Shown piece by piece: positions 1-64,000 of a DNA stretch of 64,000 nucleotides. Positions within the stretch are counted from its first letter, which is position 1. Each line of letters begins with the position of its first letter. The stretch is from assembly GCA_018401705.1 (NCBI GenBank), contig JAGYKL010000011.1, positions 1 through 64,000 of the forward strand, in the 5' to 3' direction. The notes under the pieces are model-generated. The model was given only the letters and a program-made list of their open reading frames with translations, did no database searches and was not told where the DNA came from. The position numbers were made by a program, and so were the translations under genes. Source of the stretch: Bacteroidia bacterium. GTDB taxonomy: Bacteria > Bacteroidota > Bacteroidia > M30B66.

Positions 1-896
1 AGAATCATAATCAAAAGCGAGGTGATCATATTAATCATTGAAACAATCAACATCAATGTTATGATGATGTAAACGTTTGTATCCATCAATTCGAGCCAGC
101 TAAATATTTGTGGATATCGTCTTGTGATACTCTCACTATTCAAATCAGCCGGAATGAAATTGTAAATGAGATTGTCCATCTCATCGAGTTTATCAAAATC
201 TTTTAGGTCAACTTCAATAGCCCCGGCTTCATTCTCTTCCCATCTGTTTAGTTTCTGAACTACTCTAATATCACCGAAAATAAAGCGTTTGTCAAACTCC
301 TGTTCACCTAATCCGGTATTATAGATACCTGCAATTGTAAATTTCCTCGCCTTTGGCGGATCTTGTACGAAGTACATCACAAATGAGCTGTCAACATCCA
401 GCCCGAGTAATCGGGCATTAACTTGAGAAATTAAAACCTCTTTCGAAGCTGAACTATCAGCAATTTCGGGCAGTCTGCCTTTTACTAAGCTGTTTTGTAA
501 GAATTCTGTGTTATAATCACGCCCTAAACCTTTGTAAACAACTCCTTCAATTGCGTCACCCGATTTAATTATTCCGGGTTTATTTGCAACAGGTACAAGA
601 GACCTTACTTCGGGCATTTGCCTAAGCGCTTGCACATAATCTTCATTAAAATCGAGAGCCTCAGTTTCTAGCGAATGGTTGGCATCATGCTTTGTTATTT
701 GAATATGAGCACCGAAACCGATAACTTTCGCCCTTATCTCTTGCTGAAAACCGGTAACAATGGCTACTGAAACAATCATCACTGCAATACCCAAGGCAAT
801 GCCGCCAATTGCAATTCTAACAATTGGAGTGGAAAGTCGTGGTGAATCTTTCCCTGCTTTAAGCAGTCGTGAAGCAATGAAACCGGAAGTGCTCAA
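1..896 (-). CDS. LolC/LolE-type ABC transporter permease, C-terminus cut by the window edge
   Basis: Minus-strand reading frame open from position 896 to the window start, about 298 codons. It begins with a TTG codon at 896-894; an in-frame stop lies three codons upstream and the first internal ATG is already inside the first membrane helix, so TTG (or a nearby non-ATG codon) must start it. A short basic N-terminus is followed by one hydrophobic helix (about residues 20-45, rich in I, G, A, V) and a long extracytoplasmic domain starting with TGFQQEIRAK, then a second helix at the cut end (YIIITLMLIVSMIN). This is the layout of FtsX/MacB-type permeases of the LolC/LolE group, which move lipoproteins from the inner membrane. 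The substrate is inferred from the family. It is divergent from the namZ-like gene with only about 27 bases between them. Confidence 0.85.
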   Translation of the reverse strand, partial: MSTSGFIASRLLKAGKDSPRLSTPIVRIAIGGIALGIAVMIVSVAIVTGFQQEIRAKVIGFGAHIQITKHDANHSLETEALDFNEDYVQALRQMPEVRSLVPVANKPGIIKSGDAIEGVVYKGLGRDYNTEFLQNSLVKGRLPEIADSSASKEVLISQVNARLLGLDVDSSFVMYFVQDPPKARKFTIAGIYNTGLGEQEFDKRFIFGDIRVVQKLNRWEENEAGAIEVDLKDFDKLDEMDNLIYNFIPADLNSESITRRYPQIFSWLELMDTNVYIIITLMLIVSMINMITSLLIMI

Positions 897-923
897 AAGT
901 GTCTACCCTAAATATTTCTAAAA

Positions 924-2156
924 ATGAGAGTGCCCCAAGTTAGGAATTTTGTCAGCCTTTGTCTGCTTTTCACAATGATGCTTTTTTTCACACATCTTAG
1001 CATTGTTAGTTCTCAGATATTCAGTAAGGTCGAAGTGGTTATCAAAACCGATAAAGACGTAGAACTGGGCGCTGAGCAATTAGACCTCTATCTCCCTTTG
1101 CTAAAAGGAAAGCGAGTTGCGTTAGTTGCTAATCATACTTCGCTCATTGCTGAGGAGCATCTGGTAGATGTTTTAATTTCTAAAAAGATTACAATTACCA
1201 AAGTGTTTGCTCCTGAACACGGTTTCCGTGGAAGTGCTGATGCTGGCGAACATGTTAGTTCCGGGAAGGACGAAAAAACAGGTCTTGAGCTTATTTCTCT
1301 TTACGGAAGCAATAAGAAGCCTAGTGCCGAGCAGCTTAAGGGTGTTGACGTGGTAGTTTTTGATATTCAAGATGTTGGAGCAAGGTTTTATACCTACATT
1401 TCTACAATGTCTTATGTGATGGAAGCTTGTGGCGAATTAAAGATTCCGATGATTATCCTCGACAGGCCTAACCCCAACGGACATTATGTGGATGGTCCGG
1501 TGTTGGAACCTGCGTTTTCCTCATTTGTAGGATTGCACCCTGTTCCGGTAGTTCATGGTATGACTGTGGGAGAATATGCGCAAATGGTCAATGGTGAAGG
1601 ATGGCTAAAGAATAAAGTGAAATGCAACTTAACCGTTATTCCTTGTAAGGGTTGGGAACATAAAAACTATTATCAGCTAACTGTTCCTCCTTCGCCCAAT
1701 CTTAAGACCATGAATGCCATTTATCTCTATCCGTCACTTTGCTTCTTCGAAGGCACAAAAGTGAGTGTGGGTAGAGGCACTGATGCTCCTTTTGAAATTA
1801 TAGGCTATCCGGGTTGCGGCATTGGCTCTTTAGTATTTATACCAAAAAGTGGTCCTGGCAGTAAGTCGCCTTTGTACGAGGGAAAAGAATGTGGAGGCTT
1901 TAATCTGAGGCCATTTGGAGAAAATTTTGTCCGTGATACGGGAAAGCTGTATATGTATTGGTTACAGAGTTTGGTAGAATTCGAAAAGTATGATCCAAAG
2001 TTTTTCAACTCTTTTTTCGATAAGCTTGCCGGCACAGATGCATTAAGAAAGCAGCTACTTGAAGGGAAAAAGGAAGATGAAATTCGTAAATCCTGGCAGC
2101 CCGGATTAGAAAAGTTTAAACTAGTGAGGGCTAGATATTTACTTTATAAGGATTGA
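924..2156 (+). CDS. namZ: Exo-beta-N-acetylmuramidase NamZ-like protein (DUF1343)
   Basis: A 410-residue secreted protein with an N-terminal hydrophobic signal (about residues 10-30). Family signatures in order: FAPEHGFRG (about 95), DIQDVGARFYTY (about 149), DRPNPNG (about 182) and EGTKVSVGRGTDAPFE (about 280). These define the DUF1343/NamZ family; characterised members (Bacillus subtilis YbbC, Tannerella forsythia NamZ) cleave terminal MurNAc from peptidoglycan fragments, so a role in wall turnover or muropeptide salvage is likely. Length is normal for Bacteroidota members. The next gene starts 3 bases after the stop, so the two are probably co-transcribed. Confidence 0.88.
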   Translation: MRVPQVRNFVSLCLLFTMMLFFTHLSIVSSQIFSKVEVVIKTDKDVELGAEQLDLYLPLLKGKRVALVANHTSLIAEEHLVDVLISKKITITKVFAPEHGFRGSADAGEHVSSGKDEKTGLELISLYGSNKKPSAEQLKGVDVVVFDIQDVGARFYTYISTMSYVMEACGELKIPMIILDRPNPNGHYVDGPVLEPAFSSFVGLHPVPVVHGMTVGEYAQMVNGEGWLKNKVKCNLTVIPCKGWEHKNYYQLTVPPSPNLKTMNAIYLYPSLCFFEGTKVSVGRGTDAPFEIIGYPGCGIGSLVFIPKSGPGSKSPLYEGKECGGFNLRPFGENFVRDTGKLYMYWLQSLVEFEKYDPKFFNSFFDKLAGTDALRKQLLEGKKEDEIRKSWQPGLEKFKLVRARYLLYKD

Positions 2157-2159
2157 GCT

Positions 2160-2506
2160 ATGAATAGAAAAGACTTAGTTGAGCTAGAACTCTTTCAGAT
2201 GTTAGATATCAGAGTAGGGGTTATTCAAAAAGCCGAAAACTTTGTGGAGGCGAGAACACCGGCTATTAAACTATGGATTGACTTTGGAGAACTTGGAATA
2301 CTTCAAAGTAGTGCTCAACTTACACGCAGATATTCTCCCGAAAGCCTTAAGGGGAAACAGATTGTGGCTGTGGTTAATTTTCCTTCAGGAAACGAATTGC
2401 AGGTTTTAAATCTGAATGTTTAGTTTTGGGCGCTACAGATCATCAAGGTGATGTGATTTTACTAAAGCCAGAAACTGAATCTAGCATTGGGTGGCCAATT
2501 GCCTGA
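2160..2506 (+). pseudogene. csaA: CsaA-like tRNA-binding protein, interrupted by one frameshift
   Basis: The first 75 or so residues ([49 protein letters not shown]) are a CsaA/EMAP-type OB-fold tRNA-binding domain. The frame then runs to a stop at 2423, but the expected end of the family ([16 protein letters not shown], then GDVILLKPE and a stop at 2506) is present in another frame. One missing base in the run GGAAAC near 2388 would restore a normal 115-residue protein. CsaA proteins bind tRNA and have a proposed chaperone role. Two more genes immediately downstream show the same kind of break, so a sequence error is more likely than true gene loss. Confidence 0.8.
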
Positions 2507-2521
2507 TAATGAATTGATATA

Positions 2522-3022
2522 ATGAAGAAGCGACTTAAACCTGAATTTTCACTTGCATTTGAGAATGCCTCAGAAAGCACGGGCTTTCTATTTTGGCAAT
2601 TAACCAACCTCTGGCAGAGGAATATGAAGGAGAAGTTTGACCCAATTTCATTAACTCACGTGCAGTTTCTATTGCTCAATTCTATGGCTTCGTTGAATAA
2701 AAGCGAAGACAAGGTGGTCACTCAAATGGCACTTGCTAATCATTCGGGATGCGATAAAATGATGGTTTCTAAAGTTCTTAGAACTTTGGAAGAAAAGAAA
2801 TTGGTGATGAGGAAAGACCATCATTCTGATTCGAGGTCAAAATCACTTTTGCTCACCGCAAAGGGATGGAATTACTTAAACAAGCCACCGAAATTTTTAA
2901 TGCTTCTGAAATTGAATTCTTCAAGCCGCTAAAAGGAAAAGAAGGATTTAGAGAAGAGAATTAAGAAGCTTTTAAAGCAATCGAAGAAGAAGAATTCTTC
3001 CCCGGCTGAAGAAGCCGAGTAA
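2522..3022 (+). CDS. MarR-family transcriptional regulator (C-terminal part frameshifted)
   Basis: Residues 1-120 form a winged helix-turn-helix of MarR type: an N-terminal helix, LTHVQFLLLNSMA, MALANHSGCDKMMVSKVLRTLEEKKLVMR, and the wing DHHSDSRSKSLLLTAKG. In the family the next residues are usually MELLKQATEIF or similar. Exactly that follows, but one frame away (a base is missing from GGG near 2867), and a lysine-rich tail ending at 3022 needs a second correction in the AAAA run near 2938. As read, the open frame stops at 2932 after 136 residues. Regulators of this family bind palindromic operators and often respond to small aromatic ligands; no target is evident here. Confidence 0.75.
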
Positions 3023-3028
3023 TTTTTA

Positions 3029-3061
3029 TTTGTTTTCTATTTTATTTCGGCTTTACCTTTG
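3029..3061 (+). promoter_or_regulatory. Bacteroidota-type promoter for the thiamine-receptor transcript
   Basis: TTTG at 3029-3032, a 21-base spacer, then TACCTTTG at 3054-3061. This is an exact match to the -33 and -7 elements (TTTG and TAnnTTTG) used by the primary sigma factor of Bacteroidota. It puts the transcript start at about 3066-3068, immediately before the riboswitch. Confidence 0.7.
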
Positions 3062-3070
3062 TGGCATCTT

Positions 3071-3163
3071 CAAGGGGTAGCCATCTGAAACGTTGGCTGA
3101 GATAATACCCTTTTCAGTGTTTACACCGGGACGAACCTGATCCAGGTAATGCTGGCGTAGGGA
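3071..3163 (+). promoter_or_regulatory. TPP (thiamine pyrophosphate) riboswitch
   Basis: Conserved THI-box segments occur in order: CAAGGGGT (3071-3078, P1 5' strand), GGCTGAGAT (3095-3103), ACCC (3107-3110), GAACCTGATCCAGGTAAT (3133-3150) and GGCGTAGGGA (3154-3163, P1 3' strand). This is the standard TPP aptamer. It lies between a promoter and the TonB receptor gene, so the receptor is very probably turned down when thiamine pyrophosphate is plentiful. CCCCTTG at 3200-3206 can pair with CAAGGGG of P1 and may be part of the switch. Confidence 0.93.
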
Positions 3164-3216
3164 GGAACGGTTATAGAATGATTTAGTCGGATTTGCCGGC
3201 CCCTTGCACGTCCATT

Positions 3217-5674
3217 GTGTTGTATTTAAAACAATTCAGTGATGCGCAGTTTTTAATTTTAATGTTTGCTTTTGGATTTTCTTTCCAAGCAGATGCTCAA
3301 TTTACCATTCAAGGAAAAATTTCAGATGCTTCAGGCTCTCCAGTTGCTGGTGCCGTTGCTAAGTATTGATGGAACTTTTCAGAGTACCTCCCGAGCCGAT
3401 GGCACTTACCAAATTACAGGTCTTTCACAAGCCGATATTTACTTGTCAGTTAGACTGTTGGGCTTTATTCCCCTGCAGCGCAGGGTGGATTTAAACAAAG
3501 AGAAATCGGTAGATTTTGTGCTAAAAGCGCAGTCTTTTCTTGCCGATGAGGTGGTGATTAGCTCTACCCGTGCCGATGAACGTTCGGCAATGACCTATAC
3601 AACACTTAATAAGCAAGACATTAAGGAGCAGAATTTCGGGCAGGATATGCCTTTTTTGCTTAACACTCAGCCCTCGGTGGTAGTGAATTCTGATGCCGGT
3701 ACCGGAATTGGATATACAGGAATTCGCGTTAGAGGAAGCGACCCAACCCGCATAAACGTTACTGTAAACGGAATTCCAATTAATGATGCTGAATCGCATG
3801 GATTATTTTGGGTGAATATGCCCGACTTTGCTTCTTCTGTCAATAGCATTCAGCTTCAGAGAGGCGTTGGAACTTCTACCAATGGTTCAGGTGCATTTGG
3901 AGCAACTCTCAACATGCAAACCAATGACTTTAATGGCAAAGCTTACGGCAGGTACACCGGAAGTGCAGGCTCATTTAATACTCTAAGAAATACCTTCGAA
4001 GTCGGAACAGGATTAATAAATGGTTTCACCTTTGATGCTCGCTTATCGCAAGTGCAAAGTGATGGATTCATCGACCGCGCTGCTTCAGATTTATCTTCAT
4101 TTTACCTTTCAGGTGGATGGTATAAGGGCAAATCATCAATTAGAGCAAATGTCTTCTCGGGACGTGAAAAGACTTATCAGGCTTGGTATGGAGTGCCTCA
4201 AGATTCGCTTTCGACCAACCGTAGCTATAACCCGGCGGGGGTTTATAACGATGAGCAAGGCAATGAGAAGTTTTATGATAATGAAACAGACAATTACCAG
4301 CAGGATCATTATCAATTGTTCTTTAACCACGAGCAAAACAAATGGCTTTTTAACCTTGCTTTTCACTACACTCGTGGTCGTGGTTATTATGAGCAATTTC
4401 GTCAGGATGATGCTTTTAGCGATTATAATTTACCTTCGGTTTATCTTGGTTCACAGCAGGTTATAAGCGGGCAGGATACTTTAAGCCTTCCGGCTGATTC
4501 AATTACAAGTACAGACTTAATCCGTCAACGTTGGCTCGACAATCATTTCTACGGAGCGGTTTTTTCGGCAACTTGGAATCCCACAAATCGCTTTAGATTA
4601 ATTATTGGAGGTGGTGCTAATCGCTATGAAGGAGCCCATTTTGGAGATGTTGTTCGTGCCGGAGCCGGTTTTCCGGTGGCCGACGCTTACCGTTATTATG
4701 AGAATGATGCAGTAAAAGCAGATGTAAATTTTTATTCCAAGGCAAATTATGCCTTGGGAAATCACCTTGATTTCTTTGTCGATCTTCAGCTTCGTAGTGT
4801 TGATTATAGCTTCCTGGGTTTCAATAATCTTCTTGAATCGGTGCAGCAGGATGTAAATTTTCTGTTCTTTAATCCTAAGGCAGGTCTGACTTATAATATC
4901 AATGAGCGTCATAGAGCATTTGCGTCATGGAGTGTTGGCAACCGCGAGCCAGTGAGAGATGATTTTACTAATTCAACACCTAATACCAGGCCTCAAGCCG
5001 AGCAGTTAAATGATTTTGAGTTGGGTTACCGCTACGCGGGAAGGAAACTTCAGGCAGGAGTGACTTTATATTCTATGCAGTACAAAAATCAGCTGGTTTT
5101 GACTGGCGAAATCAATGATGTTGGAGCCTACAATCGTGTAAATATTCCCGATAGTTACAGAAACGGAATTGAGTTGGAAGCCACTTGGAACATTAGTAAA
5201 TACTTCAGCTTTACAGGGAACTTGGCTCTTAGCCAGAATAAAATAAAAAGCTTTACTGAGTATTTAGATGATTATGACAATGGAGGACAAATAGCCATTG
5301 AGCATGAAAATACCGATATCTCGTTTTCGCCTTCGGCAATTTCTACTGGTATACTTGCTTTCAAACCAATGGAAGGAATCACTTTGCAGTGGATTACCAA
5401 ATATGTTGGAAGTCAGTACCTAGATAATACATCATCTGCCGACAGGCAATTAGATGGCTTTCTGGTAAATGATTTCCGTTTTAATTGGACTTTGTATTAT
5501 CCGAAATTTCCCAAGATTGATGTAGGTATTCAGGTCAATAATGTGTTTAGTGAGCTATATGCACCCAATGGCTATACTTTTTCAGGTTTAAGTAGTGGTG
5601 AGAGGTTAGATTTCAATTATTACTTCCCTCAGGCAGAAGCCAATTTGATGGCGCTCATTCGATTGAATTTCTAG
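3217..5674 (+). CDS. TonB-dependent outer-membrane receptor, probable thiamine uptake (one frameshift near the N-terminus)
   Basis: The plug domain shows INVTVNGIPINDAESHG and VNSIQLQRGVGTSTNGSGAFG, followed by a long beta-barrel ending in a terminal phenylalanine (ALIRLNF), as in outer-membrane porin-like receptors. The uninterrupted frame starts only at a TTG at 3266. The true N-terminus is in another frame: GTG or TTG at 3217/3220 gives a signal peptide (FLILMFAFGFSFQADAQ) and the start of a carboxypeptidase-regulatory-like domain (GKISDASGSPVAGAVAK). The frames meet near 3362 (AAGTATTGATGG), where one extra base breaks the gene. The upstream TPP riboswitch marks it as the thiamin-regulated outer-membrane receptor known in Bacteroidota, which imports thiamine or a precursor using TonB energy. 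The ligand is inferred from the riboswitch. Confidence 0.88.
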
Positions 5675-5681
5675 ACTTGGA

Positions 5682-6269
5682 TTATGGCTTAATGAGAATG
5701 TATTTGCTCTGCTTTTCACTGTCTGTGATTTGCATACAACCATGCACAGGAGAGTAGATATATTCAATGAACTCATCTGAATTAGTGAATTTGGAGGTGT
5801 CTCTTTTGACCTTGCGATAGAACTTCCCATGAATAGTTGCTGTATCCATATAATCATAAAGGTAGCTTGATGCAGAAAAAATATAGAGCGTTGAATCAAG
5901 AGGCAAGCCCCATTGCACATAACACGTATTATCATTTTGATTATTGGAGGCATAAAAGCTAATAGATCCAGTACTGCCTTTATCAATATTGCTTAGATAT
6001 AAATCAATATTTTGAGTTCTTATTACAGCATCACTTTGATATATTTCATCTACATTAAAGTAATGAGTAGCATTCGAAACAACAAAGCGCTGTGTGTCCA
6101 GAGAATTAACTTCAACATAGGTTAGTGTATCACCAATGGAATAAGGCTGGCTTGCCAGGCTGTATTGACTTACAAGATTAGTTTCATCCTCACATGAAAT
6201 ATTCGCAAAACATGTAAGCAGTGTAACTATGTACAGAACTTTAAGGCCTGTTTTTGTATTCCAATTCAT
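5682..6269 (-). CDS. Small secreted or lipid-anchored protein of unknown function
   Basis: I do not recognise this protein. It begins with a hydrophobic segment (VLYIVTLLTCFANISC) that could be a lipoprotein signal with the cysteine in NISC, followed by an acidic stretch, then about 170 mostly polar residues without repeats. I chose the ATG at 6269; an upstream in-frame start at 6311 would add 14 residues before the signal. It converges with the thiamine receptor (7-base gap) and its 3' end abuts that gene. Nothing in the neighbourhood gives its function. Confidence 0.6.
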   Translation of the reverse strand: MNWNTKTGLKVLYIVTLLTCFANISCEDETNLVSQYSLASQPYSIGDTLTYVEVNSLDTQRFVVSNATHYFNVDEIYQSDAVIRTQNIDLYLSNIDKGSTGSISFYASNNQNDNTCYVQWGLPLDSTLYIFSASSYLYDYMDTATIHGKFYRKVKRDTSKFTNSDEFIEYIYSPVHGCMQITDSEKQSKYILIKP

Positions 6270-6369
6270 ACTTCCAAATATGGAAGTAATAAAACTAAAT
6301 AAAATGGACACCCGAAATCGATTGAGTCAAATTAATTGTGTCTTTTGGAGAGTTTACATAGAACAATAC

Positions 6370-7137
6370 TTACCAACTTCCACCTGCGCCACCGCCTCCG
6401 GTGCTTCCGCCTCCGAAACCTCCAAATCCTCCACCTCCGAAACTGCGACCACCGCCAAATCCACCACCATAAAAGGGTCCACCAAAGGTGCGATGGTATC
6501 GTCCTCTATTTCCGCCACCACCTCCTTTTATTCGGGATAAAACGATGACAACAATAATAATTATAATCAGAACTGGTAAAGGGAATGAACCTGATTTACC
6601 GCTTTTTTTCTTGGAAAACCCTTTAAAAGTTCCTTTTAGAAGCTGCATTAAATCATTAGTGGCGAGCTCTAGTCCACCATAATAATCTTGCTGCTTGAAT
6701 TTTGGAAGTAAATGTTCTTGTACAATCCTACCGGCGGTTACGTCAGGCACAAAAGCCTCAACTCCATAACCTGTATTGATGAAAACCTCTCGAGGGTTGC
6801 TCATCGACACTAAAATTAGAATTCCATTGTTTCTTTCCTTATCGCCAATGCCCCAGGCGATAAATAGTTCTGGTGCATAAGCAGAAGCCGGAACACCTTT
6901 AAGGTCGGCAACAGTTACAATGACAATTTGATTGGAAGTACTATCATCAAAAGCAACCAGCTTATTTTCAAGTTGCTTCTCCTGAGCCTCATCCAAGATA
7001 TTGGCATAATCATTTACCAATTTCTGAGGATTAGGCTTTGGCAGCATGTTCTGAGCATCCAGCGCAAGCTGAAAAACCAAAAACAGGGCTGAAGCAACAA
7101 GAAAATTTAGCTTTTTAATCACCTTTTGAAATCTCAT
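6370..7137 (-). CDS. TPM-domain (TLP18.3/Psb32-type) membrane protein with glycine-rich tail
   Basis: Signal peptide (FLVASALFLVFQLALDAQ) followed by a TPM domain: PKLVNDYANILDEAQEKQLE-like start, NQIVIVTVADLKG, NNGILILVS, FINTGYGVEAFVPD. A membrane helix (LPVLIIIIIVVIVLS) follows, then a glycine-rich tail of about 55 residues ending GGGGAGGSW. The start at 7137 (MRFQKV) gives a normal signal peptide; a start at 7161 would only lengthen it. It overlaps the upstream TPM gene by 23 bases and completes a LemA-TPM-TPM operon. Members of the family have been linked to photosystem repair in plants, but the role in Bacteroidota is not established. Confidence 0.85.
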   Translation of the reverse strand: MRFQKVIKKLNFLVASALFLVFQLALDAQNMLPKPNPQKLVNDYANILDEAQEKQLENKLVAFDDSTSNQIVIVTVADLKGVPASAYAPELFIAWGIGDKERNNGILILVSMSNPREVFINTGYGVEAFVPDVTAGRIVQEHLLPKFKQQDYYGGLELATNDLMQLLKGTFKGFSKKKSGKSGSFPLPVLIIIIIVVIVLSRIKGGGGGNRGRYHRTFGGPFYGGGFGGGRSFGGGGFGGFGGGSTGGGGAGGSW

Positions 7138-7546
7138 TAGATAGTTCGTTGGTGTCATCATCTTTTAAAGGAAAAAACTTTTGAAGATGTTCACCAGCCA
7201 TAAGCACTGCCTGCTCAATACCTCGTGCGTATTCTTCTCTTTTAAAATGATTTACCATAAGTTCACTGGTTTGGTCCCAAAAACCATCAGGAACTACTTT
7301 GTTTATTCCAGAATCACCAAGTATAGCAAGCTTTCTGTCTTTGAGGGCAACGTAAATAAGAACCCCATTTCTATCGCGGGTTTCATGCATCTTCAATTCG
7401 AAGAATACATCAGCTCCGCGATCAAGAGGGTCGCCTTTGCAGGAAGATTCAATATGAACACGGATTTCTCCTGATGTCATTTGTTCTGCCTTGCCAATTG
7501 CAGCAACTATCTTTTCTTCTTCCTGAGGGTTAAGCTTCTTTTTCAT
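7115..7546 (-). CDS. TPM-domain protein, cytosolic form
   Basis: 143 residues, no signal peptide: NPQEEEKIVAAIGKAEQ, MTSGEIRVHIESSC, RNGVLIYVALKDRKLAILGD and a C-terminal helical part. This is the short TPM-domain protein usually found between lemA and the membrane-bound TPM gene. It starts 3 bases after the lemA stop and its 3' end overlaps the next gene, so all three are translated from one mRNA. Biochemical activity is unknown; conservation of the trio suggests a shared envelope function. Confidence 0.85.
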   Translation of the reverse strand: MKKKLNPQEEEKIVAAIGKAEQMTSGEIRVHIESSCKGDPLDRGADVFFELKMHETRDRNGVLIYVALKDRKLAILGDSGINKVVPDGFWDQTSELMVNHFKREEYARGIEQAVLMAGEHLQKFFPLKDDDTNELSNEISKGD

Positions 7547-7548
7547 TA

Positions 7549-8139
7549 TTAGAATGCAACTTCTGGAGCCTTTTCTGCACCTTCTGTAATTGCTTCGAAA
7601 TAAGCTTTCTTCTCGAAGCCAAACATACCTGCCATCAAGTTATTTGGGAATGAGCGAATGCTACTATTATATTCCTGCACTACTAAATTAAACTTACGAC
7701 GCTCTTCGGTAATTCTGTTTTCTGTTCCCTCAAGCTGAACCTGTAAATCGCGGAAATTTTGGTTTGCCTTCAGTTCAGGATAACGCTCAACAGATACCAA
7801 AAGTCTTGAGAGAGCAGAAGATACACCTGATTGAGCCTGCTCGAATTTTTGAATAGACTCAGCATTCAAATTTGTAGGATCTATTTTTACCTGAGTTGCA
7901 CTAGCTCTTGCTTGAGTAACAGCAGTTAAAGTTTCTTGCTCAAAATTAGCTGCTCCTTTAACGGTATTCACCAAGTTTGGAATTAGATCGGAGCGACGCT
8001 GATACACATTCTCAACTTGAGACCATGCACTTGAAACAGCTTCCTCTTTTTTGACCATTCCATTGTAGGAACAACCTCCAATACCAAAAACAGCAAGGAT
8101 TAGAATAATAACAACACCAATAACACCGATGCTTTTCAT
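7549..8139 (-). CDS. lemA: LemA family protein
   Basis: 196 residues with an N-terminal membrane segment (IGVIGVVIILILAVFGIGGC, which may be a lipoprotein signal) and the long helical LemA domain: YQRRSDLIPNLVNTVKGAANFEQ, LSRLLVSVERYPELKANQNF, EGTENRITEERRKFN, then FPNNLMAGMFGFEKKAYFEA. The family is widespread, anchored at the inner membrane and of unsettled function. First gene of the LemA-TPM-TPM operon. Confidence 0.93.
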   Translation of the reverse strand: MKSIGVIGVVIILILAVFGIGGCSYNGMVKKEEAVSSAWSQVENVYQRRSDLIPNLVNTVKGAANFEQETLTAVTQARASATQVKIDPTNLNAESIQKFEQAQSGVSSALSRLLVSVERYPELKANQNFRDLQVQLEGTENRITEERRKFNLVVQEYNSSIRSFPNNLMAGMFGFEKKAYFEAITEGAEKAPEVAF

Positions 8140-8166
8140 AGACGATTTAGTTTTTTATAAAATGAA

Positions 8167-8199
8167 TGAGCCAGAGAACAATTGTTGTTCCCTGGCTCA
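8167..8199 (-). terminator. Strong hairpin between the 94-residue gene and lemA
   Basis: TGAGCCAG (8167-8174) pairs perfectly with CTGGCTCA (8192-8199), and GAACAA pairs with TTGTTC inside. Read on the minus strand it follows the 94-residue gene. The run of T after it is weak, so it could be a terminator or an RNA-stabilising stem in the lemA leader. Confidence 0.5.
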
Positions 8200-8294
8200 A
8201 ATTACAATTAAACCAACAATATTTTGTCTGATTTGGAATTAAATCATGATAAATCGTCTGTAAACCTGACAGAGTTGCGGTAAATCCGCCGAGC

Positions 8295-8579
8295 TTAAAT
8301 CAAGTTAATGCTATGTATGCGATGTATTGGAATTACCACGCCACCTTTAAGCATAATAGCTGCTTCGGTTGTAGCCCAAATAGTTGTATCAACCATCTTG
8401 CTTCCATCGCGATCTTCGAAAACAATCTTCACTTTATTGTGATATAGATTGCTTAGAATAGTTGCCCTCTCCAGCATTGAGCGGCGCTCTGCTGCAGATT
8501 CTTTATTCTTTAAAACTTCTTCTCGTGGAAAAATACTTGTCTTTACTGTCTCTTTTTGAACTTCTGGAATGTTACGCAT
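8295..8579 (-). CDS. Small conserved protein of unknown function, 94 residues
   Basis: No named family recognised. A basic, charged helical N-terminal half (KNKESAAERRSMLERATILSN) is followed by a compact beta-rich segment (KVKIVFEDRDGSKMVDTTIWATTEAAIMLKGGVVIPIHRI). The second half looks like a small barrel of the kind seen in Rho-antiterminator or Sm-like proteins, but that is only an impression of the strand pattern. No signal peptide or membrane segment, so it is cytosolic. It stands alone between tilS and the lemA operon. Confidence 0.6.
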   Translation of the reverse strand: MRNIPEVQKETVKTSIFPREEVLKNKESAAERRSMLERATILSNLYHNKVKIVFEDRDGSKMVDTTIWATTEAAIMLKGGVVIPIHRIHSINLI

Positions 8580-8649
8580 AATGGTCAGGTTTTAATTTCT
8601 TTTTTTGAACCATTAACGCAAAGTGCTCACTTTCGGTTTCTGCGCGGTT

Positions 8650-9972
8650 TTAGTCCGAAATTCTAACTCTGATTGCTTTCTTACAACCCGGTTTATACAT
8701 GAATCTTCTGTCAACTCGCTGATTTACAATCCATACAATGTCATCTCCGTGACATAAAAGCCATTGTTCCTGTTTTTGAAGCTCACTAAATTTTTGGTCG
8801 GTAAAGAAATCACTCAAAAGTTTGGAGCCTTCCATGCCTGAAGGCCAGAATCTGTCAGCATTTTGCCACTTTCGAAGGTATAATTCACCCTCAATGGCAG
8901 AAGCATCAAGAATAGCCTCTAAACTGCTGAATATCAGGTTTCTAAATTCATTTTCGGGAACTTCCTCAGAAATGATGATTGGTATCTCTTCATTTTCTTG
9001 CTCCGAAACCCCTATAGATATCTGATAAACAGATAGATATCGTCTGTCAATGTTAAACTTTACACCCCTGCAATAAAAGACTTTAGATTCGTTAGATGTA
9101 AGATTGCCTGCTATCTGTTTAATAAGAGCATACGAAACTTCCAATTCACGTAATAAATAATCGAGATATGATTTCGGGTCTTGAAATTTCAAAAGTGAAG
9201 CTTTCTCAATTCTAAATCCTGATTCTAGTGCTTGTTTTTGACTTTGCTCAGCTTCTGCAAATAGTTGAATGAGTGCAGAACGATCAGAATTCAAACGTGC
9301 GACAGATTCAATTGCTTTGTGTTTGCTTTTAGCGCCGAGATTTTCAATTTCCGGAACAATTCTATGTCGGATTTTATTTCTTAGATAGTTTTCTTTTTCA
9401 TTGCTGCTGTCTTCGACCCATTCGATTTTATTCTCAACAGCAAATTGATGAATTTCATTTCTCCTTACTTCGAGTATAGGACGAAACCAAATTCCGTTCT
9501 TTTCATCCATCCCCGCAAGGGAAAATAATCCTTGATTTCTAAAAAACTGGATGAAGAAGGTTTCAAGCTGATCATCGGCATGCTGAGCCAACATAATGCA
9601 CTTAGCTTGATGCTTTATTAGTAATTGCTCGAAAAACTCTCTTCGAATATCCCTGGCTTTCATTTGAGTGGAACGCTCGTCACTTTCGAACATATCCTGC
9701 GAAGCATTTAGCTCTTCAAATTTCAATTCTTGCTTTAAACAAAAATTTCTTACAAAATCTCTGTCCCTCAAAGATTCCGAAGCTCTTAAGCCATAGTTAA
9801 CATGGGCTACTATAGCAACCAATCCTGAGTCTTTAACCAGATTTAGCAAAGTCATAGAATCAAGTCCACCGCTAACACCTATAATTACAGCATCATTAGC
9901 TGAAAGATGTTGCTTGTGAATTTGTTTTTTGAAATATGCTCTCAGGTCTAGCTTTGTAGTAGCGTCTTCCAT
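8650..9972 (-). CDS. tilS: tRNA(Ile)-lysidine synthase TilS
   Basis: 440 residues. The PP-loop ATP-binding motif SGGLDS is at about residues 34-39, followed by AIVAHVNYGLR and AQHADDQLETFFIQFFRNQGL, all typical of TilS. The C-terminal third (LYLRKWQNADRFWPSGMEGSK, then FSELQKQEQWLL) is the TilS C-terminal substrate-recognition domain. The enzyme changes the wobble cytidine of tRNA-Ile(CAU) to lysidine, which is essential for decoding AUA. The start overlaps the end of pabB by 25 bases, so the two genes are translationally linked. Confidence 0.95.
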   Translation of the reverse strand: MEDATTKLDLRAYFKKQIHKQHLSANDAVIIGVSGGLDSMTLLNLVKDSGLVAIVAHVNYGLRASESLRDRDFVRNFCLKQELKFEELNASQDMFESDERSTQMKARDIRREFFEQLLIKHQAKCIMLAQHADDQLETFFIQFFRNQGLFSLAGMDEKNGIWFRPILEVRRNEIHQFAVENKIEWVEDSSNEKENYLRNKIRHRIVPEIENLGAKSKHKAIESVARLNSDRSALIQLFAEAEQSQKQALESGFRIEKASLLKFQDPKSYLDYLLRELEVSYALIKQIAGNLTSNESKVFYCRGVKFNIDRRYLSVYQISIGVSEQENEEIPIIISEEVPENEFRNLIFSSLEAILDASAIEGELYLRKWQNADRFWPSGMEGSKLLSDFFTDQKFSELQKQEQWLLCHGDDIVWIVNQRVDRRFMYKPGCKKAIRVRISD

Positions 9973-11222
9973 AATGCCTGAGCTTTTAGTTCACATTCTT
10001 GAAACTCCTTCGCAGCTTCTGCTGAAATGGTAATTGCACTTCCTGTTGAAAATGAGAGATGGCCATTTTCTTCATTCCAGGCAAAAGAGCGAATTATCAC
10101 GTTAAAGTCGAAATCGCCATGCTTAAGAAAATAGCCTGTTGCTCCCGAATAAATTCCTCTTTTAAAATCCTCATGATCCTCAATCAACTGCATGGCCCGG
10201 TATTTTGGGGCACCAGTCATAGAACCCATCGGAAACGCAGCTTTCAAGGCTTTTATATGCAAATTGGAATCCTTCAGTTTTGCCTGAACCGTTGAAATCA
10301 TATGAGAAACAGTTGCAAAAGGGAAAATGCCACAGAGTTCTTTCACTTCAACGCTGCCGCGGGATGCATAAACAGAGAGGTCGTTTCTAACCAGGTCAAC
10401 AATCATCACATTTTCTGAACGTTCCTTCGGATTATTAAATAATTCAGCTTGAAGCACCTCGTCTTCGTCCTTAGTTAATCCACGTTTAATGGTGCCTTTA
10501 ATTGGTTGTGAAGTGAGAACATTATCCTTTTTATGAAGAAACCTTTCTGGACTCGAACTTACCAACCAGTGTTTTTGAGCTTTGTGAATGCAAGCAAAAG
10601 GAGCAGGGGAATTCTTATTAAGCAATTCGAAAAGAGCTATAGGGTTGAGGTTTTTTACTACACCTTTTTCTTCTCTGCAGTAATTTACTTCATAAATATC
10701 TCCTTGCTGAATATGCTTCTTTAGCTTCTCAAATTGCAAGGCATATTCTTCAGAGCTTAATGATTTGGCCTTCTCAAATTTGATTTCACTCTTGTTTTCA
10801 GGTGCAGTATCTATAGCGAAAGCGCGAAAATCGTTCTCGTTGTATTTGCCTTCAACCCATATTGTGCCATCTCTTTTTTGAGCAATCAGGACTTCTGGTT
10901 TCCAAAGGCATAGCTCAGGAAATTCAACAAAGTCGGGATTGGTGGATTGAAGTTTTTCTTTGCTGTTTTTTAAATCATAAGCCAGTAAACAAGTTAAGAA
11001 GGAGGAATCAGAAAATTCCACAGAGGCTTTTTCCAACTCATCCCAGCTTTCTTCATCTGCTTTTTGCTGGTGAAGAATGGCTTTTGAAGACGAAACAATA
11101 ATCCAGTTAAACCGACCGTATTTATCTTCGTAGCCATTTGATTCAAATCTGGAGGCATAAGCGTATTCTTTGCTTAGATGCCTAAAGATAGATGAACGTT
11201 GATGAAAATTAAAGTCCGACAT
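9948..11222 (-). CDS. pabB: Aminodeoxychorismate synthase component I (PabB)
   Basis: Chorismate-binding domain with SSPERFL, PIKGTIKRG, ENVMIVDLVRNDLS and GSMTGAPKYRAMQLI. The lysine in PIKGT is the usual sign of PabB rather than anthranilate synthase (PLAGT). PabB converts chorismate and ammonia to 4-amino-4-deoxychorismate in folate synthesis; it needs a PabA glutaminase and a PabC lyase that are not in this window. I chose the ATG at 11222 (MSDFNFHQ); a start at 11246 is possible. The box TACCTTCG at 11235-11242 on the minus strand is one base from the TAnnTTTG consensus. Confidence 0.9.
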   Translation of the reverse strand: MSDFNFHQRSSIFRHLSKEYAYASRFESNGYEDKYGRFNWIIVSSSKAILHQQKADEESWDELEKASVEFSDSSFLTCLLAYDLKNSKEKLQSTNPDFVEFPELCLWKPEVLIAQKRDGTIWVEGKYNENDFRAFAIDTAPENKSEIKFEKAKSLSSEEYALQFEKLKKHIQQGDIYEVNYCREEKGVVKNLNPIALFELLNKNSPAPFACIHKAQKHWLVSSSPERFLHKKDNVLTSQPIKGTIKRGLTKDEDEVLQAELFNNPKERSENVMIVDLVRNDLSVYASRGSVEVKELCGIFPFATVSHMISTVQAKLKDSNLHIKALKAAFPMGSMTGAPKYRAMQLIEDHEDFKRGIYSGATGYFLKHGDFDFNVIIRSFAWNEENGHLSFSTGSAITISAEAAKEFQECELKAQALWKTLLQS

Positions 11223-11338
11223 ACAATTGAAGCCACGAAGGTACAATTGAAAATCAATGCTTTGATTTCTATCAACATCAATAGCTTAAAAACTGTGAAG
11301 AATCTCATTCGCACATTCCATTATTTGCAGTACGTTTG

Positions 11339-12088
11339 ATGCACAAAATGAATGTATTTTTCTTTTTAGGTAAGTTTTTCCTTTTCATAAGAAAGGTCTT
11401 TAGAAAACCACAGCGGATGAAGTGGTTTAGGAGGCAATTATTTTATGAAATTAACTCATTGGGAATCAATTCCTTACCAATCATTTCGATTATTTCATTA
11501 TTTACCGGTGCGGTAATTACCATTCAAACGGCCTATAACACTGATAGCCCTTTGTTGCCGCTATATACAGTTGGCTTAGCTACAAGAGATTCAATAATCC
11601 TTGAATTTTCTCCAACAATTATCAGTTTGATACTTGCCGGAAAAATAGGCTCAAGCATAGCATCAGAAATTGGTACTATGAGGGTTTCTGAGCAAATAGA
11701 TGCCTTAGAGATTATGGGTATTAATTCTGCTTCTTACCTTGTTTTGCCTAAGGTTTTGGCTGCTCTTATTATAAATCCATTTCTGATTATTATTAGCATG
11801 TCTTTGGGCATTTTCGGAGGCTGGGCTTTTGGCGTTCTGGCAGGAAGTGTTACTACTACCGAATACATTTATGGGATTCAATTTGCTTTCAGGCCATTCT
11901 ATGTGAGTTATGCATTGATAAAAACGTTCTTTTTCGCATTTATCTTAACCGCAATACCATCATACTATGGTTACTATACTTCAGGCGGGAGTCTTGAAGT
12001 AGGAAGTTCAAGCACTAAAGCAGTGGTTTACAGCAGCATTTACATTCTATTTGCCAACTATATTCTAACTCAACTTATTCTTTCATGA
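11339..12088 (+). CDS. mlaE: MlaE-type lipid ABC transporter permease
   Basis: About 249 residues with five to six hydrophobic segments and the MlaE/TtgG signatures: FTGAVITIQTAYN, EFSPTIISLILAGKIGSSIASEIGTMRVSEQIDALEIMGI, and YGYYTSGGSLEVG near the end. MlaE permeases move phospholipid between the outer and inner membrane with MlaF and a periplasmic MCE-domain MlaD. The MlaF gene overlaps its last four bases; no mlaD follows here. The ATG at 11339 is preferred over the TTG just before it. Confidence 0.92.
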   Translation: MHKMNVFFFLGKFFLFIRKVFRKPQRMKWFRRQLFYEINSLGINSLPIISIISLFTGAVITIQTAYNTDSPLLPLYTVGLATRDSIILEFSPTIISLILAGKIGSSIASEIGTMRVSEQIDALEIMGINSASYLVLPKVLAALIINPFLIIISMSLGIFGGWAFGVLAGSVTTTEYIYGIQFAFRPFYVSYALIKTFFFAFILTAIPSYYGYYTSGGSLEVGSSSTKAVVYSSIYILFANYILTQLILS

Positions 12089-12840
12089 TTGAAGTTAAGA
12101 ACATACAAAAAAGCTTCGATGGAAAGAAAGTGCTTGACGATATCAGTGTTGTTTTCGAGAAGGGGAAAACCAATTTGGTTATAGGAAGCAGCGGCTCTGG
12201 TAAAACGGTATTGTTAAAATGTCTGGTTGCTCTTTATGAGATTGATCAAGGTGCTATTGTTTATGATGGACGAAACTTCACCACACTAGATGACCAGCAG
12301 AAAAGAGAAATAAGAAAAGAGTTTGGGATGGTATTTCAGGGCGGAGCACTCTTTGATTCTCAAACAGTGGAGGAAAATGTAGCTTTTCCATTGGAGATGT
12401 TTTCGCCTATGTCGGCGGAAGAGATGAAAGAGCGTGTGAACTTTTGTCTTAATAGGGTTAATCTTCAGAATGCAAATAAGTTATTTCCTTCTCAAATAAG
12501 CGGAGGGATGAAAAAGAGGGTTGCTATTGCACGTGCTATTGCTTTGAATCCGAGATACCTCTTTTGTGATGAGCCAAATTCAGGATTGGACCCCAAAACC
12601 TCAATTTTGATTGACAATCTCATTCATGAGATTACACAGGAATACGACATAACAACTATCGTTAATACGCATGATATGAACTCTGTACTTGAGATTGGCG
12701 ATAAGATTATCTATTTGAAGAATGGAAAGAAGTGGTGGGAAGGAGATAAGAATGAGATACTTGATTCAGACAATGAAGAGGTAAATGACTTTGTATACGC
12801 CTCTGAATTATTTAAAAGAATAAGAAAAGCTTCCATATAA
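12085..12840 (+). CDS. mlaF: MlaF-type ABC transporter ATP-binding protein
   Basis: 251 residues with Walker A GSSGSGKT (about 34-41), Q-loop FQGG, ABC signature ISGGMKKRVAIARAIA, Walker B YLFCDEPNSGLDP and the switch histidine in IVNTHDMNS. It is the nucleotide-binding partner of the permease whose stop it overlaps (ATGA). The pair should power phospholipid movement that maintains outer-membrane asymmetry. queA begins directly after its stop codon. Confidence 0.93.
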   Translation: MIEVKNIQKSFDGKKVLDDISVVFEKGKTNLVIGSSGSGKTVLLKCLVALYEIDQGAIVYDGRNFTTLDDQQKREIRKEFGMVFQGGALFDSQTVEENVAFPLEMFSPMSAEEMKERVNFCLNRVNLQNANKLFPSQISGGMKKRVAIARAIALNPRYLFCDEPNSGLDPKTSILIDNLIHEITQEYDITTIVNTHDMNSVLEIGDKIIYLKNGKKWWEGDKNEILDSDNEEVNDFVYASELFKRIRKASI

Positions 12841-14076
12841 ATGATGAGCAATGATCCCGGGGAGCTTTCGATTGAAGGATTTTCGTATGATCTTCCTGAT
12901 GAGAGAATTGCAAAGTTTCCGCTTGAAAAGCGTGATAATTCCAAATTACTGGTTTACAAGGATGGCTTCATCTCTGAAACGGTTTTTTACCAATTAGAAG
13001 ATTACCTTCAAAAGAACGATTTGCTGGTTGCCAATCAAACACGAGTTATTCAAGCAAGATTGGTTTTTCGTTCCTCTACTGATGCTAGAATTGAGTTGTT
13101 TTGTCTTGAACCTGCGGTTGAAGGGCTCGACATCCAGGAAGCAATGCTTGTAGAAAGTGCTTTGAAGTACAGGTGTATGGTGGGTAATGCCAGAAAATGG
13201 AAAGATGGTGAAGTTCTAGAGCTGCGCTCGGATATGGACAAAAGTTTTGTGCTTTATGCTAAACTTGTTCAAAAAGATGGAGCTGAGTTTATCATAGAAT
13301 TTAGTTGGAAAGATGAGGATTTAAGTTTCGCCGAAGTACTTGAGGAAGCCGGAAAAATACCATTACCTCCATATTTGAGAAGAGAGGCTGAGTTTTCTGA
13401 TGAAGAACGATATCAAACTGTTTATGCCAAAGACGATGGTTCTGTAGCTGCACCTACTGCTGGTTTGCATTTTACCGATGCAATATTGAGAAACCTCAGA
13501 AAAAAAGGTGTCAACGAAGGGTTTTTGACTTTACATGTTGGTGCAGGCACGTTTAAGCCGGTAAAATCCGAGCGAATGCGAGATCATGACATGCATTCTG
13601 AGGAGATCATTGCAGATGCTGCATTGATAGAACAGGTGGCAAATTGTGATTGTAGCCTTGTTGCAGTTGGAACAACCAGTATAAGGAGTTTAGAAAGTCT
13701 TTATTGGACAGCGGTAAAGCTAATACGACAAGAAACAACTACGTTTTCAATTGATGTTGACCAGTGGTATCCATATCAAGTTCCGGTAGATGAACTACCT
13801 AATCGGCAACAAGCATTCGAGTTTCTTCATTCAGAAATGAAATCAAGAAATCTTAAATTTATAAAAGGCAGTACACGTTTGATTATAGCCCCGGGCTATA
13901 AGATAAAAACAGCAGATATGCTTGTTACAAATTTCCACCAGCCTAAAAGCACATTACTGTTGCTTGTTTCGGCATGCATAGGTGATGATTGGAAAGGGGT
14001 TTATGAGTACGCCTTAAGAAACGATTTCCGTTTTCTGAGTTACGGCGATAGCTCTTTACTATACATACAGAAATAA
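12841..14076 (+). CDS. queA: S-adenosylmethionine:tRNA ribosyltransferase-isomerase QueA
   Basis: 411 residues. Diagnostic stretches are FSYDLPDERIAKFPLEKRD (about 14-32), DDGSVAAPTAGLHFT, LHVGAGTFKPV and MLVTNFHQPKSTLLLLVSA. The enzyme transfers the ribosyl part of SAM to 7-aminomethyl-7-deazaguanine in tRNA to form epoxyqueuosine, the penultimate step of queuosine synthesis. It starts immediately after the mlaF stop and so is probably co-transcribed with the lipid transporter; the link appears to be positional rather than functional. Confidence 0.93.
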   Translation: MMSNDPGELSIEGFSYDLPDERIAKFPLEKRDNSKLLVYKDGFISETVFYQLEDYLQKNDLLVANQTRVIQARLVFRSSTDARIELFCLEPAVEGLDIQEAMLVESALKYRCMVGNARKWKDGEVLELRSDMDKSFVLYAKLVQKDGAEFIIEFSWKDEDLSFAEVLEEAGKIPLPPYLRREAEFSDEERYQTVYAKDDGSVAAPTAGLHFTDAILRNLRKKGVNEGFLTLHVGAGTFKPVKSERMRDHDMHSEEIIADAALIEQVANCDCSLVAVGTTSIRSLESLYWTAVKLIRQETTTFSIDVDQWYPYQVPVDELPNRQQAFEFLHSEMKSRNLKFIKGSTRLIIAPGYKIKTADMLVTNFHQPKSTLLLLVSACIGDDWKGVYEYALRNDFRFLSYGDSSLLYIQK

Positions 14077-14100
14077 AAAAGCCCCACCCGAAGGTGAGGC
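14075..14100 (-). terminator. Rho-independent terminator of the T9SS protein gene
   Basis: On the minus strand GCCTCACC, loop TTCG, GGTGGGGC, then TTTTTT. The stem is complete with one U-G pair and the T-run follows directly, 24 bases past the stop of the gene at 14124. Its A-rich side may also slow transcription from queA on the plus strand. Confidence 0.85.
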
Positions 14101-14123
14101 TAGAAATTATTTGCTTAATCAAA

Positions 14124-15317
14124 TCAATGCGTAACTATCATTTTACGCATCTCTGAATGAGATTTGCTGCCTGTGATTTTATAGTAGTAGGTTCCACTGG
14201 CTAAATCAGAAGCATTTATTTGTGTAGTGTAAGTTCCTTGAGTTTTGAAACCAAGGTTCTCGTTACGAATTAATTGCCCATTGATGTTGTAAACTTCAAG
14301 AAGAAGCTCTTGTGGGTTATTTACTGCATATTCAATCTTAGTTGACTGAGAGAATGGATTTGGCTGATTTTGTTGGATTCCGAAAGGAGTCTTAACACTG
14401 TGCTTAACACCTGTAACATCTTCAAATGTTAAAAGAGCCCATATTTGCCAGTTTTGTGCACTAAACCAAGAAGTATCTTCTTGTCCCGGTTGAAGGGTGT
14501 AGAAAATATTGGTTGTGTTTGAATAGTTTCCGCCTGAGAAACCGTCCCAACGCACCACAGAATAAGGGAATAAGCTTTTTAATGCGAAATCATCTGGAGG
14601 AGCAGGAGAGTTTGGATTTGGAATGTAAGAAGCTAACACTCCAAGAGTATCACTTTTCGGAGCTACGTATCTAATACCAATACCTACTTTATCGCCAACA
14701 CTTGTAGTGTAGCCACAAGCCATGCTAAATGAGTAAAGTGCATTTGCACCTAACCAATTACCACTTGGCGATAATGAAGTGTTGGTTACCACAGAATCTG
14801 TCCATAGTGTAGGCTGAGCATCAGAGAAATTACCACCAACAGACATTCTTCTCAAATCAATATAAAGTCGGTTGTCTTCCCCAGAATTATTCTCATGCGC
14901 CATAAGCATGTAAATACTATCAACTGTTACTTGAAGGTCGTTTGGATAAGGGAATGGGCCATTATACGACTCAATTGGAGGAGATAATGGATCTGAATAG
15001 CCAACAAGTTCAAGTAATTTAACTCCAACGAAATTCATCGGAATAATACCTGTATCTGCTGCTGTATAACTTGAATTCACTGCCCACAGAAAGTTAACCG
15101 GATCTCCAGCGCCTTGTTCAATCTCATCTGAAACAGGATAATCAATATAAAGGGTTTGTGTAGACCTTGCTGCCGAACTGCCAAATAAAGCTTTTGCAGC
15201 TTCAACTTCTTCCTGAGCAACCTTATTTTTATTAAGGTTATTAGCAGGGGTGATTTCTTGGCCTTGCGCAACGAACGGCAAAGCACAAATGCTGAGAGCG
15301 AGTAAACGTAAATTCAT
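14124..15317 (-). CDS. Secreted protein with T9SS type A sorting domain
   Basis: 397 residues: a cleavable signal (LLALSICALPFVAQGQ), about 300 residues of unrecognised beta-rich sequence (NFVGVKLLEL, LYIDLRRMSVGG, VGIGIRYVAP), and a C-terminal 80-residue T9SS type A domain beginning FGIQQNQPNPFSQSTKIEY with NINGQLI, LASGTYYYKI and final KMIVTH. Such domains send proteins through the type IX system to the cell surface or medium. The body is unidentified. It ends at a clear terminator and is followed upstream by two similar T9SS genes on the same strand. Confidence 0.85.
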   Translation of the reverse strand: MNLRLLALSICALPFVAQGQEITPANNLNKNKVAQEEVEAAKALFGSSAARSTQTLYIDYPVSDEIEQGAGDPVNFLWAVNSSYTAADTGIIPMNFVGVKLLELVGYSDPLSPPIESYNGPFPYPNDLQVTVDSIYMLMAHENNSGEDNRLYIDLRRMSVGGNFSDAQPTLWTDSVVTNTSLSPSGNWLGANALYSFSMACGYTTSVGDKVGIGIRYVAPKSDTLGVLASYIPNPNSPAPPDDFALKSLFPYSVVRWDGFSGGNYSNTTNIFYTLQPGQEDTSWFSAQNWQIWALLTFEDVTGVKHSVKTPFGIQQNQPNPFSQSTKIEYAVNNPQELLLEVYNINGQLIRNENLGFKTQGTYTTQINASDLASGTYYYKITGSKSHSEMRKMIVTH

Positions 15318-15396
15318 AATTAACTATCTAGTTTTATGTAAAAATAATTAATTGCACTTATTAATAGCAAAGAAAATAGAAAACAGAAAATAAATA

Positions 15397-16311
15397 TTAT
15401 CGGATAATAATAGGTGCAACAGCCATCTTAGATTGCCCAACTAATCTAAGCGTATAGTATCCTGCACTTAAGTTGGGAAGCGATAAGGTATGTTGTTTAG
15501 AAAACCCGTTTAATGTGAATTCTGTTATAATACGACCTTGCAAATCAAATAAATACGCTTGTTGGAATTCAATTGTATTTTCAAGATTCAGAACCACATA
15601 ATCATGTGTTGGATTAGGATAAATCTTAAAACTTGAAATACTCAGATTTGTCGCTTGATTTAATGTGGTATCAATGACTGGGAAAATGGCAAAATCAGTA
15701 TTTAAACCCCAGGTATCAACGATTCTTTTGAATTCTCCATTCCATCTTTCCCATGAATATCCTGCTAATAGTGCACTATCTATTGCGGAGCTTCTAATTG
15801 CGAAACTGTCAATAAATTCACCTTCGCTATTTTTAGCCAAGCTATCGAGACTAAATCCTGCCAGATAAGGTTCAGTTATAAGAACAGGGTTGGGGAATGG
15901 AATAAACTGTAGATCATCGTCAAAACTACTTCCCGCTAGAAGGTCTGAAACATTTATCATCACCGAATCAAGCGTTGCAGCAGGTCCCCTATAAAAAGGA
16001 AATATAGTGGTTGCAGTAGTATCTAATCGTCTGATTTTAAAGGAAACTTTAGAATCAGATGAAGTTGAATTATTTACTACATAGCCATTCCAAACAAGAA
16101 GTCCGAGCACGCTATAGTTTTGTTGAGGGAAAAAAGATTGCAGCTTTTCAGAATCATTATACCCGTTACTTCCCGATAAGAAGCCTCCGTTGGGGCTCGG
16201 GATTAAAGTTTCACCTTCGGGATTGAAGAAGTTTATAAGTGTATCGGTTTGAGCGTTTGCTGTTGAGAACAAAAGCAACGACAGGCAAACAAGGTTAAAT
16301 ATTTTATTCAT
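15397..16311 (-). CDS. Secreted protein with T9SS type A sorting domain
   Basis: 304 residues: signal peptide (FNLVCLSLLLFSTANAQ), an unrecognised middle (YSVLGLLVWNGYVVNN, VLITEPYLAGFSLDSL) and a C-terminal type A domain starting FKIYPNPTHDYVVLNL with LFDLQGRII and LSAGYYTLRL. The middle resembles the equivalent part of other T9SS proteins that describe lipid- or surface-associated beta-sandwiches, but no family can be named. It is separated from its neighbours by short gaps and preceded by a strong terminator of the upstream gene. Confidence 0.82.
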   Translation of the reverse strand: MNKIFNLVCLSLLLFSTANAQTDTLINFFNPEGETLIPSPNGGFLSGSNGYNDSEKLQSFFPQQNYSVLGLLVWNGYVVNNSTSSDSKVSFKIRRLDTTATTIFPFYRGPAATLDSVMINVSDLLAGSSFDDDLQFIPFPNPVLITEPYLAGFSLDSLAKNSEGEFIDSFAIRSSAIDSALLAGYSWERWNGEFKRIVDTWGLNTDFAIFPVIDTTLNQATNLSISSFKIYPNPTHDYVVLNLENTIEFQQAYLFDLQGRIITEFTLNGFSKQHTLSLPNLSAGYYTLRLVGQSKMAVAPIIIR

Positions 16312-16330
16312 TGTTGGAGGGCTGAAAATA

Positions 16331-16365
16331 AAAAACCCCTTAAGCGCAAACTTAAGGGGTTTTTT
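16331..16365 (-). terminator. Strong bidirectional terminator
   Basis: AAAACCCCTTAAG, six-base loop, CTTAAGGGGTTTTTT. Perfect stem with A and T runs on both sides, so it works in either direction. It lies 20 bases past the stop codon (16384) of the frameshifted T9SS gene on the minus strand. Confidence 0.92.
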
Positions 16366-16383
16366 AGAAATGAGCTTATCTAA

Positions 16384-18179
16384 TTAGTGTGCAATTACAA
16401 CTTTCTCAGAGCTAACTCCTCTTGAAGTAGTAACCTGAAGTGTGTAAATACCATTAGCAAAATCTAATAGGCTGATTGTGTCTTGATACTTAAGCACTTT
16501 TCCTGTGATAGTCTTGTTGAAAACAACCTTACCATTGATATCAATTAAGTTAACAGCAACGTTAGAAGAACCGTTTAATTCGAAGTTGATGCTAAGAGTC
16601 TGATTAGCAGGATTTGGGTAAACTGAAAGTTTATCGCTTCCGTCAACAGCAATAATACCAACTGTTGGGTCGAGATTAAGATTAATTGCTGGTGTTTCTA
16701 AAGCACCGAATCTTTGGCCATCAACGAAGATAAATGAAGCATTATCAACATCACCGTCATCATTAAGGTACATGAAGAATTGCTTATCGCTAGTTAATGA
16801 ACCAACTGCAGCTGCATAAAGTGAACCGGCAGCAAGATCAACAGACTGGTCAAGTTCAATTGTAATGTATTGAGCAGTAGAAGGGTGAGAAGAGGTGATT
16901 GTATAATCTCCTAGAGCAAGAGCAGTTACTAAATCGTCTTGAAGAAGTTCAATAAGAAGTTCAGTATCTGCAGTAGAAGATCTTGAAACAGCAATGTCAA
17001 TTGCCTTACAAGCATCATCATTAAGAATGTTGTAGATATGACCAGACTTGATTATTTCAAATACACCCGGTGAAATTTCAGAAGAGTAAGTCCTGTTAAC
17101 AGTAGTTGACAAACTTTGAATACCTGAATAAATGTAATGGAGAAACAGCAAATGTTGAAGATGCTGAATTATTCTGGAACTTCGTCTGTATTATCAGAGG
17201 TTAATTCAACTGCAAGTTCATAACTTCCAATGTAGCTGGAGTAAAGCCAGTATTGAAGATACTGTATCAGTAGTAAATGGAGCAAGTGTGATACTGCTAG
17301 ATGATCCTGAATTTACTGAAGAACCTCCAAGTAAAATATCATAATTTAATGTTGCAGTTTGTTCAACAGCACCGTTGTTAGTTACAGAAGCAAAAACAGT
17401 AATTGTATCAGCTTGATTTAATGGATAAATTCCATATTCCCAATCAGCAATAGGGTCACCATGATAAAGAGAATTCACAATAGTTCATAATCTGAGGAGT
17501 AGTAATTTAACGTCATCTACCATCCAAGCAAATCCGCATCCAGGGGCCGCTAGTACCAGGGCTCAGTATAAGTTGAAGGACTCCAGAATTGAAAAAACGA
17601 ATTTTTACATCAGCCTGATTTGCAGCAGTATTTGAAATATTCACCAACACTTGTGTTGGGTTAGGGAAATACCTGGTTGTTAGTAGCTGCTACGTTAACA
17701 GGATACTTATCCCAATGCTGCTGCCATCATTAGATACGAAAACAAAGAATCATTGAATCTAAATATACTGTTGTTCAAACTCTAAAATAACAAACGGATA
17801 TAGTGAGCAATCTGCAGATCCAACAGTAGTTAAGTTCACAATTTGGTCACCGCTGCAACTTAGATCTGAATCGAACAAAGCAAATTGTTTGCTGCCGTTG
17901 TAGAATTAATAGCAGAATAGCAAAATTTCTGCTGGAGCTGTAGTGCCACAACCCAATCTATCTCCAGATCCACGTACGTCTGAATTCCCACCTTCAGGAA
18001 CAGAAAAGTCATTAGTCCAAAATGTCAACACGGTTTCCAGAGCCCAAATTAAATACTACCTTCTGGCGAAATCAACTCGCTTTTTGGATTGAGCCATGTG
18101 TTTGATGGTAATTTCTGTTTTTGGGCGCTTAATGAAATTGCAGCACCGAAAACAAAGCAAGTAATAGTTTTGATTTCAT
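16384..18179 (-). pseudogene. T9SS type A protein with choice-of-anchor J-like domain, broken by many frameshifts
   Basis: Clean coding sequence runs only at the 3' end (255 codons from 17151) and in an 87-codon piece (17478-17218). Between them and up to the ATG at 18179, a single protein can still be followed by hopping frames: MKSKLLLALF, then FGAAISLSAQKQKLPSN, WTNDFSVPEGGNSDVRG, AINSTTAAN, KQFALFDSDLSCSGD, FVFVSNDGSS, WDKYPVNVAATNNQVFP, GCGFAWMVDDVKL. This is the usual order of a choice-of-anchor J (MAM-like) domain before a surface-protein tail ending in KLSVYPNPANQTLSIN and VSSEKVVIAH. At least ten single-base indels are needed. The protein sequence between breaks is well kept, so poor consensus sequence is the likeliest cause. 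Confidence 0.75.
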
Positions 18180-18377
18180 GAGTGGTTTTTTATTGTTGAT
18201 AGGTAGCAGATTTTACAATCGCTCTGCAAATTCCCGGAGAGATTGTAAGAATTGTTAACGGACTTGCAAATTAAGCATTTTAATAATTAATACAAAAATC
18301 AAGTTTATCTTCAGATAAATCTTACTTTAATACGTCTGGTTGTTTCTTCTGGCATATATGACTCTATAGGCGCACAG

Positions 18378-21212
18378 CTACAAAATTAAGTTTCTATCGC
18401 CGTATGCATTGTCAATTTTACCAACTGCTGGCCAGAACTTATTATCAATAACCCAGCTTAATGGGAAAGCTGCTTTGCTTCTTGGGTAAGGTCTTGTCCA
18501 ATCATCTGCACAAATAACTTTTTGAGTATGAGGTGCATTAACAATAACGTTATTCAGCTTATCGCTTAATCCGGTTTCTACTTCTGCTATTTCATTTCTT
18601 ATTGAAATCATGGCTTCGCAGAACCTATCCAGTTCTTCTAGTCCTTCACTTTCAGTTGGCTCAATCATCATTGTACCTGCAACCGGGAAAGAAACGGTAG
18701 GTGCATGATATCCATAATCCATCAGCCTTTTGGCTATATCAGCTACTTCAATACCTGCTGTTCTCTTAAACTCCCTGCAGTCAACAATCATTTCATGCGC
18801 AACATGCCCATTACTTCCTTTGTAGAGAACTGGATAATGTGCTTCGAGTTTAGCTCTTAAATAATTGGCATTAAGAATAGCATATTTGGTTGCATTGGTA
18901 AGCCCTTCGCCACCAAGCATTTTGATATATGCATAAGAAACTAGCAAAATCAAAGAACTGCCATATGGAGTTGCTGAAATTGAGTGAATAGCATTTTCAC
19001 CTCCAGTTTTAATAATTGGATGTCCGGGCAAGAAAGGAGCTAATTTTTCATTTACGCCAATAGGTCCCATTCCAGGTCCACCTCCGCCATGAGGAATGGC
19101 GAAAGTCTTATGTAAATTCAAATGGCAAACATCAGCTCCGATGTTTCCCGGACTTGTTAATCCTACCTGAGCATTCATATTAGCCCCATCCATGTAAACA
19201 AGGCCTCCATTATCATGAATAATCTGAGTAATTTCCATGATTCCTTCCTCAAACACCCCATGGGTTGAAGGATAAGTAATCATTAAACAAGCTAAATTGT
19301 CTTTGTTAGCTATTGCTTTTGAGCGTAAATCTTCAATATCAACATTCCCTTTTTCATCACAAGCAACAACAATCACTTTCATTCCAGCCATAACAGCCGA
19401 AGCAGGGTTAGTGCCATGAGCAGATGAAGGAATTAAAGCAATATTTCTGTGAGAATCATTTCGGTGAATGTGATATGCTCGTATAGTCATTAACCCTGCG
19501 TATTCACCCTGAGCTCCAGAGTTTGGCTGCAATGATACTGCAGCAAAACCTGTTGCATCGCAAAGTGCCTTGCTAAGACTCTCAAACATTTCGGCATAAC
19601 CCTGAGCTTGATCAACAGGAACAAATGGATGCAAATGACCAAACCCTGCCCAACTTAATGGAATAAGTTCGGTAGCTGCATTCAACTTCATGGTGCAAGA
19701 ACCAAGGGAAATCATCGAATGGTTTAAAGCTAAATCTTTCTTTTCTAAACGTTTGATGTAACGCATCATCTCAGTTTCAGAGTGATATACATTAAAAACG
19801 CGCTCTGTCAGAATCTCATCCTTTCTTTGCCACTCAGGCCATAATTTAATCGACTCAATTCTATGAGTAATTTCAGCATTCTTTCCGGCTACTTCTGCAA
19901 AAAGAGCTATCAAATCGTGAACATCCTGAAGAGATGTTACTTCATCAAGCGACAAGATAACTTGATTGCCTGGATTGTAGCGTAGGTTAATCTCTTTTGA
20001 AAGAGCTAACTTTTCTAGGTTTTCACAAGTTGTTAAGGGCTCTAGTCCAATAGAAAGTGTACCGAAAAATGTTTTATTGTGAATAGTGTAGCCAAGAGCG
20101 TGTAAGCCATCAGCTAGAATTCTGGTATGCGAATGAATTTTACTGGCAATTCTTTTTAAGCCCTGCGGACCGTGATAAACAGCATACATAGATGCCATGA
20201 TTGCCAAAAGAGCCTGGGCAGTGCAAATATTCGAAGTAGCTTTATCTCTTTTGATATGCTGTTCGCGGGTTTGCAGTGCCATTCTAAGAGCCATATCTCC
20301 CTGAGCGTCAATAGAAACACCAATAATTCTTCCTGGAATATGTCTTTTGTAGCTTTCTCTGGTTGCAAAGAACGCAGCATGTGGACCACCATAGCCCATC
20401 GGAACTCCAAATCTTTGTGTATTTCCAACCACGCAATCGGCACCCCATTCACCCGGAGGGCTTAACAAAACAAGACTCATGATATCGGCGCAAACGCAAA
20501 CAAGTGTTTCATTGGCTTTTGCCGATGCACAAAACTCACGGTAATCTTCAATATCTCCGTTGGCATTTGGGTATTGAAGCACAGCTCCAAAAACAGAACT
20601 GTTGAAAACAAAGTCTAAAGGGTCTCCAATTATCAGCTCGATACCAAGAGGTGCAGATCTGGTTTTAAGAAGCTCAATTGTTTGAGGGAAACAAGAATTA
20701 GCTACAAATAATTTGTTAGCTCCGTCTTTTACCTGATCTCTCGAACGCATAGCATAAAACATGTGCATTGCTTCGGCAGCAGCTGTTGCTTCATCAAGCA
20801 ATGAAGCATTGGCTAATTCCATACCTGTGAGGCTCATTATCATAGTTTGGTAATTGAGCAAAGCCTCTAGACGACCTTGAGCAATTTCCGCCTGATAAGG
20901 CGTATAGGCAGTATACCATCCCGGATTTTCAAAAATATTTCTAAGAATTACCGAAGGAGTAATTGTACGGTAATAACCAAGTCCGATATAGGTTTTGTAT
21001 AATTTATTTTTTGCTTCCAAAGCTCTGGCATGTGCCAGATATTCATATTCCGAAAATGGATTGCCTGTAGAAAGAGGCTCTTTTCTGCGAATGTTTGAAG
21101 GAACGGTTTGATCTATCAGCTCATCAATGCTGTTTACACCAATCGTTTCTAACATATAAGCAACCTCCGACTCGCGAGGGCCTAAGTGACGAGATTCAAA
21201 GTCCTGGATCAT
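18378..21212 (-). CDS. gcvP: Glycine dehydrogenase (decarboxylating), glycine cleavage P-protein
   Basis: 944 residues, the full single-chain form in which N- and C-terminal halves are fused. It opens with [17 protein letters not shown]; the PLP lysine lies in [20 protein letters not shown] (about residue 698). The enzyme decarboxylates glycine and passes the aminomethyl group to the lipoyl H-protein; the T, H and L proteins are elsewhere. A TATTTTTG box (21269-21262, minus strand) about 50 bases upstream is a good -7 element. No glycine riboswitch is visible. Confidence 0.97.
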
Positions 21213-21261
21213 TTAAAAATACCGTTCTAAAAAGGAAGTAAATTGTTGAGTTTTAAGCGCG

Positions 21262-21269
21262 CAAAAATA
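21262..21269 (-). promoter_or_regulatory. Candidate -7 promoter element for gcvP
   Basis: TATTTTTG on the minus strand matches TAnnTTTG exactly. A TTG lies upstream but at a shorter spacing (16) than usual. The resulting leader would be about 45 bases. Confidence 0.4.
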
Positions 21270-21376
21270 CAAACAAATTAACAGTCAACATAGTTTTAAA
21301 TCCCTTGAATTATAGTTTGTAACGACTTGAAAAAACCCTTAGGTTTGAACCTGTTTAGAATTGTACAGTGATATAC

Positions 21377-22015
21377 ATGCTTAGAATCGGTTTTGTTTTA
21401 ACTACGCTTTTGGTAAATCTGAGTCTCACAGCTCAAATTACTACTAACAATAATCCTCCTAATGAGGGAGGAGGAACCCTTGTATTAATTGACAGACCCG
21501 CTATGAAGGTTTCCAGCGTAAGCTGGGATTCAACCTTAGTTTACTACGTAAGAGAAGGTAAACGAAGGCAGAAGTCGATGGATATTTACAAGGTCTATTC
21601 ATACAAGAAAAACGCAGAAGAAGAGACCATAATTTATCATCAAGATACATTAGAAGGCAATTGGTATACTGCTGAGCAGATGAAAGACTACTTGGCTGGA
21701 CAAAATGATGCTTATGCAATGTATAAGTCAAAAGCCAATAAAACTGCCGCAGGAGGAGTAATGTTTGGATTTATAGGTAGCGCAACAGGCCTTTTCTACG
21801 GCCCTTTATTCGTAATTGGCTATACCGCATGGAAAGGAAATACAAAGCCATCGCTTAAAGAAGAATATGGTTTTAAGCCTGAATTTGCTGACAATCCATA
21901 TTATATTGAAGGTTTTGGAACCATGGCAAAGCGTTATACCATTCGACGAAGTGCTATAGGTTCTGCTGCCGGTTACATTCTTGGAGCAGTAACTTTGTCG
22001 CTAGTAATTCGCTGA
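21377..22015 (+). CDS. Secreted or membrane protein of unknown function
   Basis: About 212 residues, family not recognised. A signal peptide (IGFVLTTLLVNLSLTAQ) is followed by a polar domain (VYYVREGKRRQKSMDIYKVYSY) and two glycine/alanine-rich hydrophobic stretches (AAGGVMFGFIGSATGLFYGP and the C-terminal SAIGSAAGYILGAVTLSLV), each long enough to be a membrane helix. A GTG at 21368 is an alternative start. Its stop overlaps the start of the next gene (TGATG), so the pair is probably translated together. Confidence 0.65.
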   Translation: MLRIGFVLTTLLVNLSLTAQITTNNNPPNEGGGTLVLIDRPAMKVSSVSWDSTLVYYVREGKRRQKSMDIYKVYSYKKNAEEETIIYHQDTLEGNWYTAEQMKDYLAGQNDAYAMYKSKANKTAAGGVMFGFIGSATGLFYGPLFVIGYTAWKGNTKPSLKEEYGFKPEFADNPYYIEGFGTMAKRYTIRRSAIGSAAGYILGAVTLSLVIR

Positions 22016-22902
22016 TGATAATTCCTGCATGGGTACTTAAAATTATAAGATTGGGGGTATTTGGAAACCTTTGGGTTTCTCTTTGTGCCGTTTCGATGTA
22101 TTGGTGCACTGCATTCATGCACGATTTGAAAATTCATTTGCTTCTTTCATTGAGCATTTTTGGTGCAACCTTATTTATTTACAACTATCATAGACTTTTT
22201 AGGAAGAAAGTAATTTATGCAAAAGAGATTTCTGAACGTCACAGATGGATTCTGGCCCATGACAAGCTATTGCAGGCATTTGCGGTTTTGGGTTTTCTGC
22301 TAGCCGCAGGATGTTTTCTGCCTTATCTTGAAAAGACTCTGTTTTTGAGATTGAGTCCTTTCTTATTGCTCTCATTATTTTACGTAGTTCCAATTTGGAA
22401 AGGGAAGAAGAAATGGCTCAGGGTTAGGGATATTCCTTACTTTAAGATTTTTCTTGTTGCTGCTGTTTGGGCCTTTGTAACGGTTTTTCTCGCCTTTCTG
22501 GCGGAAGACCCACTTTGGTTTCCCGACATAGCTGCATGGTTTACTGTAGCTCAACGCTTCGTTTTCATTTTTGCTATCACTCTTCCTTTCGATATCAGAG
22601 ATTTAAAACATGACGAAGTAAGCGGTTTGCAAACTTTTGCAGGACGATTGGGTGTTAATGGAGTGAAAAGACTCAGCAATATTCTACTGGCTATGGTTGC
22701 TCTTTGCTCATCAATTGCCGCTTTCGCGGGAATTTACCAAATGCCACATGCAATTGGCTTAGCTATTTCTTGCGGACTTACAGGTTTACTTATTTCTCGA
22801 ATTGATGAAGAAAGTTCAGAATGGATGTATGCAGGGTTTCTTGATGGAACCATGCTTGATCAATTTCTATGGATCGCCCTTCTAGGCTATTACTTCATGT
22901 AA
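22015..22902 (+). CDS. UbiA-like polytopic membrane protein
   Basis: 295 residues with eight or nine membrane helices. It keeps the second aspartate motif of the UbiA prenyltransferase superfamily (FDIRDLKHDEVSGLQTFAGRLG), but the first motif (NDxxDxxxD) is replaced by IYNYHRLFRK, so binding of a prenyl diphosphate through Mg2+ may be lost or changed. Bacteroidota have many such uncharacterised UbiA-like proteins. Its end overlaps the end of hemL on the other strand by 13 bases. Confidence 0.7.
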   Translation: MIIPAWVLKIIRLGVFGNLWVSLCAVSMYWCTAFMHDLKIHLLLSLSIFGATLFIYNYHRLFRKKVIYAKEISERHRWILAHDKLLQAFAVLGFLLAAGCFLPYLEKTLFLRLSPFLLLSLFYVVPIWKGKKKWLRVRDIPYFKIFLVAAVWAFVTVFLAFLAEDPLWFPDIAAWFTVAQRFVFIFAITLPFDIRDLKHDEVSGLQTFAGRLGVNGVKRLSNILLAMVALCSSIAAFAGIYQMPHAIGLAISCGLTGLLISRIDEESSEWMYAGFLDGTMLDQFLWIALLGYYFM

Positions 22903-24182
22903 GCTAAGTCAAGTCCTTCACAAATTTTTTGTGCAGCATAATCGATATCTGCATCTGAATGCGCAGCAGAAATAAATCCAACTTCATATCCTGATGGACC
23001 AAAATATACCCCATTATCGAGTAAGTAGGCATGCAGAATTCTGAACTTATCCATCCCTTTCGGGTCAATCTCGTCAGCTGCATTCACATCCTGCGAAGCA
23101 AAAGAAAGCCAAAAGATAGATTCCTTTCTAAAGATTCTAAAAGGATATCCCTTGTTTTGAGTATGTTTAAGGATTGCTTCTGTTAATCGCTCGGTTTTCT
23201 TAGAAAGCTGCTCATAAAAACCGGGTTTTAAGCATTCAGTTAAAGCCGCTATACCTGCTGCCATGGCAACAGGGTTGCCAGAAAGAGTTCCGGCTTGGTA
23301 AACATCCCCGTCGGGTGAAACACATGACATAATTTCTTTACTTGCACCATAAGCGCCAACAGGGAAACCACCCCCAATAATTTTTCCATAGGTAACTATG
23401 TCAGGTTCAATTTGATACAAGCCAGCTGCTCCTTCAAAGCCAACTCTGAAACCAGAAATAACTTCATCAAAAATCATTAAAGCCCCATTTTTCTTAGCAT
23501 TACAGTTAAGACAAAACAGAAACTCGGGTGAAACTTGAAGCAAGCCGTTGTTAGCAGGCACTGGCTCAATAATAATTGCAGCAATTTCATTTGGGTAATC
23601 ATGAAAAACCTTTTGCACCAAATCAATTCGGTTGAGCGGAAGAACGATTGTGTCATTTACAATACCCTCGGGTACTCCTGCAGAAGACGAGTTTCCGAAC
23701 GTAATAAGCCCCGACCCTGCTTTAACCAGTAAACTATCTACATGACCGTGGTAGCAACCTTCGAACTTAATTATCTTGTTTCGGCCTGTAAATCCGCGCG
23801 CCAAGCGCACTGCCGACATCACTGCTTCTGTGCCGGAGCTAACGAAGCGGATTTTCTCAATAAATCTATTGTTTGAAAGAATTAATTCAGCAAGCTCGTT
23901 TTCAAGAGCAGTTGGAGCACCATAAGACGTTCCATTTTGTATGGCTTCCCATACTTTTTCCCTGATTTTACTATTATTATGACCCAAAATCATAGGCCCC
24001 CAAGAATAGCAGAAATCTATGAATTCGTTATCATCCTCGTCCCAAAGTTTGCTTCCATCAGCCTTCTTAATGAACAGAGGAGTTCCACCAACAGATTTAA
24101 ATGCTCTTACAGGTGAATTTACACCCCCGGGGAAATAGGTTTTTGCTTTTTCAAATAATTCGGCCGACTTAGTTCTGTTCAT
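22890..24182 (-). CDS. hemL: Glutamate-1-semialdehyde 2,1-aminomutase
   Basis: 430 residues, full length. PGGVNSPVRAFKSVGGTP near the start, SSGTEAVMSAVRLARG, IIEPVPANNG, MIFDEVISGFR, and the PLP lysine in YGKIIGGGFPVGAYG (about residue 266). It makes 5-aminolevulinate in the C5 pathway of heme synthesis. It stands alone, with converging transcription from the UbiA-like gene. Confidence 0.97.
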   Translation of the reverse strand: MNRTKSAELFEKAKTYFPGGVNSPVRAFKSVGGTPLFIKKADGSKLWDEDDNEFIDFCYSWGPMILGHNNSKIREKVWEAIQNGTSYGAPTALENELAELILSNNRFIEKIRFVSSGTEAVMSAVRLARGFTGRNKIIKFEGCYHGHVDSLLVKAGSGLITFGNSSSAGVPEGIVNDTIVLPLNRIDLVQKVFHDYPNEIAAIIIEPVPANNGLLQVSPEFLFCLNCNAKKNGALMIFDEVISGFRVGFEGAAGLYQIEPDIVTYGKIIGGGFPVGAYGASKEIMSCVSPDGDVYQAGTLSGNPVAMAAGIAALTECLKPGFYEQLSKKTERLTEAILKHTQNKGYPFRIFRKESIFWLSFASQDVNAADEIDPKGMDKFRILHAYLLDNGVYFGPSGYEVGFISAAHSDADIDYAAQKICEGLDLAYMK

Positions 24183-24271
24183 TTAATGCTTTGTAGGTAA
24201 AACCAAAATTCAAGCAAAAGAACATAAGAATTGCGGTTTGAGTTCAATTTTAATTACAAATGACAAATACT

Positions 24272-24979
24272 TTACAATTCAATGTAATGCAATTCGAGTT
24301 GAAAATTACTTTGAGTTAGTCTAATTATGCCCGGTTCGTCTGGATTTGCAGTAGCTGGGTTTACAGTAAAACTGCTCATAACCTCAAAGGCTGGCGTTCC
24401 AACACCAACTCCATCGTTATCGAGAATACTTATTACCCAGTTAACGTTGGAAAGAACAGGTTTTGCTACGGTTGTGCTGAAGTCCCAGAAGATTGGCAAC
24501 TGATTTAAAGCAACATCATTTACTGCAGGATTAGTAAAATTAAAAGAAGCGCTTCCTTCTATTCCGTATGAAATTATAATATCTGGATTTGCCAGAGGAG
24601 GAGTATCCCAGGTTTGCCCTTGAGAATTGCTGATATTGAAGGAATTAAGTTGAATTCTTGTGAGATACCTAGTAGGAGCTTCGGTTACATTTACAATCAA
24701 GGTTGCACGATCCCACTTCTTGTCTTTTTTTGAAAGAGCTTTCAATTCTAACTGATAGGTTCCTGCCTTAGTGTAGGTATGATTGGCTGATTCTCCTTCA
24801 AATTCAGAGGAGCCGTCGCCGAAGTTCCAAACAACTCTTTCTGCATCAAGAGCACAGCTTACAAAGTTTGCTGTTGCTCCAACTGTATAATTGGTTTCTG
24901 TGGTGCTAATACAAGCTTGTGGTTGGGGGTTGCAGGATGCTATAATAGCTAGCAGAGAAATAAAGAGAAGTGTGCGCAT
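24272..24979 (-). CDS. PKD-domain lipoprotein
   Basis: The ATG at 24979 gives a lipoprotein signal with cysteine in IIASC (MRTLLFISLLAIIASC). A PKD-like domain follows (VVWNFGDGSSEFEGESANHTYTKAG-type pattern, about residues 50-95), then about 130 residues of unknown beta-rich sequence. PKD domains are extracellular beta-sandwich modules used in adhesion or as spacers. A longer start at 25027 is possible but would put the signal internally. It is probably anchored in the outer membrane. Confidence 0.75.
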   Translation of the reverse strand: MRTLLFISLLAIIASCNPQPQACISTTETNYTVGATANFVSCALDAERVVWNFGDGSSEFEGESANHTYTKAGTYQLELKALSKKDKKWDRATLIVNVTEAPTRYLTRIQLNSFNISNSQGQTWDTPPLANPDIIISYGIEGSASFNFTNPAVNDVALNQLPIFWDFSTTVAKPVLSNVNWVISILDNDGVGVGTPAFEVMSSFTVNPATANPDEPGIIRLTQSNFQLELHYIEL

Positions 24980-25048
24980 AGCTTTAGATACTTTTTTATA
25001 CAAATTAACGATGATAACAGAGTTCAAGTAATTAAAACTGTATTAAAA

Positions 25049-25078
25049 TAAAAATGCCCCAGTTTATGGGGCATTTTT
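25049..25078 (-). terminator. Terminator of the superoxide dismutase gene
   Basis: ATGCCCC, loop AGTTTA, TGGGGCAT with A-rich and T-rich flanks. It is 6 bases past the dismutase stop on the minus strand. Confidence 0.88.
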
Positions 25079-25083
25079 AAGAA

Positions 25084-25686
25084 TTAAGCTTTTTTGAATC
25101 GTTCGGCTACAGCGTCCCAGTTAACTACGTTCCACCAAGCGCTGATGTAGTCAGGGCGGCGGTTTTGGTAATTGAGATAATAAGCGTGTTCCCAAACATC
25201 AAGTCCAAGAATTGGAAGACCTTTTACATCAGCAATGTCCATTAATGGATTGTCCTGATTAGGAGTTGAGGTAACTACAAGTTTTCCATCATGTTTAACC
25301 AACCAGGCCCAACCAGAACCAAAACGTGTTCCGGCTGCTTTAGTAAAATCTTCTTTGAATTTATCAAAAGAACCAAAGGCAGCGTTAATAGAATCAGCAA
25401 GTTCGCCAGAAGGAGCTCCTTGTCCTTTTGGAGTCATTACTTCCCAAAACAGAGAGTGATTATAATGACCTCCACCGTTATTACGAACAGCGGTGCTAAG
25501 TTTAGAGACTCCAGCAAGCAAACTTTCAATAGATTGACCTTCTTGAGGTGTGCCTTGTACAGCAGCATTAAGATTATTTACATATCCCTGATGGTGCTTA
25601 GTGTGATGGATTTCCATCGTTCTTGCGTCAACGTGTGGTTCAAGAGCATCGTATGCATAGGGTAATTTAGGGAGTTCAAAAGACAT
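25084..25686 (-). CDS. sodA: Superoxide dismutase, Fe/Mn family (Mn-type signature)
   Basis: 200 residues, cytosolic (no signal). Metal ligands are His27 (EIHHTKHH), the histidine in [13 protein letters not shown], and Asp and His in [18 protein letters not shown]. The GGGH pattern and the glutamine in TPNQDNPL are those of Mn-type enzymes, where this Gln tunes the metal; Fe-type enzymes carry it at a different site. The metal in vivo cannot be decided from sequence alone. It is monocistronic, flanked by two hairpin terminators. Confidence 0.95.
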
Positions 25687-25786
25687 GATTATATGGTTTT
25701 ATAAAATGAATAATGTTTTACAAAATAACATAATGTATTGGATATGGTTGAAATTTTTACCGATTATTTCAGAAATACCCATAAAT

Positions 25787-25820
25787 AAATATCCCGTTGC
25801 ATAGGCAACGGGATATTTAA
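25787..25820 (-). terminator. Terminator at the end of the efflux operon
   Basis: AAATATCCCGTTGC (25787-25800), loop ATAG, GCAACGGGATATTT (25805-25818). Perfect 14-base stem, 35 bases past the RND gene stop on the minus strand. Confidence 0.85.
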
Positions 25821-25854
25821 ACACTAAACGTAAAACGAGACAGAATCTCCTTGT

Positions 25855-28800
25855 TTACAGCATGTTGCCGTCATGGGCTTTCTCGCCTCCAGTCATGCCC
25901 AATCTGTTCTTAATTCTAAGGTAGATTGTGTACATAGCTGGAACAACCATTAAGGTTAAGAACGTGGCCACTATTAGTCCAAAAATCATTGTCCATGCAA
26001 GTGGACCCCAGAAAGCAACATTATCACCTCCCAAGAAGAAGTGAGGTTCTAAGTGACTTAACAATCCATTGAAGTCAATGTTCACACCAATAGCCAAAGG
26101 AATTAATCCTAAAATAGCTGCAGATGCGGTAAGGATAACTGGCGTAATACGAGTGGCGCCGCCTTCAGAGATAGCCTCTTCAGGAGGTAAACCTCTAGCC
26201 CTGAGTTCATCAATGAATTCAATGAGTAGAATCCCGTTTCGTATTACTATCCCCGCGAGGGCAAAAATACCTACACCTGTCATTACAATAGAGAATGTCA
26301 TTCCCGATAATGCATAACCAAGGAATACACCAATAAGTGAGAAAATTACCGTCGAGAAAATGATAAACGGTTTAACCATTGAGTTAAATTGAGTAACAAG
26401 AATTAAGAACATTAAAGCTAAAGCACCCAAGAAGGCTACACCTAAGAAATCTGAAGTTTCTTTCTGGTCTTCTTGTTCTCCAGTTAACTTAACATTGTAA
26501 CCTTCAGGCAAATCCAGTGTTGGAATAATTCGGTTGATTCCTGTAACAATTTCATTTGCAGTATAGCCTGTAAGCACATTTGAACTTAAAGAAACAACTC
26601 TCGACTGGTTCTTTCTGTTAATGGAGCTAAATGCTTTTTCGTAAGTAACGCTTGCTACAGCCGAAACCGGAATTTGCTTAAACATGCCGGTACTCATGTC
26701 GAGGAAGGCAATCTGCATATTTAAGAGGTCATCAACTTGATCGCGGTATTGAGAAGCAACTCTTAGAGTAATCTCCGCATCATCATCAACATCTCTGAAC
26801 TTGGAAATTTCTTTTCCAAACAGAGCTGTTCTTAGCTCTAATGCTATTTGTGCTTTCGACATTCCCAGTGCTAATGCGCGGTCGGCATCAATATTCACAA
26901 TAATTTCAGGCTTATTTCGCTGCAAGTCGGATTGAAGGTCTTCAATTCCTGCAATTTTAGCTTTGTCGATTGCTTGACGAACTTGCTCTTCAATTTTCTG
27001 AAGTTCATCAAAGTCATCACCGCTAATCTCAATGTTGATTGGCTTTCCTGTTGGCGGGCCATTTTGTTCTTTGTCAACCGTAATTCGGGCTCCTGGAATC
27101 CCTTGAACATTGGCACGAATAGCCTCCAGGTTTTCAGAAGTAGAGAAGTCTTTACGGTGCGAGAAGTCAACATAAGCAACAGTTATTTTGCCTTTGTGAG
27201 GTGTTGCAACACGATCAGGGTTTTGAGGATCTCCAGCACCAATACCAACATTAGAAATTACCGATTCAATGTTAGGGTTGTTTTTACCGATGACTTCATA
27301 TACCTTGTTTTCGACAATGCGAGTTACCGAATCTGTAACTTCTGCATCAGTGCCAATTGGCATTTGAAGGTATACGTAGGTAAAATTAGGTTCTCCGTTA
27401 GGGAAAAATTCTACTTTAGGTGCAGAAGCCATGAACACGGCTATAGAAACGAAGAACATCACAACTACGGCTAAAATTGTCCAGTAAGGATTTTTGCCAT
27501 GCACCAGTTTAGCAACCCTACTTCTGTAAGATGCAATAACTTTTGGCCAAAGCTTTAACTGGAATCCTGTAATCATTGGCAAAAGGATAAAGAAGTAAAT
27601 AGGAACAAGCACTAGAAGCACAATGAAGAGGTTTCCTATTGCTGTCATGCCAATGGCATGGGATAAAAGAGCCAGAACTCCAAAAATGATTGAAGGCTTA
27701 ATTAGGTCTTTTGTGCCAGCTTTAAAACCATGATCATCTTTTTGCATGAAGCTTACTGCAAATACTGCATTCATAATGAAGGCAACAAAGAGAGAAGCGA
27801 ATAGTGTAACAATCAGTGTAATTGGAAGGTATTTCATAAACTCTCCAACAATTCCAGGCCAGAATAAAAGCGGAAAGAAAGGCGCAATTGTGGTAAGGGT
27901 ACCAGCTAAAACGGGCACAAACACTTCTCCCGCGGCCGCTTTGGCGGAGGTTTTAATATCAAAGTCGTACTTGTGAAATATCCTGTGTGTGTTTTCAATA
28001 ACAACAATGGCATCGTCAACGATAATTCCAAGGGCAAGAAGGAAAGAAAACAGCACAATCACATTCATGGTAAAGCCCAGCGATGGCATAAATAGCATAG
28101 CTACTAATACCGAAAGTGGCACTGCAAGTCCAACAAAAAAAGCACTTTGAAGTCCCATGAAGAACATCAGAATGAATACTACCAGCACGAAACCAATAAT
28201 AACTGTATTTACAAGGTCATTTAACTGGACTCTTGTTTCCTCAGAGGTATCTCCGGTAACAACTACATCAATTCCCTGTGGTAATTTAGAGGTTTCAAAG
28301 TCATCAATTATCTCTTTAATCTTATCTGATGCTGCAATGAGGTTTTCTCCCGAGCGTTTGATAACGTTGAGTGTAATTACTGATTTTCCTTCAAGGCGAG
28401 CAAAATCTTGCTTGTCTTTATAACCTTCTTTTACTTCAGCAATGTCTTTAAGGTATGCCAGGTTTCCTCGCGCTGAGCGAATAAGTACATTCCCAATTTG
28501 GCTTACATCAGAGAACTCACCAGTAACTCTCATTGTGCGCCTTAATTCATCTATGCGGATTTCACCCCCAGAAATATTTACGTTTTCGCTAGCAACAGAT
28601 CTTTCAATATCGCTAAATGAAATTCCGAGTGCTTGCATTCTGTACAAATCAACATTTATCTGCACTTCACGTGTAAGTGCACCAATGATATCTGTTCGGG
28701 TAATTTCAGGAAGTTGTTCAATGGCATCCTTCATATCATCAGCATATCTTTTTAGCTGATCAAGTGGAAAATCGCCGCTAATGTTGATGTTCATGATTGG

Positions 28801-29235
28801 GAACTCCGAGAAGTTTACCTCCTGTACGTCTGGATCATTCTTCATGTCAGAAGGAAGGTCCTTCTTCGCTTTATCAACAGCATTGGATACTTTCTGCTTA
28901 GCAATATCCACGTCAATTCCTGTATTAAACTCAATTTGAACCAGAGCAAAATCCTGAATAGAATTAGAGGTGATTTTCTTAATTCCCGAAACGGATTTAA
29001 TCTCTTTTTCAAGAGGTTTTGTGATGAGGTTTTCAATATCCTCAGGGCTTGCGCCCGGATAGATGGTTGAAACGAATACTGTTGGAATTACAATATCAGG
29101 AAACTGTTCCTTGGGAATTCTTTGAAATATAACGGCACCTGCTATCGAAATCAGAACTGTAAAAATGTAGATAGCAGTGCTGTTGTTGATAGCCCAGTTT
29201 GTGGGGCCGAAGTTTTTTATATGATTCTTATCCAT
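25855..29235 (-). CDS. RND family multidrug efflux transporter (AcrB/MdtC-like)
   Basis: 1126 residues with the usual two halves of six membrane helices and large periplasmic loops. Key motifs: IVIPTVFVSTIYPGASPEDIE near the start; the proton-relay helix ALGIIVDDAIVVIENTHR (paired aspartates); and the second relay helix LAGIVIRNGILLIEF, in which arginine stands where AcrB has Lys940, as is common in Bacteroidota members. It pumps hydrophobic compounds out with the adaptor and TolC-like proteins encoded just upstream. Last gene of the tetR-tolC-adaptor-RND operon. Confidence 0.95.
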   Translation of the reverse strand: MDKNHIKNFGPTNWAINNSTAIYIFTVLISIAGAVIFQRIPKEQFPDIVIPTVFVSTIYPGASPEDIENLITKPLEKEIKSVSGIKKITSNSIQDFALVQIEFNTGIDVDIAKQKVSNAVDKAKKDLPSDMKNDPDVQEVNFSEFPIMNINISGDFPLDQLKRYADDMKDAIEQLPEITRTDIIGALTREVQINVDLYRMQALGISFSDIERSVASENVNISGGEIRIDELRRTMRVTGEFSDVSQIGNVLIRSARGNLAYLKDIAEVKEGYKDKQDFARLEGKSVITLNVIKRSGENLIAASDKIKEIIDDFETSKLPQGIDVVVTGDTSEETRVQLNDLVNTVIIGFVLVVFILMFFMGLQSAFFVGLAVPLSVLVAMLFMPSLGFTMNVIVLFSFLLALGIIVDDAIVVIENTHRIFHKYDFDIKTSAKAAAGEVFVPVLAGTLTTIAPFFPLLFWPGIVGEFMKYLPITLIVTLFASLFVAFIMNAVFAVSFMQKDDHGFKAGTKDLIKPSIIFGVLALLSHAIGMTAIGNLFIVLLVLVPIYFFILLPMITGFQLKLWPKVIASYRSRVAKLVHGKNPYWTILAVVVMFFVSIAVFMASAPKVEFFPNGEPNFTYVYLQMPIGTDAEVTDSVTRIVENKVYEVIGKNNPNIESVISNVGIGAGDPQNPDRVATPHKGKITVAYVDFSHRKDFSTSENLEAIRANVQGIPGARITVDKEQNGPPTGKPINIEISGDDFDELQKIEEQVRQAIDKAKIAGIEDLQSDLQRNKPEIIVNIDADRALALGMSKAQIALELRTALFGKEISKFRDVDDDAEITLRVASQYRDQVDDLLNMQIAFLDMSTGMFKQIPVSAVASVTYEKAFSSINRKNQSRVVSLSSNVLTGYTANEIVTGINRIIPTLDLPEGYNVKLTGEQEDQKETSDFLGVAFLGALALMFLILVTQFNSMVKPFIIFSTVIFSLIGVFLGYALSGMTFSIVMTGVGIFALAGIVIRNGILLIEFIDELRARGLPPEEAISEGGATRITPVILTASAAILGLIPLAIGVNIDFNGLLSHLEPHFFLGGDNVAFWGPLAWTMIFGLIVATFLTLMVVPAMYTIYLRIKNRLGMTGGEKAHDGNML

Positions 29236-29256
29236 AATTCTTGGGTAGATATTGGA

Positions 29257-30387
29257 TTATTGAACTGTAATAGCTTGTCCGTTCACTACTTCTTGATAAC
29301 CAGAAGTAACCAGTTTTGTCATTGGCTCCAGACCTTCGTTAATAACTACTTTATCGCCATAGCTAAGTCCCGTTTTTACAGAAACTTTAAGCGCTTTCAT
29401 TTGCTCATTTTTACCTTGAGCAGTAATCACATAATTGTTTCCGTCAGAGTCTTTCTGAACTAAATTTGAAGGTATTACAATAACACTATCCAGCCTCTCG
29501 TCGTTTATGCTCAAGTTAGCCAGCATATTTGGGCGAATGTTATTTTCGGTTTTTCCTAAGGCTATCTCAACAAGAAAAGTGCGGCTCATAGAATTAACTA
29601 CTTTGCTAACGAAAGTGATTTTACCTTCAACCGTTTTATTTAGGTCGCTCAAATAGATTTTGACAGGGTTTCCTGTTTTAACTTTATCAATGTATGAATC
29701 TGCAACTTTAGCAGTAACCTTCATTTTGTTGAAATTCACGACATTAAAAGCACCCATAATTCCTGGAGCAGCATATTCACCTACTTTCACATTAACTTGA
29801 TCAACCGAACCAGAGATCGGGGCCTTCATACGGGTCATTTCAAGCTGAGCTTTAAGAGCCTCGATGCTGTTTTGCAAAGATTCATATTGAGTTTTAGCTT
29901 GCAAATACTGTATTTCGCTTCCAATCTTCTGATTCCAAAGCCTTTGTTGCTTCTCATAAGTTGACTTCGCAAAATCGAGGTTGGTTTGAAGTTGTGCTAT
30001 ATTTTCTTTCATAGCACGATTATCCGTTTCGCCAAGTAGTTGACCTTGAGAAACAAAATCTCCTTCTTTTACATAAACAGCAGTAACAACACCCGGCATT
30101 CCTGGTTGTACAGATATATTTTCTTCTGATTCAATGATTCCCTGTACATCGATGTAGTGATTAAATGAGCTTGGCTCTACTTGCATCGTGCTGATTAGCT
30201 TCGGTTTGCGAATAATTTCTGAAGTGTCGAGAAGAGCAATTTCTTTTTCAAGTGCACTAATTTGCTGCTTAGTTTCTTCAAGTTGAGTATTTAACGAAGC
30301 AAGCTGAGCTTTCTTAGCGTCAAGTGAGTCTCCTGCGCTGCAAGCTGCTATAAGCAGCATAAATGAGATATAGATATACTTTTTCAT
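29257..30387 (-). CDS. RND efflux periplasmic adaptor (membrane fusion protein)
   Basis: 376 residues. Lipoprotein signal with cysteine in LIAACSAG, a coiled-coil N-terminal part (LASLNTQLEETKQQISALEKE), then the lipoyl/barrel arrangement of the HlyD-AcrA family: GMPGVVTAVYVKEGDFVSQGQ, a hairpin coiled coil, MKAPISGSVDQVNVKVGEY, and a C-terminal barrel-membrane-proximal part. It bridges the RND pump and the outer-membrane channel. The extra N-terminal coiled coil before the barrel is common in this phylum. Confidence 0.93.
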   Translation of the reverse strand: MKKYIYISFMLLIAACSAGDSLDAKKAQLASLNTQLEETKQQISALEKEIALLDTSEIIRKPKLISTMQVEPSSFNHYIDVQGIIESEENISVQPGMPGVVTAVYVKEGDFVSQGQLLGETDNRAMKENIAQLQTNLDFAKSTYEKQQRLWNQKIGSEIQYLQAKTQYESLQNSIEALKAQLEMTRMKAPISGSVDQVNVKVGEYAAPGIMGAFNVVNFNKMKVTAKVADSYIDKVKTGNPVKIYLSDLNKTVEGKITFVSKVVNSMSRTFLVEIALGKTENNIRPNMLANLSINDERLDSVIVIPSNLVQKDSDGNNYVITAQGKNEQMKALKVSVKTGLSYGDKVVINEGLEPMTKLVTSGYQEVVNGQAITVQ

Positions 30388-30401
30388 AATGGGTAGGGCA
30401 A

Positions 30402-31751
30402 TCAGAATTTATTAAGGTTTTTATCAAGGGTTACGCGCGCGTCAAGCAATTGCTGAACAGCGCCTATATAGTTAGATTGAGCCGACAGATAGTCGTTTTC
30501 GGCTTGAATTACTTCGATGCTTGAGCCAACTCCTTCTTGGTATTTGATGCGGGTTTTATTTCTGATTTTCTCAGAGATTTTTACCGCGTCTTTTGTGTTA
30601 TTTAAGGTATTTAGAGCCGAAGTGTATGAGATGTATGCCTGAGAAGCTTGCACTGATAAGCCTTGAATAGCTTGTTTTTGCTGCACTTCTAATTTCGTGA
30701 GATTCAGTTTTGCTTGAGAAACTCTGGCTGATTGACTAAAGCCTTTAAAAATTGGCATAGAAAGGTTCACTCCTAGTATTGTTCCACCGGGAACTCTGAA
30801 TAGATTATTACTCAATTGATCAAAATCATTTGCAATTCGGCTTTCTTTCCAAGTGTAGAATGTACTCAGAGTAGGCAGATAGTTTGCTTTTTGACGACGA
30901 ATTTCAAGTTTTTGAAGGTTTACCGATTGCTCAAGTAGAATATTATCAATATTGGCTGAAATATCAAACTGAGGAGTCTCAGTAATTCCAGTTGACGCAG
31001 CTTCGATAAGGCTATTAATTTCGCCTGAAATCGAAATAGGGCTTTCAATTGGGTATCCCATTTGAAACTTAAGAAGATTTTGAGCCAATTCGGTTTGTTT
31101 CCTTAATGTTTCTCTTGTCGTATTGAGGTTGTTTTTTAACAATTCCAAACGATCAATATCAATATCCTCAATAAAGCCTTCTTTATAATAAGCTTTAGTT
31201 TGGGTAATTGATTCTTCTAAAGAGGCGATGTTTTCATTTAAAATACTCTCGTTTTCCTTAAGGATAATAATGGTATTGAAAGCTCTGCTAACTGTTTCTT
31301 TGATTTCAATTTCAGATTTTCTTAATGAGCTTTTCGACACATCCATGTAGGCTTTGGCAGCCTGTAAACCAACAATGTATTCACCACTAAAGGCAAGCCA
31401 AGAGGCAGTGTATCCAATGCTTGCATTGTATTTTACCCCAAAAGGAATTCTTAGAAAAACACCCGGAGGAGCACTTGGGTCGAATGCATCTGCTTGTATA
31501 ACACTAATTGGTACCTGAACAAAATCCTGGAATGAAGCTTCCGCCGATAACTGTGGAATACCTATACCGCGAATTTCAGCCACTCGCTTTTTGGCGATTT
31601 CTATGTCTGTAGAAGCATTTTGCACACTGTAGCCATTCTTTATTGCATAATCAATGGCCTGGGGCAAAGTAAAAGTGGTGCTTTGAGCATCTGTTTGTGC
31701 CTGCAACAGATTGCCCAAAAACATGAGCAGCAGGAACACTTTATTTTTCAT
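30402..31751 (-). CDS. TolC family outer-membrane efflux protein
   Basis: 449 residues: a signal peptide (VFLLLMFLGNLLQAQ), then two repeats of the TolC helical/beta pattern, including FTLPQAIDYAIKNGYSVQNA and the matching second-half MPIFKGFSQSARVSQAKLNLTK. It forms the outer-membrane channel for the RND pump. Its start overlaps the tetR stop by four bases, so it is translated with the regulator. Confidence 0.92.
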   Translation of the reverse strand: MKNKVFLLLMFLGNLLQAQTDAQSTTFTLPQAIDYAIKNGYSVQNASTDIEIAKKRVAEIRGIGIPQLSAEASFQDFVQVPISVIQADAFDPSAPPGVFLRIPFGVKYNASIGYTASWLAFSGEYIVGLQAAKAYMDVSKSSLRKSEIEIKETVSRAFNTIIILKENESILNENIASLEESITQTKAYYKEGFIEDIDIDRLELLKNNLNTTRETLRKQTELAQNLLKFQMGYPIESPISISGEINSLIEAASTGITETPQFDISANIDNILLEQSVNLQKLEIRRQKANYLPTLSTFYTWKESRIANDFDQLSNNLFRVPGGTILGVNLSMPIFKGFSQSARVSQAKLNLTKLEVQQKQAIQGLSVQASQAYISYTSALNTLNNTKDAVKISEKIRNKTRIKYQEGVGSSIEVIQAENDYLSAQSNYIGAVQQLLDARVTLDKNLNKF

Positions 31752-32368
31752 AGGGTTGGGTTTTTAAGTAGAAGTTTTTCTTCAAGGACTGCCAGTCCTT
31801 TTGAATTGGAAATTCCATGAATATGATAAATTAGGTTTTCGTGATAAATGGTAGGGGCATCAATGTTTAAGCTGGCAAGCATCATATTATCTGCTAAAAA
31901 CTCCACTTTTGAAGCATATAGCATAGAGACAATCTGTATGTTGAGATTAGTCCTGTAAACACCTTCTTTTTGACCCTTAAGGATATTATTTCCAATGGTT
32001 TCGACTATAAAACCATTTCGATGCTTCGACATCATCGCCCAAGCTTCTGGATAGTACTTTTGCATATCATACAATATCGAGGGATGAAGAGTTTTAAGCT
32101 TCTCCTCTACGATATTGGTAATTTCAAATAGTTCGTCAATTGCATTCAAGCCCTTCGAAACAACTGCTTGAATATCTTCCTGATCTTTGAGAATCTCAAA
32201 CTCCATTGCTTTCTTAACAAGATCGTTCTTGTCGGTCACGAAGCGATAGAGAGTTTTTTTCGAAATTCCCATCTCACGACATAAATCATCCATTGTTACG
32301 CTTTTTAAACCGTAACGCATAAATGTGTTTCTAACCTGGATAAGAAGATGTTCTACTTTCTCTTTCAC
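31748..32368 (-). CDS. TetR/AcrR family transcriptional regulator of the efflux operon
   Basis: 206 residues. N-terminal helix-turn-helix: FMRYGLKSVTMDDLCREMGISKKTLYRFVTDKNDLV. The C-terminal ligand-binding domain is not assignable. It starts with GTG at 32368, the only start that keeps the whole DNA-binding domain. It heads the operon with TolC, adaptor and RND pump and very probably represses it, responding to a pump substrate. A -7 box lies four bases upstream and a perfect inverted repeat lies just beyond. Confidence 0.92.
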   Translation of the reverse strand: MKEKVEHLLIQVRNTFMRYGLKSVTMDDLCREMGISKKTLYRFVTDKNDLVKKAMEFEILKDQEDIQAVVSKGLNAIDELFEITNIVEEKLKTLHPSILYDMQKYYPEAWAMMSKHRNGFIVETIGNNILKGQKEGVYRTNLNIQIVSMLYASKVEFLADNMMLASLNIDAPTIYHENLIYHIHGISNSKGLAVLEEKLLLKNPTL

Positions 32369-32372
32369 GCGG

Positions 32373-32426
32373 CAAAGATATAGAGTTTGAGATACGCGGG
32401 AAACGAAAAAACGAAAAAACGTTTCC
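32373..32426 (-). promoter_or_regulatory. Promoter and candidate TetR operator of the efflux operon
   Basis: On the minus strand TATCTTTG (32380-32373) is an exact TAnnTTTG -7 box ending four bases before the GTG start, so the transcript may be leaderless. A perfect inverted repeat GGAAACG (32399-32405) with CGTTTCC (32420-32426), arm centres 21 bases apart, covers the -33 region; bound TetR would block polymerase. The repeat encloses two A6CG units. Confidence 0.55.
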
Positions 32427-32533
32427 TGTGTTCTTAATTTGCCTTTAAAAAGAAGTAATTATCAGATATTCAGACGAATAAAATCATATTATCAAATCGT
32501 TAATATGTAGATACATGGAATTGCTGTGCTAAA

Positions 32534-33529
32534 TCAACGCTCATTCAAATGGTACCTTGCGTCAGTGCTAATGAGTAAATTAATTTCATGAATTTGCCTA
32601 TCAAGTTCTTGCGCAGAAGCTAGAACTCCTTCTATAATTTGCGCTTTTTCAGATTCACTTACATCTTCTGCCTTAAGCAGGCTAACGCATGACATTAGTG
32701 TTGTGAGTGGAGATCTGATTTTATGGGAATTGAAAAAAGCAAACTCAGCAAGTTGTTGGTTTTTAGTTAGTAAACTCTGTTCATAAATCCTTTTATCAGT
32801 AATATCTACCATACCTCCAATCATTCTATTTGCCCTTCCATCAGCATCAAATAGTGTAAAGCCCCTGTCTCGAACGTAAGCATAATTGCCATCGCCTCTC
32901 TTAAACTGATATTCACTTACCCAAACTTTATCGCCCCTGTTGGCTGCATCCAACAATGATCTCACAACCCTTTCTTTGTCTTTAGGATGAAGCTTTTCTG
33001 CCCACCAATCAAATACCGTTTGCTTTCCACCTTCAGGGTGACCAAAAAGAGAATTCATAGCGTCTCCCCACCAAAGAGTATTAGATTTAATATCCCAATC
33101 CCAAAGAGCATCATTGGTAGCTCTTGAAATTGTTTCAAATCGCTTTTGACTTTCTATAAGTTCATCTTTGAGTCTGTATTTATCGGTTTCATCGAAACCA
33201 ATGCCCCATAAGCTTAGCCCTTCAACTGCTGGAGGCGTTCTTCGTCGAAGAATCAGTCGTATCAGCTTTACACTTCCATCAGAGCATTTTAACTCAAGGC
33301 GATTTAGTTCTTCACTGAAATCAGACTTATTTTTAAATAGTTCAATTATCTGCTGTCGCTGCTCCTCATTAGGAAACAATAGCTTGCCCATGCTGTTATT
33401 ACCAATAACAAACTCTTTAGAATACCCTGTGATTTCAGCACACTGTTGGTTCCAAACTTGAAAGACGCCAGCCTCATTAATTGCAGTGAGCATCGCAGGA
33501 AATTGATCTACAATTAAATTTTTATCCAT
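32534..33529 (-). CDS. PAS-PAS protein with histidine-kinase dimerisation helix but no kinase ATPase domain
   Basis: 331 residues. Two PAS domains (about 8-120 and 130-250; the second is the PAS_3 type, with LWDWDIKSNTLWWGD and YAYVRDRGFTLFDADG) are followed by a linker and a DHp-like helix hairpin: LAEFAFFNSHKIRSPLTTLMS, with the phosphoacceptor-like histidine at about 269. The protein then ends. Only 165 bases separate it from tetR, so no ATPase domain can follow in any frame. It may accept a phosphoryl group from another kinase, or be a signal-sensing scaffold. Cytosolic, no membrane segment. Confidence 0.8.
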   Translation of the reverse strand: MDKNLIVDQFPAMLTAINEAGVFQVWNQQCAEITGYSKEFVIGNNSMGKLLFPNEEQRQQIIELFKNKSDFSEELNRLELKCSDGSVKLIRLILRRRTPPAVEGLSLWGIGFDETDKYRLKDELIESQKRFETISRATNDALWDWDIKSNTLWWGDAMNSLFGHPEGGKQTVFDWWAEKLHPKDKERVVRSLLDAANRGDKVWVSEYQFKRGDGNYAYVRDRGFTLFDADGRANRMIGGMVDITDKRIYEQSLLTKNQQLAEFAFFNSHKIRSPLTTLMSCVSLLKAEDVSESEKAQIIEGVLASAQELDRQIHEINLLISTDARYHLNER

Positions 33530-33775
33530 CTTATTGTAAATGTTTTCTGGTGCAAAATAGCTCCAGTGCGGTGTTTTGAAGAAAAAGTACGGCTATTAGG
33601 CAAGATTTTAACTTGCACTCTAAAGCCAAAGTCATTTCAGGATAAAACTACCAAAGTATTTTTCAATTAACTAAGGCATTAAAAATATAAAAATATCGTT
33701 TGGGGAATTTCCTTTTGGAGTAAAACTCCTTTAAGGCTGAGCAAGTCATTCCAGCTTTAGCTACAAGAACCTGGT

Positions 33776-34867
33776 TTAGCGACTAATAACAACATCATTT
33801 GGGCTTCCATTCAGAGTGGTATTGATCCAGTTGCCTGCGTTGTTATTTGGTTCAGAGCCACTAGTACCCTGACTTTGATTAAATGCATAAACATGCGTAG
33901 AAGTTACAACAATAATGCTTCTTGCAGTGGCAATAGCCTTTACAAACGAGCCGCTCATACTAGTGCTTGTCCAGGTTGCGTTGCTCAAATTGGGAGGGTC
34001 GCCAAGTGTACTCCTTGCTTGCGATAAGCCGTAAAGATTAGAGTCTGTGTAAACCACCAGATTTTCATTATTTGAGATTGCTCCGAGCGGGTTTCCCGCG
34101 ATGCTGGTACTTATCCAGGCCCCTGTATTAAGATTAGGAGGAGAACCTAATGAACTCTGACTTTGAAAAAAGCCATAAACGGCAGATTGTGTCCAAAGTG
34201 CAATCTGATATTGCGAAGATACAGTGCCCAGCACAGGTCCGTCGATTGTTGTATTGGAAAAATTTCCAACATTGTAATTTGTGCCAATACTGCTCTGGCT
34301 TTGCGAGTAGCCAATAGCCTCATTATTAGTGTATACAACTGCAAGATTTCCTTGTGCTACAACATCACATCCCGACATACCTGCTGGTCCTTGTGGTCCA
34401 GGAAGTCCTTGAGGGCCGGGCTCTCCTTGTGGACCGGGTTCACCTTGAGGACCAGCTATACTGCTTCCCGATTCATTGGAGTACAGAGCATAAGGCACAC
34501 TTAAAAGTCGGGTGTTTCCATTTAAACTGTAGTTGTTACCCCCATCAGGATCTGTTTCAGAACTAATAAAATACGGACCTGATTCCCATTCAATTTCTTG
34601 AATGCTTCCAGAAACATTGTCTCCTTCGCCAATTATCAGCGAAACCAATCCGTTTTCGTTGGTAGAAGTAGTATGAGTTTCTTCATAAACCACGAGTCCG
34701 GTTTCAGAGCCCTGATGAATTTGAATACGAGTACTTACCTGTTGAATAGGCAATGGTTGATTAGAAGCATTGCGTAAAACGGCCTGGTAACTCATAGATT
34801 GAGGAGCCTGAGCGAAAGAGGTGAATACAGAAAGTGCGAAAAGAGTGTAAAAACAAAAGGTTTTCAT
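33776..34867 (-). CDS. Secreted protein with collagen-like Gly-X-Y stretch and four 48-residue repeats
   Basis: 363 residues: a signal peptide, an N-terminal domain common in Bacteroidota surface proteins (PQSMSYQAVLRNASNQPL, then LLSVPYALYS at about 125), a collagen-like run of eight G-P-Q or G-E-P type triplets (about residues 137-162), and four repeats of about 48 residues, each with a pattern like VVYTNNEAIGYSQSQSSIG and a closing Trp or Phe with S/T. The last part may form a beta-propeller-like fold. No T9SS domain is seen. The start codon overlaps the end of the upstream T9SS gene (four bases), so the two are a translational pair. Confidence 0.75.
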   Translation of the reverse strand: MKTFCFYTLFALSVFTSFAQAPQSMSYQAVLRNASNQPLPIQQVSTRIQIHQGSETGLVVYEETHTTSTNENGLVSLIIGEGDNVSGSIQEIEWESGPYFISSETDPDGGNNYSLNGNTRLLSVPYALYSNESGSSIAGPQGEPGPQGEPGPQGLPGPQGPAGMSGCDVVAQGNLAVVYTNNEAIGYSQSQSSIGTNYNVGNFSNTTIDGPVLGTVSSQYQIALWTQSAVYGFFQSQSSLGSPPNLNTGAWISTSIAGNPLGAISNNENLVVYTDSNLYGLSQARSTLGDPPNLSNATWTSTSMSGSFVKAIATARSIIVVTSTHVYAFNQSQGTSGSEPNNNAGNWINTTLNGSPNDVVISR

Positions 34868-35325
34868 TGAATAAGGATAGGTTCGATGGTTTTATTATTT
34901 CCGACTTGAATTTCAAGTAGATAACAACCGGGAGAAAAGCTAGAAACATTCACTTTGCTTTCTGCTTTAGTTAGAATCGGTTTGCTTACTAATCGGCCAC
35001 ACAAATCGTAAATACAAAAGCTGAAGTATTTTTGCTGTTCGCCTTCAGGGCGGATAAAAATTTCCTGCCTTGCAGGGATTGGATAAATACTGAAAGCGAA
35101 GGTTTCTTCCTCTTTTAAATGAGTGACTTCAGGTTGATAGTAAACTTGTTGAACACCTTCCTGAAAGCTACCCGTTAAACCCTGATTATTTGTGAAAAAT
35201 GGCTCTCCTATACTGAAGCTTAAACCTTCAGTTTGAAAACCGCCACAATTAGTACTTTCTTGAGCTAAACCCTTCATAATGCAAAGATTCATGATTGCTA
35301 GAAAAAGTATTGAGGAGGCTTTCAT
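34864..35325 (-). CDS. Small secreted protein with T9SS type A sorting domain
   Basis: 153 residues. Signal peptide (ILFLAIMNLCIMKGLAQ), a short region (FSIGEPFFTNNQGLTGSFQEGVQQ) typical of small Bacteroidota T9SS proteins, and a type A C-terminal domain (FSIYPIPARQEIFIRP, CIYDLCGRLV, FSPGCYLLEIQ, ending PILIQ). First gene of a pair with the collagen-like protein. TAAATTTG at 35338-35331 (minus strand) is an exact -7 box ending five bases before the start, suggesting a leaderless or very short leader. Confidence 0.8.
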   Translation of the reverse strand: MKASSILFLAIMNLCIMKGLAQESTNCGGFQTEGLSFSIGEPFFTNNQGLTGSFQEGVQQVYYQPEVTHLKEEETFAFSIYPIPARQEIFIRPEGEQQKYFSFCIYDLCGRLVSKPILTKAESKVNVSSFSPGCYLLEIQVGNNKTIEPILIQ

Positions 35326-35330
35326 GCAAT

Positions 35331-35338
35331 CAAATTTA
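35331..35338 (-). promoter_or_regulatory. -7 promoter box abutting the start of the T9SS/collagen pair
   Basis: TAAATTTG on the minus strand matches TAnnTTTG exactly and ends five bases before the ATG. No clear -33 box at the usual distance. Confidence 0.4.
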
Positions 35339-35368
35339 CTTGTTTATACAACATGCACTTCAGAAAAA

Positions 35369-35402
35369 TAAAAAAGGCTGCTCTTATCAAAGAACAGCCT
35401 TA
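35369..35402 (-). terminator. Terminator of the nrdBA operon
   Basis: On the minus strand AAGGCTG, one mismatch, TCTT, loop, AAGA, CAGCCTT, then a T-rich run. It lies about 20 bases past the nrdA stop. Confidence 0.85.
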
Positions 35403-35422
35403 ATATTGTGATATTTAACAAA

Positions 35423-37837
35423 TTAGCTTCCGCAAGCTTCGCAATCCTCAGGATTATCCAGTGAGCAGGCAATATCTGCCTGAACATCAGCTCCAACAGA
35501 AACAACTTGTTGCGTAGCTTTCTCAGGAACAACCGGAGTCATTTGCTTTTCGGCTTGGCTAGGCACAGTAAACTGAATAGCCGATGTGGCAGCTTTTGAA
35601 CGTAAATAGTACATTCCAGTTTTAAGACCTTGTTTCCAAGCATAAAAGTGCATAGAAGTTAATTTAGCCATATTAGGAGCTTCCATGAAAATATTCAGAG
35701 ATTGTGACTGGCAGATGTAAGCACCTCTATCAGCAGCCATATCAATGACATTTCTTTGTTTTACTTCCCAAACAGTTTTGTATAATTCTTTAATGTTATC
35801 AGGTATTTCACTGATGTTTTGAATTGAACCGTTAGCTCCAATGATTTTGTTTTTTAGAGAATCATTCCAGATGCCTAAATCAACTAAATCACGCAATAGG
35901 TGCTTGTTTACAATGATAAACTCACCTGAAAGAACTCTACGAGTGTAAATGTTGCTCGTGTAAGGTTCGAAACACTCGTTATTGCCTAAAATCTGAGAAG
36001 TAGATGCAGTTGGCATTGGCGCTAAGAGAAGTGAATTTCTAACCCCGTATTTAGCAACTTCTTCCTTGAGAATGTCCCATTCCCAACGGTTCGTTGGAGT
36101 TACATTCCACATGTCATATTGAAATACTCCTTTCGAAACCGGACTGCCTTCATAGGTGGCGTAAGGGCCATCTTTCTTCGCCAAATCCTTAGATGCCGTC
36201 ATTGCAGCATAGTAAATGGTTTCGTGTATTTCACGATTTAAAGCTTTAGCCTCATCACTTTCAAAAGGATATCTCAATAGGATAAACGCATCAGCTAATC
36301 CTTGAACACCAATACCAATTGGGCGATGACGTAAGTTAGAACGTTCTGCTTCAACCACCGGATAATAATTCCCATCAATGATTTTATTGAGGTTAAGGGT
36401 GATTTGATAAGTAACCTCAAACAAACGTTCATGATCAAAAGTACCGTCGTTAACGAAACGAGGTAAAGCTATTGATGCCAGGTTGCACACTGCTACTTCG
36501 TCAGGAGCAGTATATTCTATGATTTCAGTACAAAGATTTGAAGACTTGATTGTACCTAGATTTTGCTGATTGCTCTTTCTGTTACAAGCATCTTTGTACA
36601 GCATGTACGGAGTGCCTGTTTCAATTTGGGCTTCCATTATAGAAGACCAAAGTTCTCTAGCTTTTACTGTTTTGCGGGCACGACCTTCGGCTTCATACTT
36701 TTCATATAATGCTTCAAACTCTTCTCCCCAGCAATCTGCAAGACCCGGAGCCTCGTTAGGACAGAATAATGACCAATCGCCTTCTTCTTCAACACGCTTC
36801 ATGAATAAATCACAAATCCAGAGAGCATAGAACAAATCGCGGGCACGCACCTCCTCTTTACCATGATTCTTTTTCAGGTTAAGGAAGTCAATAATATCAG
36901 CATGCCAAGGCTCAATGTAAATTGCAAATGAACCTTTGCGTTTTCCTCCTCCCTGATCTACGTAACGTGCAGTATCATTGAACACCCTAAGCATTGGTAC
37001 AATACCATTAGATGTACCGTTTGTTCCGCGAATGTACGAACCCGTAGCACGCACATTGTGTATGCTCAGGCCTATTCCGCCAGCACTTTGACTAATCTTA
37101 GCACATTGCTTCAGTGTATCATAAATGCCATCGATACTGTCGTCACGCATGGTAAGCAAGAAACAGCTAGACATTTGTGGTTTTGGTGTACCTGCATTAA
37201 AGAGAGTAGGAGTAGCGTGAGTAAACCAGCGCTCCGACATGAGGTCGTAAGTTTTAATTACTTGCTCAATGTCATTTTTGTGAATCCCTACAGAAACACG
37301 CATAAGCATATGCTGAGGACGCTCTGCAACTTGGTTGTTTATTTTTAATAGATATGATTTCTCTAAGGTTTTGAAACCGAAATAATCATATCCGAAATCA
37401 CGATCGTAGATAATTGTAGAGTCAAGAAGCTGAGCATTTTTCTGAATTATCTCATGCACGTCGTCTGCAATAAGCGGAGCTTCCTGACCTGTTTTTGGAT
37501 CTACATAATTGTACAAGGCACTCATCGTTTCAGAGAATGACTTGGTTGTTAATTTATGAAGATTCGAGATTGCGATACGTGAAGCCAAAAGCGCATAATC
37601 AGGGTGCGTTGTGGTAAGGTTTGCTGCAGTTTCAGCTGCAAGGTTATCAAGAGCTTCGGTTGTAACCCCTGAATAGATTCCTTGAATCACTTTTTGTGCA
37701 ACTGCAACAGGGTCAACATGCACAGGGTCTAAGCCATAACACAGTTTCTGAATTCGGGCAGTTACTTTATCAAACTTAACCGATTCTTTGCGGCCGTCGC
37801 GCTTAATTACAAAAGTACTGGAGCTGTTGTTGTTCAT
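35423..37837 (-). CDS. nrdA: Ribonucleoside-diphosphate reductase, alpha subunit (class Ia)
   Basis: About 804 residues. An ATP-cone regulatory domain ([20 protein letters not shown], first 100 residues) is followed by the catalytic barrel: [69 protein letters not shown]. The C-terminal tail ends in CEACGS, the CxxC pair that is re-reduced by thioredoxin or glutaredoxin. It makes deoxyribonucleotides with NrdB. I chose the ATG at 37837, 13 bases past the nrdB stop; upstream starts at 37864-37867 overlap nrdB. Confidence 0.96.
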
Positions 37838-37850
37838 AGAGCTTATTGTT

Positions 37851-38876
37851 TCAGAATTCTTCATCAAAACGGATGGTTTTATCTTCAGATTTTTTATTCA
37901 TTACTCCCGCTTTCTGGTAATCTCCAACTTTCTTTTCAAAGAAGTTGGTTTTACCTTGCAGAGATATCATTTCCATGAAATCAAATGGGTTTGATGCATT
38001 GTAAATCTTAGAATAACCAAGAGACACTAGCAAACGGTCAGTAACAAACTCAATGTATTGGCACATCAAATCGGCATTCATTCCGATAAGCTGAACCGGA
38101 ATTGCTTCAGATACAAACTCTTTCTCAATCTCAACTGCGCTTCGGATAATCTCTACCACGCGACTTTCACTTAATTTATTGTTCAACTGACGATAAAGCA
38201 GGCAAGCAAAATCACAATGCAATCCTTCATCTCTTGAAATCAATTCATTTGAAAAGCTCAAACCGGGCATCAAACCTCTTTTCTTAAGCCAGAAAATGGA
38301 GCAGAAAGATCCAGAGAAGAAAATTCCTTCAACGGCAGCAAAAGCGATTAAACGCTCAGCAAATGTTCCATTCTCAATCCATCTTAAAGCCCATTCGCCT
38401 TTTCTACCAACAGCTGGAACTGTTTCAAGAGCATTAAATAAACCCTGTTTTTCTTTAGTGTCGTTTATGTATGTGTCAATTAACAAAGAATAAGTCTCAG
38501 AATGAATGTTTTCCATCATTATCTGAAAACCATAGAAACAGCGAGCCTCAGGATATTGAACTTCATTCATGAAGTTAACAGCAAGATTTTCATTTACAAT
38601 TCCATCACTGGCAGCAAAAAATGCCAACACATGTTTGATGAAGTGTTTCTCATCGTTGTTAAGCTTGTTTTCCCAGTCTGTTAAGTCAGCATGAAGGTCA
38701 ATCTCTTCAGCAGTCCAAAAACTAGCTTCTGCTTTTTTATACATTTCCCAAATCTCTTTATGTCTGATTGGGAAAAGTACAAAGCGGTCTTTGTTCTCTT
38801 TCAGAATTGGTTCGTCTGCCATCACCTCAGTGTTTAAGCCTGTGTTGGTGCCTGTGCCCTGTAAAATGTTATCCAT
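37851..38876 (-). CDS. nrdB: Ribonucleoside-diphosphate reductase, beta subunit (class Ia)
   Basis: 341 residues. All di-iron ligands and the radical tyrosine are present: Asp in [10 protein letters not shown], Glu, His and Tyr in [15 protein letters not shown], Glu in [11 protein letters not shown], and Glu and His in [14 protein letters not shown]. It is therefore a tyrosyl-radical R2 protein. It is upstream of nrdA on the same strand. No clear NrdR box was seen upstream. Confidence 0.96.
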
Positions 38877-39253
38877 ATTATATAATATATTGATTGTCAG
38901 TATTTTGCGTTTTCGCCTCAGGCAGATAATTTTTTTAGAAAGTCAAGTGACTAACTATCAGGCATTACCAAAAAAAGAGGCAGGAAAAACTTGCTTCACA
39001 AAAATCACTTGGAAGATTGCCATTGCCAAGTCATTTTTGTTAACATTTGGACACAGTTTTTAACATTCTTTAGGGAATTCAAGCAGGCCGCGAGATACAG
39101 GAATATCGGGCTGTTCGGTGCATTTCTACTTTCATGCATAAATGCAATTTGTGAACATGCAAAGAGCCTGTTAACTTGATAGTTAAAGTTCTTTTAACAT
39201 TAACAAAATTGAAAGATGGGGCTATTTACCCTTGACTTGATTAGGTTATTATT
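38877..39253. other. Intergenic stretch before nrdB (377 bases)
   Basis: AT-rich. It holds the nrdB 5' region (short palindromic TATATAATATA near 38880) and the 3' flank of the DUF3109 gene, with a weak hairpin GTTAAA/TTTTAAC near 39183-39199. I see no coding sequence, RNA gene or exact TAnnTTTG box in either direction. Confidence 0.5.
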
Positions 39254-39853
39254 TTAGGCCTCCGAATCATCGTCATGCAAGCCGTGTTCAAGCCAGGCTT
39301 CGGCTGCCACGCTAAGCTCCTCATACCAAGACTCTCCATAAGCTCTTACCAATGCATCCTTTACAAATACATACACCGGAACCTTTAAATGTTCGCCTAA
39401 AGTACAAGCTGCAGAACAAATTCCCCACTTGTGGTAATTTAAAGCAGTGTACTCAGATACTTTGGCTGTTCTTACAGGATATAAATGACAAGAAATAGGT
39501 TTTCTAAAATCTGTTTTTCCTGCTTTCCAAGCTTTTTCAATGCCGCATGACGCAAGGCCATTCTCCTCGAAAACTACATAAGCACATTCTTTTCCTTCCA
39601 CCAAAGGTGTAACCATATCTCCATCCGAATCAATTGTGAAGACCCCTTCTTTTGAGATTGCTTCCAGCCCTTCTTTTCTTAAAAACGGACGAATATTCTC
39701 CAGTTCCTCTTCCAGTTTATCAGCTTCTTCGTCGGTTACTGGAGCTCCCGCATCCCCTTCCACACAACAAACTCCTTTGCAGGCATTCAAATCACAAACA
39801 AATTGCTTATCAAACAATTCCTCAGAAACTAGCTTATCGTCAACTATTAACAT
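39254..39853 (-). CDS. DUF3109 family cysteine-rich protein
   Basis: 199 residues from the ATG at 39853. Cysteines are arranged as in DUF3109 (a relative of YkgJ zinc/iron-binding proteins): FVCDLNACKGVCCVEGDAG near the start, KECAYVVFEENGLASCGIEKA, KPISCHLYPVR and GICSAACTLGE. It probably binds a metal cluster; function unknown. Start at 39868 is possible but lies within the promoter box. TACCTTTG (39865-39858) ends four bases before the ATG, so the mRNA may be leaderless. Confidence 0.88.
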   Translation of the reverse strand: MLIVDDKLVSEELFDKQFVCDLNACKGVCCVEGDAGAPVTDEEADKLEEELENIRPFLRKEGLEAISKEGVFTIDSDGDMVTPLVEGKECAYVVFEENGLASCGIEKAWKAGKTDFRKPISCHLYPVRTAKVSEYTALNYHKWGICSAACTLGEHLKVPVYVFVKDALVRAYGESWYEELSVAAEAWLEHGLHDDDSEA

Positions 39854-39857
39854 AGGG

Positions 39858-39865
39858 CAAAGGTA
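39858..39865 (-). promoter_or_regulatory. -7 promoter box of the DUF3109 gene
   Basis: TACCTTTG on the minus strand, exact TAnnTTTG match, ending four bases before the start codon. Confidence 0.5.
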
Positions 39866-39886
39866 CAATCAATGCATCAAATTTCT

Positions 39887-39894
39887 TAGGTTTG
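39887..39894 (+). promoter_or_regulatory. -7 promoter box of the TPR gene
   Basis: TAGGTTTG on the plus strand, exact TAnnTTTG match, 19 bases before the ATG at 39914. It forms a divergent promoter pair with the box at 39858-39865. Confidence 0.5.
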
Positions 39895-39913
39895 CAGCCC
39901 AATATTCATCAAA

Positions 39914-40417
39914 ATGGCAACGCACGATTTCCTTGAATACGAAGACATGCTCTTTGAAGCTGATGAGCTTATTAGAAATAATAAAATTGCAGATGCCGTG
40001 GAACTGCTCGAAGGCATTATTTCACAGGTGCCCGACTATGGAAAAGCATACAACCATCTTGGCTGGGTTTATGAAACTAAGCTTAAAGAACTCAGCAAAG
40101 CTGAGGAAATGTATAGGCAGTGTATCGCTTTCAATCCCGACTACCCGCCTGTTTATCTCAATTTAAGTATAGCATTGTCTTCACAAGGCAAGTATGAAGA
40201 ACTCGAAATCCATTTGAATAAAGCTTTGGAGGTAAATGGAGTTGATAAAGCCACAATTCATAATGAGTTTGGAATTTTGTTCGAACTTCAGCAAGATTAT
40301 AACAAGGCTATTGAACATTTTAAACAAGCCATAAGATTCTCTCTCAGCGATACTAATGTTGAAACTTACGCTAAATCAATTGACCGCTGCCGTCGCAAAA
40401 GAGAACTTTTAGCCTAA
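39914..40417 (+). CDS. TPR-repeat protein
   Basis: 167 residues, no signal. About four tetratricopeptide repeats, e.g. YGKAYNHLGWVYETKLKELSKAEEMYRQCI and ATIHNEFGILFELQQDYNKAIEHFKQAI patterns. These helical repeats bind other proteins; no partner is evident. The heptamer array begins five bases after its stop codon. Confidence 0.85.
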   Translation: MATHDFLEYEDMLFEADELIRNNKIADAVELLEGIISQVPDYGKAYNHLGWVYETKLKELSKAEEMYRQCIAFNPDYPPVYLNLSIALSSQGKYEELEIHLNKALEVNGVDKATIHNEFGILFELQQDYNKAIEHFKQAIRFSLSDTNVETYAKSIDRCRRKRELLA

Positions 40418-40421
40418 AATG

Positions 40422-40540
40422 AACGATTTACGATTTACGATTAACGATTAACGATGTACGATTAACGATGTACGATGAACGATTTACGGAATACGACTTT
40501 CGTAATACGATGTACGTAATACGACTTTCGTAATACGTTG
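40422..40540. repeat. Heptamer tandem array A (17 units)
   Basis: Seventeen consecutive 7-base units of the type TACGATT, AACGATG, TACGTAA, TTCGTAA. Positions vary, but all 17 keep CG at positions 3-4. It lies between the TPR gene and glyS. The array is followed by two copies of TTTCCCCTTTTCACT (40544-40558 and 40565-40579), just before the glyS start. Confidence 0.9.
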
Positions 40541-40586
40541 TACTTTCCCCTTTTCACTTTCTCCTTTCCCCTTTTCACTATTTCCT

Positions 40587-42038
40587 ATGTCTGACGATCT
40601 CTTTAAAAAAGTTACCTCCCACGCCAAAGAATACGGTTTTGTTTTTCAATCCTCTGAAATTTATGATGGATTAAGTGCTGTTTATGATTACGGTCAAAAC
40701 GGCGTTGAGCTAAAGAATAATCTTCGTGAATATTGGTGGAAAGCCATGGTTCAGATGAATGAGAATATTGTTGGTTTGGATTCTGCCATTTTTATGCACC
40801 CTAAAGTGTGGAAGGCTTCAGGTCACGTTGATGGTTTTAGCGACCCGATGATTGACAATAAGGATTCAAAGAAGCGCTATCGCGCGGACCAGCTTATTGA
40901 AGATCAAGTGGCCAGGCTTGAAAAGAAAGGCAAGCAAGATGCAGCCGCTGCTTTAGAAGAAGCAATGAATGTTGCTCTAAACGATAATAACCTGCAGGCA
41001 CTCAGAGATTTAATCTTAGAACAAGAAATAGCTTGCCCTATTAGCGGAACTCGCAACTGGACAGAGGTTCGCCAGTTTAACCTCATGTTTAGCACTCAAA
41101 TGGGCTCAGTGGCTGATGATGCAGATGAAGTTTACCTGCGTCCAGAAACAGCTCAGGGGATTTTTGTGAATTTTCTAAATGTTCAAAAAACAGGGCGAAT
41201 GAAAATTCCTTTCGGAATTGCTCAAGTGGGTAAGGCCTTTAGAAATGAAATCATTGCTCGTCAGTTCATCATGCGCATGAGAGAATTTGAGCAAATGGAG
41301 ATGCAATTCTTTGTAAAGCCCGGAACCGAGATGGAATGGTTCGAACATTGGAAAGAAACTCGCATGAAGTGGCATCTTTCGCTTGGCGCAGACCCTGCAA
41401 ACTATCGATTCCATGAGCATGTAAAGCTTGCTCATTACGCCAATGCTGCAGTTGATATAGAATTTAATTTCCCTTTTGGATTCAAAGAAGTTGAAGGCAT
41501 TCACTCAAGAACAGATTTTGACCTGAAACAGCATCAGGAGTTCTCTGGAAAGAAATTACAAGTGTTTGACACCGAAAGCAACACCAATTACATTCCCTAT
41601 GTAATTGAAACTTCCATCGGTCTCGATAGGCTATTCCTTCTTACTATGTGTAATGCATATCGCGAAGAAGAAGTGCCTGCAGGCGATAAAACCGAAACCA
41701 GAACAGTACTTGCTCTTCCTCCGCAACTTGCCCCAATTAAAGTTGCAGTGCTTCCTCTTACCAAAAAAGATGGACTACCCGAAAAGGCCAGAGAGATTAT
41801 GAATAATCTCATGATTTCTTATCGTTGCCACTTTGAAGAAAAAGATACTATTGGTAAAAGATATCGACGACATGATGCTATAGGAACTCCATTGTGCATA
41901 ACTGTAGATCATGAAAGTTTATCTGATAATACGGTAACAATTCGTCACCGCGATAGCATGCAACAAGAGCGTGTGCCTATTGAAAAACTTGAAGAGATTG
42001 TAGAAAATATCGTTTCTATGAAATCTCTTTTCAAGTGA
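40587..42038 (+). CDS. glyS: Glycine--tRNA ligase (alpha-2 type)
   Basis: 483 residues, class II synthetase of the single-chain (homodimer) type, also called GlyQS. Signatures: SAVYDYGQNGVELKNNL near the start, ISGTRNWTEVRQFNLMF, YLRPETAQGIFVNFLN (motif 2 region), AFRNEI, EFEQMEMQFFV, and PYVIETSIGLDRLFL. The C-terminal anticodon-binding domain begins near ALPPQLAPIKVAVLPL. It charges tRNA-Gly. The pyrimidine-rich repeats and the heptamer array lie directly upstream, in its leader or promoter region. Confidence 0.96.
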   Translation: MSDDLFKKVTSHAKEYGFVFQSSEIYDGLSAVYDYGQNGVELKNNLREYWWKAMVQMNENIVGLDSAIFMHPKVWKASGHVDGFSDPMIDNKDSKKRYRADQLIEDQVARLEKKGKQDAAAALEEAMNVALNDNNLQALRDLILEQEIACPISGTRNWTEVRQFNLMFSTQMGSVADDADEVYLRPETAQGIFVNFLNVQKTGRMKIPFGIAQVGKAFRNEIIARQFIMRMREFEQMEMQFFVKPGTEMEWFEHWKETRMKWHLSLGADPANYRFHEHVKLAHYANAAVDIEFNFPFGFKEVEGIHSRTDFDLKQHQEFSGKKLQVFDTESNTNYIPYVIETSIGLDRLFLLTMCNAYREEEVPAGDKTETRTVLALPPQLAPIKVAVLPLTKKDGLPEKAREIMNNLMISYRCHFEEKDTIGKRYRRHDAIGTPLCITVDHESLSDNTVTIRHRDSMQQERVPIEKLEEIVENIVSMKSLFK

Positions 42039-42141
42039 TTCCTCCAATGTGATTTTTTAAAGCGTTTTGTGCTTTAACACATAGTTTCTTTTGCAACTAT
42101 TTTTCTCTTAATCGGGTAAAAATAAAGCGAAAGAACTATGT

Positions 42142-43545
42142 ATGGATCAATTTACAGAAGCACAGAAATTAGAATTTGGAATCGGCTTAAGCGATAACCC
42201 GGTTATTCTAACAAACAGCTTTTCAGCTATTAGCTGGATTAACGATTTTGCCATTAAAAATACTGGCTTCACAAAAAAGGACTGCATAGGGCTTCCTATT
42301 CAACAGTTTATTGAAAAATTGGGCTCTGATAAAGCTATCGATATAGCTGAATTGTTTTCATCAAAACGCAGCTTTGATTTTGAGATTGAAATCAACTTGG
42401 TTAAGTTTTCATTCTCATGCTCCCCAATCTTTAAAGAAGATCAATCCTTTGCCGGATACAGTATAATCGGCACAGACATTTCTCATTTTGTTTTAAACGG
42501 TTCGGAAGTTCAAAAACAGAATATTGAATTGCAGGAATTCTTTCAAAAAAGCGTTATGCCAATGTGCATTACCGATATTGAAGGCAATTTCATTATGGCT
42601 AACCTTGCCTATAGCGAGCTCTTTAAAGTTCAACCCAATGCTCTTGTTGGCAGAAACTTCCTTGATGTACACTGCTCGCATCTTCAAGCCGATGAGCTTG
42701 AAATGCTGCGCGAAGAAGCTGCAAATACTCTGAATCCTAAGCACCCAAAACACACAACCGAACTTAGTTTAGTGGATGCCGAAGGCAAATCAATTCACAT
42801 AGAGGTTACCCGCAAACTGGTTAAAGTAAATAACAGAATGCTTATTTCGGTGTTTGTGAACGACATAACCGAGACTTTTGAGAGTCGAATCAGAATTACA
42901 GAACAAAACAATAGACTTCGTGAATTTGCATTTCTTACCTCACATAAATTGCGTCAACCACTAGCAAATGTTCTTGGTTTGATTGACCTGGTAAAAAGCG
43001 AATCTCAAAGCAATAAAGATGTTACCATTACTATGGAAACTCTCAGAATGCTCACCGGTCAGCTCGACCATGTGGTGCATGAAATGGGTCAGGTACTTGC
43101 CGAGCTTGATGTTGAAGTTGAGAAAAGTTTGTTCTATAAAGACCAGGAAGAGGGTAGAGTAGAAGATGTATGGCTTGTAGATGACGACCAAGTTATTGCC
43201 TACATCACAGAACGACTTCTCAGAAATGTTGACCCAACCGTTAAAATTACAAGTTTCTTAAGTGCTAAAATGGCTCTCGAAAAACTCCGAATTGCTGAAA
43301 ATACACCTGATTTACTATTGCTCGACATCAATATGCCCGGAATTAACGGCTGGGAATTTCTTGATGAATTGAGGAATATGCATCGATATGTGAATGTGTA
43401 CATGTATTCCTCTTCTATCGACCCCGAAGATGTTAAAAAAGCAAGGTCTTACCCAATGGTGAGAGACTTCCTCTCAAAGCCAGTAGATTCTTCTGTAATT
43501 AGAAGAATACTTGAAATGCCTGTTATTAAAACCCGCGTTTCTTAA
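42142..43545 (+). CDS. PAS-PAS-DHp-receiver protein lacking the kinase ATPase domain
   Basis: 467 residues. Two PAS domains (about 10-125 and 130-245), a DHp-like hairpin (LREFAFLTSHKLRQPLANVLGLIDLV, phosphoacceptor-like His at 268), and a response-regulator receiver domain (VWLVDDDQVIAYITERLL at about 347; phospho-Asp 395 in LLLLDINMPGINGWEF; lysine in DFLSKPVD). There is no HATPase domain between DHp and receiver. It could relay phosphate between another kinase and its own receiver. It shares the DHp type and layout with the protein at 32534-33529. Confidence 0.82.
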   Translation: MDQFTEAQKLEFGIGLSDNPVILTNSFSAISWINDFAIKNTGFTKKDCIGLPIQQFIEKLGSDKAIDIAELFSSKRSFDFEIEINLVKFSFSCSPIFKEDQSFAGYSIIGTDISHFVLNGSEVQKQNIELQEFFQKSVMPMCITDIEGNFIMANLAYSELFKVQPNALVGRNFLDVHCSHLQADELEMLREEAANTLNPKHPKHTTELSLVDAEGKSIHIEVTRKLVKVNNRMLISVFVNDITETFESRIRITEQNNRLREFAFLTSHKLRQPLANVLGLIDLVKSESQSNKDVTITMETLRMLTGQLDHVVHEMGQVLAELDVEVEKSLFYKDQEEGRVEDVWLVDDDQVIAYITERLLRNVDPTVKITSFLSAKMALEKLRIAENTPDLLLLDINMPGINGWEFLDELRNMHRYVNVYMYSSSIDPEDVKKARSYPMVRDFLSKPVDSSVIRRILEMPVIKTRVS

Positions 43546-43601
43546 GGCAACCTTTAGCTAAAAGCGGCTTTTTACGTATCTTTTCCCCAAAATAGATCTA
43601 A

Positions 43602-44609
43602 ATGGGAAAGGAAGTCAAGACTTCTCAGCTTAAAAATCAGGGTGTTGCAGACCAATTTTACGAAGATCGTTATAAAGAAGGCTACATGGATGAGTGGCCT
43701 GAATGGAAGAAATTAAGAGTTATCGAGATATTTTCTGAACTTAATCTTCCTGCTAAAGGAAAAGCTCTTGATTTTGGCTGTGGTAGAGGGATTTTTACTC
43801 ATGTCTTGAAACGCGCCTTGCCTAATTGGGAAATTACTGGATGTGATATCTCAACAGTTGCTCTGGAAGACGCTAAATTAAAGTTTCCTAAATGCAGATT
43901 TAGTCTTATTTCAAATCTTCACGAGGCTAATGAAGAATTTGATTTGATATTTTCACACCATGTGCTTGAGCATGTAGTAAACATTGAAGAAACCATAAAT
44001 GATATTAGCAAACTCCAGGTTTCAAATGGAATCATGTTTCATATTTTACCTTGCGGAAATGAAGGTAGTTTAGAACATGATTTAGCTAACGCCTTGCCTG
44101 AGGGAGTTAACCAGGAACTGGGAAATAGATTTTATTTCGAAGATACTGGTCACATGCGCCGACTAACATCAGACCAACTTGATAAGGTGTTTAAAGGCGA
44201 AAACTATAAGGTGCTCAATTCTTGGTTTGCAAATCATGAATTTGGCTCGCTCGAGTGGATGAGCGACTATCCTGAAAAATACATTGTTGAATCACTAACT
44301 CCTTTAAAACTCGCTCAAGGCGATAAATCTCTTGAAGACAAGCTGCTTAAACTTAGAAAAAAAATTAAACGACTCAAGCAAGCCCGGAAATTTGCTAAAC
44401 AAGGAAGTAAGCATCGCATCAAAACCCGGCTAATTGAGCTTAAAAACAAGCTTCAAACCATTTTTATAAAGCCTTCTCAAATCATTTCTGATTTGAGATT
44501 GGTCAACGAAGGGAATAAATATAATCAGGAGCTGAAAAACGAATGGCCTTCAAAAAAACATGTCAAATCAGGAAGTGAAATGTATTTAGCATACATCAAA
44601 AACAGTTAA
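43602..44609 (+). CDS. Class I SAM-dependent methyltransferase
   Basis: 335 residues. Motif I LDFGCGRGIFTHVLK (about 54-68), the acidic residue in GCDIS, and FDLIFSHHVLEHV are those of methyltransferases acting on small or lipid/glycan substrates. The C-terminal third (KLRKKIKRLKQARKFAKQ) is lysine-rich and helical, suggesting a nucleic-acid or membrane surface. Substrate not known; the gene stands alone before the ABC operon. Confidence 0.82.
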   Translation: MGKEVKTSQLKNQGVADQFYEDRYKEGYMDEWPEWKKLRVIEIFSELNLPAKGKALDFGCGRGIFTHVLKRALPNWEITGCDISTVALEDAKLKFPKCRFSLISNLHEANEEFDLIFSHHVLEHVVNIEETINDISKLQVSNGIMFHILPCGNEGSLEHDLANALPEGVNQELGNRFYFEDTGHMRRLTSDQLDKVFKGENYKVLNSWFANHEFGSLEWMSDYPEKYIVESLTPLKLAQGDKSLEDKLLKLRKKIKRLKQARKFAKQGSKHRIKTRLIELKNKLQTIFIKPSQIISDLRLVNEGNKYNQELKNEWPSKKHVKSGSEMYLAYIKNS

Positions 44610-44656
44610 TTCTAAAACAAAAGGTCTTTACTTTGTTTCTTAATTAAAGGTTTATA

Positions 44657-45595
44657 ATGGCTAGAATACTTAGTTTTTTTCTTTGCTTAACGCTTTTATC
44701 TTGCGGCTCAGATTCTCAAAAGAAGATTAAAATAGGCTTTGTAGACGCACTCGAAGATGAAACTCTTGCAAAGGCCAGGCAGGGCTTCTTTGTTGCTCTC
44801 AAAGACAGTGGTTATGTTAAAGATGAGAACATCGAGATAATTTATAGAAATGCTCAAAATGATTTGCCGGTTTTAACACAGAGTGTTGATTATCTTATTT
44901 CTCAGCAAGTAGATGTAATAGCAACTAATGCAACATTAAGCACTATTACTGCGGTTCAAAGAACCTCTTCTTTGCCTGTTTGCATGATGGTAAGCCCTTC
45001 CCCTCAGTTAGCGGGATTGCAAAATAAAGACGGTGGCAATCCTCCAAATTTATTTGGAGTTTATGAAACTCTTGAATACATAGACACCGCACTTACACTA
45101 ATCAAAACCTTGTTTCCAGAAGCTAAACGGGTTGGCACTCTCATCAATCAAAGTGAGCCTCAAAGTGTTGATGCCCTTAACAGAATTAAAAGCAAAGCAG
45201 CTTTGCTAGGTCTTGAGGTGGTTTCTGCTCCTGCTAATAGCTCGGCCGAAACACAACTTGTTACCGAGAGCCTTATTAATAGTCAAATTGATGTGTTCTT
45301 TGCTTTGCCTGATAATACCATCTTTGCTTCTTTCGAAACTATTGTTGCTTCTTGCAATAGGGCTCAAATACCTATTCTTACCTCAGAAGCGGGCTTGGTG
45401 GGCAGAGGCGCTTTGGCTGCCTTTGGTGCCGATATGTATCAATGGGGCTACGATGCTGGCATTTCTTGCGTTAATTACCTCAAGACAGGTAAAATTCCAC
45501 CATTGAAAAAGCTAAGTAAAAGGCTTAAAACCTACAATCCCCAGCAAGCCAAGGCCTTCAATGTAAAACCTGATTCCTCATTCATTGCGTTTTAG
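44657..45595 (+). CDS. ABC transporter substrate-binding lipoprotein (PF04392 type)
   Basis: 312 residues. Lipoprotein signal with cysteine in LTLLSCGS, then a periplasmic-binding fold of the ABC_sub_bind type (KKIKIGFVDALEDETLAKARQG, VDVIATNATLSTITAVQRT, FPEAKRVGTLINQSEPQS, DVFFALPDNTIFASFETIV). Characterised relatives (TrpX and similar) bind aromatic amino acids or nucleoside-like ligands; the ligand here cannot be read from sequence. It is followed four bases later by its permease. Confidence 0.88.
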   Translation: MARILSFFLCLTLLSCGSDSQKKIKIGFVDALEDETLAKARQGFFVALKDSGYVKDENIEIIYRNAQNDLPVLTQSVDYLISQQVDVIATNATLSTITAVQRTSSLPVCMMVSPSPQLAGLQNKDGGNPPNLFGVYETLEYIDTALTLIKTLFPEAKRVGTLINQSEPQSVDALNRIKSKAALLGLEVVSAPANSSAETQLVTESLINSQIDVFFALPDNTIFASFETIVASCNRAQIPILTSEAGLVGRGALAAFGADMYQWGYDAGISCVNYLKTGKIPPLKKLSKRLKTYNPQQAKAFNVKPDSSFIAF

Positions 45596-45598
45596 GAA

Positions 45599-46471
45599 AT
45601 GAACTTCTACCTATCGGCTCTTATTCTTGGTTTAGCACTCGGTGCTATGGGTTGGGGAATTTATTTGTCGCTAAGGATTTTCAATATTCCTGATATCACA
45701 ACCGACGGCTCTTACACTTTAGGTGCTGCTATTTCGGCGGTGCACCTTGCAGGTGGAGGAAGCTGGCTTAGCGCTTCCATCCTCGCAATTATTGGCGGTG
45801 CCTTGGCAGGTACTCTCACCGGACTCATTCACACTAAGCTTAAAGTAAATGCCTTACTTGCTGGAATTCTTATCATGACAGCAGCTTACTCAGTAAACCT
45901 AAGTTTGATGCAACGCTCAAACATTCCGCTTTTGCAAACATCTAACATGTTCAACAGCCTAAGCTTTTTCAAATCTCCTATACTAAACAGTTTACTCATT
46001 TTAATTCCTGTTCTGCTCCTCTTGGGAAGCCTGCTTGTTTACATGCTAAAAAGCGATTTCGGCATTGCTATGCGGGCCACCGGAAATGCTCCTTTAATGG
46101 CAGCTTCTATGGGAATTCCCGTAAATACAATGAAAATTATTGGCCTTGCTATTGCCAATGGCCTCACCGCGCTAAGCGGTTCCTGGGTAGCTCAATACCA
46201 AAACTTCGCTGATATCAATATGGGAATTGGTATTGTAATTTTTGGTCTGGGTGCCGTTATGATTGGCGAAACCATCATGGACCTCTTCGGCAAAAGGGGC
46301 ATCATCTTCAGAATTCTAGGTGTCATCATAGGTTGTCTGGTGTTTAGGTTTGTTATTGCATTGAGTTTGGCTTCGGGTCTCGATCCAAATTGGCTTAAAG
46401 CCGTCACTGCCTTGCTTGTATTGGTTTTTGTTTCCATCCCCCGTTTTAGGGGCAAAACATTGGCCTTGTGA
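45599..46471 (+). CDS. ABC transporter permease (branched-chain/ribose permease fold)
   Basis: 290 residues with eight or nine membrane helices and the typical GMGWGIYLSLRIFNIPDITTDGSYTLGAA-like start, the KSDFGIAMRATGNAPLMAASMGI loop and a C-terminal FRFVIALSLASG helix. Second gene of the PF04392-type importer. Its stop overlaps the GTG start of the ATPase by four bases. Confidence 0.9.
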   Translation: MNFYLSALILGLALGAMGWGIYLSLRIFNIPDITTDGSYTLGAAISAVHLAGGGSWLSASILAIIGGALAGTLTGLIHTKLKVNALLAGILIMTAAYSVNLSLMQRSNIPLLQTSNMFNSLSFFKSPILNSLLILIPVLLLLGSLLVYMLKSDFGIAMRATGNAPLMAASMGIPVNTMKIIGLAIANGLTALSGSWVAQYQNFADINMGIGIVIFGLGAVMIGETIMDLFGKRGIIFRILGVIIGCLVFRFVIALSLASGLDPNWLKAVTALLVLVFVSIPRFRGKTLAL

Positions 46472-47217
46472 TAGAAATTCAGAATATTCACCTCAGTTTT
46501 AATGAAGGTACTCCGCTCGAGGTGCAGGCTCTTAGAGATGTAAACATTAAATTCGAAAAAGGAAGTTTTAACCTCATAATTGGAGCTAATGGCTCGGGAA
46601 AGTCTACTCTGCTAAATATTCTGGCAGGTTCTCTTTTTCCCCTGCGGGGGAAAGTGCTGCTAGATGGTAAAAACATCACAAAACAGCCCGTGCACCTTCG
46701 AAGCCGCAATATTGCACGCATCTTCCAAAATCCCACTCAAGGTACGGCTCCTGAATTGAGTTTACTTGAAAACTTTAGACTTGCTTCAATTAGAACTCGC
46801 AGCAAAACTCCCTTAGTAGGAATTGACAAGTCGTTTAGAAAAGTCGTTGCTTCGCACGTTAGTATCTTAGATATGGACCTCGAGACCAGGTTAGAACAGC
46901 CTATGTCTTCGTTTTCGGGCGGGCAAAGGCAGGCTTTATCACTGCTCATGGCTACATTCGATCATCTTGACCTTTTGTTACTTGATGAACCAACAGCGGC
47001 TCTTGACCCTAAGTCGGCTGAACTCATTATGAATTTAGCCTTGAAAATAGTGCGCGAAAAGAATCTTACCGCAATTATGGTTACTCACGAATTAAAGCAC
47101 TGTTTGTATCCTGTAGACCGTATTCTTCAAATGGAGAATGGCCGCCTGCGGCGGGATGTAGACCCAGACGAAAAAGCAAGCCTTTCGCTTTCAGATATTC
47201 GAGATTGGTTTCTTTAA
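46468..47217 (+). CDS. ABC transporter ATP-binding protein of the same importer
   Basis: 249 residues, GTG start. Walker A GANGSGKST, Q-loop IFQNPTQG, signature MSSFSGGQRQALSLLMA, Walker B LLLLDEPTAALDP and His in MVTHELKH. It energises the importer encoded upstream. A composite repeat array starts 10 bases after its stop. Confidence 0.93.
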   Translation: MIEIQNIHLSFNEGTPLEVQALRDVNIKFEKGSFNLIIGANGSGKSTLLNILAGSLFPLRGKVLLDGKNITKQPVHLRSRNIARIFQNPTQGTAPELSLLENFRLASIRTRSKTPLVGIDKSFRKVVASHVSILDMDLETRLEQPMSSFSGGQRQALSLLMATFDHLDLLLLDEPTAALDPKSAELIMNLALKIVREKNLTAIMVTHELKHCLYPVDRILQMENGRLRRDVDPDEKASLSLSDIRDWFL

Positions 47218-47227
47218 GTGAGTGTAC

Positions 47228-47470
47228 AACGTACAACGAATTACGAATTACGTACACCGTACAACGAATAACGTATTGCGTACAACGTATTACGTACAAC
47301 GAATTTCGAATAACGTATTACGTACATCGAATTTCGAATAACGTATTACGTACATCGAATTACGAATTACGTGATGAGTCCCCATGAGCCCCCATGAGCC
47401 CCCATGAGTCCCCATGAGTCTGCCGAATGGGCTTGCCGAATGAGCTTGCCGAATGGGCTTGTCGAATGGG
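47228..47470. repeat. Composite repeat array B: 7-mers, then 10-mers, then 13-mers
   Basis: Twenty-one heptamers (47228-47374), each with CG at positions 3-4, for example AACGTAT, TACGTAC, ATCGAAT. Then ATGAGTCCCC-type 10-mers (47374-47420, four and a half copies, T or C at position 6), then TGCCGAATGGGCT-type 13-mers (47421-47470, nearly four copies). The three arrays abut without spacer. The open frames on the minus strand here encode periodic YVIR-like peptides and are not genes. Confidence 0.92.
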
Positions 47471-47634
47471 AAAAGACACGGCATTAACAAAAAGGTGCTG
47501 TTAATGATGGACTATAGAACCGAAATCTGATTATACCAAGATTAACTGAAATAAAGATTCTCAATTCCTTTATCAGTTTTCTTTTAAACATTAGTTTCGT
47601 ATTGTTAAACCAGCAATCCATCGAACTCAGTTGC

Positions 47635-49809
47635 ATGAGAAACTTACTACCCCTTCCACATAGATTTCTAAAGACATCAACGAAATCTTTTGTTGCCTTC
47701 GCACTATTAATTGTATCCGGTATTTCAACGAGTCTTTTTGCCCAAAACTGGGATGAAGTTGTGAAAGCAGTTGCTACGGATAGAGCCGCTAGTGATTGGT
47801 TTGGTTATTCCGTATCGATTTCGGGCAATTATGCGATTGTGGGCGCTAACCGAGAAGACCATAATGCAACTGGTGGTCAGTTTCTTGATAACGCTGGTGC
47901 TGCATATATTCTTAGAAACAATTCCGGTACCTGGACTGTGGTACAAAAGATTGTAGCATCAGATCGAGCTGCCGATGATGAGTTTGGAACTTCTGTGGCT
48001 ATATCAGGAGATTATGCTATTGTAGGTGCTCCAAGAAAAACCGCTACTGTCGGATTTGAATTAAATTCCGCTGCTGGAGCAGTATATATCTTTAAGAATA
48101 CTGATGGCACTTGGAGTCAGTTGCAAAAACTCATGGCCTCAGACCGAGAGTCTGGTGATGAATACGGCCATTCGGTAGCCATTTCGGAGAATTATGTAAT
48201 CGTTGGAGCACCTTATGAGGATGAGTATGTAAATGGACTTTCTCCTTCATCAAATAAGGGCTCAGCTTATATCTATACAAAAGGGGAAACCGTTTGGATG
48301 GATGAGCAAAAGATTGTGGGGAATTCTGTAGGTAATGGTGATAATTTTGGTTGGTCTGTTGGTATTTCTGAAGACTATGCGATTATTGGGACGCCCAGAG
48401 AAAGCCAAATTGCTTCCGGTGGAAGTATACTAGCCGAAGCTGGAACTGCTTATATCTTTAGAAAACTCTCCTCAGGAACCTGGACTCAAATGCAATCGAT
48501 AAATGCTTCTGACAAAGGGGCTGGTGATGAATTTGGCAATTCAGTTGCCATTTCGGGAGATTACGTAATTGTGGGTGCAATGTTGGAAGACCACAATGCA
48601 TCTGGAGGAGCAAACCTGAACTCGGCTGGTTCAGCATATATTTTTGAAAGAAATGGGGGGACTTGGTCACAAATGGATAAGATTGTTGCTTCTGACAGAG
48701 CAGCAGGTGATTTGTTTGGCGTTTCAGTGTCCATTTTTGGAGAGTATGCGATAGTAGGTGCCTACAACGAAGATGAAGATCCAGCAGGAGGAAATACCCT
48801 GAGTAATTCAGGCTCAGCTTATATTTTTAAAAATACCTCTGGTAATTGGGCGCAGGCAAACAAGATTGTGGCATCAGATAGAGGGGGCAGTGACTTGTTT
48901 GGCTATTCAGTTGCTATTTCTGGAGATTATACTATAGCAGGCGCGTATAATGAAGATGAAAATCAAGTAGGAGGGAATACCCTTAGCAATGCAGGCTCTT
49001 CCTATATATTTAAAAATTGTCTAGCCAGTAGAACTGATGTTCATGCTTCTTGCGGTTCATTCACTTGGATTGATGGCAACACATACACCGAAAACAACAA
49101 TACGGCAACATTCAATTTTACAGGCGGAGCTGCCAGTGGATGTGATTCATTGGTTACTTTGAATCTAACTATTAACAATCCTACCGCTGGAGTTGATACC
49201 AGAACAGCGTGTAATTCCTTCACATGGATTAATGGAAGCACTTATACAGCAAGCAACAACACGGCTACTTATAACATCATTGGTGGTGCTGCGAATGGAT
49301 GTGATTCTTTGGTTACGCTTAATTTAACAATTACCGGTGTTACCAACCTAAGCACAACAATTTCAGGTGAAACAATCACCGCAAATAATACATCTGCAAC
49401 TTATCGTTGGCTAGATTGCAATAATAATTATGCTGTGATTAATGGTCAAACTGGCGCTTCATTTAGTCCTACTGTGAACGGAAATTATGCTGTTGAATTA
49501 ACTCAAAATGGTTGTGTGGATACTTCTGCTTGCGTGGCTATAGTAACATTGGGAATTATTGAAAACAGCTTTGGTAATAAGCTAATTATTTACCCAAATC
49601 CTACAAACGGCAATTTCACCATAGATATGGGAAATACATTTAGAAATACAGAAATCCAGATTTCAGATATGCTCGGTAAGGTAATTGAATCTAAATCTGT
49701 GATTAGTACACAAACACTAGATCTTTTTATTCAAGAGCCTGCTGGTACCTACATTGTTACTGTTCGAGCAGATGACAAAAAGGCGGTAATTCGAATAGTG
49801 AAAAATTAA
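47635..49809 (+). CDS. Secreted FG-GAP (integrin-like) beta-propeller protein with T9SS type A domain
   Basis: 724 residues from the ATG at 47635 (a TTG at 47602 is the other option). Signal peptide ending SLFAQ, then seven repeats of about 62 residues with patterns such as ASDRAADDEFGTSVAISGDY and AIVGA, i.e. one seven-bladed FG-GAP propeller. Next come two copies of a cysteine-containing module (SCGSFTWIDGNTYTENNN, GCDSLVTLNLTI), then an Ig-like piece and a type A tail (LIIYPNPTNGNFTIDM, MLGKVIESK, AVIRIVKN). It is probably displayed at the cell surface. Its gene sits between two composite repeat arrays. Confidence 0.88.
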   Translation: MRNLLPLPHRFLKTSTKSFVAFALLIVSGISTSLFAQNWDEVVKAVATDRAASDWFGYSVSISGNYAIVGANREDHNATGGQFLDNAGAAYILRNNSGTWTVVQKIVASDRAADDEFGTSVAISGDYAIVGAPRKTATVGFELNSAAGAVYIFKNTDGTWSQLQKLMASDRESGDEYGHSVAISENYVIVGAPYEDEYVNGLSPSSNKGSAYIYTKGETVWMDEQKIVGNSVGNGDNFGWSVGISEDYAIIGTPRESQIASGGSILAEAGTAYIFRKLSSGTWTQMQSINASDKGAGDEFGNSVAISGDYVIVGAMLEDHNASGGANLNSAGSAYIFERNGGTWSQMDKIVASDRAAGDLFGVSVSIFGEYAIVGAYNEDEDPAGGNTLSNSGSAYIFKNTSGNWAQANKIVASDRGGSDLFGYSVAISGDYTIAGAYNEDENQVGGNTLSNAGSSYIFKNCLASRTDVHASCGSFTWIDGNTYTENNNTATFNFTGGAASGCDSLVTLNLTINNPTAGVDTRTACNSFTWINGSTYTASNNTATYNIIGGAANGCDSLVTLNLTITGVTNLSTTISGETITANNTSATYRWLDCNNNYAVINGQTGASFSPTVNGNYAVELTQNGCVDTSACVAIVTLGIIENSFGNKLIIYPNPTNGNFTIDMGNTFRNTEIQISDMLGKVIESKSVISTQTLDLFIQEPAGTYIVTVRADDKKAVIRIVKN

Positions 49810-49857
49810 ATCGATTTAAAACGCTTGAAAAGCGAAATTTAGAAAACATATTTTCTA

Positions 49858-50043
49858 TAATATAACGAGCAGCACATAACAGCGGCTTGCCAAAATTACC
49901 GGGCTTGTTGCCTGTTTAAACTTGCTTGCATAAATTTTATCTGCTTGCACCTTCACTTGCAAATCGAATGCATTGATATTCAATTGCATACGAAACAGAA
50001 AATATTAGCCTAGAAAGTTTTTTTGTGACGAAATATGGAGCAT
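49858..50043. other. CTTGC-rich 3' flank of the FG-GAP gene
   Basis: Non-coding stretch in which CTTGC or GCTTG recurs about seven times (AGCGGCTTGCC, GGGCTTGTTGCC, ACTTGCTTGC, CTGCTTGCAC, TCACTTGC) with an imperfect hairpin TGCATTGA/TCAATTGCA near 49970-49990. It resembles dispersed intergenic elements seen in Bacteroidota, but I cannot assign it to a known class. Confidence 0.35.
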
Positions 50044-50240
50044 TGCGTACAACGTATTGCGTATTACGTACATCGAATTACGTACATCGAATTACGTATT
50101 ACGTACATCGAATTACGTACATCGAATTACGAATTACGTACATCGAATTACGTTATAAGTCCTGATGAGCCCCCAAGAGTCCCCATGAGCTTGTCGAATG
50201 GGCTTGTCGAATAAGTCCTCATGAGCCTGTCGAATGAGGG
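50044..50240. repeat. Composite repeat array C: 7-mers, then 10-mers and 13-mers
   Basis: Sixteen heptamers (50044-50155), again each with CG at positions 3-4, mainly TACGTAC and ATCGAAT. They are followed by degraded 10-mers (ATGAGCCCCC, AGAGTCCCC, ATGAGC) and 13-mers (TTGTCGAATGGGC, TTGTCGAATAAGT, TGTCGAATGAGGG). Order and orientation are those of array B. The last unit overlaps the 3' end of the anti-sigma gene. Confidence 0.9.
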
Positions 50241-50458
50241 TTATTCAACATCTTCTTAAACTCAGGATCTAACTTTAAAGCAGGACCTTCTGATTTTAAT
50301 GCACGATTTATCATCTCGCTTTGGCGTGCAAAAGACTTACAGTATTTGCATAAAAACAGATGCACTTTCAACTTACGCGCTTCAGATGAGCTTAGTGGCT
50401 CTTCTTCCTTGCGAATGATTTGCTTTGTTGCTTCAGCGCATGAAATAAATATGCTCAT
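50219..50458 (-). CDS. Zinc-finger anti-sigma factor
   Basis: 79 residues, cytosolic, no membrane helix. It has the zf-HC2 type cysteine/histidine pattern (Cys in FISCAEATKQ; His and two Cys in KVHLFLCKYCKSF), as in ZAS-domain anti-sigma proteins. It starts 1 base after the ECF sigma gene stop. The C-terminal residues (NNPHSTGS) and the stop codon are encoded by the end of repeat array C, so the native C-terminus may have been replaced. Confidence 0.82.
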   Translation of the reverse strand: MSIFISCAEATKQIIRKEEEPLSSSEARKLKVHLFLCKYCKSFARQSEMINRALKSEGPALKLDPEFKKMLNNPHSTGS

Positions 50459-50459
50459 C

Positions 50460-51032
50460 TTATTCGTTTATCCAGTTTTTCTCTAAACATGACCTAAGTT
50501 GAACTCTGGCCCGGTGCAGTAAAACCCAGTAGTTCGACGAAGATATATTCATCTCCTTACAAATCTCATCAGCGTCTTTATCTTCGAGGTATTTATAAGC
50601 AAAAACCAATTGTTGCTGCTCTGTAAGCTTGTCGCGGCAAGCCGCTAAAACACTGTAAAATTCTTTTTGTTGCAAAGCATCAACTTCTTTGCTGTGCCAA
50701 TCTCCTGGTGATGCATCTTTCTTCCAGTGACCATTTTTTTCAAAGTGCTCTTCGTTGCCAGAAAGACTAATATGTTCCTGTTTCCGATACTTACTTCTAT
50801 AAAAATCAAGAATCTTATTCTTTATAATTGCGAAAAGCCAGGTTCTCTCCGAAGAGTCACCCCTAAATTCATCAATCCGCCGATAGGCTGCAAAAAAAGT
50901 ATCCTGAACTAAGTCTCTGGCTGTTTCTTCATCACTCACCTTCCATCTTGCAAAGCTGTATAACTCATCTGAGAAACGAGAAACCCAAGTGCTTGCATCC
51001 ACATTTCTGGATTCATTACTTTCTTGCATCAA
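50460..51032 (-). CDS. ECF sigma factor
   Basis: 190 residues. Region 2: RFSDELYSFARWKVSDEETARDLVQDTFFAAYRRIDEFRG and RTWLFAIIKNKILDFYRS; region 4: LTEQQQLVFAYKYLEDKDADEICKEM and SSSNYWVLLHRARVQLRSCL. It is paired with the zinc-finger anti-sigma factor and lies 11 bases downstream of a T9SS type B gene on the same strand, so the three may form one transcription unit. It probably responds to an envelope or redox signal. Confidence 0.93.
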   Translation of the reverse strand: MMQESNESRNVDASTWVSRFSDELYSFARWKVSDEETARDLVQDTFFAAYRRIDEFRGDSSERTWLFAIIKNKILDFYRSKYRKQEHISLSGNEEHFEKNGHWKKDASPGDWHSKEVDALQQKEFYSVLAACRDKLTEQQQLVFAYKYLEDKDADEICKEMNISSSNYWVLLHRARVQLRSCLEKNWINE

Positions 51033-51043
51033 TCTAAATCGTC

Positions 51044-52879
51044 TTATTCGTAACGCAAGTTAATGAAGGTCCTTTCTGTTATATCAAGGGTCTTACTCTC
51101 GAAAACTGCAAAATAGGTGTCAGCAGGTAATCTATTTCCGTTTAAGTCGCGACCATCCCAGGTGTTATCATAGTTGATTGCCTCAAAAACTAACCTTCTC
51201 GAAATATCCCAAACGCGAAATGTATTATTAAGAAGATTTCCGTTTAAACCACTTATCACATAAAAATCGTTATAGCCATCTCCGTTAGGTGTAAACGCAT
51301 TAGGCAATCCGAAGGGTTTTCCTTCTCCCGGAAATGGAGGTGTTACAATTGTATCCGGGCCAGCTAGTACTATTTCACCATTGGTTGAGCATCCTGCGAA
51401 GTCTGAAACAACCACAGAATAAGTGCCTGCAGCTAAGTCGATAATATCCTCTTGGGTGGCTCCATTAGACCATAAATAAGAATATGGCAATACACCTCCG
51501 CTTACCTCAAGGTCAATTTGTCCGTCTTGTGCACTGTATGAACTCGTGTTAAATCCATTTGAATAAATGAGTGCTTCAAGTGAAATAATTTCGGGGCTTT
51601 CACCAAACTGGAATTCTAAAGTATCAGAGTTGTTTCCACATCCTGCGGCATTAGCTACTTGCACATAGTACTGCCCGGGGCCAATAACCGTAGTACTTTG
51701 TGTATTCGCCAAAGTTGGTTGCCAAAAGTAGCTTCCTGCCTGGCTCGACGTTAATGTTACTTCCTGATTATCGCAAATAACACTCGTTCCTTCAGGCTCT
51801 ACTGTTATTGTCGGCTTCGCCGGGATTGGAATAACCGTTACCACTTGAGATACTTCGGCCACACAAAACTCATCAAATTCAACAGAGTATGTTATCTCAT
51901 GCGGCCCCAAGCCTGCATCAAGTGGTGTAAAATTGCCATTGCTAACCCCGGAACCCGAGTAAATTCCACCCGAAGGGTTACCAACTGTTAACTCCAACCT
52001 TGGGTCGTTTAAGCAAAAATTTGGCAGTGGATTCATGGTAATATTACCAGGTTCAATAACAGTTATGGTGTCAACAATAGTAAAGGCACAATTCTGATAA
52101 ACAATCGTGTATTCAATAGGGTGAATGCCCAAGCCCGAAAGATTTGGGAAAAAGACCGTGTCGGCAACTACTCCCTGTCCGCTAAATGTACCAGTTGTTG
52201 GGTTTACGTAATTTTTCAATTTAATCACATCGCTGGTATTACAAATAACAGGAGGGAGGTTACTTTCTAAAACCGATGGTGGCGCACCTACATTTGCTTG
52301 AATATTAAAAGGCCCCCTTAAACATCCTCCCGGATTGGTAAAGTATAACTCATAAAAAGTTTGCTCTGTTGGAAAGAGATTTAATAGAGGCGAATTACTC
52401 GTGTCTAAAAAAGTAGAAGATGTTGGATTGGCAAACAAATATGTGCCGGCGCTTATCACATCATAATACAATTTACCGGTATCTCCCGGACAAAGGCTAA
52501 AGTTCGTTATAGGAACATATGCGTCTGGTTGAGGATAAACATCAAATATTATTGTGTCAGTAAATGCACCAATGAAGTTGCCAAATTCATCTACATAAGT
52601 CCTATTCATATAGTATTCATAGCTTATGATACCCTCGGTAAGGTTTTCGGCAGATATCCCAACTTCATGTCCAATAAAATCCTGTAATGGAGGTACGTTC
52701 AATGGCTCCCAGCGATACTGAACACCTTCTTCAAAATAAGGACAAGCCCACGTGGTGTCAACTCCTCCGCAAATTCCAACATGTAAAACCGTATCTCTTA
52801 CCGGTGGTGGTGCTTGCGCATTAGAAAGAGAAAAACTCAATGCAAAAATAAGTAATAGTAATATGTGTCTTATTTTCAT
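51044..52879 (-). CDS. Large secreted protein with T9SS type B (gliding-motility) C-terminal domain
   Basis: 611 residues. Signal peptide (ILLLLIFALSFSLSNAQ), several PKD/Ig-like repeats of about 90 residues (ITVIEPGNITMNPLPNFCLND and similar), one SprB-like repeat (GQIDLEVSGGVLPYSYLWSNG with TYSVVVSDFAGC), and a C-terminal type B domain (LPNAFTPNGDGYNDFYVISG, FRVWDISRRLVFEA, WDGRDLNGNRLPADTYF). Type B proteins use the same secretion system but carry a different signal; many are adhesins of gliding bacteria. TACCTTTG (52916-52909, minus strand) is an exact -7 box about 30 bases upstream. Confidence 0.9.
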   Translation of the reverse strand: MKIRHILLLLIFALSFSLSNAQAPPPVRDTVLHVGICGGVDTTWACPYFEEGVQYRWEPLNVPPLQDFIGHEVGISAENLTEGIISYEYYMNRTYVDEFGNFIGAFTDTIIFDVYPQPDAYVPITNFSLCPGDTGKLYYDVISAGTYLFANPTSSTFLDTSNSPLLNLFPTEQTFYELYFTNPGGCLRGPFNIQANVGAPPSVLESNLPPVICNTSDVIKLKNYVNPTTGTFSGQGVVADTVFFPNLSGLGIHPIEYTIVYQNCAFTIVDTITVIEPGNITMNPLPNFCLNDPRLELTVGNPSGGIYSGSGVSNGNFTPLDAGLGPHEITYSVEFDEFCVAEVSQVVTVIPIPAKPTITVEPEGTSVICDNQEVTLTSSQAGSYFWQPTLANTQSTTVIGPGQYYVQVANAAGCGNNSDTLEFQFGESPEIISLEALIYSNGFNTSSYSAQDGQIDLEVSGGVLPYSYLWSNGATQEDIIDLAAGTYSVVVSDFAGCSTNGEIVLAGPDTIVTPPFPGEGKPFGLPNAFTPNGDGYNDFYVISGLNGNLLNNTFRVWDISRRLVFEAINYDNTWDGRDLNGNRLPADTYFAVFESKTLDITERTFINLRYE

Positions 52880-52908
52880 TTATATGTTGATGTATTTACT
52901 AAGGAAAT

Positions 52909-52916
52909 CAAAGGTA
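52909..52916 (-). promoter_or_regulatory. -7 promoter box of the type B protein operon
   Basis: TACCTTTG on the minus strand, exact TAnnTTTG match, about 30 bases before the start at 52879. A -33 element is not clear. Confidence 0.45.
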
Positions 52917-53163
52917 ATTAATTTTCAATGTTCTTATTACCTGTGTAATCTTACTCTGTAATATTTCGCAACAGCACATGTTTTTCTTACACAAGAATTT
53001 TGTAATCTCAAAAATTTAATAAAAAAAACTTAAAACGTATTAAGTTGATTATCAGAAGTGTGCTAATAATATCACAGATATTTAACATTTGGTTAGCATT
53101 TAGAAAGAAAACTTTATAATTTTATGTTTTGCAAGTAACAACTACAAAAACAATTATGCTCTA

Positions 53164-54018
53164 ATGTTTATTTCTGATAAACTAAATTTCTTACATAGGT
53201 CATCGAGCCTGAAAGTATTGATGCTGTTGATGTCATGTGCATTGTCAGCAACGCCGCTTTTTGCCCAAACCGGCAAGAAAAAAGCTAAGGAAAGTCAAAA
53301 AGAAGAGGTTAAGAAAAATGATGGTTCTGAGATAGACCTTTCTAAAGTTGAGTGGCCAGAGTATTATAATGAGTATGCTTCGGGAGGTGATTTTAGAAAT
53401 GGACGCGATTTTAACGTTGAAGAAAGATATTTCGCTCCTTATATAGTATCAGTGCCTGTTATTCTTACTCCTAAAAAAGATCAGGCTTTAGCACTTAAAA
53501 TGTGGAAAGAAACCATTAGAGTTTATTTCAAAGGAAACGACCCTGCTTTTTACAAAGCTTTAGAGCCAAGTAATACTATTGAGGCAAAAGCTGTGAACTA
53601 CGATAATTTAGAATTTCCTCAAATTAATTTTGGAGGAGACAAGCCTCAAACAAAAATTCCTTTCTGGGTTACTGATTATCTAAACGACGAAGAGCTTTTT
53701 AATCGCTTATTCGGTTTTCAAGTTTCACTTGGAAATATAGTTTATTGCTCAGAAGATATTATGTTTCCTTTAATGACTAACGCTAACATCGAAAATGAAG
53801 AAGCTCGCATGGAGGAAGCTAAAAAATATTACATGGCAATTTATGCCTGGGCTCAAGCTTACCCAAAACTATTTGATAAAATTGATGACCCCAATTTGAA
53901 ATTTGCTCTTGAAACACAAAATTTAGATTTGCTTTATCGCTTCGGTCAGCACCGTTTTGCACTAAGCAATGAGATGAGAGATAACTTACGTTTCGAAAAG
54001 AAAAATGTTCAACCTTGA
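53164..54018 (+). CDS. Secreted protein of unknown function, first of a pair before the giant adhesin
   Basis: 284 residues, not recognised. Signal peptide (LKVLMLLMSCALSATPLFAQ) followed by a lysine/glutamate-rich linker (about 35-60) and a soluble alpha/beta-looking domain (VEWPEYYNEYASGGDFRNG, YIVSVPVILTPKKDQ, GFQVSLGNIVYCSED, YYMAIYAWAQAYPKLF). No T9SS tail, so it is probably periplasmic. It ends just before the start of the next gene and 0.8 kb before the giant adhesin, all on the plus strand. A role in secretion or folding of that adhesin is possible but only inferred from position. Confidence 0.6.
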   Translation: MFISDKLNFLHRSSSLKVLMLLMSCALSATPLFAQTGKKKAKESQKEEVKKNDGSEIDLSKVEWPEYYNEYASGGDFRNGRDFNVEERYFAPYIVSVPVILTPKKDQALALKMWKETIRVYFKGNDPAFYKALEPSNTIEAKAVNYDNLEFPQINFGGDKPQTKIPFWVTDYLNDEELFNRLFGFQVSLGNIVYCSEDIMFPLMTNANIENEEARMEEAKKYYMAIYAWAQAYPKLFDKIDDPNLKFALETQNLDLLYRFGQHRFALSNEMRDNLRFEKKNVQP

Positions 54019-54019
54019 T

Positions 54020-54712
54020 ATGAAGAATTATAGAAACATATATATATGTATACAGAATGCGTTTTTATGCATTCTGATTCCTTCATTGTTCAACACAGTG
54101 TCTGCTCAAGTTACTGGAAAGAAATCTGAAGGTACTTTGCAACCTCAATTATTTGTTTCACCTGATCAGCCTTATCAGGAAGAAAAAGTGCAGGAAGATA
54201 CCAAATCTAATAAGGTGTTATTCGCCGCAAAAACTCTTGCCATTGTAGAGGAAAGTCTTAATTCTTCAAGACCATACTTTATGGGCTTAAAAGCTGAGCG
54301 ACTTCTCGATATTTCTATAAAAGGAATTTACCAGCCGGCTGCTAACCCAGAAAACACCATGTGTGATATGGTAGTTGCCGATGGCTTTGATAAAGCTTCT
54401 CTTCCTGATTTAAGTTCTGATTTCAGAAAAGAACTAGTAAAAGTCATGAAACCTGAAACCATCAATGAAATTCAATATTGCCTAAACTATCTTGGCATAT
54501 ATTCAACTGATGCTGATTTTTACATTTATTATGTAGCTCCTTATAAGAATGAACTTTTAGCTCTCCTCTCTTCAAAACTGCAGGGAAGAGAACTTGCCTG
54601 GATAATAGCCAACGACTTTCAACAATGTGTATGCAATCGAAAACCGATAATTCAATTAAGTAAAGAATTAGAACAAAAGATGCAGAGCAGGCAAGATAAA
54701 TTAAACAATTAA
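54020..54712 (+). CDS. Secreted protein of unknown function, second of the pair
   Basis: About 230 residues from the ATG at 54020 (54005 is an upstream option overlapping the previous gene by 14 bases). Signal peptide (AFLCILIPSLFNTVSAQ), a polar linker, then a helical domain with several cysteines (TMCDMVVADGFDKASLPD, IQYCLNYLGIYSTDADFYIYY, LAWIIANDFQQCVCNRKP). Family not recognised. No T9SS domain. Its stop is only about 14 bases before the first possible start of the giant adhesin. Confidence 0.6.
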   Translation: MKNYRNIYICIQNAFLCILIPSLFNTVSAQVTGKKSEGTLQPQLFVSPDQPYQEEKVQEDTKSNKVLFAAKTLAIVEESLNSSRPYFMGLKAERLLDISIKGIYQPAANPENTMCDMVVADGFDKASLPDLSSDFRKELVKVMKPETINEIQYCLNYLGIYSTDADFYIYYVAPYKNELLALLSSKLQGRELAWIIANDFQQCVCNRKPIIQLSKELEQKMQSRQDKLNN

Positions 54713-54831
54713 CAACCAAGGGGAACATGACAACACGACATTTAAGACGAAACAAGAGTCCCTCGTCGGGTACACTTGTCACAAATCAAAAAGTAAATTC
54801 AATTTTATCAACAACCAATAAACTAAATTCT

Positions 54832-57800
54832 ATGCAAATCAATTTTACTAAACTGCGGCAAATTCCGTGGAAGGCCCTTTCGGTCCTCTGGATGTTGCTC
54901 TTGGTGGGTACGATGCAGGCACAGGTTAACTCCTACGTGTCTACCGTAACATCAAATGCCTACTCATCCATTACCGGTGGTACATTTTTTCATACCGGTA
55001 CTGCCGATGATGCTGTGTCTACGCAAAACGTAGGTTTTACATTTACCTACAATGGTACTGCTTATACCAACTTTCAGGTATCTACCAATGGGTTTATCCA
55101 ATTTGGTGGGGGTGCTTCGGGCACTAACTACAGTCCAATAAGTGGCGGCGGTAACCGAACCATTGCTCCTTTTGGGGGTGACCTTCAAGGAAATGGTGGT
55201 GGTTGTCGTGTGCAAACATTGGGTACTGCACCTAATAGGATATGTGTAATTCAGTGGGCATTATACCGTCGTTATGCTAATGCTACTGATAACTTTAACT
55301 TTCAGATACGCCTGTATGAAACAGATAATTCAATTGAATTGAATTACTGTTTAATGAACTCTACATCTTCACATACCAAGCAAGTTGGTATTCGTGGTAA
55401 TGCTTCTAGTGACTTTAATAACAGAACAACTACAACTTCTTGGGCGGGTGCTACCATTGGTGGTTCCAATTTCTCATCAATTACTTTGAGTGGAACAGTA
55501 TTCCCAGCTTGTGGTTTAGTTTATCGTTTTGTTCCTCCTTCATTGCCACTTTGTGCAGGTACACCTGCACCGGGCAATACGCTTTCAAGTGCTGGTGCTG
55601 CTGCATGTTCAGGTTCTAACTTTACATTGAGCCTTCAAAATCAAGCATCACTTGATCTAGAAGATGGTTATTCTTATCAGTGGGAAGATTCTCCTGATAA
55701 TATTACCTATACTCCGATTGCTGCAGCTACTAATAACACTTTAACTACTAGTTTAACAGCATCTACATGGTATCGTTGTGTAGTAACTTGTTCTAACGGT
55801 GGTGCTACGGGTAATTCTACACCTTTACAGGTAAACCTTAATCCTTTTTACAATTGCTATCCTGCATCTAATGCTACATCTGCAGCCGATTCAGAATTGC
55901 TTCGAGTTGCAATAGGATCTTTGAATAATGTTACTACTTGCGCTGGAACGGGCACAACGCCTCCTTCAGTGATTAATCAGTATTCTCAGTACACATTCTT
56001 ACCTGCACCAAATCTTACTCAAGGTGTTGCAAATACTTTTACTTATCAGCCAGGTTCTTGTGGTGGAGATTATGGTAAGACAACTAAAGTTTGGATTGAC
56101 TATGACCAAAATGGGTCATTAGATCCTGTAACTGAGTTGGCATTTACTAGTACAGGCGGTCAATTAAATGGAACTTACACAGGTTCTATTACCGTTCCGT
56201 TCACTGCATTAACTGGTGTAACTGGTATGCGTGTGGTGATGCAGGAAACTGGAGGTACAGGTTTTGGACCAACAGGTACTTACCTTTGGGGTGAAACAGA
56301 AGATTATGTAGTCAATATTTTACCTTCATTAAATTGTCCTGGAACGCCAGCTGCATCAAATGCAACTGCTTCAGTTCCTTCAGCATGTGATGGAACCACA
56401 ATTGGCTTAAATACAAGTGTAAATTATACACTAGCTGGTTTTACTTTCCAGTGGGAAGAAGGCGCAACAGCTGGTGGACCTTGGTCTGCTCTTGTTGGTG
56501 AAACAAGTCAAATTGGATCAGCAGTTTATGATCCTGCTAATCCTTTTTACCGTTGTAGAATCAATTGTACTTTTGGAGGTGTAGAAACAATTACTACACC
56601 GGTTCAGGTTACAGAAAATTCATTTAACCAATGTTACTGCCCTGTAGGTGCAAGCTTTGATGGTGATGAGGATATTTTTAATGTAACAATAGGAACATTG
56701 AATAATTCTAGTACTTGCTTAACAACAGGTGGTACAGGTTCAATCATTAACCAATACAGTAATTATCGCGCAGTTCCTGCACCAACCTTACTTCAAACTA
56801 TACCTTATCCAATGAGTGTTACCGTAGGTACATGTGGATTTGAGTATGATATGAGCTCTCGTGTTTGGATTGACTATAATCAAGATGGTGTATTTGGTGC
56901 AACTGAATTAGTTTACCAAGGAGCAACTATTACTTATGTTGGAACTCATGTTTTCAACTTTAGCGTAACAGTTCCTGGCACTGCATTAACAGGTGTAACT
57001 GGTATGCGTGTTATGACATACGAAACAGGTTTTGGAGCTCCGGCAAGTGCTGGAAGTTGTGAGACTTATGGCTATGGAGAAACAGAAGATTACTTAGTTG
57101 ACATTCAACCTCCACCAACTTGTTCTGGAACACCGGTTGCTTCTACTTCAATTGCAAGTTTAGCAGGTCCACTCTGTCCTGCTGATAATTTGGTTCTTTC
57201 TTTAAGTCCATCTTATTCATTACTTGGTTTAACATACCAGTGGGAAAGATCAGATGATGGTATTACTTACAATCCAATTCCAGGCGAAACGGCTCAAACC
57301 GCTAATATTTCTCAATCAGCTCCTTCTTATTACAGATGTGCTATTGAGTGTACAGGTTTTGGTTCGCCAATTACATCTACACCAACAGCCTTAATTGGTC
57401 AGAACCCTTTATTATCTTGTTATTGCACATCTTCGGCTAATAACACCGGAGATACTGAAATATTTAATGTTTCTTTTGCAGGTACATTAAATAATACAAC
57501 AAACTGTGCTCAAACAGGTACAACAGGTTCTGTTCTAAACCGTTATTCAAATTACACGAACCTTGGTCCTTTTAATGCAGACAGAGGCGTTCTTCAATCA
57601 TTCAGTATGAATGCAGGAACTTGCGGTGGTGCATTTACGGCAGGGGTTACTGTATTTATTGATTGGAATGCGAATGGTAATTTTGAAGCTGGCGAACGTA
57701 TGTTCACTTCAACAACTCTAACTCCTTCAGCTGGAGCTGGAACATTAGTTTCAGGAACTTTTACTATTCCAGGCACAGCGACTCCGGGTGTAACAGTAAT

Positions 57801-60800
57801 GCGTGTTATTCTTGCTGAGACTTTCACTCCAGGTTCAATTGCTGCTTGCGGCACTTACGGTTGGGGAGAAACAGAAGATTATGCTATAAACATTACTATT
57901 CCTCCTCCATGTGTTGGAACACCAAATCTTCCAACAATGCCGGGTACTCCTATTGAAGTACTTAATGGAACAACAACGAATATAGTTCCAACAGGTGTTA
58001 CCACAGGTGCAGGAATAACTTATCAGTGGGAGAGCGCAGCAGCTGTTGGCGGTCCTTATACACCAGTATTAGGTGCAACATTATCAAGTTATACTACTCC
58101 TCCTGTAGCAGGTTCTACTTGGTACAGATTAGTTACCGATTGTAGTTTCTCAACTTTAACATCTACTTCTACTCCGGTTGAGGTTCGTGGTGTAGGTGGA
58201 GCTTCTTGTGCTGATCCTTACATTGTAAGTGGTCTTCCATTCTCAGGAACATTCAGCACAGCAGGATCAGGAAATAACATTGGAACTCAAGGTTGCGGAA
58301 GCGGTTTCTATGGAACTGGTAACGACTATGTCTTTGAAGTAAACTTAACTGCAGGTGTTAACTATGAACTTTCTGTAGCTAATACTTCAGGTTCAGGTTA
58401 TATAGCTGCTTTCTTGAAAACAACTTGTGCTTCAACAACAGCGGGTACTTCATTGATATGTGCTGAGTCTGGAGCATCAAATTCGGCAGTAGGTACAGCA
58501 ACAGTTCCAACTACAGGTACATACTACATAGTAGTTGATTACTGGGCTGCTCCATCGTCATCTAATTTCTTTGTTAGATTACGTCAAACACCGGCTGCCC
58601 CGGTTTCTGGAACAACACCTTTCAATGCTATTGGAACAACTCAAAGTGCAACTGATATTTGTTCTGGTGTAGCTGGTTCTACTGCTAATGCAGGAGCATC
58701 AGGTGAGCCAACTGTATGTGGTGGTACTGCCGATGATGACGTTTGGTACTCATTCGTTGCAACTTCTTCGGCTGTTGTAATTAACGTTGACCCAGGAAGT
58801 AATGGTGTATTTAATTCAGGTGCTGATATTGCAGTTGAATTGTATGCAGGTGTACCGGGTGCGCTAGGGCCAGGTTTGTGCTTGAATAATAGCACGAACA
58901 AAGGAGCTCCTGAAGTAGGAACTATCGTAGGTCTTGCAATCGGTAATACATATTATATCCGTATTTATGACAGAAACGTGCTTTGGGGTTCAAACTTGGG
59001 TAATTTCACTCTTTGTTTAACAACACCTCCTCCACCAGTAAATGATGATTGTGCTGGAGCTATAGTACTTCCATTGAATGCTACATGTAGCAGCACAACA
59101 GGAAATACAGTTTCTGCAACTCAATCACAAGCTGCTATTGCATGTTCTGGTTTCACAGGTAATGCTGATGACGATATTTGGTATCGTGTAGACTTAATTT
59201 CTGCATCTGACCTTAACATTCGTGTTACTGCAACAGGTACAGCAATGGACCCGGTTGTTCAGTTATTCTCAGGAAGCTGCGGTGGATTAACTGCTGAGTT
59301 CTGCGAAGACCGTTCTATTACAGGTGGTTCTGAATTAATTAGCCGTTCATTAACTGCTGGAACTTACTTTATTCGTGTATTCCATTATGGAGTGGGTACT
59401 GGAGCAGGTGGAGGTCACACAATCTGTGCATTCACTACAACTCCTGCACCTCGTCCTGCAAATGATGAAATTACAGGAGCAGTTACAGTTCCTTTTGTAG
59501 TTGACTGTTCTCCGTTAGGACCATTCACATCTACAAATGCAACACTTACACATACGAATTCTATTTCTCCTGTTGTAGGTAATGCAAATGACGATGTTTG
59601 GTACAAGTTCACAGCAACTCAAGGTTATGCAAACATTATTGTTCAGGGTGGTTCTGGTTATAACCCAGTTATCCAAATGTTCGAGATTGCAGGTAACAAA
59701 ACTGTAACTGGTGAATTCCCTGCTGTAAACGCAACAGGCGCTAATGGTACTGAGGAAGTAACTTACTATGGTTTAACAGTAGGTGCTACTTACTTTATCA
59801 GAGTTTATGACTTTGGTGCAGGTAACCCAACTGGAAACTTCACAATTTGTGTGTTCCGTACGCCTCCTCCAAGTAATGACTTATGTATTGGAGCAATTAA
59901 CATCTTCCAGCAGAATTCTGCTACTTGTGTAACTCCAACATTTGGCTTCACGCTTAACGCTACGCCGGATGTTGCTGCTGCTCCTTGTGCAGGAACATCT
60001 GATGATGACGTATTCTATACATTCGTTGCTACTAGCCCTAACCCAACTATCGAGGTTACAGGTCTTCAAGGCTTTGACCCTGTATTGAACCTTCGTTCAG
60101 GTGCAGGTTGTGGTACTTCTATTACTTGTGCAAACGCCACTGGCGTTGATGGTACTGAAGTAATTAATGCTTCAGGCCTAACAGTTGGTCAAACATATAG
60201 AATTCGTATTTACTCAGCTGGTAGTGGATCTCAATTCATGGGTGTATTCACAGTATGTGTATATGGTATTGCTGTTCCTCCTGCAAACGACAATTGTGCA
60301 GGTGCGTTTAACCTACCTAACACTTCTCCATGTACATCAGTAAATGGTTTAGTTACAGGTGCTACTTTGTCTCAGACTGGTTGTGCAGGTAATGCGAATG
60401 ATGATGTATGGTATCAATTTGTTGCTGCAAACACAACTGCTACAGTAACTGTAGTTGGTGGTGTAGGTTTCGACGCTGTTGTTCAGGCATTCAGTGGCGG
60501 TTGCGGTGGATTGGTTTCTTTAGGTTGTCAAGATGCAACAGGAAGCGGTACATCTGAAAACTTGCTTCTATCAGGCTTAACTCCTGGTAACACTTACTAT
60601 GTAAGAACTTACCATTGGTCAGCTGCTGATGCAACTACTCCTAACTTCTCAGTATGTTTAACAGGTCAGCCTCCAGTGAATGATGATGCAGTTGGTGCAA
60701 TTGCAGCTCCTATTCGTCGTGATATTATTCCTTCAATTTCAAATGCTACTAACTTAGGAGCAACGAATAATACAGATGTTAACATTTCTACTGGTTCATA

Positions 60801-63414
60801 CGCTGATTTCCGTAATGATGTGTGGTATTCTGCAACTGTAGGAGATAATGGTGTTATAGCTGTTAACGTTAATCCATTAACAATTGGTGATACTCGTATC
60901 CGTTTATATACTGGTGACCCACTTGTTTCTTTGACTGAGATTGCAGCAGATGATGATGGTGGTCCTGGAGTTGGTTCATTTGCTTATGTAAGTGGAAGAA
61001 CACCAGGTGAGGTTATCTACATTTGTGTAGACGGATTCTCATTAACATCATTCGGTAACTTTAATCTAAGTGTTTCTGACGGTTGGATTTGGGACGGACA
61101 AGGTGGTTTCGCTTATAATGGTACAGGTAACTGGATTAACCAAAACTTAGGTGAAGGTACTCCTGCTCCTGGTGCAACTACTATTATCAATATTCCAATT
61201 GGTGGTGGTGTTATTAACCAGCCAAACGTTACTACTAATACAACTGTAGGTGGTATTTACTTCAAGAGTAGTTTCTTTACGCCTGCTACAATTAGTGTAT
61301 CTTCTGGTGTAACTTTAACTTTAGGCACAGATGGCACTAATCCAGGAAGAACTATTCGTGGAACAGGATCATTTGGTAGAGTTCAAGGTCCAGGTATCTT
61401 TGCTATGACAGGTGCTACACCTGTTGATATGGGACTAGGTCTAGCAACAGTACGTTTTGGAGGTTCTAACCCGGTTGCTGTAACAGTAGGTTCTGGCTTA
61501 GACGTTAACTCAAACGGTAAAATGGTATTCGAAAACGGATCTTCACTTTATTCAGGTGGAACTTACGGTCTTGTTAACGGAAACATTACATACCGTCGTC
61601 AGGGTAACAGTTCTCAGTACGTTTATAACTATTGGGGATCTCCTATCACAGCAGGTACTTTATCTAGCTTAAGTGCTCCTGGCTATATCGCAAACACTTA
61701 TGAGTATATCACTTCGAATACTACAGGTGTTGATTATGCTGGAACACAAGCAGGATGGGCTCCATTAGGCCCAGCAGACATCATGACTCCTGGTCGTGGT
61801 TATATTGCAACGGGAGCTGGTTTAGCTACCTTCACTGGTATTCCAAACCAAGCAAACGTTAACGTTGGTACTTCTGTTGGAGCAATTAGCTTTAACCTTG
61901 TAAGTAATCCATTCCCGGCTCCTGTATCTGCATCTTCTTTCTTAAGTGGAAATGCAAGTGCTGGTTCGGCTATCTACCTTTGGGATGATGACGTTTCTGG
62001 TGGTGTAGACTATACTGCTGGTGACTATATCGTATCTAATGGTCTATTAACAATTAACGGCCCTAACACAGGTGCTCCATTTAGTGGAAACATTGGTTCA
62101 TGTCAAGGTTTCTTCATCGATGTAACATCTGCTGGTTCAGTTAACTTTAACCTTACTCAAAGATCTGCTCCAGGTGCAACCAATAGCCAGTTCTTTGAAA
62201 CAAATGTTGATGAGGTGTTGAAACTACGTATCGAAAATGATTTCGATCAAGCAAGTGAAACAATCATCGCATTTAGAGATGATGCAACTGAGAATTACGA
62301 TGCAGGTATCGATGTACGTCGTCTGCCAGGTAATACTAGTATTGCTCTATACACTGAAGTAGGTGAAGATCAGATTGCGTTCAATTATTTCAGCCCATTA
62401 ACTGCTGAGAGAATTGTACCATTGAAAGCTCTTAATGTACTTGGTGGTGTTTCTACTATTACAATGAATCAGTTCGAGAACTTCGAAGCGAGTACTGTAG
62501 TTTACTTAGAAGATGTGGTTAATGGTGTATTCCATAACCTAACTGAGAATCCTACTTATACTTTCTCTGATGGTCAGGTTTCTGAAAATGAAGATCGTTT
62601 CAGAATTCATTTCCGCGCTCCGATTGCTGTATCAACATCTTCTGACTGTTCTGGTCAGAACCTTGGTAAAATGATTCTTAATAACCCTAACAGTTCTTCT
62701 GTAACTGCTGAGGTTCGTGGAATCACTACTAATGATGTTTATACAACTGAAGAATTCGGCTTGAATTCAACTTCTTCAGAAATTGTTCTAGAAGGTCTTG
62801 CAGCTGATAACTATGAGATTACATTATCTTATACTGATGGAACAAGTGCTTCTAAACAAGCTCAAGTTGAGAATGGTGGTATTCCAGTAGCTGCAAGCTT
62901 CCAAGCTAGTGCAACTAATGTTTCTATTGCTGATGCAATTATCGAATTCCTTGGAAATGCTCCTGGAGCAACTTCTTATAGCTGGGATTTCGGTGATGGT
63001 ACTGTTGTAGAAGGTGATCTTAACCCAGTTCATGCTTACATGACTGCTGGTATCTTCACTGTAACATTCAGAGCATCTAACGGAGGTTGTGAAACTGAGT
63101 TTACTCAAACAATTAACGTAAGTTCTGCATCAACAAGCTTATCTAGTATTGACCCAAGTATAGGTTTCTCAATCTATCCTAACCCGGCTAGTACTAATGC
63201 TAACTTGTTATTAAACATTGACCGTACTGAATCACAAGTTACTGTTCGCATTCATGATGCTGCAGGTCGCTTAATCAGTTCTGAAAATGTTAATGATGTA
63301 CGCGCAGGTTCAATTGTTGAACTTAACATCAGCGGTTTAGCTGATGGTGTTTACCAAGTAACTGTAGAAGGAAATAGCTTCAAGAGCACTAGTCGTTTGA
63401 CTATCGCGAAGTAA
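54832..63414 (+). CDS. Giant T9SS-secreted surface adhesin (about 2860 residues)
   Basis: Order of modules (numbering from the upstream ATG at 54727): signal peptide (VLWMLLLVGTMQAQ, about 50-66); a nidogen-like beta domain (FTFTYNGTAYTNFQVSTNG, 80-270); three Ig-like plus GEVED units, marked by GETEDY at about 521, 783 and 1046; a fourth Ig-like domain; then seven pre-peptidase-like repeats, six of them with a DDDVWY-type motif (about 1336, 1481, 1620, 1758, 1890, 2029); a large C-terminal beta region (FNLVSNPFPAPVSASSFL); a PKD domain (YSWDFGDGTVVEGD, about 2735); and a type A sorting domain (FSIYPNPASTNANLLLNI to RLTIAK). I chose the ATG at 54832; the one at 54727 follows AAGGGGA and would add 35 residues before the signal. 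It is probably exported to the cell surface by T9SS. Confidence 0.88.
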   Translation: MQINFTKLRQIPWKALSVLWMLLLVGTMQAQVNSYVSTVTSNAYSSITGGTFFHTGTADDAVSTQNVGFTFTYNGTAYTNFQVSTNGFIQFGGGASGTNYSPISGGGNRTIAPFGGDLQGNGGGCRVQTLGTAPNRICVIQWALYRRYANATDNFNFQIRLYETDNSIELNYCLMNSTSSHTKQVGIRGNASSDFNNRTTTTSWAGATIGGSNFSSITLSGTVFPACGLVYRFVPPSLPLCAGTPAPGNTLSSAGAAACSGSNFTLSLQNQASLDLEDGYSYQWEDSPDNITYTPIAAATNNTLTTSLTASTWYRCVVTCSNGGATGNSTPLQVNLNPFYNCYPASNATSAADSELLRVAIGSLNNVTTCAGTGTTPPSVINQYSQYTFLPAPNLTQGVANTFTYQPGSCGGDYGKTTKVWIDYDQNGSLDPVTELAFTSTGGQLNGTYTGSITVPFTALTGVTGMRVVMQETGGTGFGPTGTYLWGETEDYVVNILPSLNCPGTPAASNATASVPSACDGTTIGLNTSVNYTLAGFTFQWEEGATAGGPWSALVGETSQIGSAVYDPANPFYRCRINCTFGGVETITTPVQVTENSFNQCYCPVGASFDGDEDIFNVTIGTLNNSSTCLTTGGTGSIINQYSNYRAVPAPTLLQTIPYPMSVTVGTCGFEYDMSSRVWIDYNQDGVFGATELVYQGATITYVGTHVFNFSVTVPGTALTGVTGMRVMTYETGFGAPASAGSCETYGYGETEDYLVDIQPPPTCSGTPVASTSIASLAGPLCPADNLVLSLSPSYSLLGLTYQWERSDDGITYNPIPGETAQTANISQSAPSYYRCAIECTGFGSPITSTPTALIGQNPLLSCYCTSSANNTGDTEIFNVSFAGTLNNTTNCAQTGTTGSVLNRYSNYTNLGPFNADRGVLQSFSMNAGTCGGAFTAGVTVFIDWNANGNFEAGERMFTSTTLTPSAGAGTLVSGTFTIPGTATPGVTVMRVILAETFTPGSIAACGTYGWGETEDYAINITIPPPCVGTPNLPTMPGTPIEVLNGTTTNIVPTGVTTGAGITYQWESAAAVGGPYTPVLGATLSSYTTPPVAGSTWYRLVTDCSFSTLTSTSTPVEVRGVGGASCADPYIVSGLPFSGTFSTAGSGNNIGTQGCGSGFYGTGNDYVFEVNLTAGVNYELSVANTSGSGYIAAFLKTTCASTTAGTSLICAESGASNSAVGTATVPTTGTYYIVVDYWAAPSSSNFFVRLRQTPAAPVSGTTPFNAIGTTQSATDICSGVAGSTANAGASGEPTVCGGTADDDVWYSFVATSSAVVINVDPGSNGVFNSGADIAVELYAGVPGALGPGLCLNNSTNKGAPEVGTIVGLAIGNTYYIRIYDRNVLWGSNLGNFTLCLTTPPPPVNDDCAGAIVLPLNATCSSTTGNTVSATQSQAAIACSGFTGNADDDIWYRVDLISASDLNIRVTATGTAMDPVVQLFSGSCGGLTAEFCEDRSITGGSELISRSLTAGTYFIRVFHYGVGTGAGGGHTICAFTTTPAPRPANDEITGAVTVPFVVDCSPLGPFTSTNATLTHTNSISPVVGNANDDVWYKFTATQGYANIIVQGGSGYNPVIQMFEIAGNKTVTGEFPAVNATGANGTEEVTYYGLTVGATYFIRVYDFGAGNPTGNFTICVFRTPPPSNDLCIGAINIFQQNSATCVTPTFGFTLNATPDVAAAPCAGTSDDDVFYTFVATSPNPTIEVTGLQGFDPVLNLRSGAGCGTSITCANATGVDGTEVINASGLTVGQTYRIRIYSAGSGSQFMGVFTVCVYGIAVPPANDNCAGAFNLPNTSPCTSVNGLVTGATLSQTGCAGNANDDVWYQFVAANTTATVTVVGGVGFDAVVQAFSGGCGGLVSLGCQDATGSGTSENLLLSGLTPGNTYYVRTYHWSAADATTPNFSVCLTGQPPVNDDAVGAIAAPIRRDIIPSISNATNLGATNNTDVNISTGSYADFRNDVWYSATVGDNGVIAVNVNPLTIGDTRIRLYTGDPLVSLTEIAADDDGGPGVGSFAYVSGRTPGEVIYICVDGFSLTSFGNFNLSVSDGWIWDGQGGFAYNGTGNWINQNLGEGTPAPGATTIINIPIGGGVINQPNVTTNTTVGGIYFKSSFFTPATISVSSGVTLTLGTDGTNPGRTIRGTGSFGRVQGPGIFAMTGATPVDMGLGLATVRFGGSNPVAVTVGSGLDVNSNGKMVFENGSSLYSGGTYGLVNGNITYRRQGNSSQYVYNYWGSPITAGTLSSLSAPGYIANTYEYITSNTTGVDYAGTQAGWAPLGPADIMTPGRGYIATGAGLATFTGIPNQANVNVGTSVGAISFNLVSNPFPAPVSASSFLSGNASAGSAIYLWDDDVSGGVDYTAGDYIVSNGLLTINGPNTGAPFSGNIGSCQGFFIDVTSAGSVNFNLTQRSAPGATNSQFFETNVDEVLKLRIENDFDQASETIIAFRDDATENYDAGIDVRRLPGNTSIALYTEVGEDQIAFNYFSPLTAERIVPLKALNVLGGVSTITMNQFENFEASTVVYLEDVVNGVFHNLTENPTYTFSDGQVSENEDRFRIHFRAPIAVSTSSDCSGQNLGKMILNNPNSSSVTAEVRGITTNDVYTTEEFGLNSTSSEIVLEGLAADNYEITLSYTDGTSASKQAQVENGGIPVAASFQASATNVSIADAIIEFLGNAPGATSYSWDFGDGTVVEGDLNPVHAYMTAGIFTVTFRASNGGCETEFTQTINVSSASTSLSSIDPSIGFSIYPNPASTNANLLLNIDRTESQVTVRIHDAAGRLISSENVNDVRAGSIVELNISGLADGVYQVTVEGNSFKSTSRLTIAK

Positions 63415-63437
63415 TTCTTTTAATAAGTTCATTATAA

Positions 63438-63469
63438 AGCGGGGGTGGTTTTCCACCCCCGCTTTTTTT
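63438..63469 (+). terminator. Terminator of the giant adhesin gene
   Basis: AGCGGGGGTGG, loop TTTT, CCACCCCCGCT followed by a run of T. Very stable stem, about 25 bases after the stop codon. Confidence 0.95.
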
Positions 63470-63483
63470 GTGCCCAATTAGTA

Positions 63484-63515
63484 TTGTGATTGATTTATTT
63501 ATTCCATTACTTTTG
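63484..63515 (+). promoter_or_regulatory. Promoter of the last secreted protein gene
   Basis: TTG at 63484-63486, 21-base spacer, TACTTTTG at 63508-63515 (exact TAnnTTTG). It is 23 bases before the ATG at 63539. Confidence 0.5.
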
Positions 63516-63538
63516 TTTTTCATAACCACATAAGAATC

Positions 63539-64000
63539 ATGAAAAGATTTCTACTTATTTTTTGCTCACTGCTAGTTGTTGCAGCTAATGCACAAACTAC
63601 TTATTATGTAAATGGATCAACTGGTAGTAACAGTAATGACGGTCTTTCAGCTTCAGTTACTTCTGAATCCGGGCCCCTTCAAACCATAAATGCAGCACTT
63701 GGTCTTGCTACTGATGGAGATTTTGTAAGTGTGCAATCAGGAGATTATGCTGAGGATGTTTTACAAACAGTAGATGTTGTTCTGCTTAAAACAGGAACTG
63801 AACCTGTTGCTGTTCAAAGCTGGACTTTTTCTTTTGGGGGAAATTTGCTTGAGCCAAAGCCTGTATCAGGAGCTTTCAATTGTGAGCTAGTTACTGTTAA
63901 TAGCGGTAGCATGCTTCAAGACGGAGAAATACTCACAGCAACAGGATCGAATCTGGTAATTGCACAAGGCAACTACTTGGATGCTCTTTATTTAACTAAA
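63539..64000 (+). CDS. Secreted beta-helix-like protein, 3' end beyond the window
   Basis: 154 codons are visible, open to the right edge. Signal peptide (FLLIFCSLLVVAANAQ), then YYVNGSTGSNSNDGLSAS and PLQTINAALGLATDGDFVSVQSGDYAED, the usual entry to a right-handed parallel beta-helix (DUF1565/PbH1 type) in Bacteroidota surface proteins. It is separated from the giant adhesin by a strong terminator and has its own promoter. Function unknown; a T9SS tail is expected but lies outside. Confidence 0.75.
   Translation, partial: MKRFLLIFCSLLVVAANAQTTYYVNGSTGSNSNDGLSASVTSESGPLQTINAALGLATDGDFVSVQSGDYAEDVLQTVDVVLLKTGTEPVAVQSWTFSFGGNLLEPKPVSGAFNCELVTVNSGSMLQDGEILTATGSNLVIAQGNYLDALYLTK

Follow-up and report, generated by a model that had tools for sequence, protein, structure and literature searches.

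Two composite arrays of short repeats, array B (47224-47470) and array C (50042-50238), bracket a single FG-GAP surface protein gene in the same order and orientation, and on balance we favour the reading that they are ordinary repeats, sister copies of one composite intergenic repeat, which mark an old insertion of the segment carrying this gene. The arrays lie in the window (the whole stretch of 64,000 nucleotides analyzed here), which is part of contig C3 of a Bacteroidota genome of 3.74 Mb in 95 contigs. An earlier sequence-only reading of this DNA had described the bracketing and had noted that only one T9SS gene and a CTTGC-rich tail lie between the arrays; both observations were confirmed, the enclosed DNA consisting of one open reading frame (ORF) of 735 amino acids and a stretch with five copies of CTTGC.

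The left flank of the locus is formed by an ABC transporter ATPase gene (46468-47217, forward strand, Pfam ABC_tran), which closes a gene block that family members share (syntenic in G003, G008, and others), and array B begins 6 nt past its stop codon. The gene between the arrays (47602-49809, forward strand; the ATG at 47635 may be an alternative start) encodes a surface protein with seven FG-GAP_2 repeats and a T9SS C-terminal sorting domain, Por_Secre_tail (Pfam matches PF14312, E-value 4.9e-104, and PF18962, E-value 3.8e-11). On the right, a reverse-strand ORF of 79 amino acids (50219-50458), ending in KKMLNNPHSTGS and a stop, is likely an anti-sigma factor gene and stands between array C and an ECF-type sigma-70 factor gene (50460-51032, reverse strand, Pfam Sigma70_r2 and Sigma70_r4_2). 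The last residues and the stop codon of this likely anti-sigma gene are supplied by the tail of array C. On their outer sides the arrays extend to the flanking stop codons (6 nt away for B, overlap for C), and the inner edges of B and C lie 131 and 232 nt, respectively, from the FG-GAP gene. No recombinase gene was found between or beside the two arrays using the ORFs and Pfam matches at the locus.

The heptad part of array B (47224-47373, forward strand) consists of 21 units (ACGTACA, ACGAATT, ACGTATT, TCGAATT, and others) and is followed by a tail (47374-47470, forward strand) of ATGAGYCCCC 10-mers (47374-47420) and TGYCGAATGRGCT 13-mers (47421-47470). Array C comprises 16 heptads with a vocabulary like that of B (50042-50153, forward strand) and a tail of hairpin-derived 10-mers and 13-mers (50154-50238, forward strand). 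The previous description of both arrays as successive blocks of heptamers, 10-mers, and 13-mers was accurate for B but not for C, in which units of 10 and 13 bases are mixed in the order 10, 10, 10, 13, 13, 10, 13. Searching the window for ACG heptads gave 41 pattern matches compared with 0.04 expected from shuffled sequence, and the arrays have the tandem period of 7 beyond chance that characterizes intergenic heptanucleotide repeats. A literature search retrieved no paper naming the ACG heptads.

Both kinds of tail unit correspond to parts of a hairpin with the 11-nt loop GAGCYTGTCGA and complementary arms, for which no published name was found in the literature search. The 10-mer GAGTCCCCAT matches the 5' arm and the 13-mer TGYCGAATGRGCT is the loop plus the 3' arm, and 10-mers are followed by 13-mers because this is the anatomy of the hairpin. 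Complete hairpins are present in both arrays, with one intact stem in B, CCCAT-GAGTCTGCCGA-ATGGG (5 bp), and two in C, CCCAT-GAGCTTGTCGA-ATGGG (5 bp) and CCTCAT-GAGCCTGTCGA-ATGAGG (6 bp). The same loop with other stems of 6-10 bp occurs on contigs C24 and C51 (AAGTCCCCCT-GAGCTTGTCGA-AGGGGGACTT and TAGTCATGGT-GAGCCTGTCGA-ACCATGACTA), and at C24 half-hairpins recur with a period of 37 nt. In these stem-loop clusters (L161 2919-3620 at C24; L149 4970-5040 at C51, ~1 kb downstream of dxs) the stems vary between copies yet remain complementary. Compared with the dispersed, REP-like GAGCYTGTCGA stem-loops, the tails of B and C share the 11-nt loop and have a stem of 5-6 bp, but differ in their CCCAT/ATGGG stem and in the tandem iteration of the arms. 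Tandem runs of the 10-mer and the 13-mer occur in the own genome only in B and C; 394 further genomes from the class yielded none, except for a single 10-mer match with two mismatches. That the 10- and 13-mers are repeats unique to the locus was nevertheless rejected, since blastn against the own genome found the hairpin family at C24; rather than being the ends of a cassette, they are pieces of a dispersed hairpin, from which the tails appear to descend by slippage.

As judged from their sequences, B and C are probably sister copies related by common descent, because the CCCAT/ATGGG stem was seen only there (no other hairpin with this stem was found in 167 kb of own-genome sequence examined) and because their heptad vocabularies are mutually closest (cosine 0.71; next best 0.52 and 0.54). 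The longest tract identical between them is 28 bp, its copies being 2767 bp apart, and for 12 arrays placed at random ~0.1 pair would be expected within 2.85 kb. The order of heptads is not conserved between B and C beyond shuffled units (9 of 100 shuffles were as good), and for the order of the tail units 37 of 500 shuffles were as good. A colinear duplication of the heptads, undetectable above shuffled units, was rejected. Because heptad order is not conserved the argument for common descent is built on the tail units and the vocabulary, and because unit order does not rise above shuffles the copies would either be old or have turned over fast. A possible though less probable account is that the FG-GAP gene was already there or arrived independently, that the arrays arose from slippage at the 3' ends of genes, and that array sequence was copied between neighbouring spacers by template switching or gene conversion, in which case the bracketing would have had no role in gene gain. 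The vocabularies of arrays on different contigs can be equally alike (C2a/C6b 0.86, C2b/C18 0.68), which agrees with this account. It leaves unexplained, however, why a private stem type found nowhere else stands on both sides of the same gene, and the polarity of array C follows that of B and not that of the gene whose stop codon it overlaps, whereas mirrored polarity would be expected had it originated at the anti-sigma stop.

The own genome was searched for further heptad arrays using a pattern of five ACG at period 7 that allowed up to one mismatch, which gave 147 matches compared with one for a reversed-pattern control; the census from these pattern searches and blastn is a lower bound. 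Arrays of ACGNNNN heptads are present at at least 13 sites in the 3.74 Mb genome, namely at C2 (two), C3 (A, B, and C), C5, C6 (two), C7, C8, C13, C18, and C67, where two arrays were counted as one site. They lie mostly beside unrelated genes, including fbaA/pgi (fructose-bisphosphate aldolase, phosphoglucose isomerase), glyA (serine hydroxymethyltransferase), proS (prolyl-tRNA synthetase), and a DEAD-box helicase gene, and adjoin T9SS-sorted proteins in two cases. An edge at most 8 nt from, or overlapping, a stop codon was found for 9 of the 14 arrays examined, next to unrelated genes, as growth by slippage at gene ends would predict. The two arrays at C67 (L047 3405-3870) are on the same strand, each adjoins one of the two stop codons of a pair of convergent genes, and ~160 nt of non-repeat DNA separates them. 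This paired layout, arising with no gene between, fits the slippage account as well and counts against an insertion. The proposal that the surface gene is a recombining cassette was not supported by the census: no array pair surrounds any other gene, so that one bracketed gene and no set of matched repeats bracketing different genes was found among the 14 arrays, and arrays do stand beside unrelated genes (fbaA/pgi, glyA, proS, the DEAD-box helicase gene) in no cassette pattern, an outcome that the earlier reading had itself named as refuting its proposal.

Array A (40422-40586, forward strand) has ACG heptads followed by CTTTCCC-type heptads, lacks a hairpin tail, and occupies the gap from the stop of a TPR gene to the start of proS. 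This gap measures 169 nt here and 38 nt in the family relative G003, where it contains no array, and because of this difference the growth of heptad arrays in spacers is regarded as late and lineage-specific. As expected for heptanucleotide repeats, the arrays occupy many intergenic loci in the genome and are patchy among relatives, G006 and G007 having some shorter ones and G003-G005 none at the search stringency. Other genomes of the class have heptad arrays of different sequence. The control pattern GCANNNN at period 7 was very frequent in G010 (97/57 matches), G109 (129/54), and G143 (20/8), which have their own arrays of this type. At 4 of 15 array loci (three genomes) an ACTNNNN-type heptad array was found as well, at most 300 nt after the ACG array (L040 1231-1289, L042 3935-3965, L150 2250-2273, L143 1583-1606); the background for this pattern was 2 matches in 553 kb of other Bacteroidota DNA.

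The gene order to the left of array B is conserved in the family, and after the ABC ATPase gene the relatives differ, with dxs in G003, an MFS-like transporter in G009, and other genes in G005; the contig of G008 ends right after the ABC ATPase position. Comparison of the locus with relatives, a check proposed together with the cassette idea, showed the FG-GAP gene to be absent from this place in the family. Both G003 and G009 keep the ABC ATPase gene with neither the FG-GAP gene nor arrays after it, and arrays were found in none of the relative stretches examined around the locus or around FG-GAP homologues. The gene dxs, which follows the ABC operon in G003, is here on another contig with GAGCYTGTCGA-loop hairpins downstream. 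For the sigma factor of the right flank no orthologue at useful identity was found at the corresponding place in relatives, a point that weighs against the insertion reading. In family relatives it is chiefly the C-terminal part of the protein that finds a match, the FG-GAP half having no good one there, and across the searched genomes the best match (41%) comes from another family. From this comparison of sequences the segment between B and C looks like a lineage-specific gain, because family relatives keep the left genes without the gene and the arrays.

The absence of the gene from family relatives, its surface-protein function, and the direct repeats with their identical 28-bp tract would also suit an active cassette, in which B and C would serve as direct repeats for frequent excision, duplication, and exchange and so generate variation within populations. 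We consider this improbable, since no other gene among the 14 arrays examined has paired arrays around it, homologues of the gene elsewhere have no such arrays alongside, a recombinase gene is missing from between and beside the arrays, the unit order of B and C has diverged instead of being homogenized, and the base composition of the FG-GAP gene (GC 0.406) is ordinary for the window. The gene thus showed no foreign base composition. Of the original idea that direct repeats permit excision or duplication, the part that stands is the kinship of B and C as direct repeats sharing a 28-bp tract, together with the possibility of a deletion; cassette behaviour was not supported. A RecA-dependent loss of the FG-GAP gene via this tract, which would restore a single array, is possible.

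For the favoured insertion reading, the composite repeat would be an ACGNNNN heptad array joined to a slipped GAGCYTGTCGA-loop hairpin with its arms iterated in tandem. Such repeats would gain and lose whole units through slippage or unequal exchange and would be tolerated solely outside coding sequence, which would be why arrays begin at stop codons. Ancestrally, a single composite array would have taken up the whole spacer from the ABC ATPase gene to the anti-sigma gene, which converge on it. Recombination at this array would then have brought in ~2.6 kb of DNA, comprising the FG-GAP gene and an additional dispersed element, and left one array copy on each side, whose units then turned over; a single crossover between a circle carrying an array and the resident array would split and duplicate the array in this way. 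Outer edges at stop codons and distant inner edges form the layout expected if one gap-filling array was split. The common descent of B and C, the slippage origin of their tails, and the insertion at the array are inferred.

The further element is the CTTGC-rich tail (49864-50041, forward strand), which contains the densest 100 nt of the window for the word CTTGC (five copies between the arrays). Its first part (49864-49949) is a 79% copy, over the core, of a AACAGCGGYTTGCCAAAATT element at C8:33944-34019, and its second part (49967-50041) matches the adjoining C8:34066-34152 in inverted orientation. The C8 copy (C8:33944-34152) is an imperfect palindrome with AACAGCGG near the left end and CCGTTATGC at the right end, and 134 nt of it were predicted to fold with -41.7 kcal/mol. 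To the eye this dispersed AACAGCGGYTTGSCAAAATT...CCGTTATGC element (L160 3944-4152, equal to C8:33944-34152; window 49864-50041) is attC-like. The FG-GAP gene is followed by a dispersed element that is an imperfect palindrome in its C8 copy, an arrangement recalling the ORF plus attC of integron gene cassettes; unlike in these, no cassette array was seen, and the 3' half (CCGCGAACCGTTATGC) of the C8 copy is missing from the copy next to the gene. It was not classed as attC because this right half is missing, and no complete attC with paired R boxes was found at the 3' end of the gene. No relevant Rfam family was found around the C8 element or for the C24 hairpin cluster; a RAGATH-25 match there fell far short of the gathering score. 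The AACAGCGG pattern had one match in a viral contig (left end; L166 6231-6250), aligned over only 30 nt. A phage or plasmid origin was rejected, as no 10-mer, 13-mer, or heptad pattern was found in viral contigs and neither the tail nor the C8 element in plasmids.

Among the longer simple repeats of many bacteria, those with heptanucleotide units are the commonest (PMC4679880). The same paper cites Mrazek et al. (2007) for heptanucleotide long simple sequence repeats of prokaryotes, and arrays of the heptamer TAACTGA have been described from Beggiatoaceae, Cyanobacteria, and Bacteroidetes (MacGregor, 2015; PMC4679880). The arrays studied here are likewise of period 7, intergenic, lineage-specific, and missing from the same spacer in relatives, but they have ACGNNNN units of mixed vocabulary, which B and C combine with an iterated hairpin. 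By analogy with the TAACTGA repeats of Beggiatoaceae the arrays might function as RNA or protein-binding sites (a 3' UTR element or the target of a repeat-binding regulator), which we regard as very unlikely. Arrays directly after stop codons would be transcribed and the heptads of array C fold better than shuffles (z -2.8), but z was -1.1 for array B, +0.95 for array A, and -0.2 and -1.5 for the tails, and the unit vocabulary varies by site. With folding this inconsistent across arrays, conserved RNA structure was rejected. The GGGAATC and GGGGA(C/T)T repeats of Xanthomonas and Nostoc are heterogeneous heptads near ORFs (PMC4692102) and resemble the present arrays in being intergenic heptads with fixed and variable positions, close to ORFs, and with strong length variation between relatives; unlike these arrays they form G-quadruplexes and have no hairpin part (PMC4692102). 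Conservation of their flanks exceeds that of controls, which is the reverse of what a rearrangement hot spot would show (PMC4692102).

Repeats of 7, 10, and 13 bases that look unrelated thus resolve into two dispersed elements. In Gramella forsetii mixed heptamer arrays adjoin an apparently acquired gene and a role in rearrangement was tentatively suggested (PMC4679880); that study proposed a link between heptad arrays and gene gain which it could not test, and the present window provides a concrete locus at which intergenic heptad arrays coincide with a lineage-specific gene gain. It seems doubtful to us that composite arrays of heptads and hairpins serve generally as landing and exchange sites for genes in the spacers of Bacteroidota, with a circle or fragment that bears the same array recombining into the resident one (Campbell type); if true, this would allow surface-protein genes to come and go between repeat copies with no dedicated enzyme.
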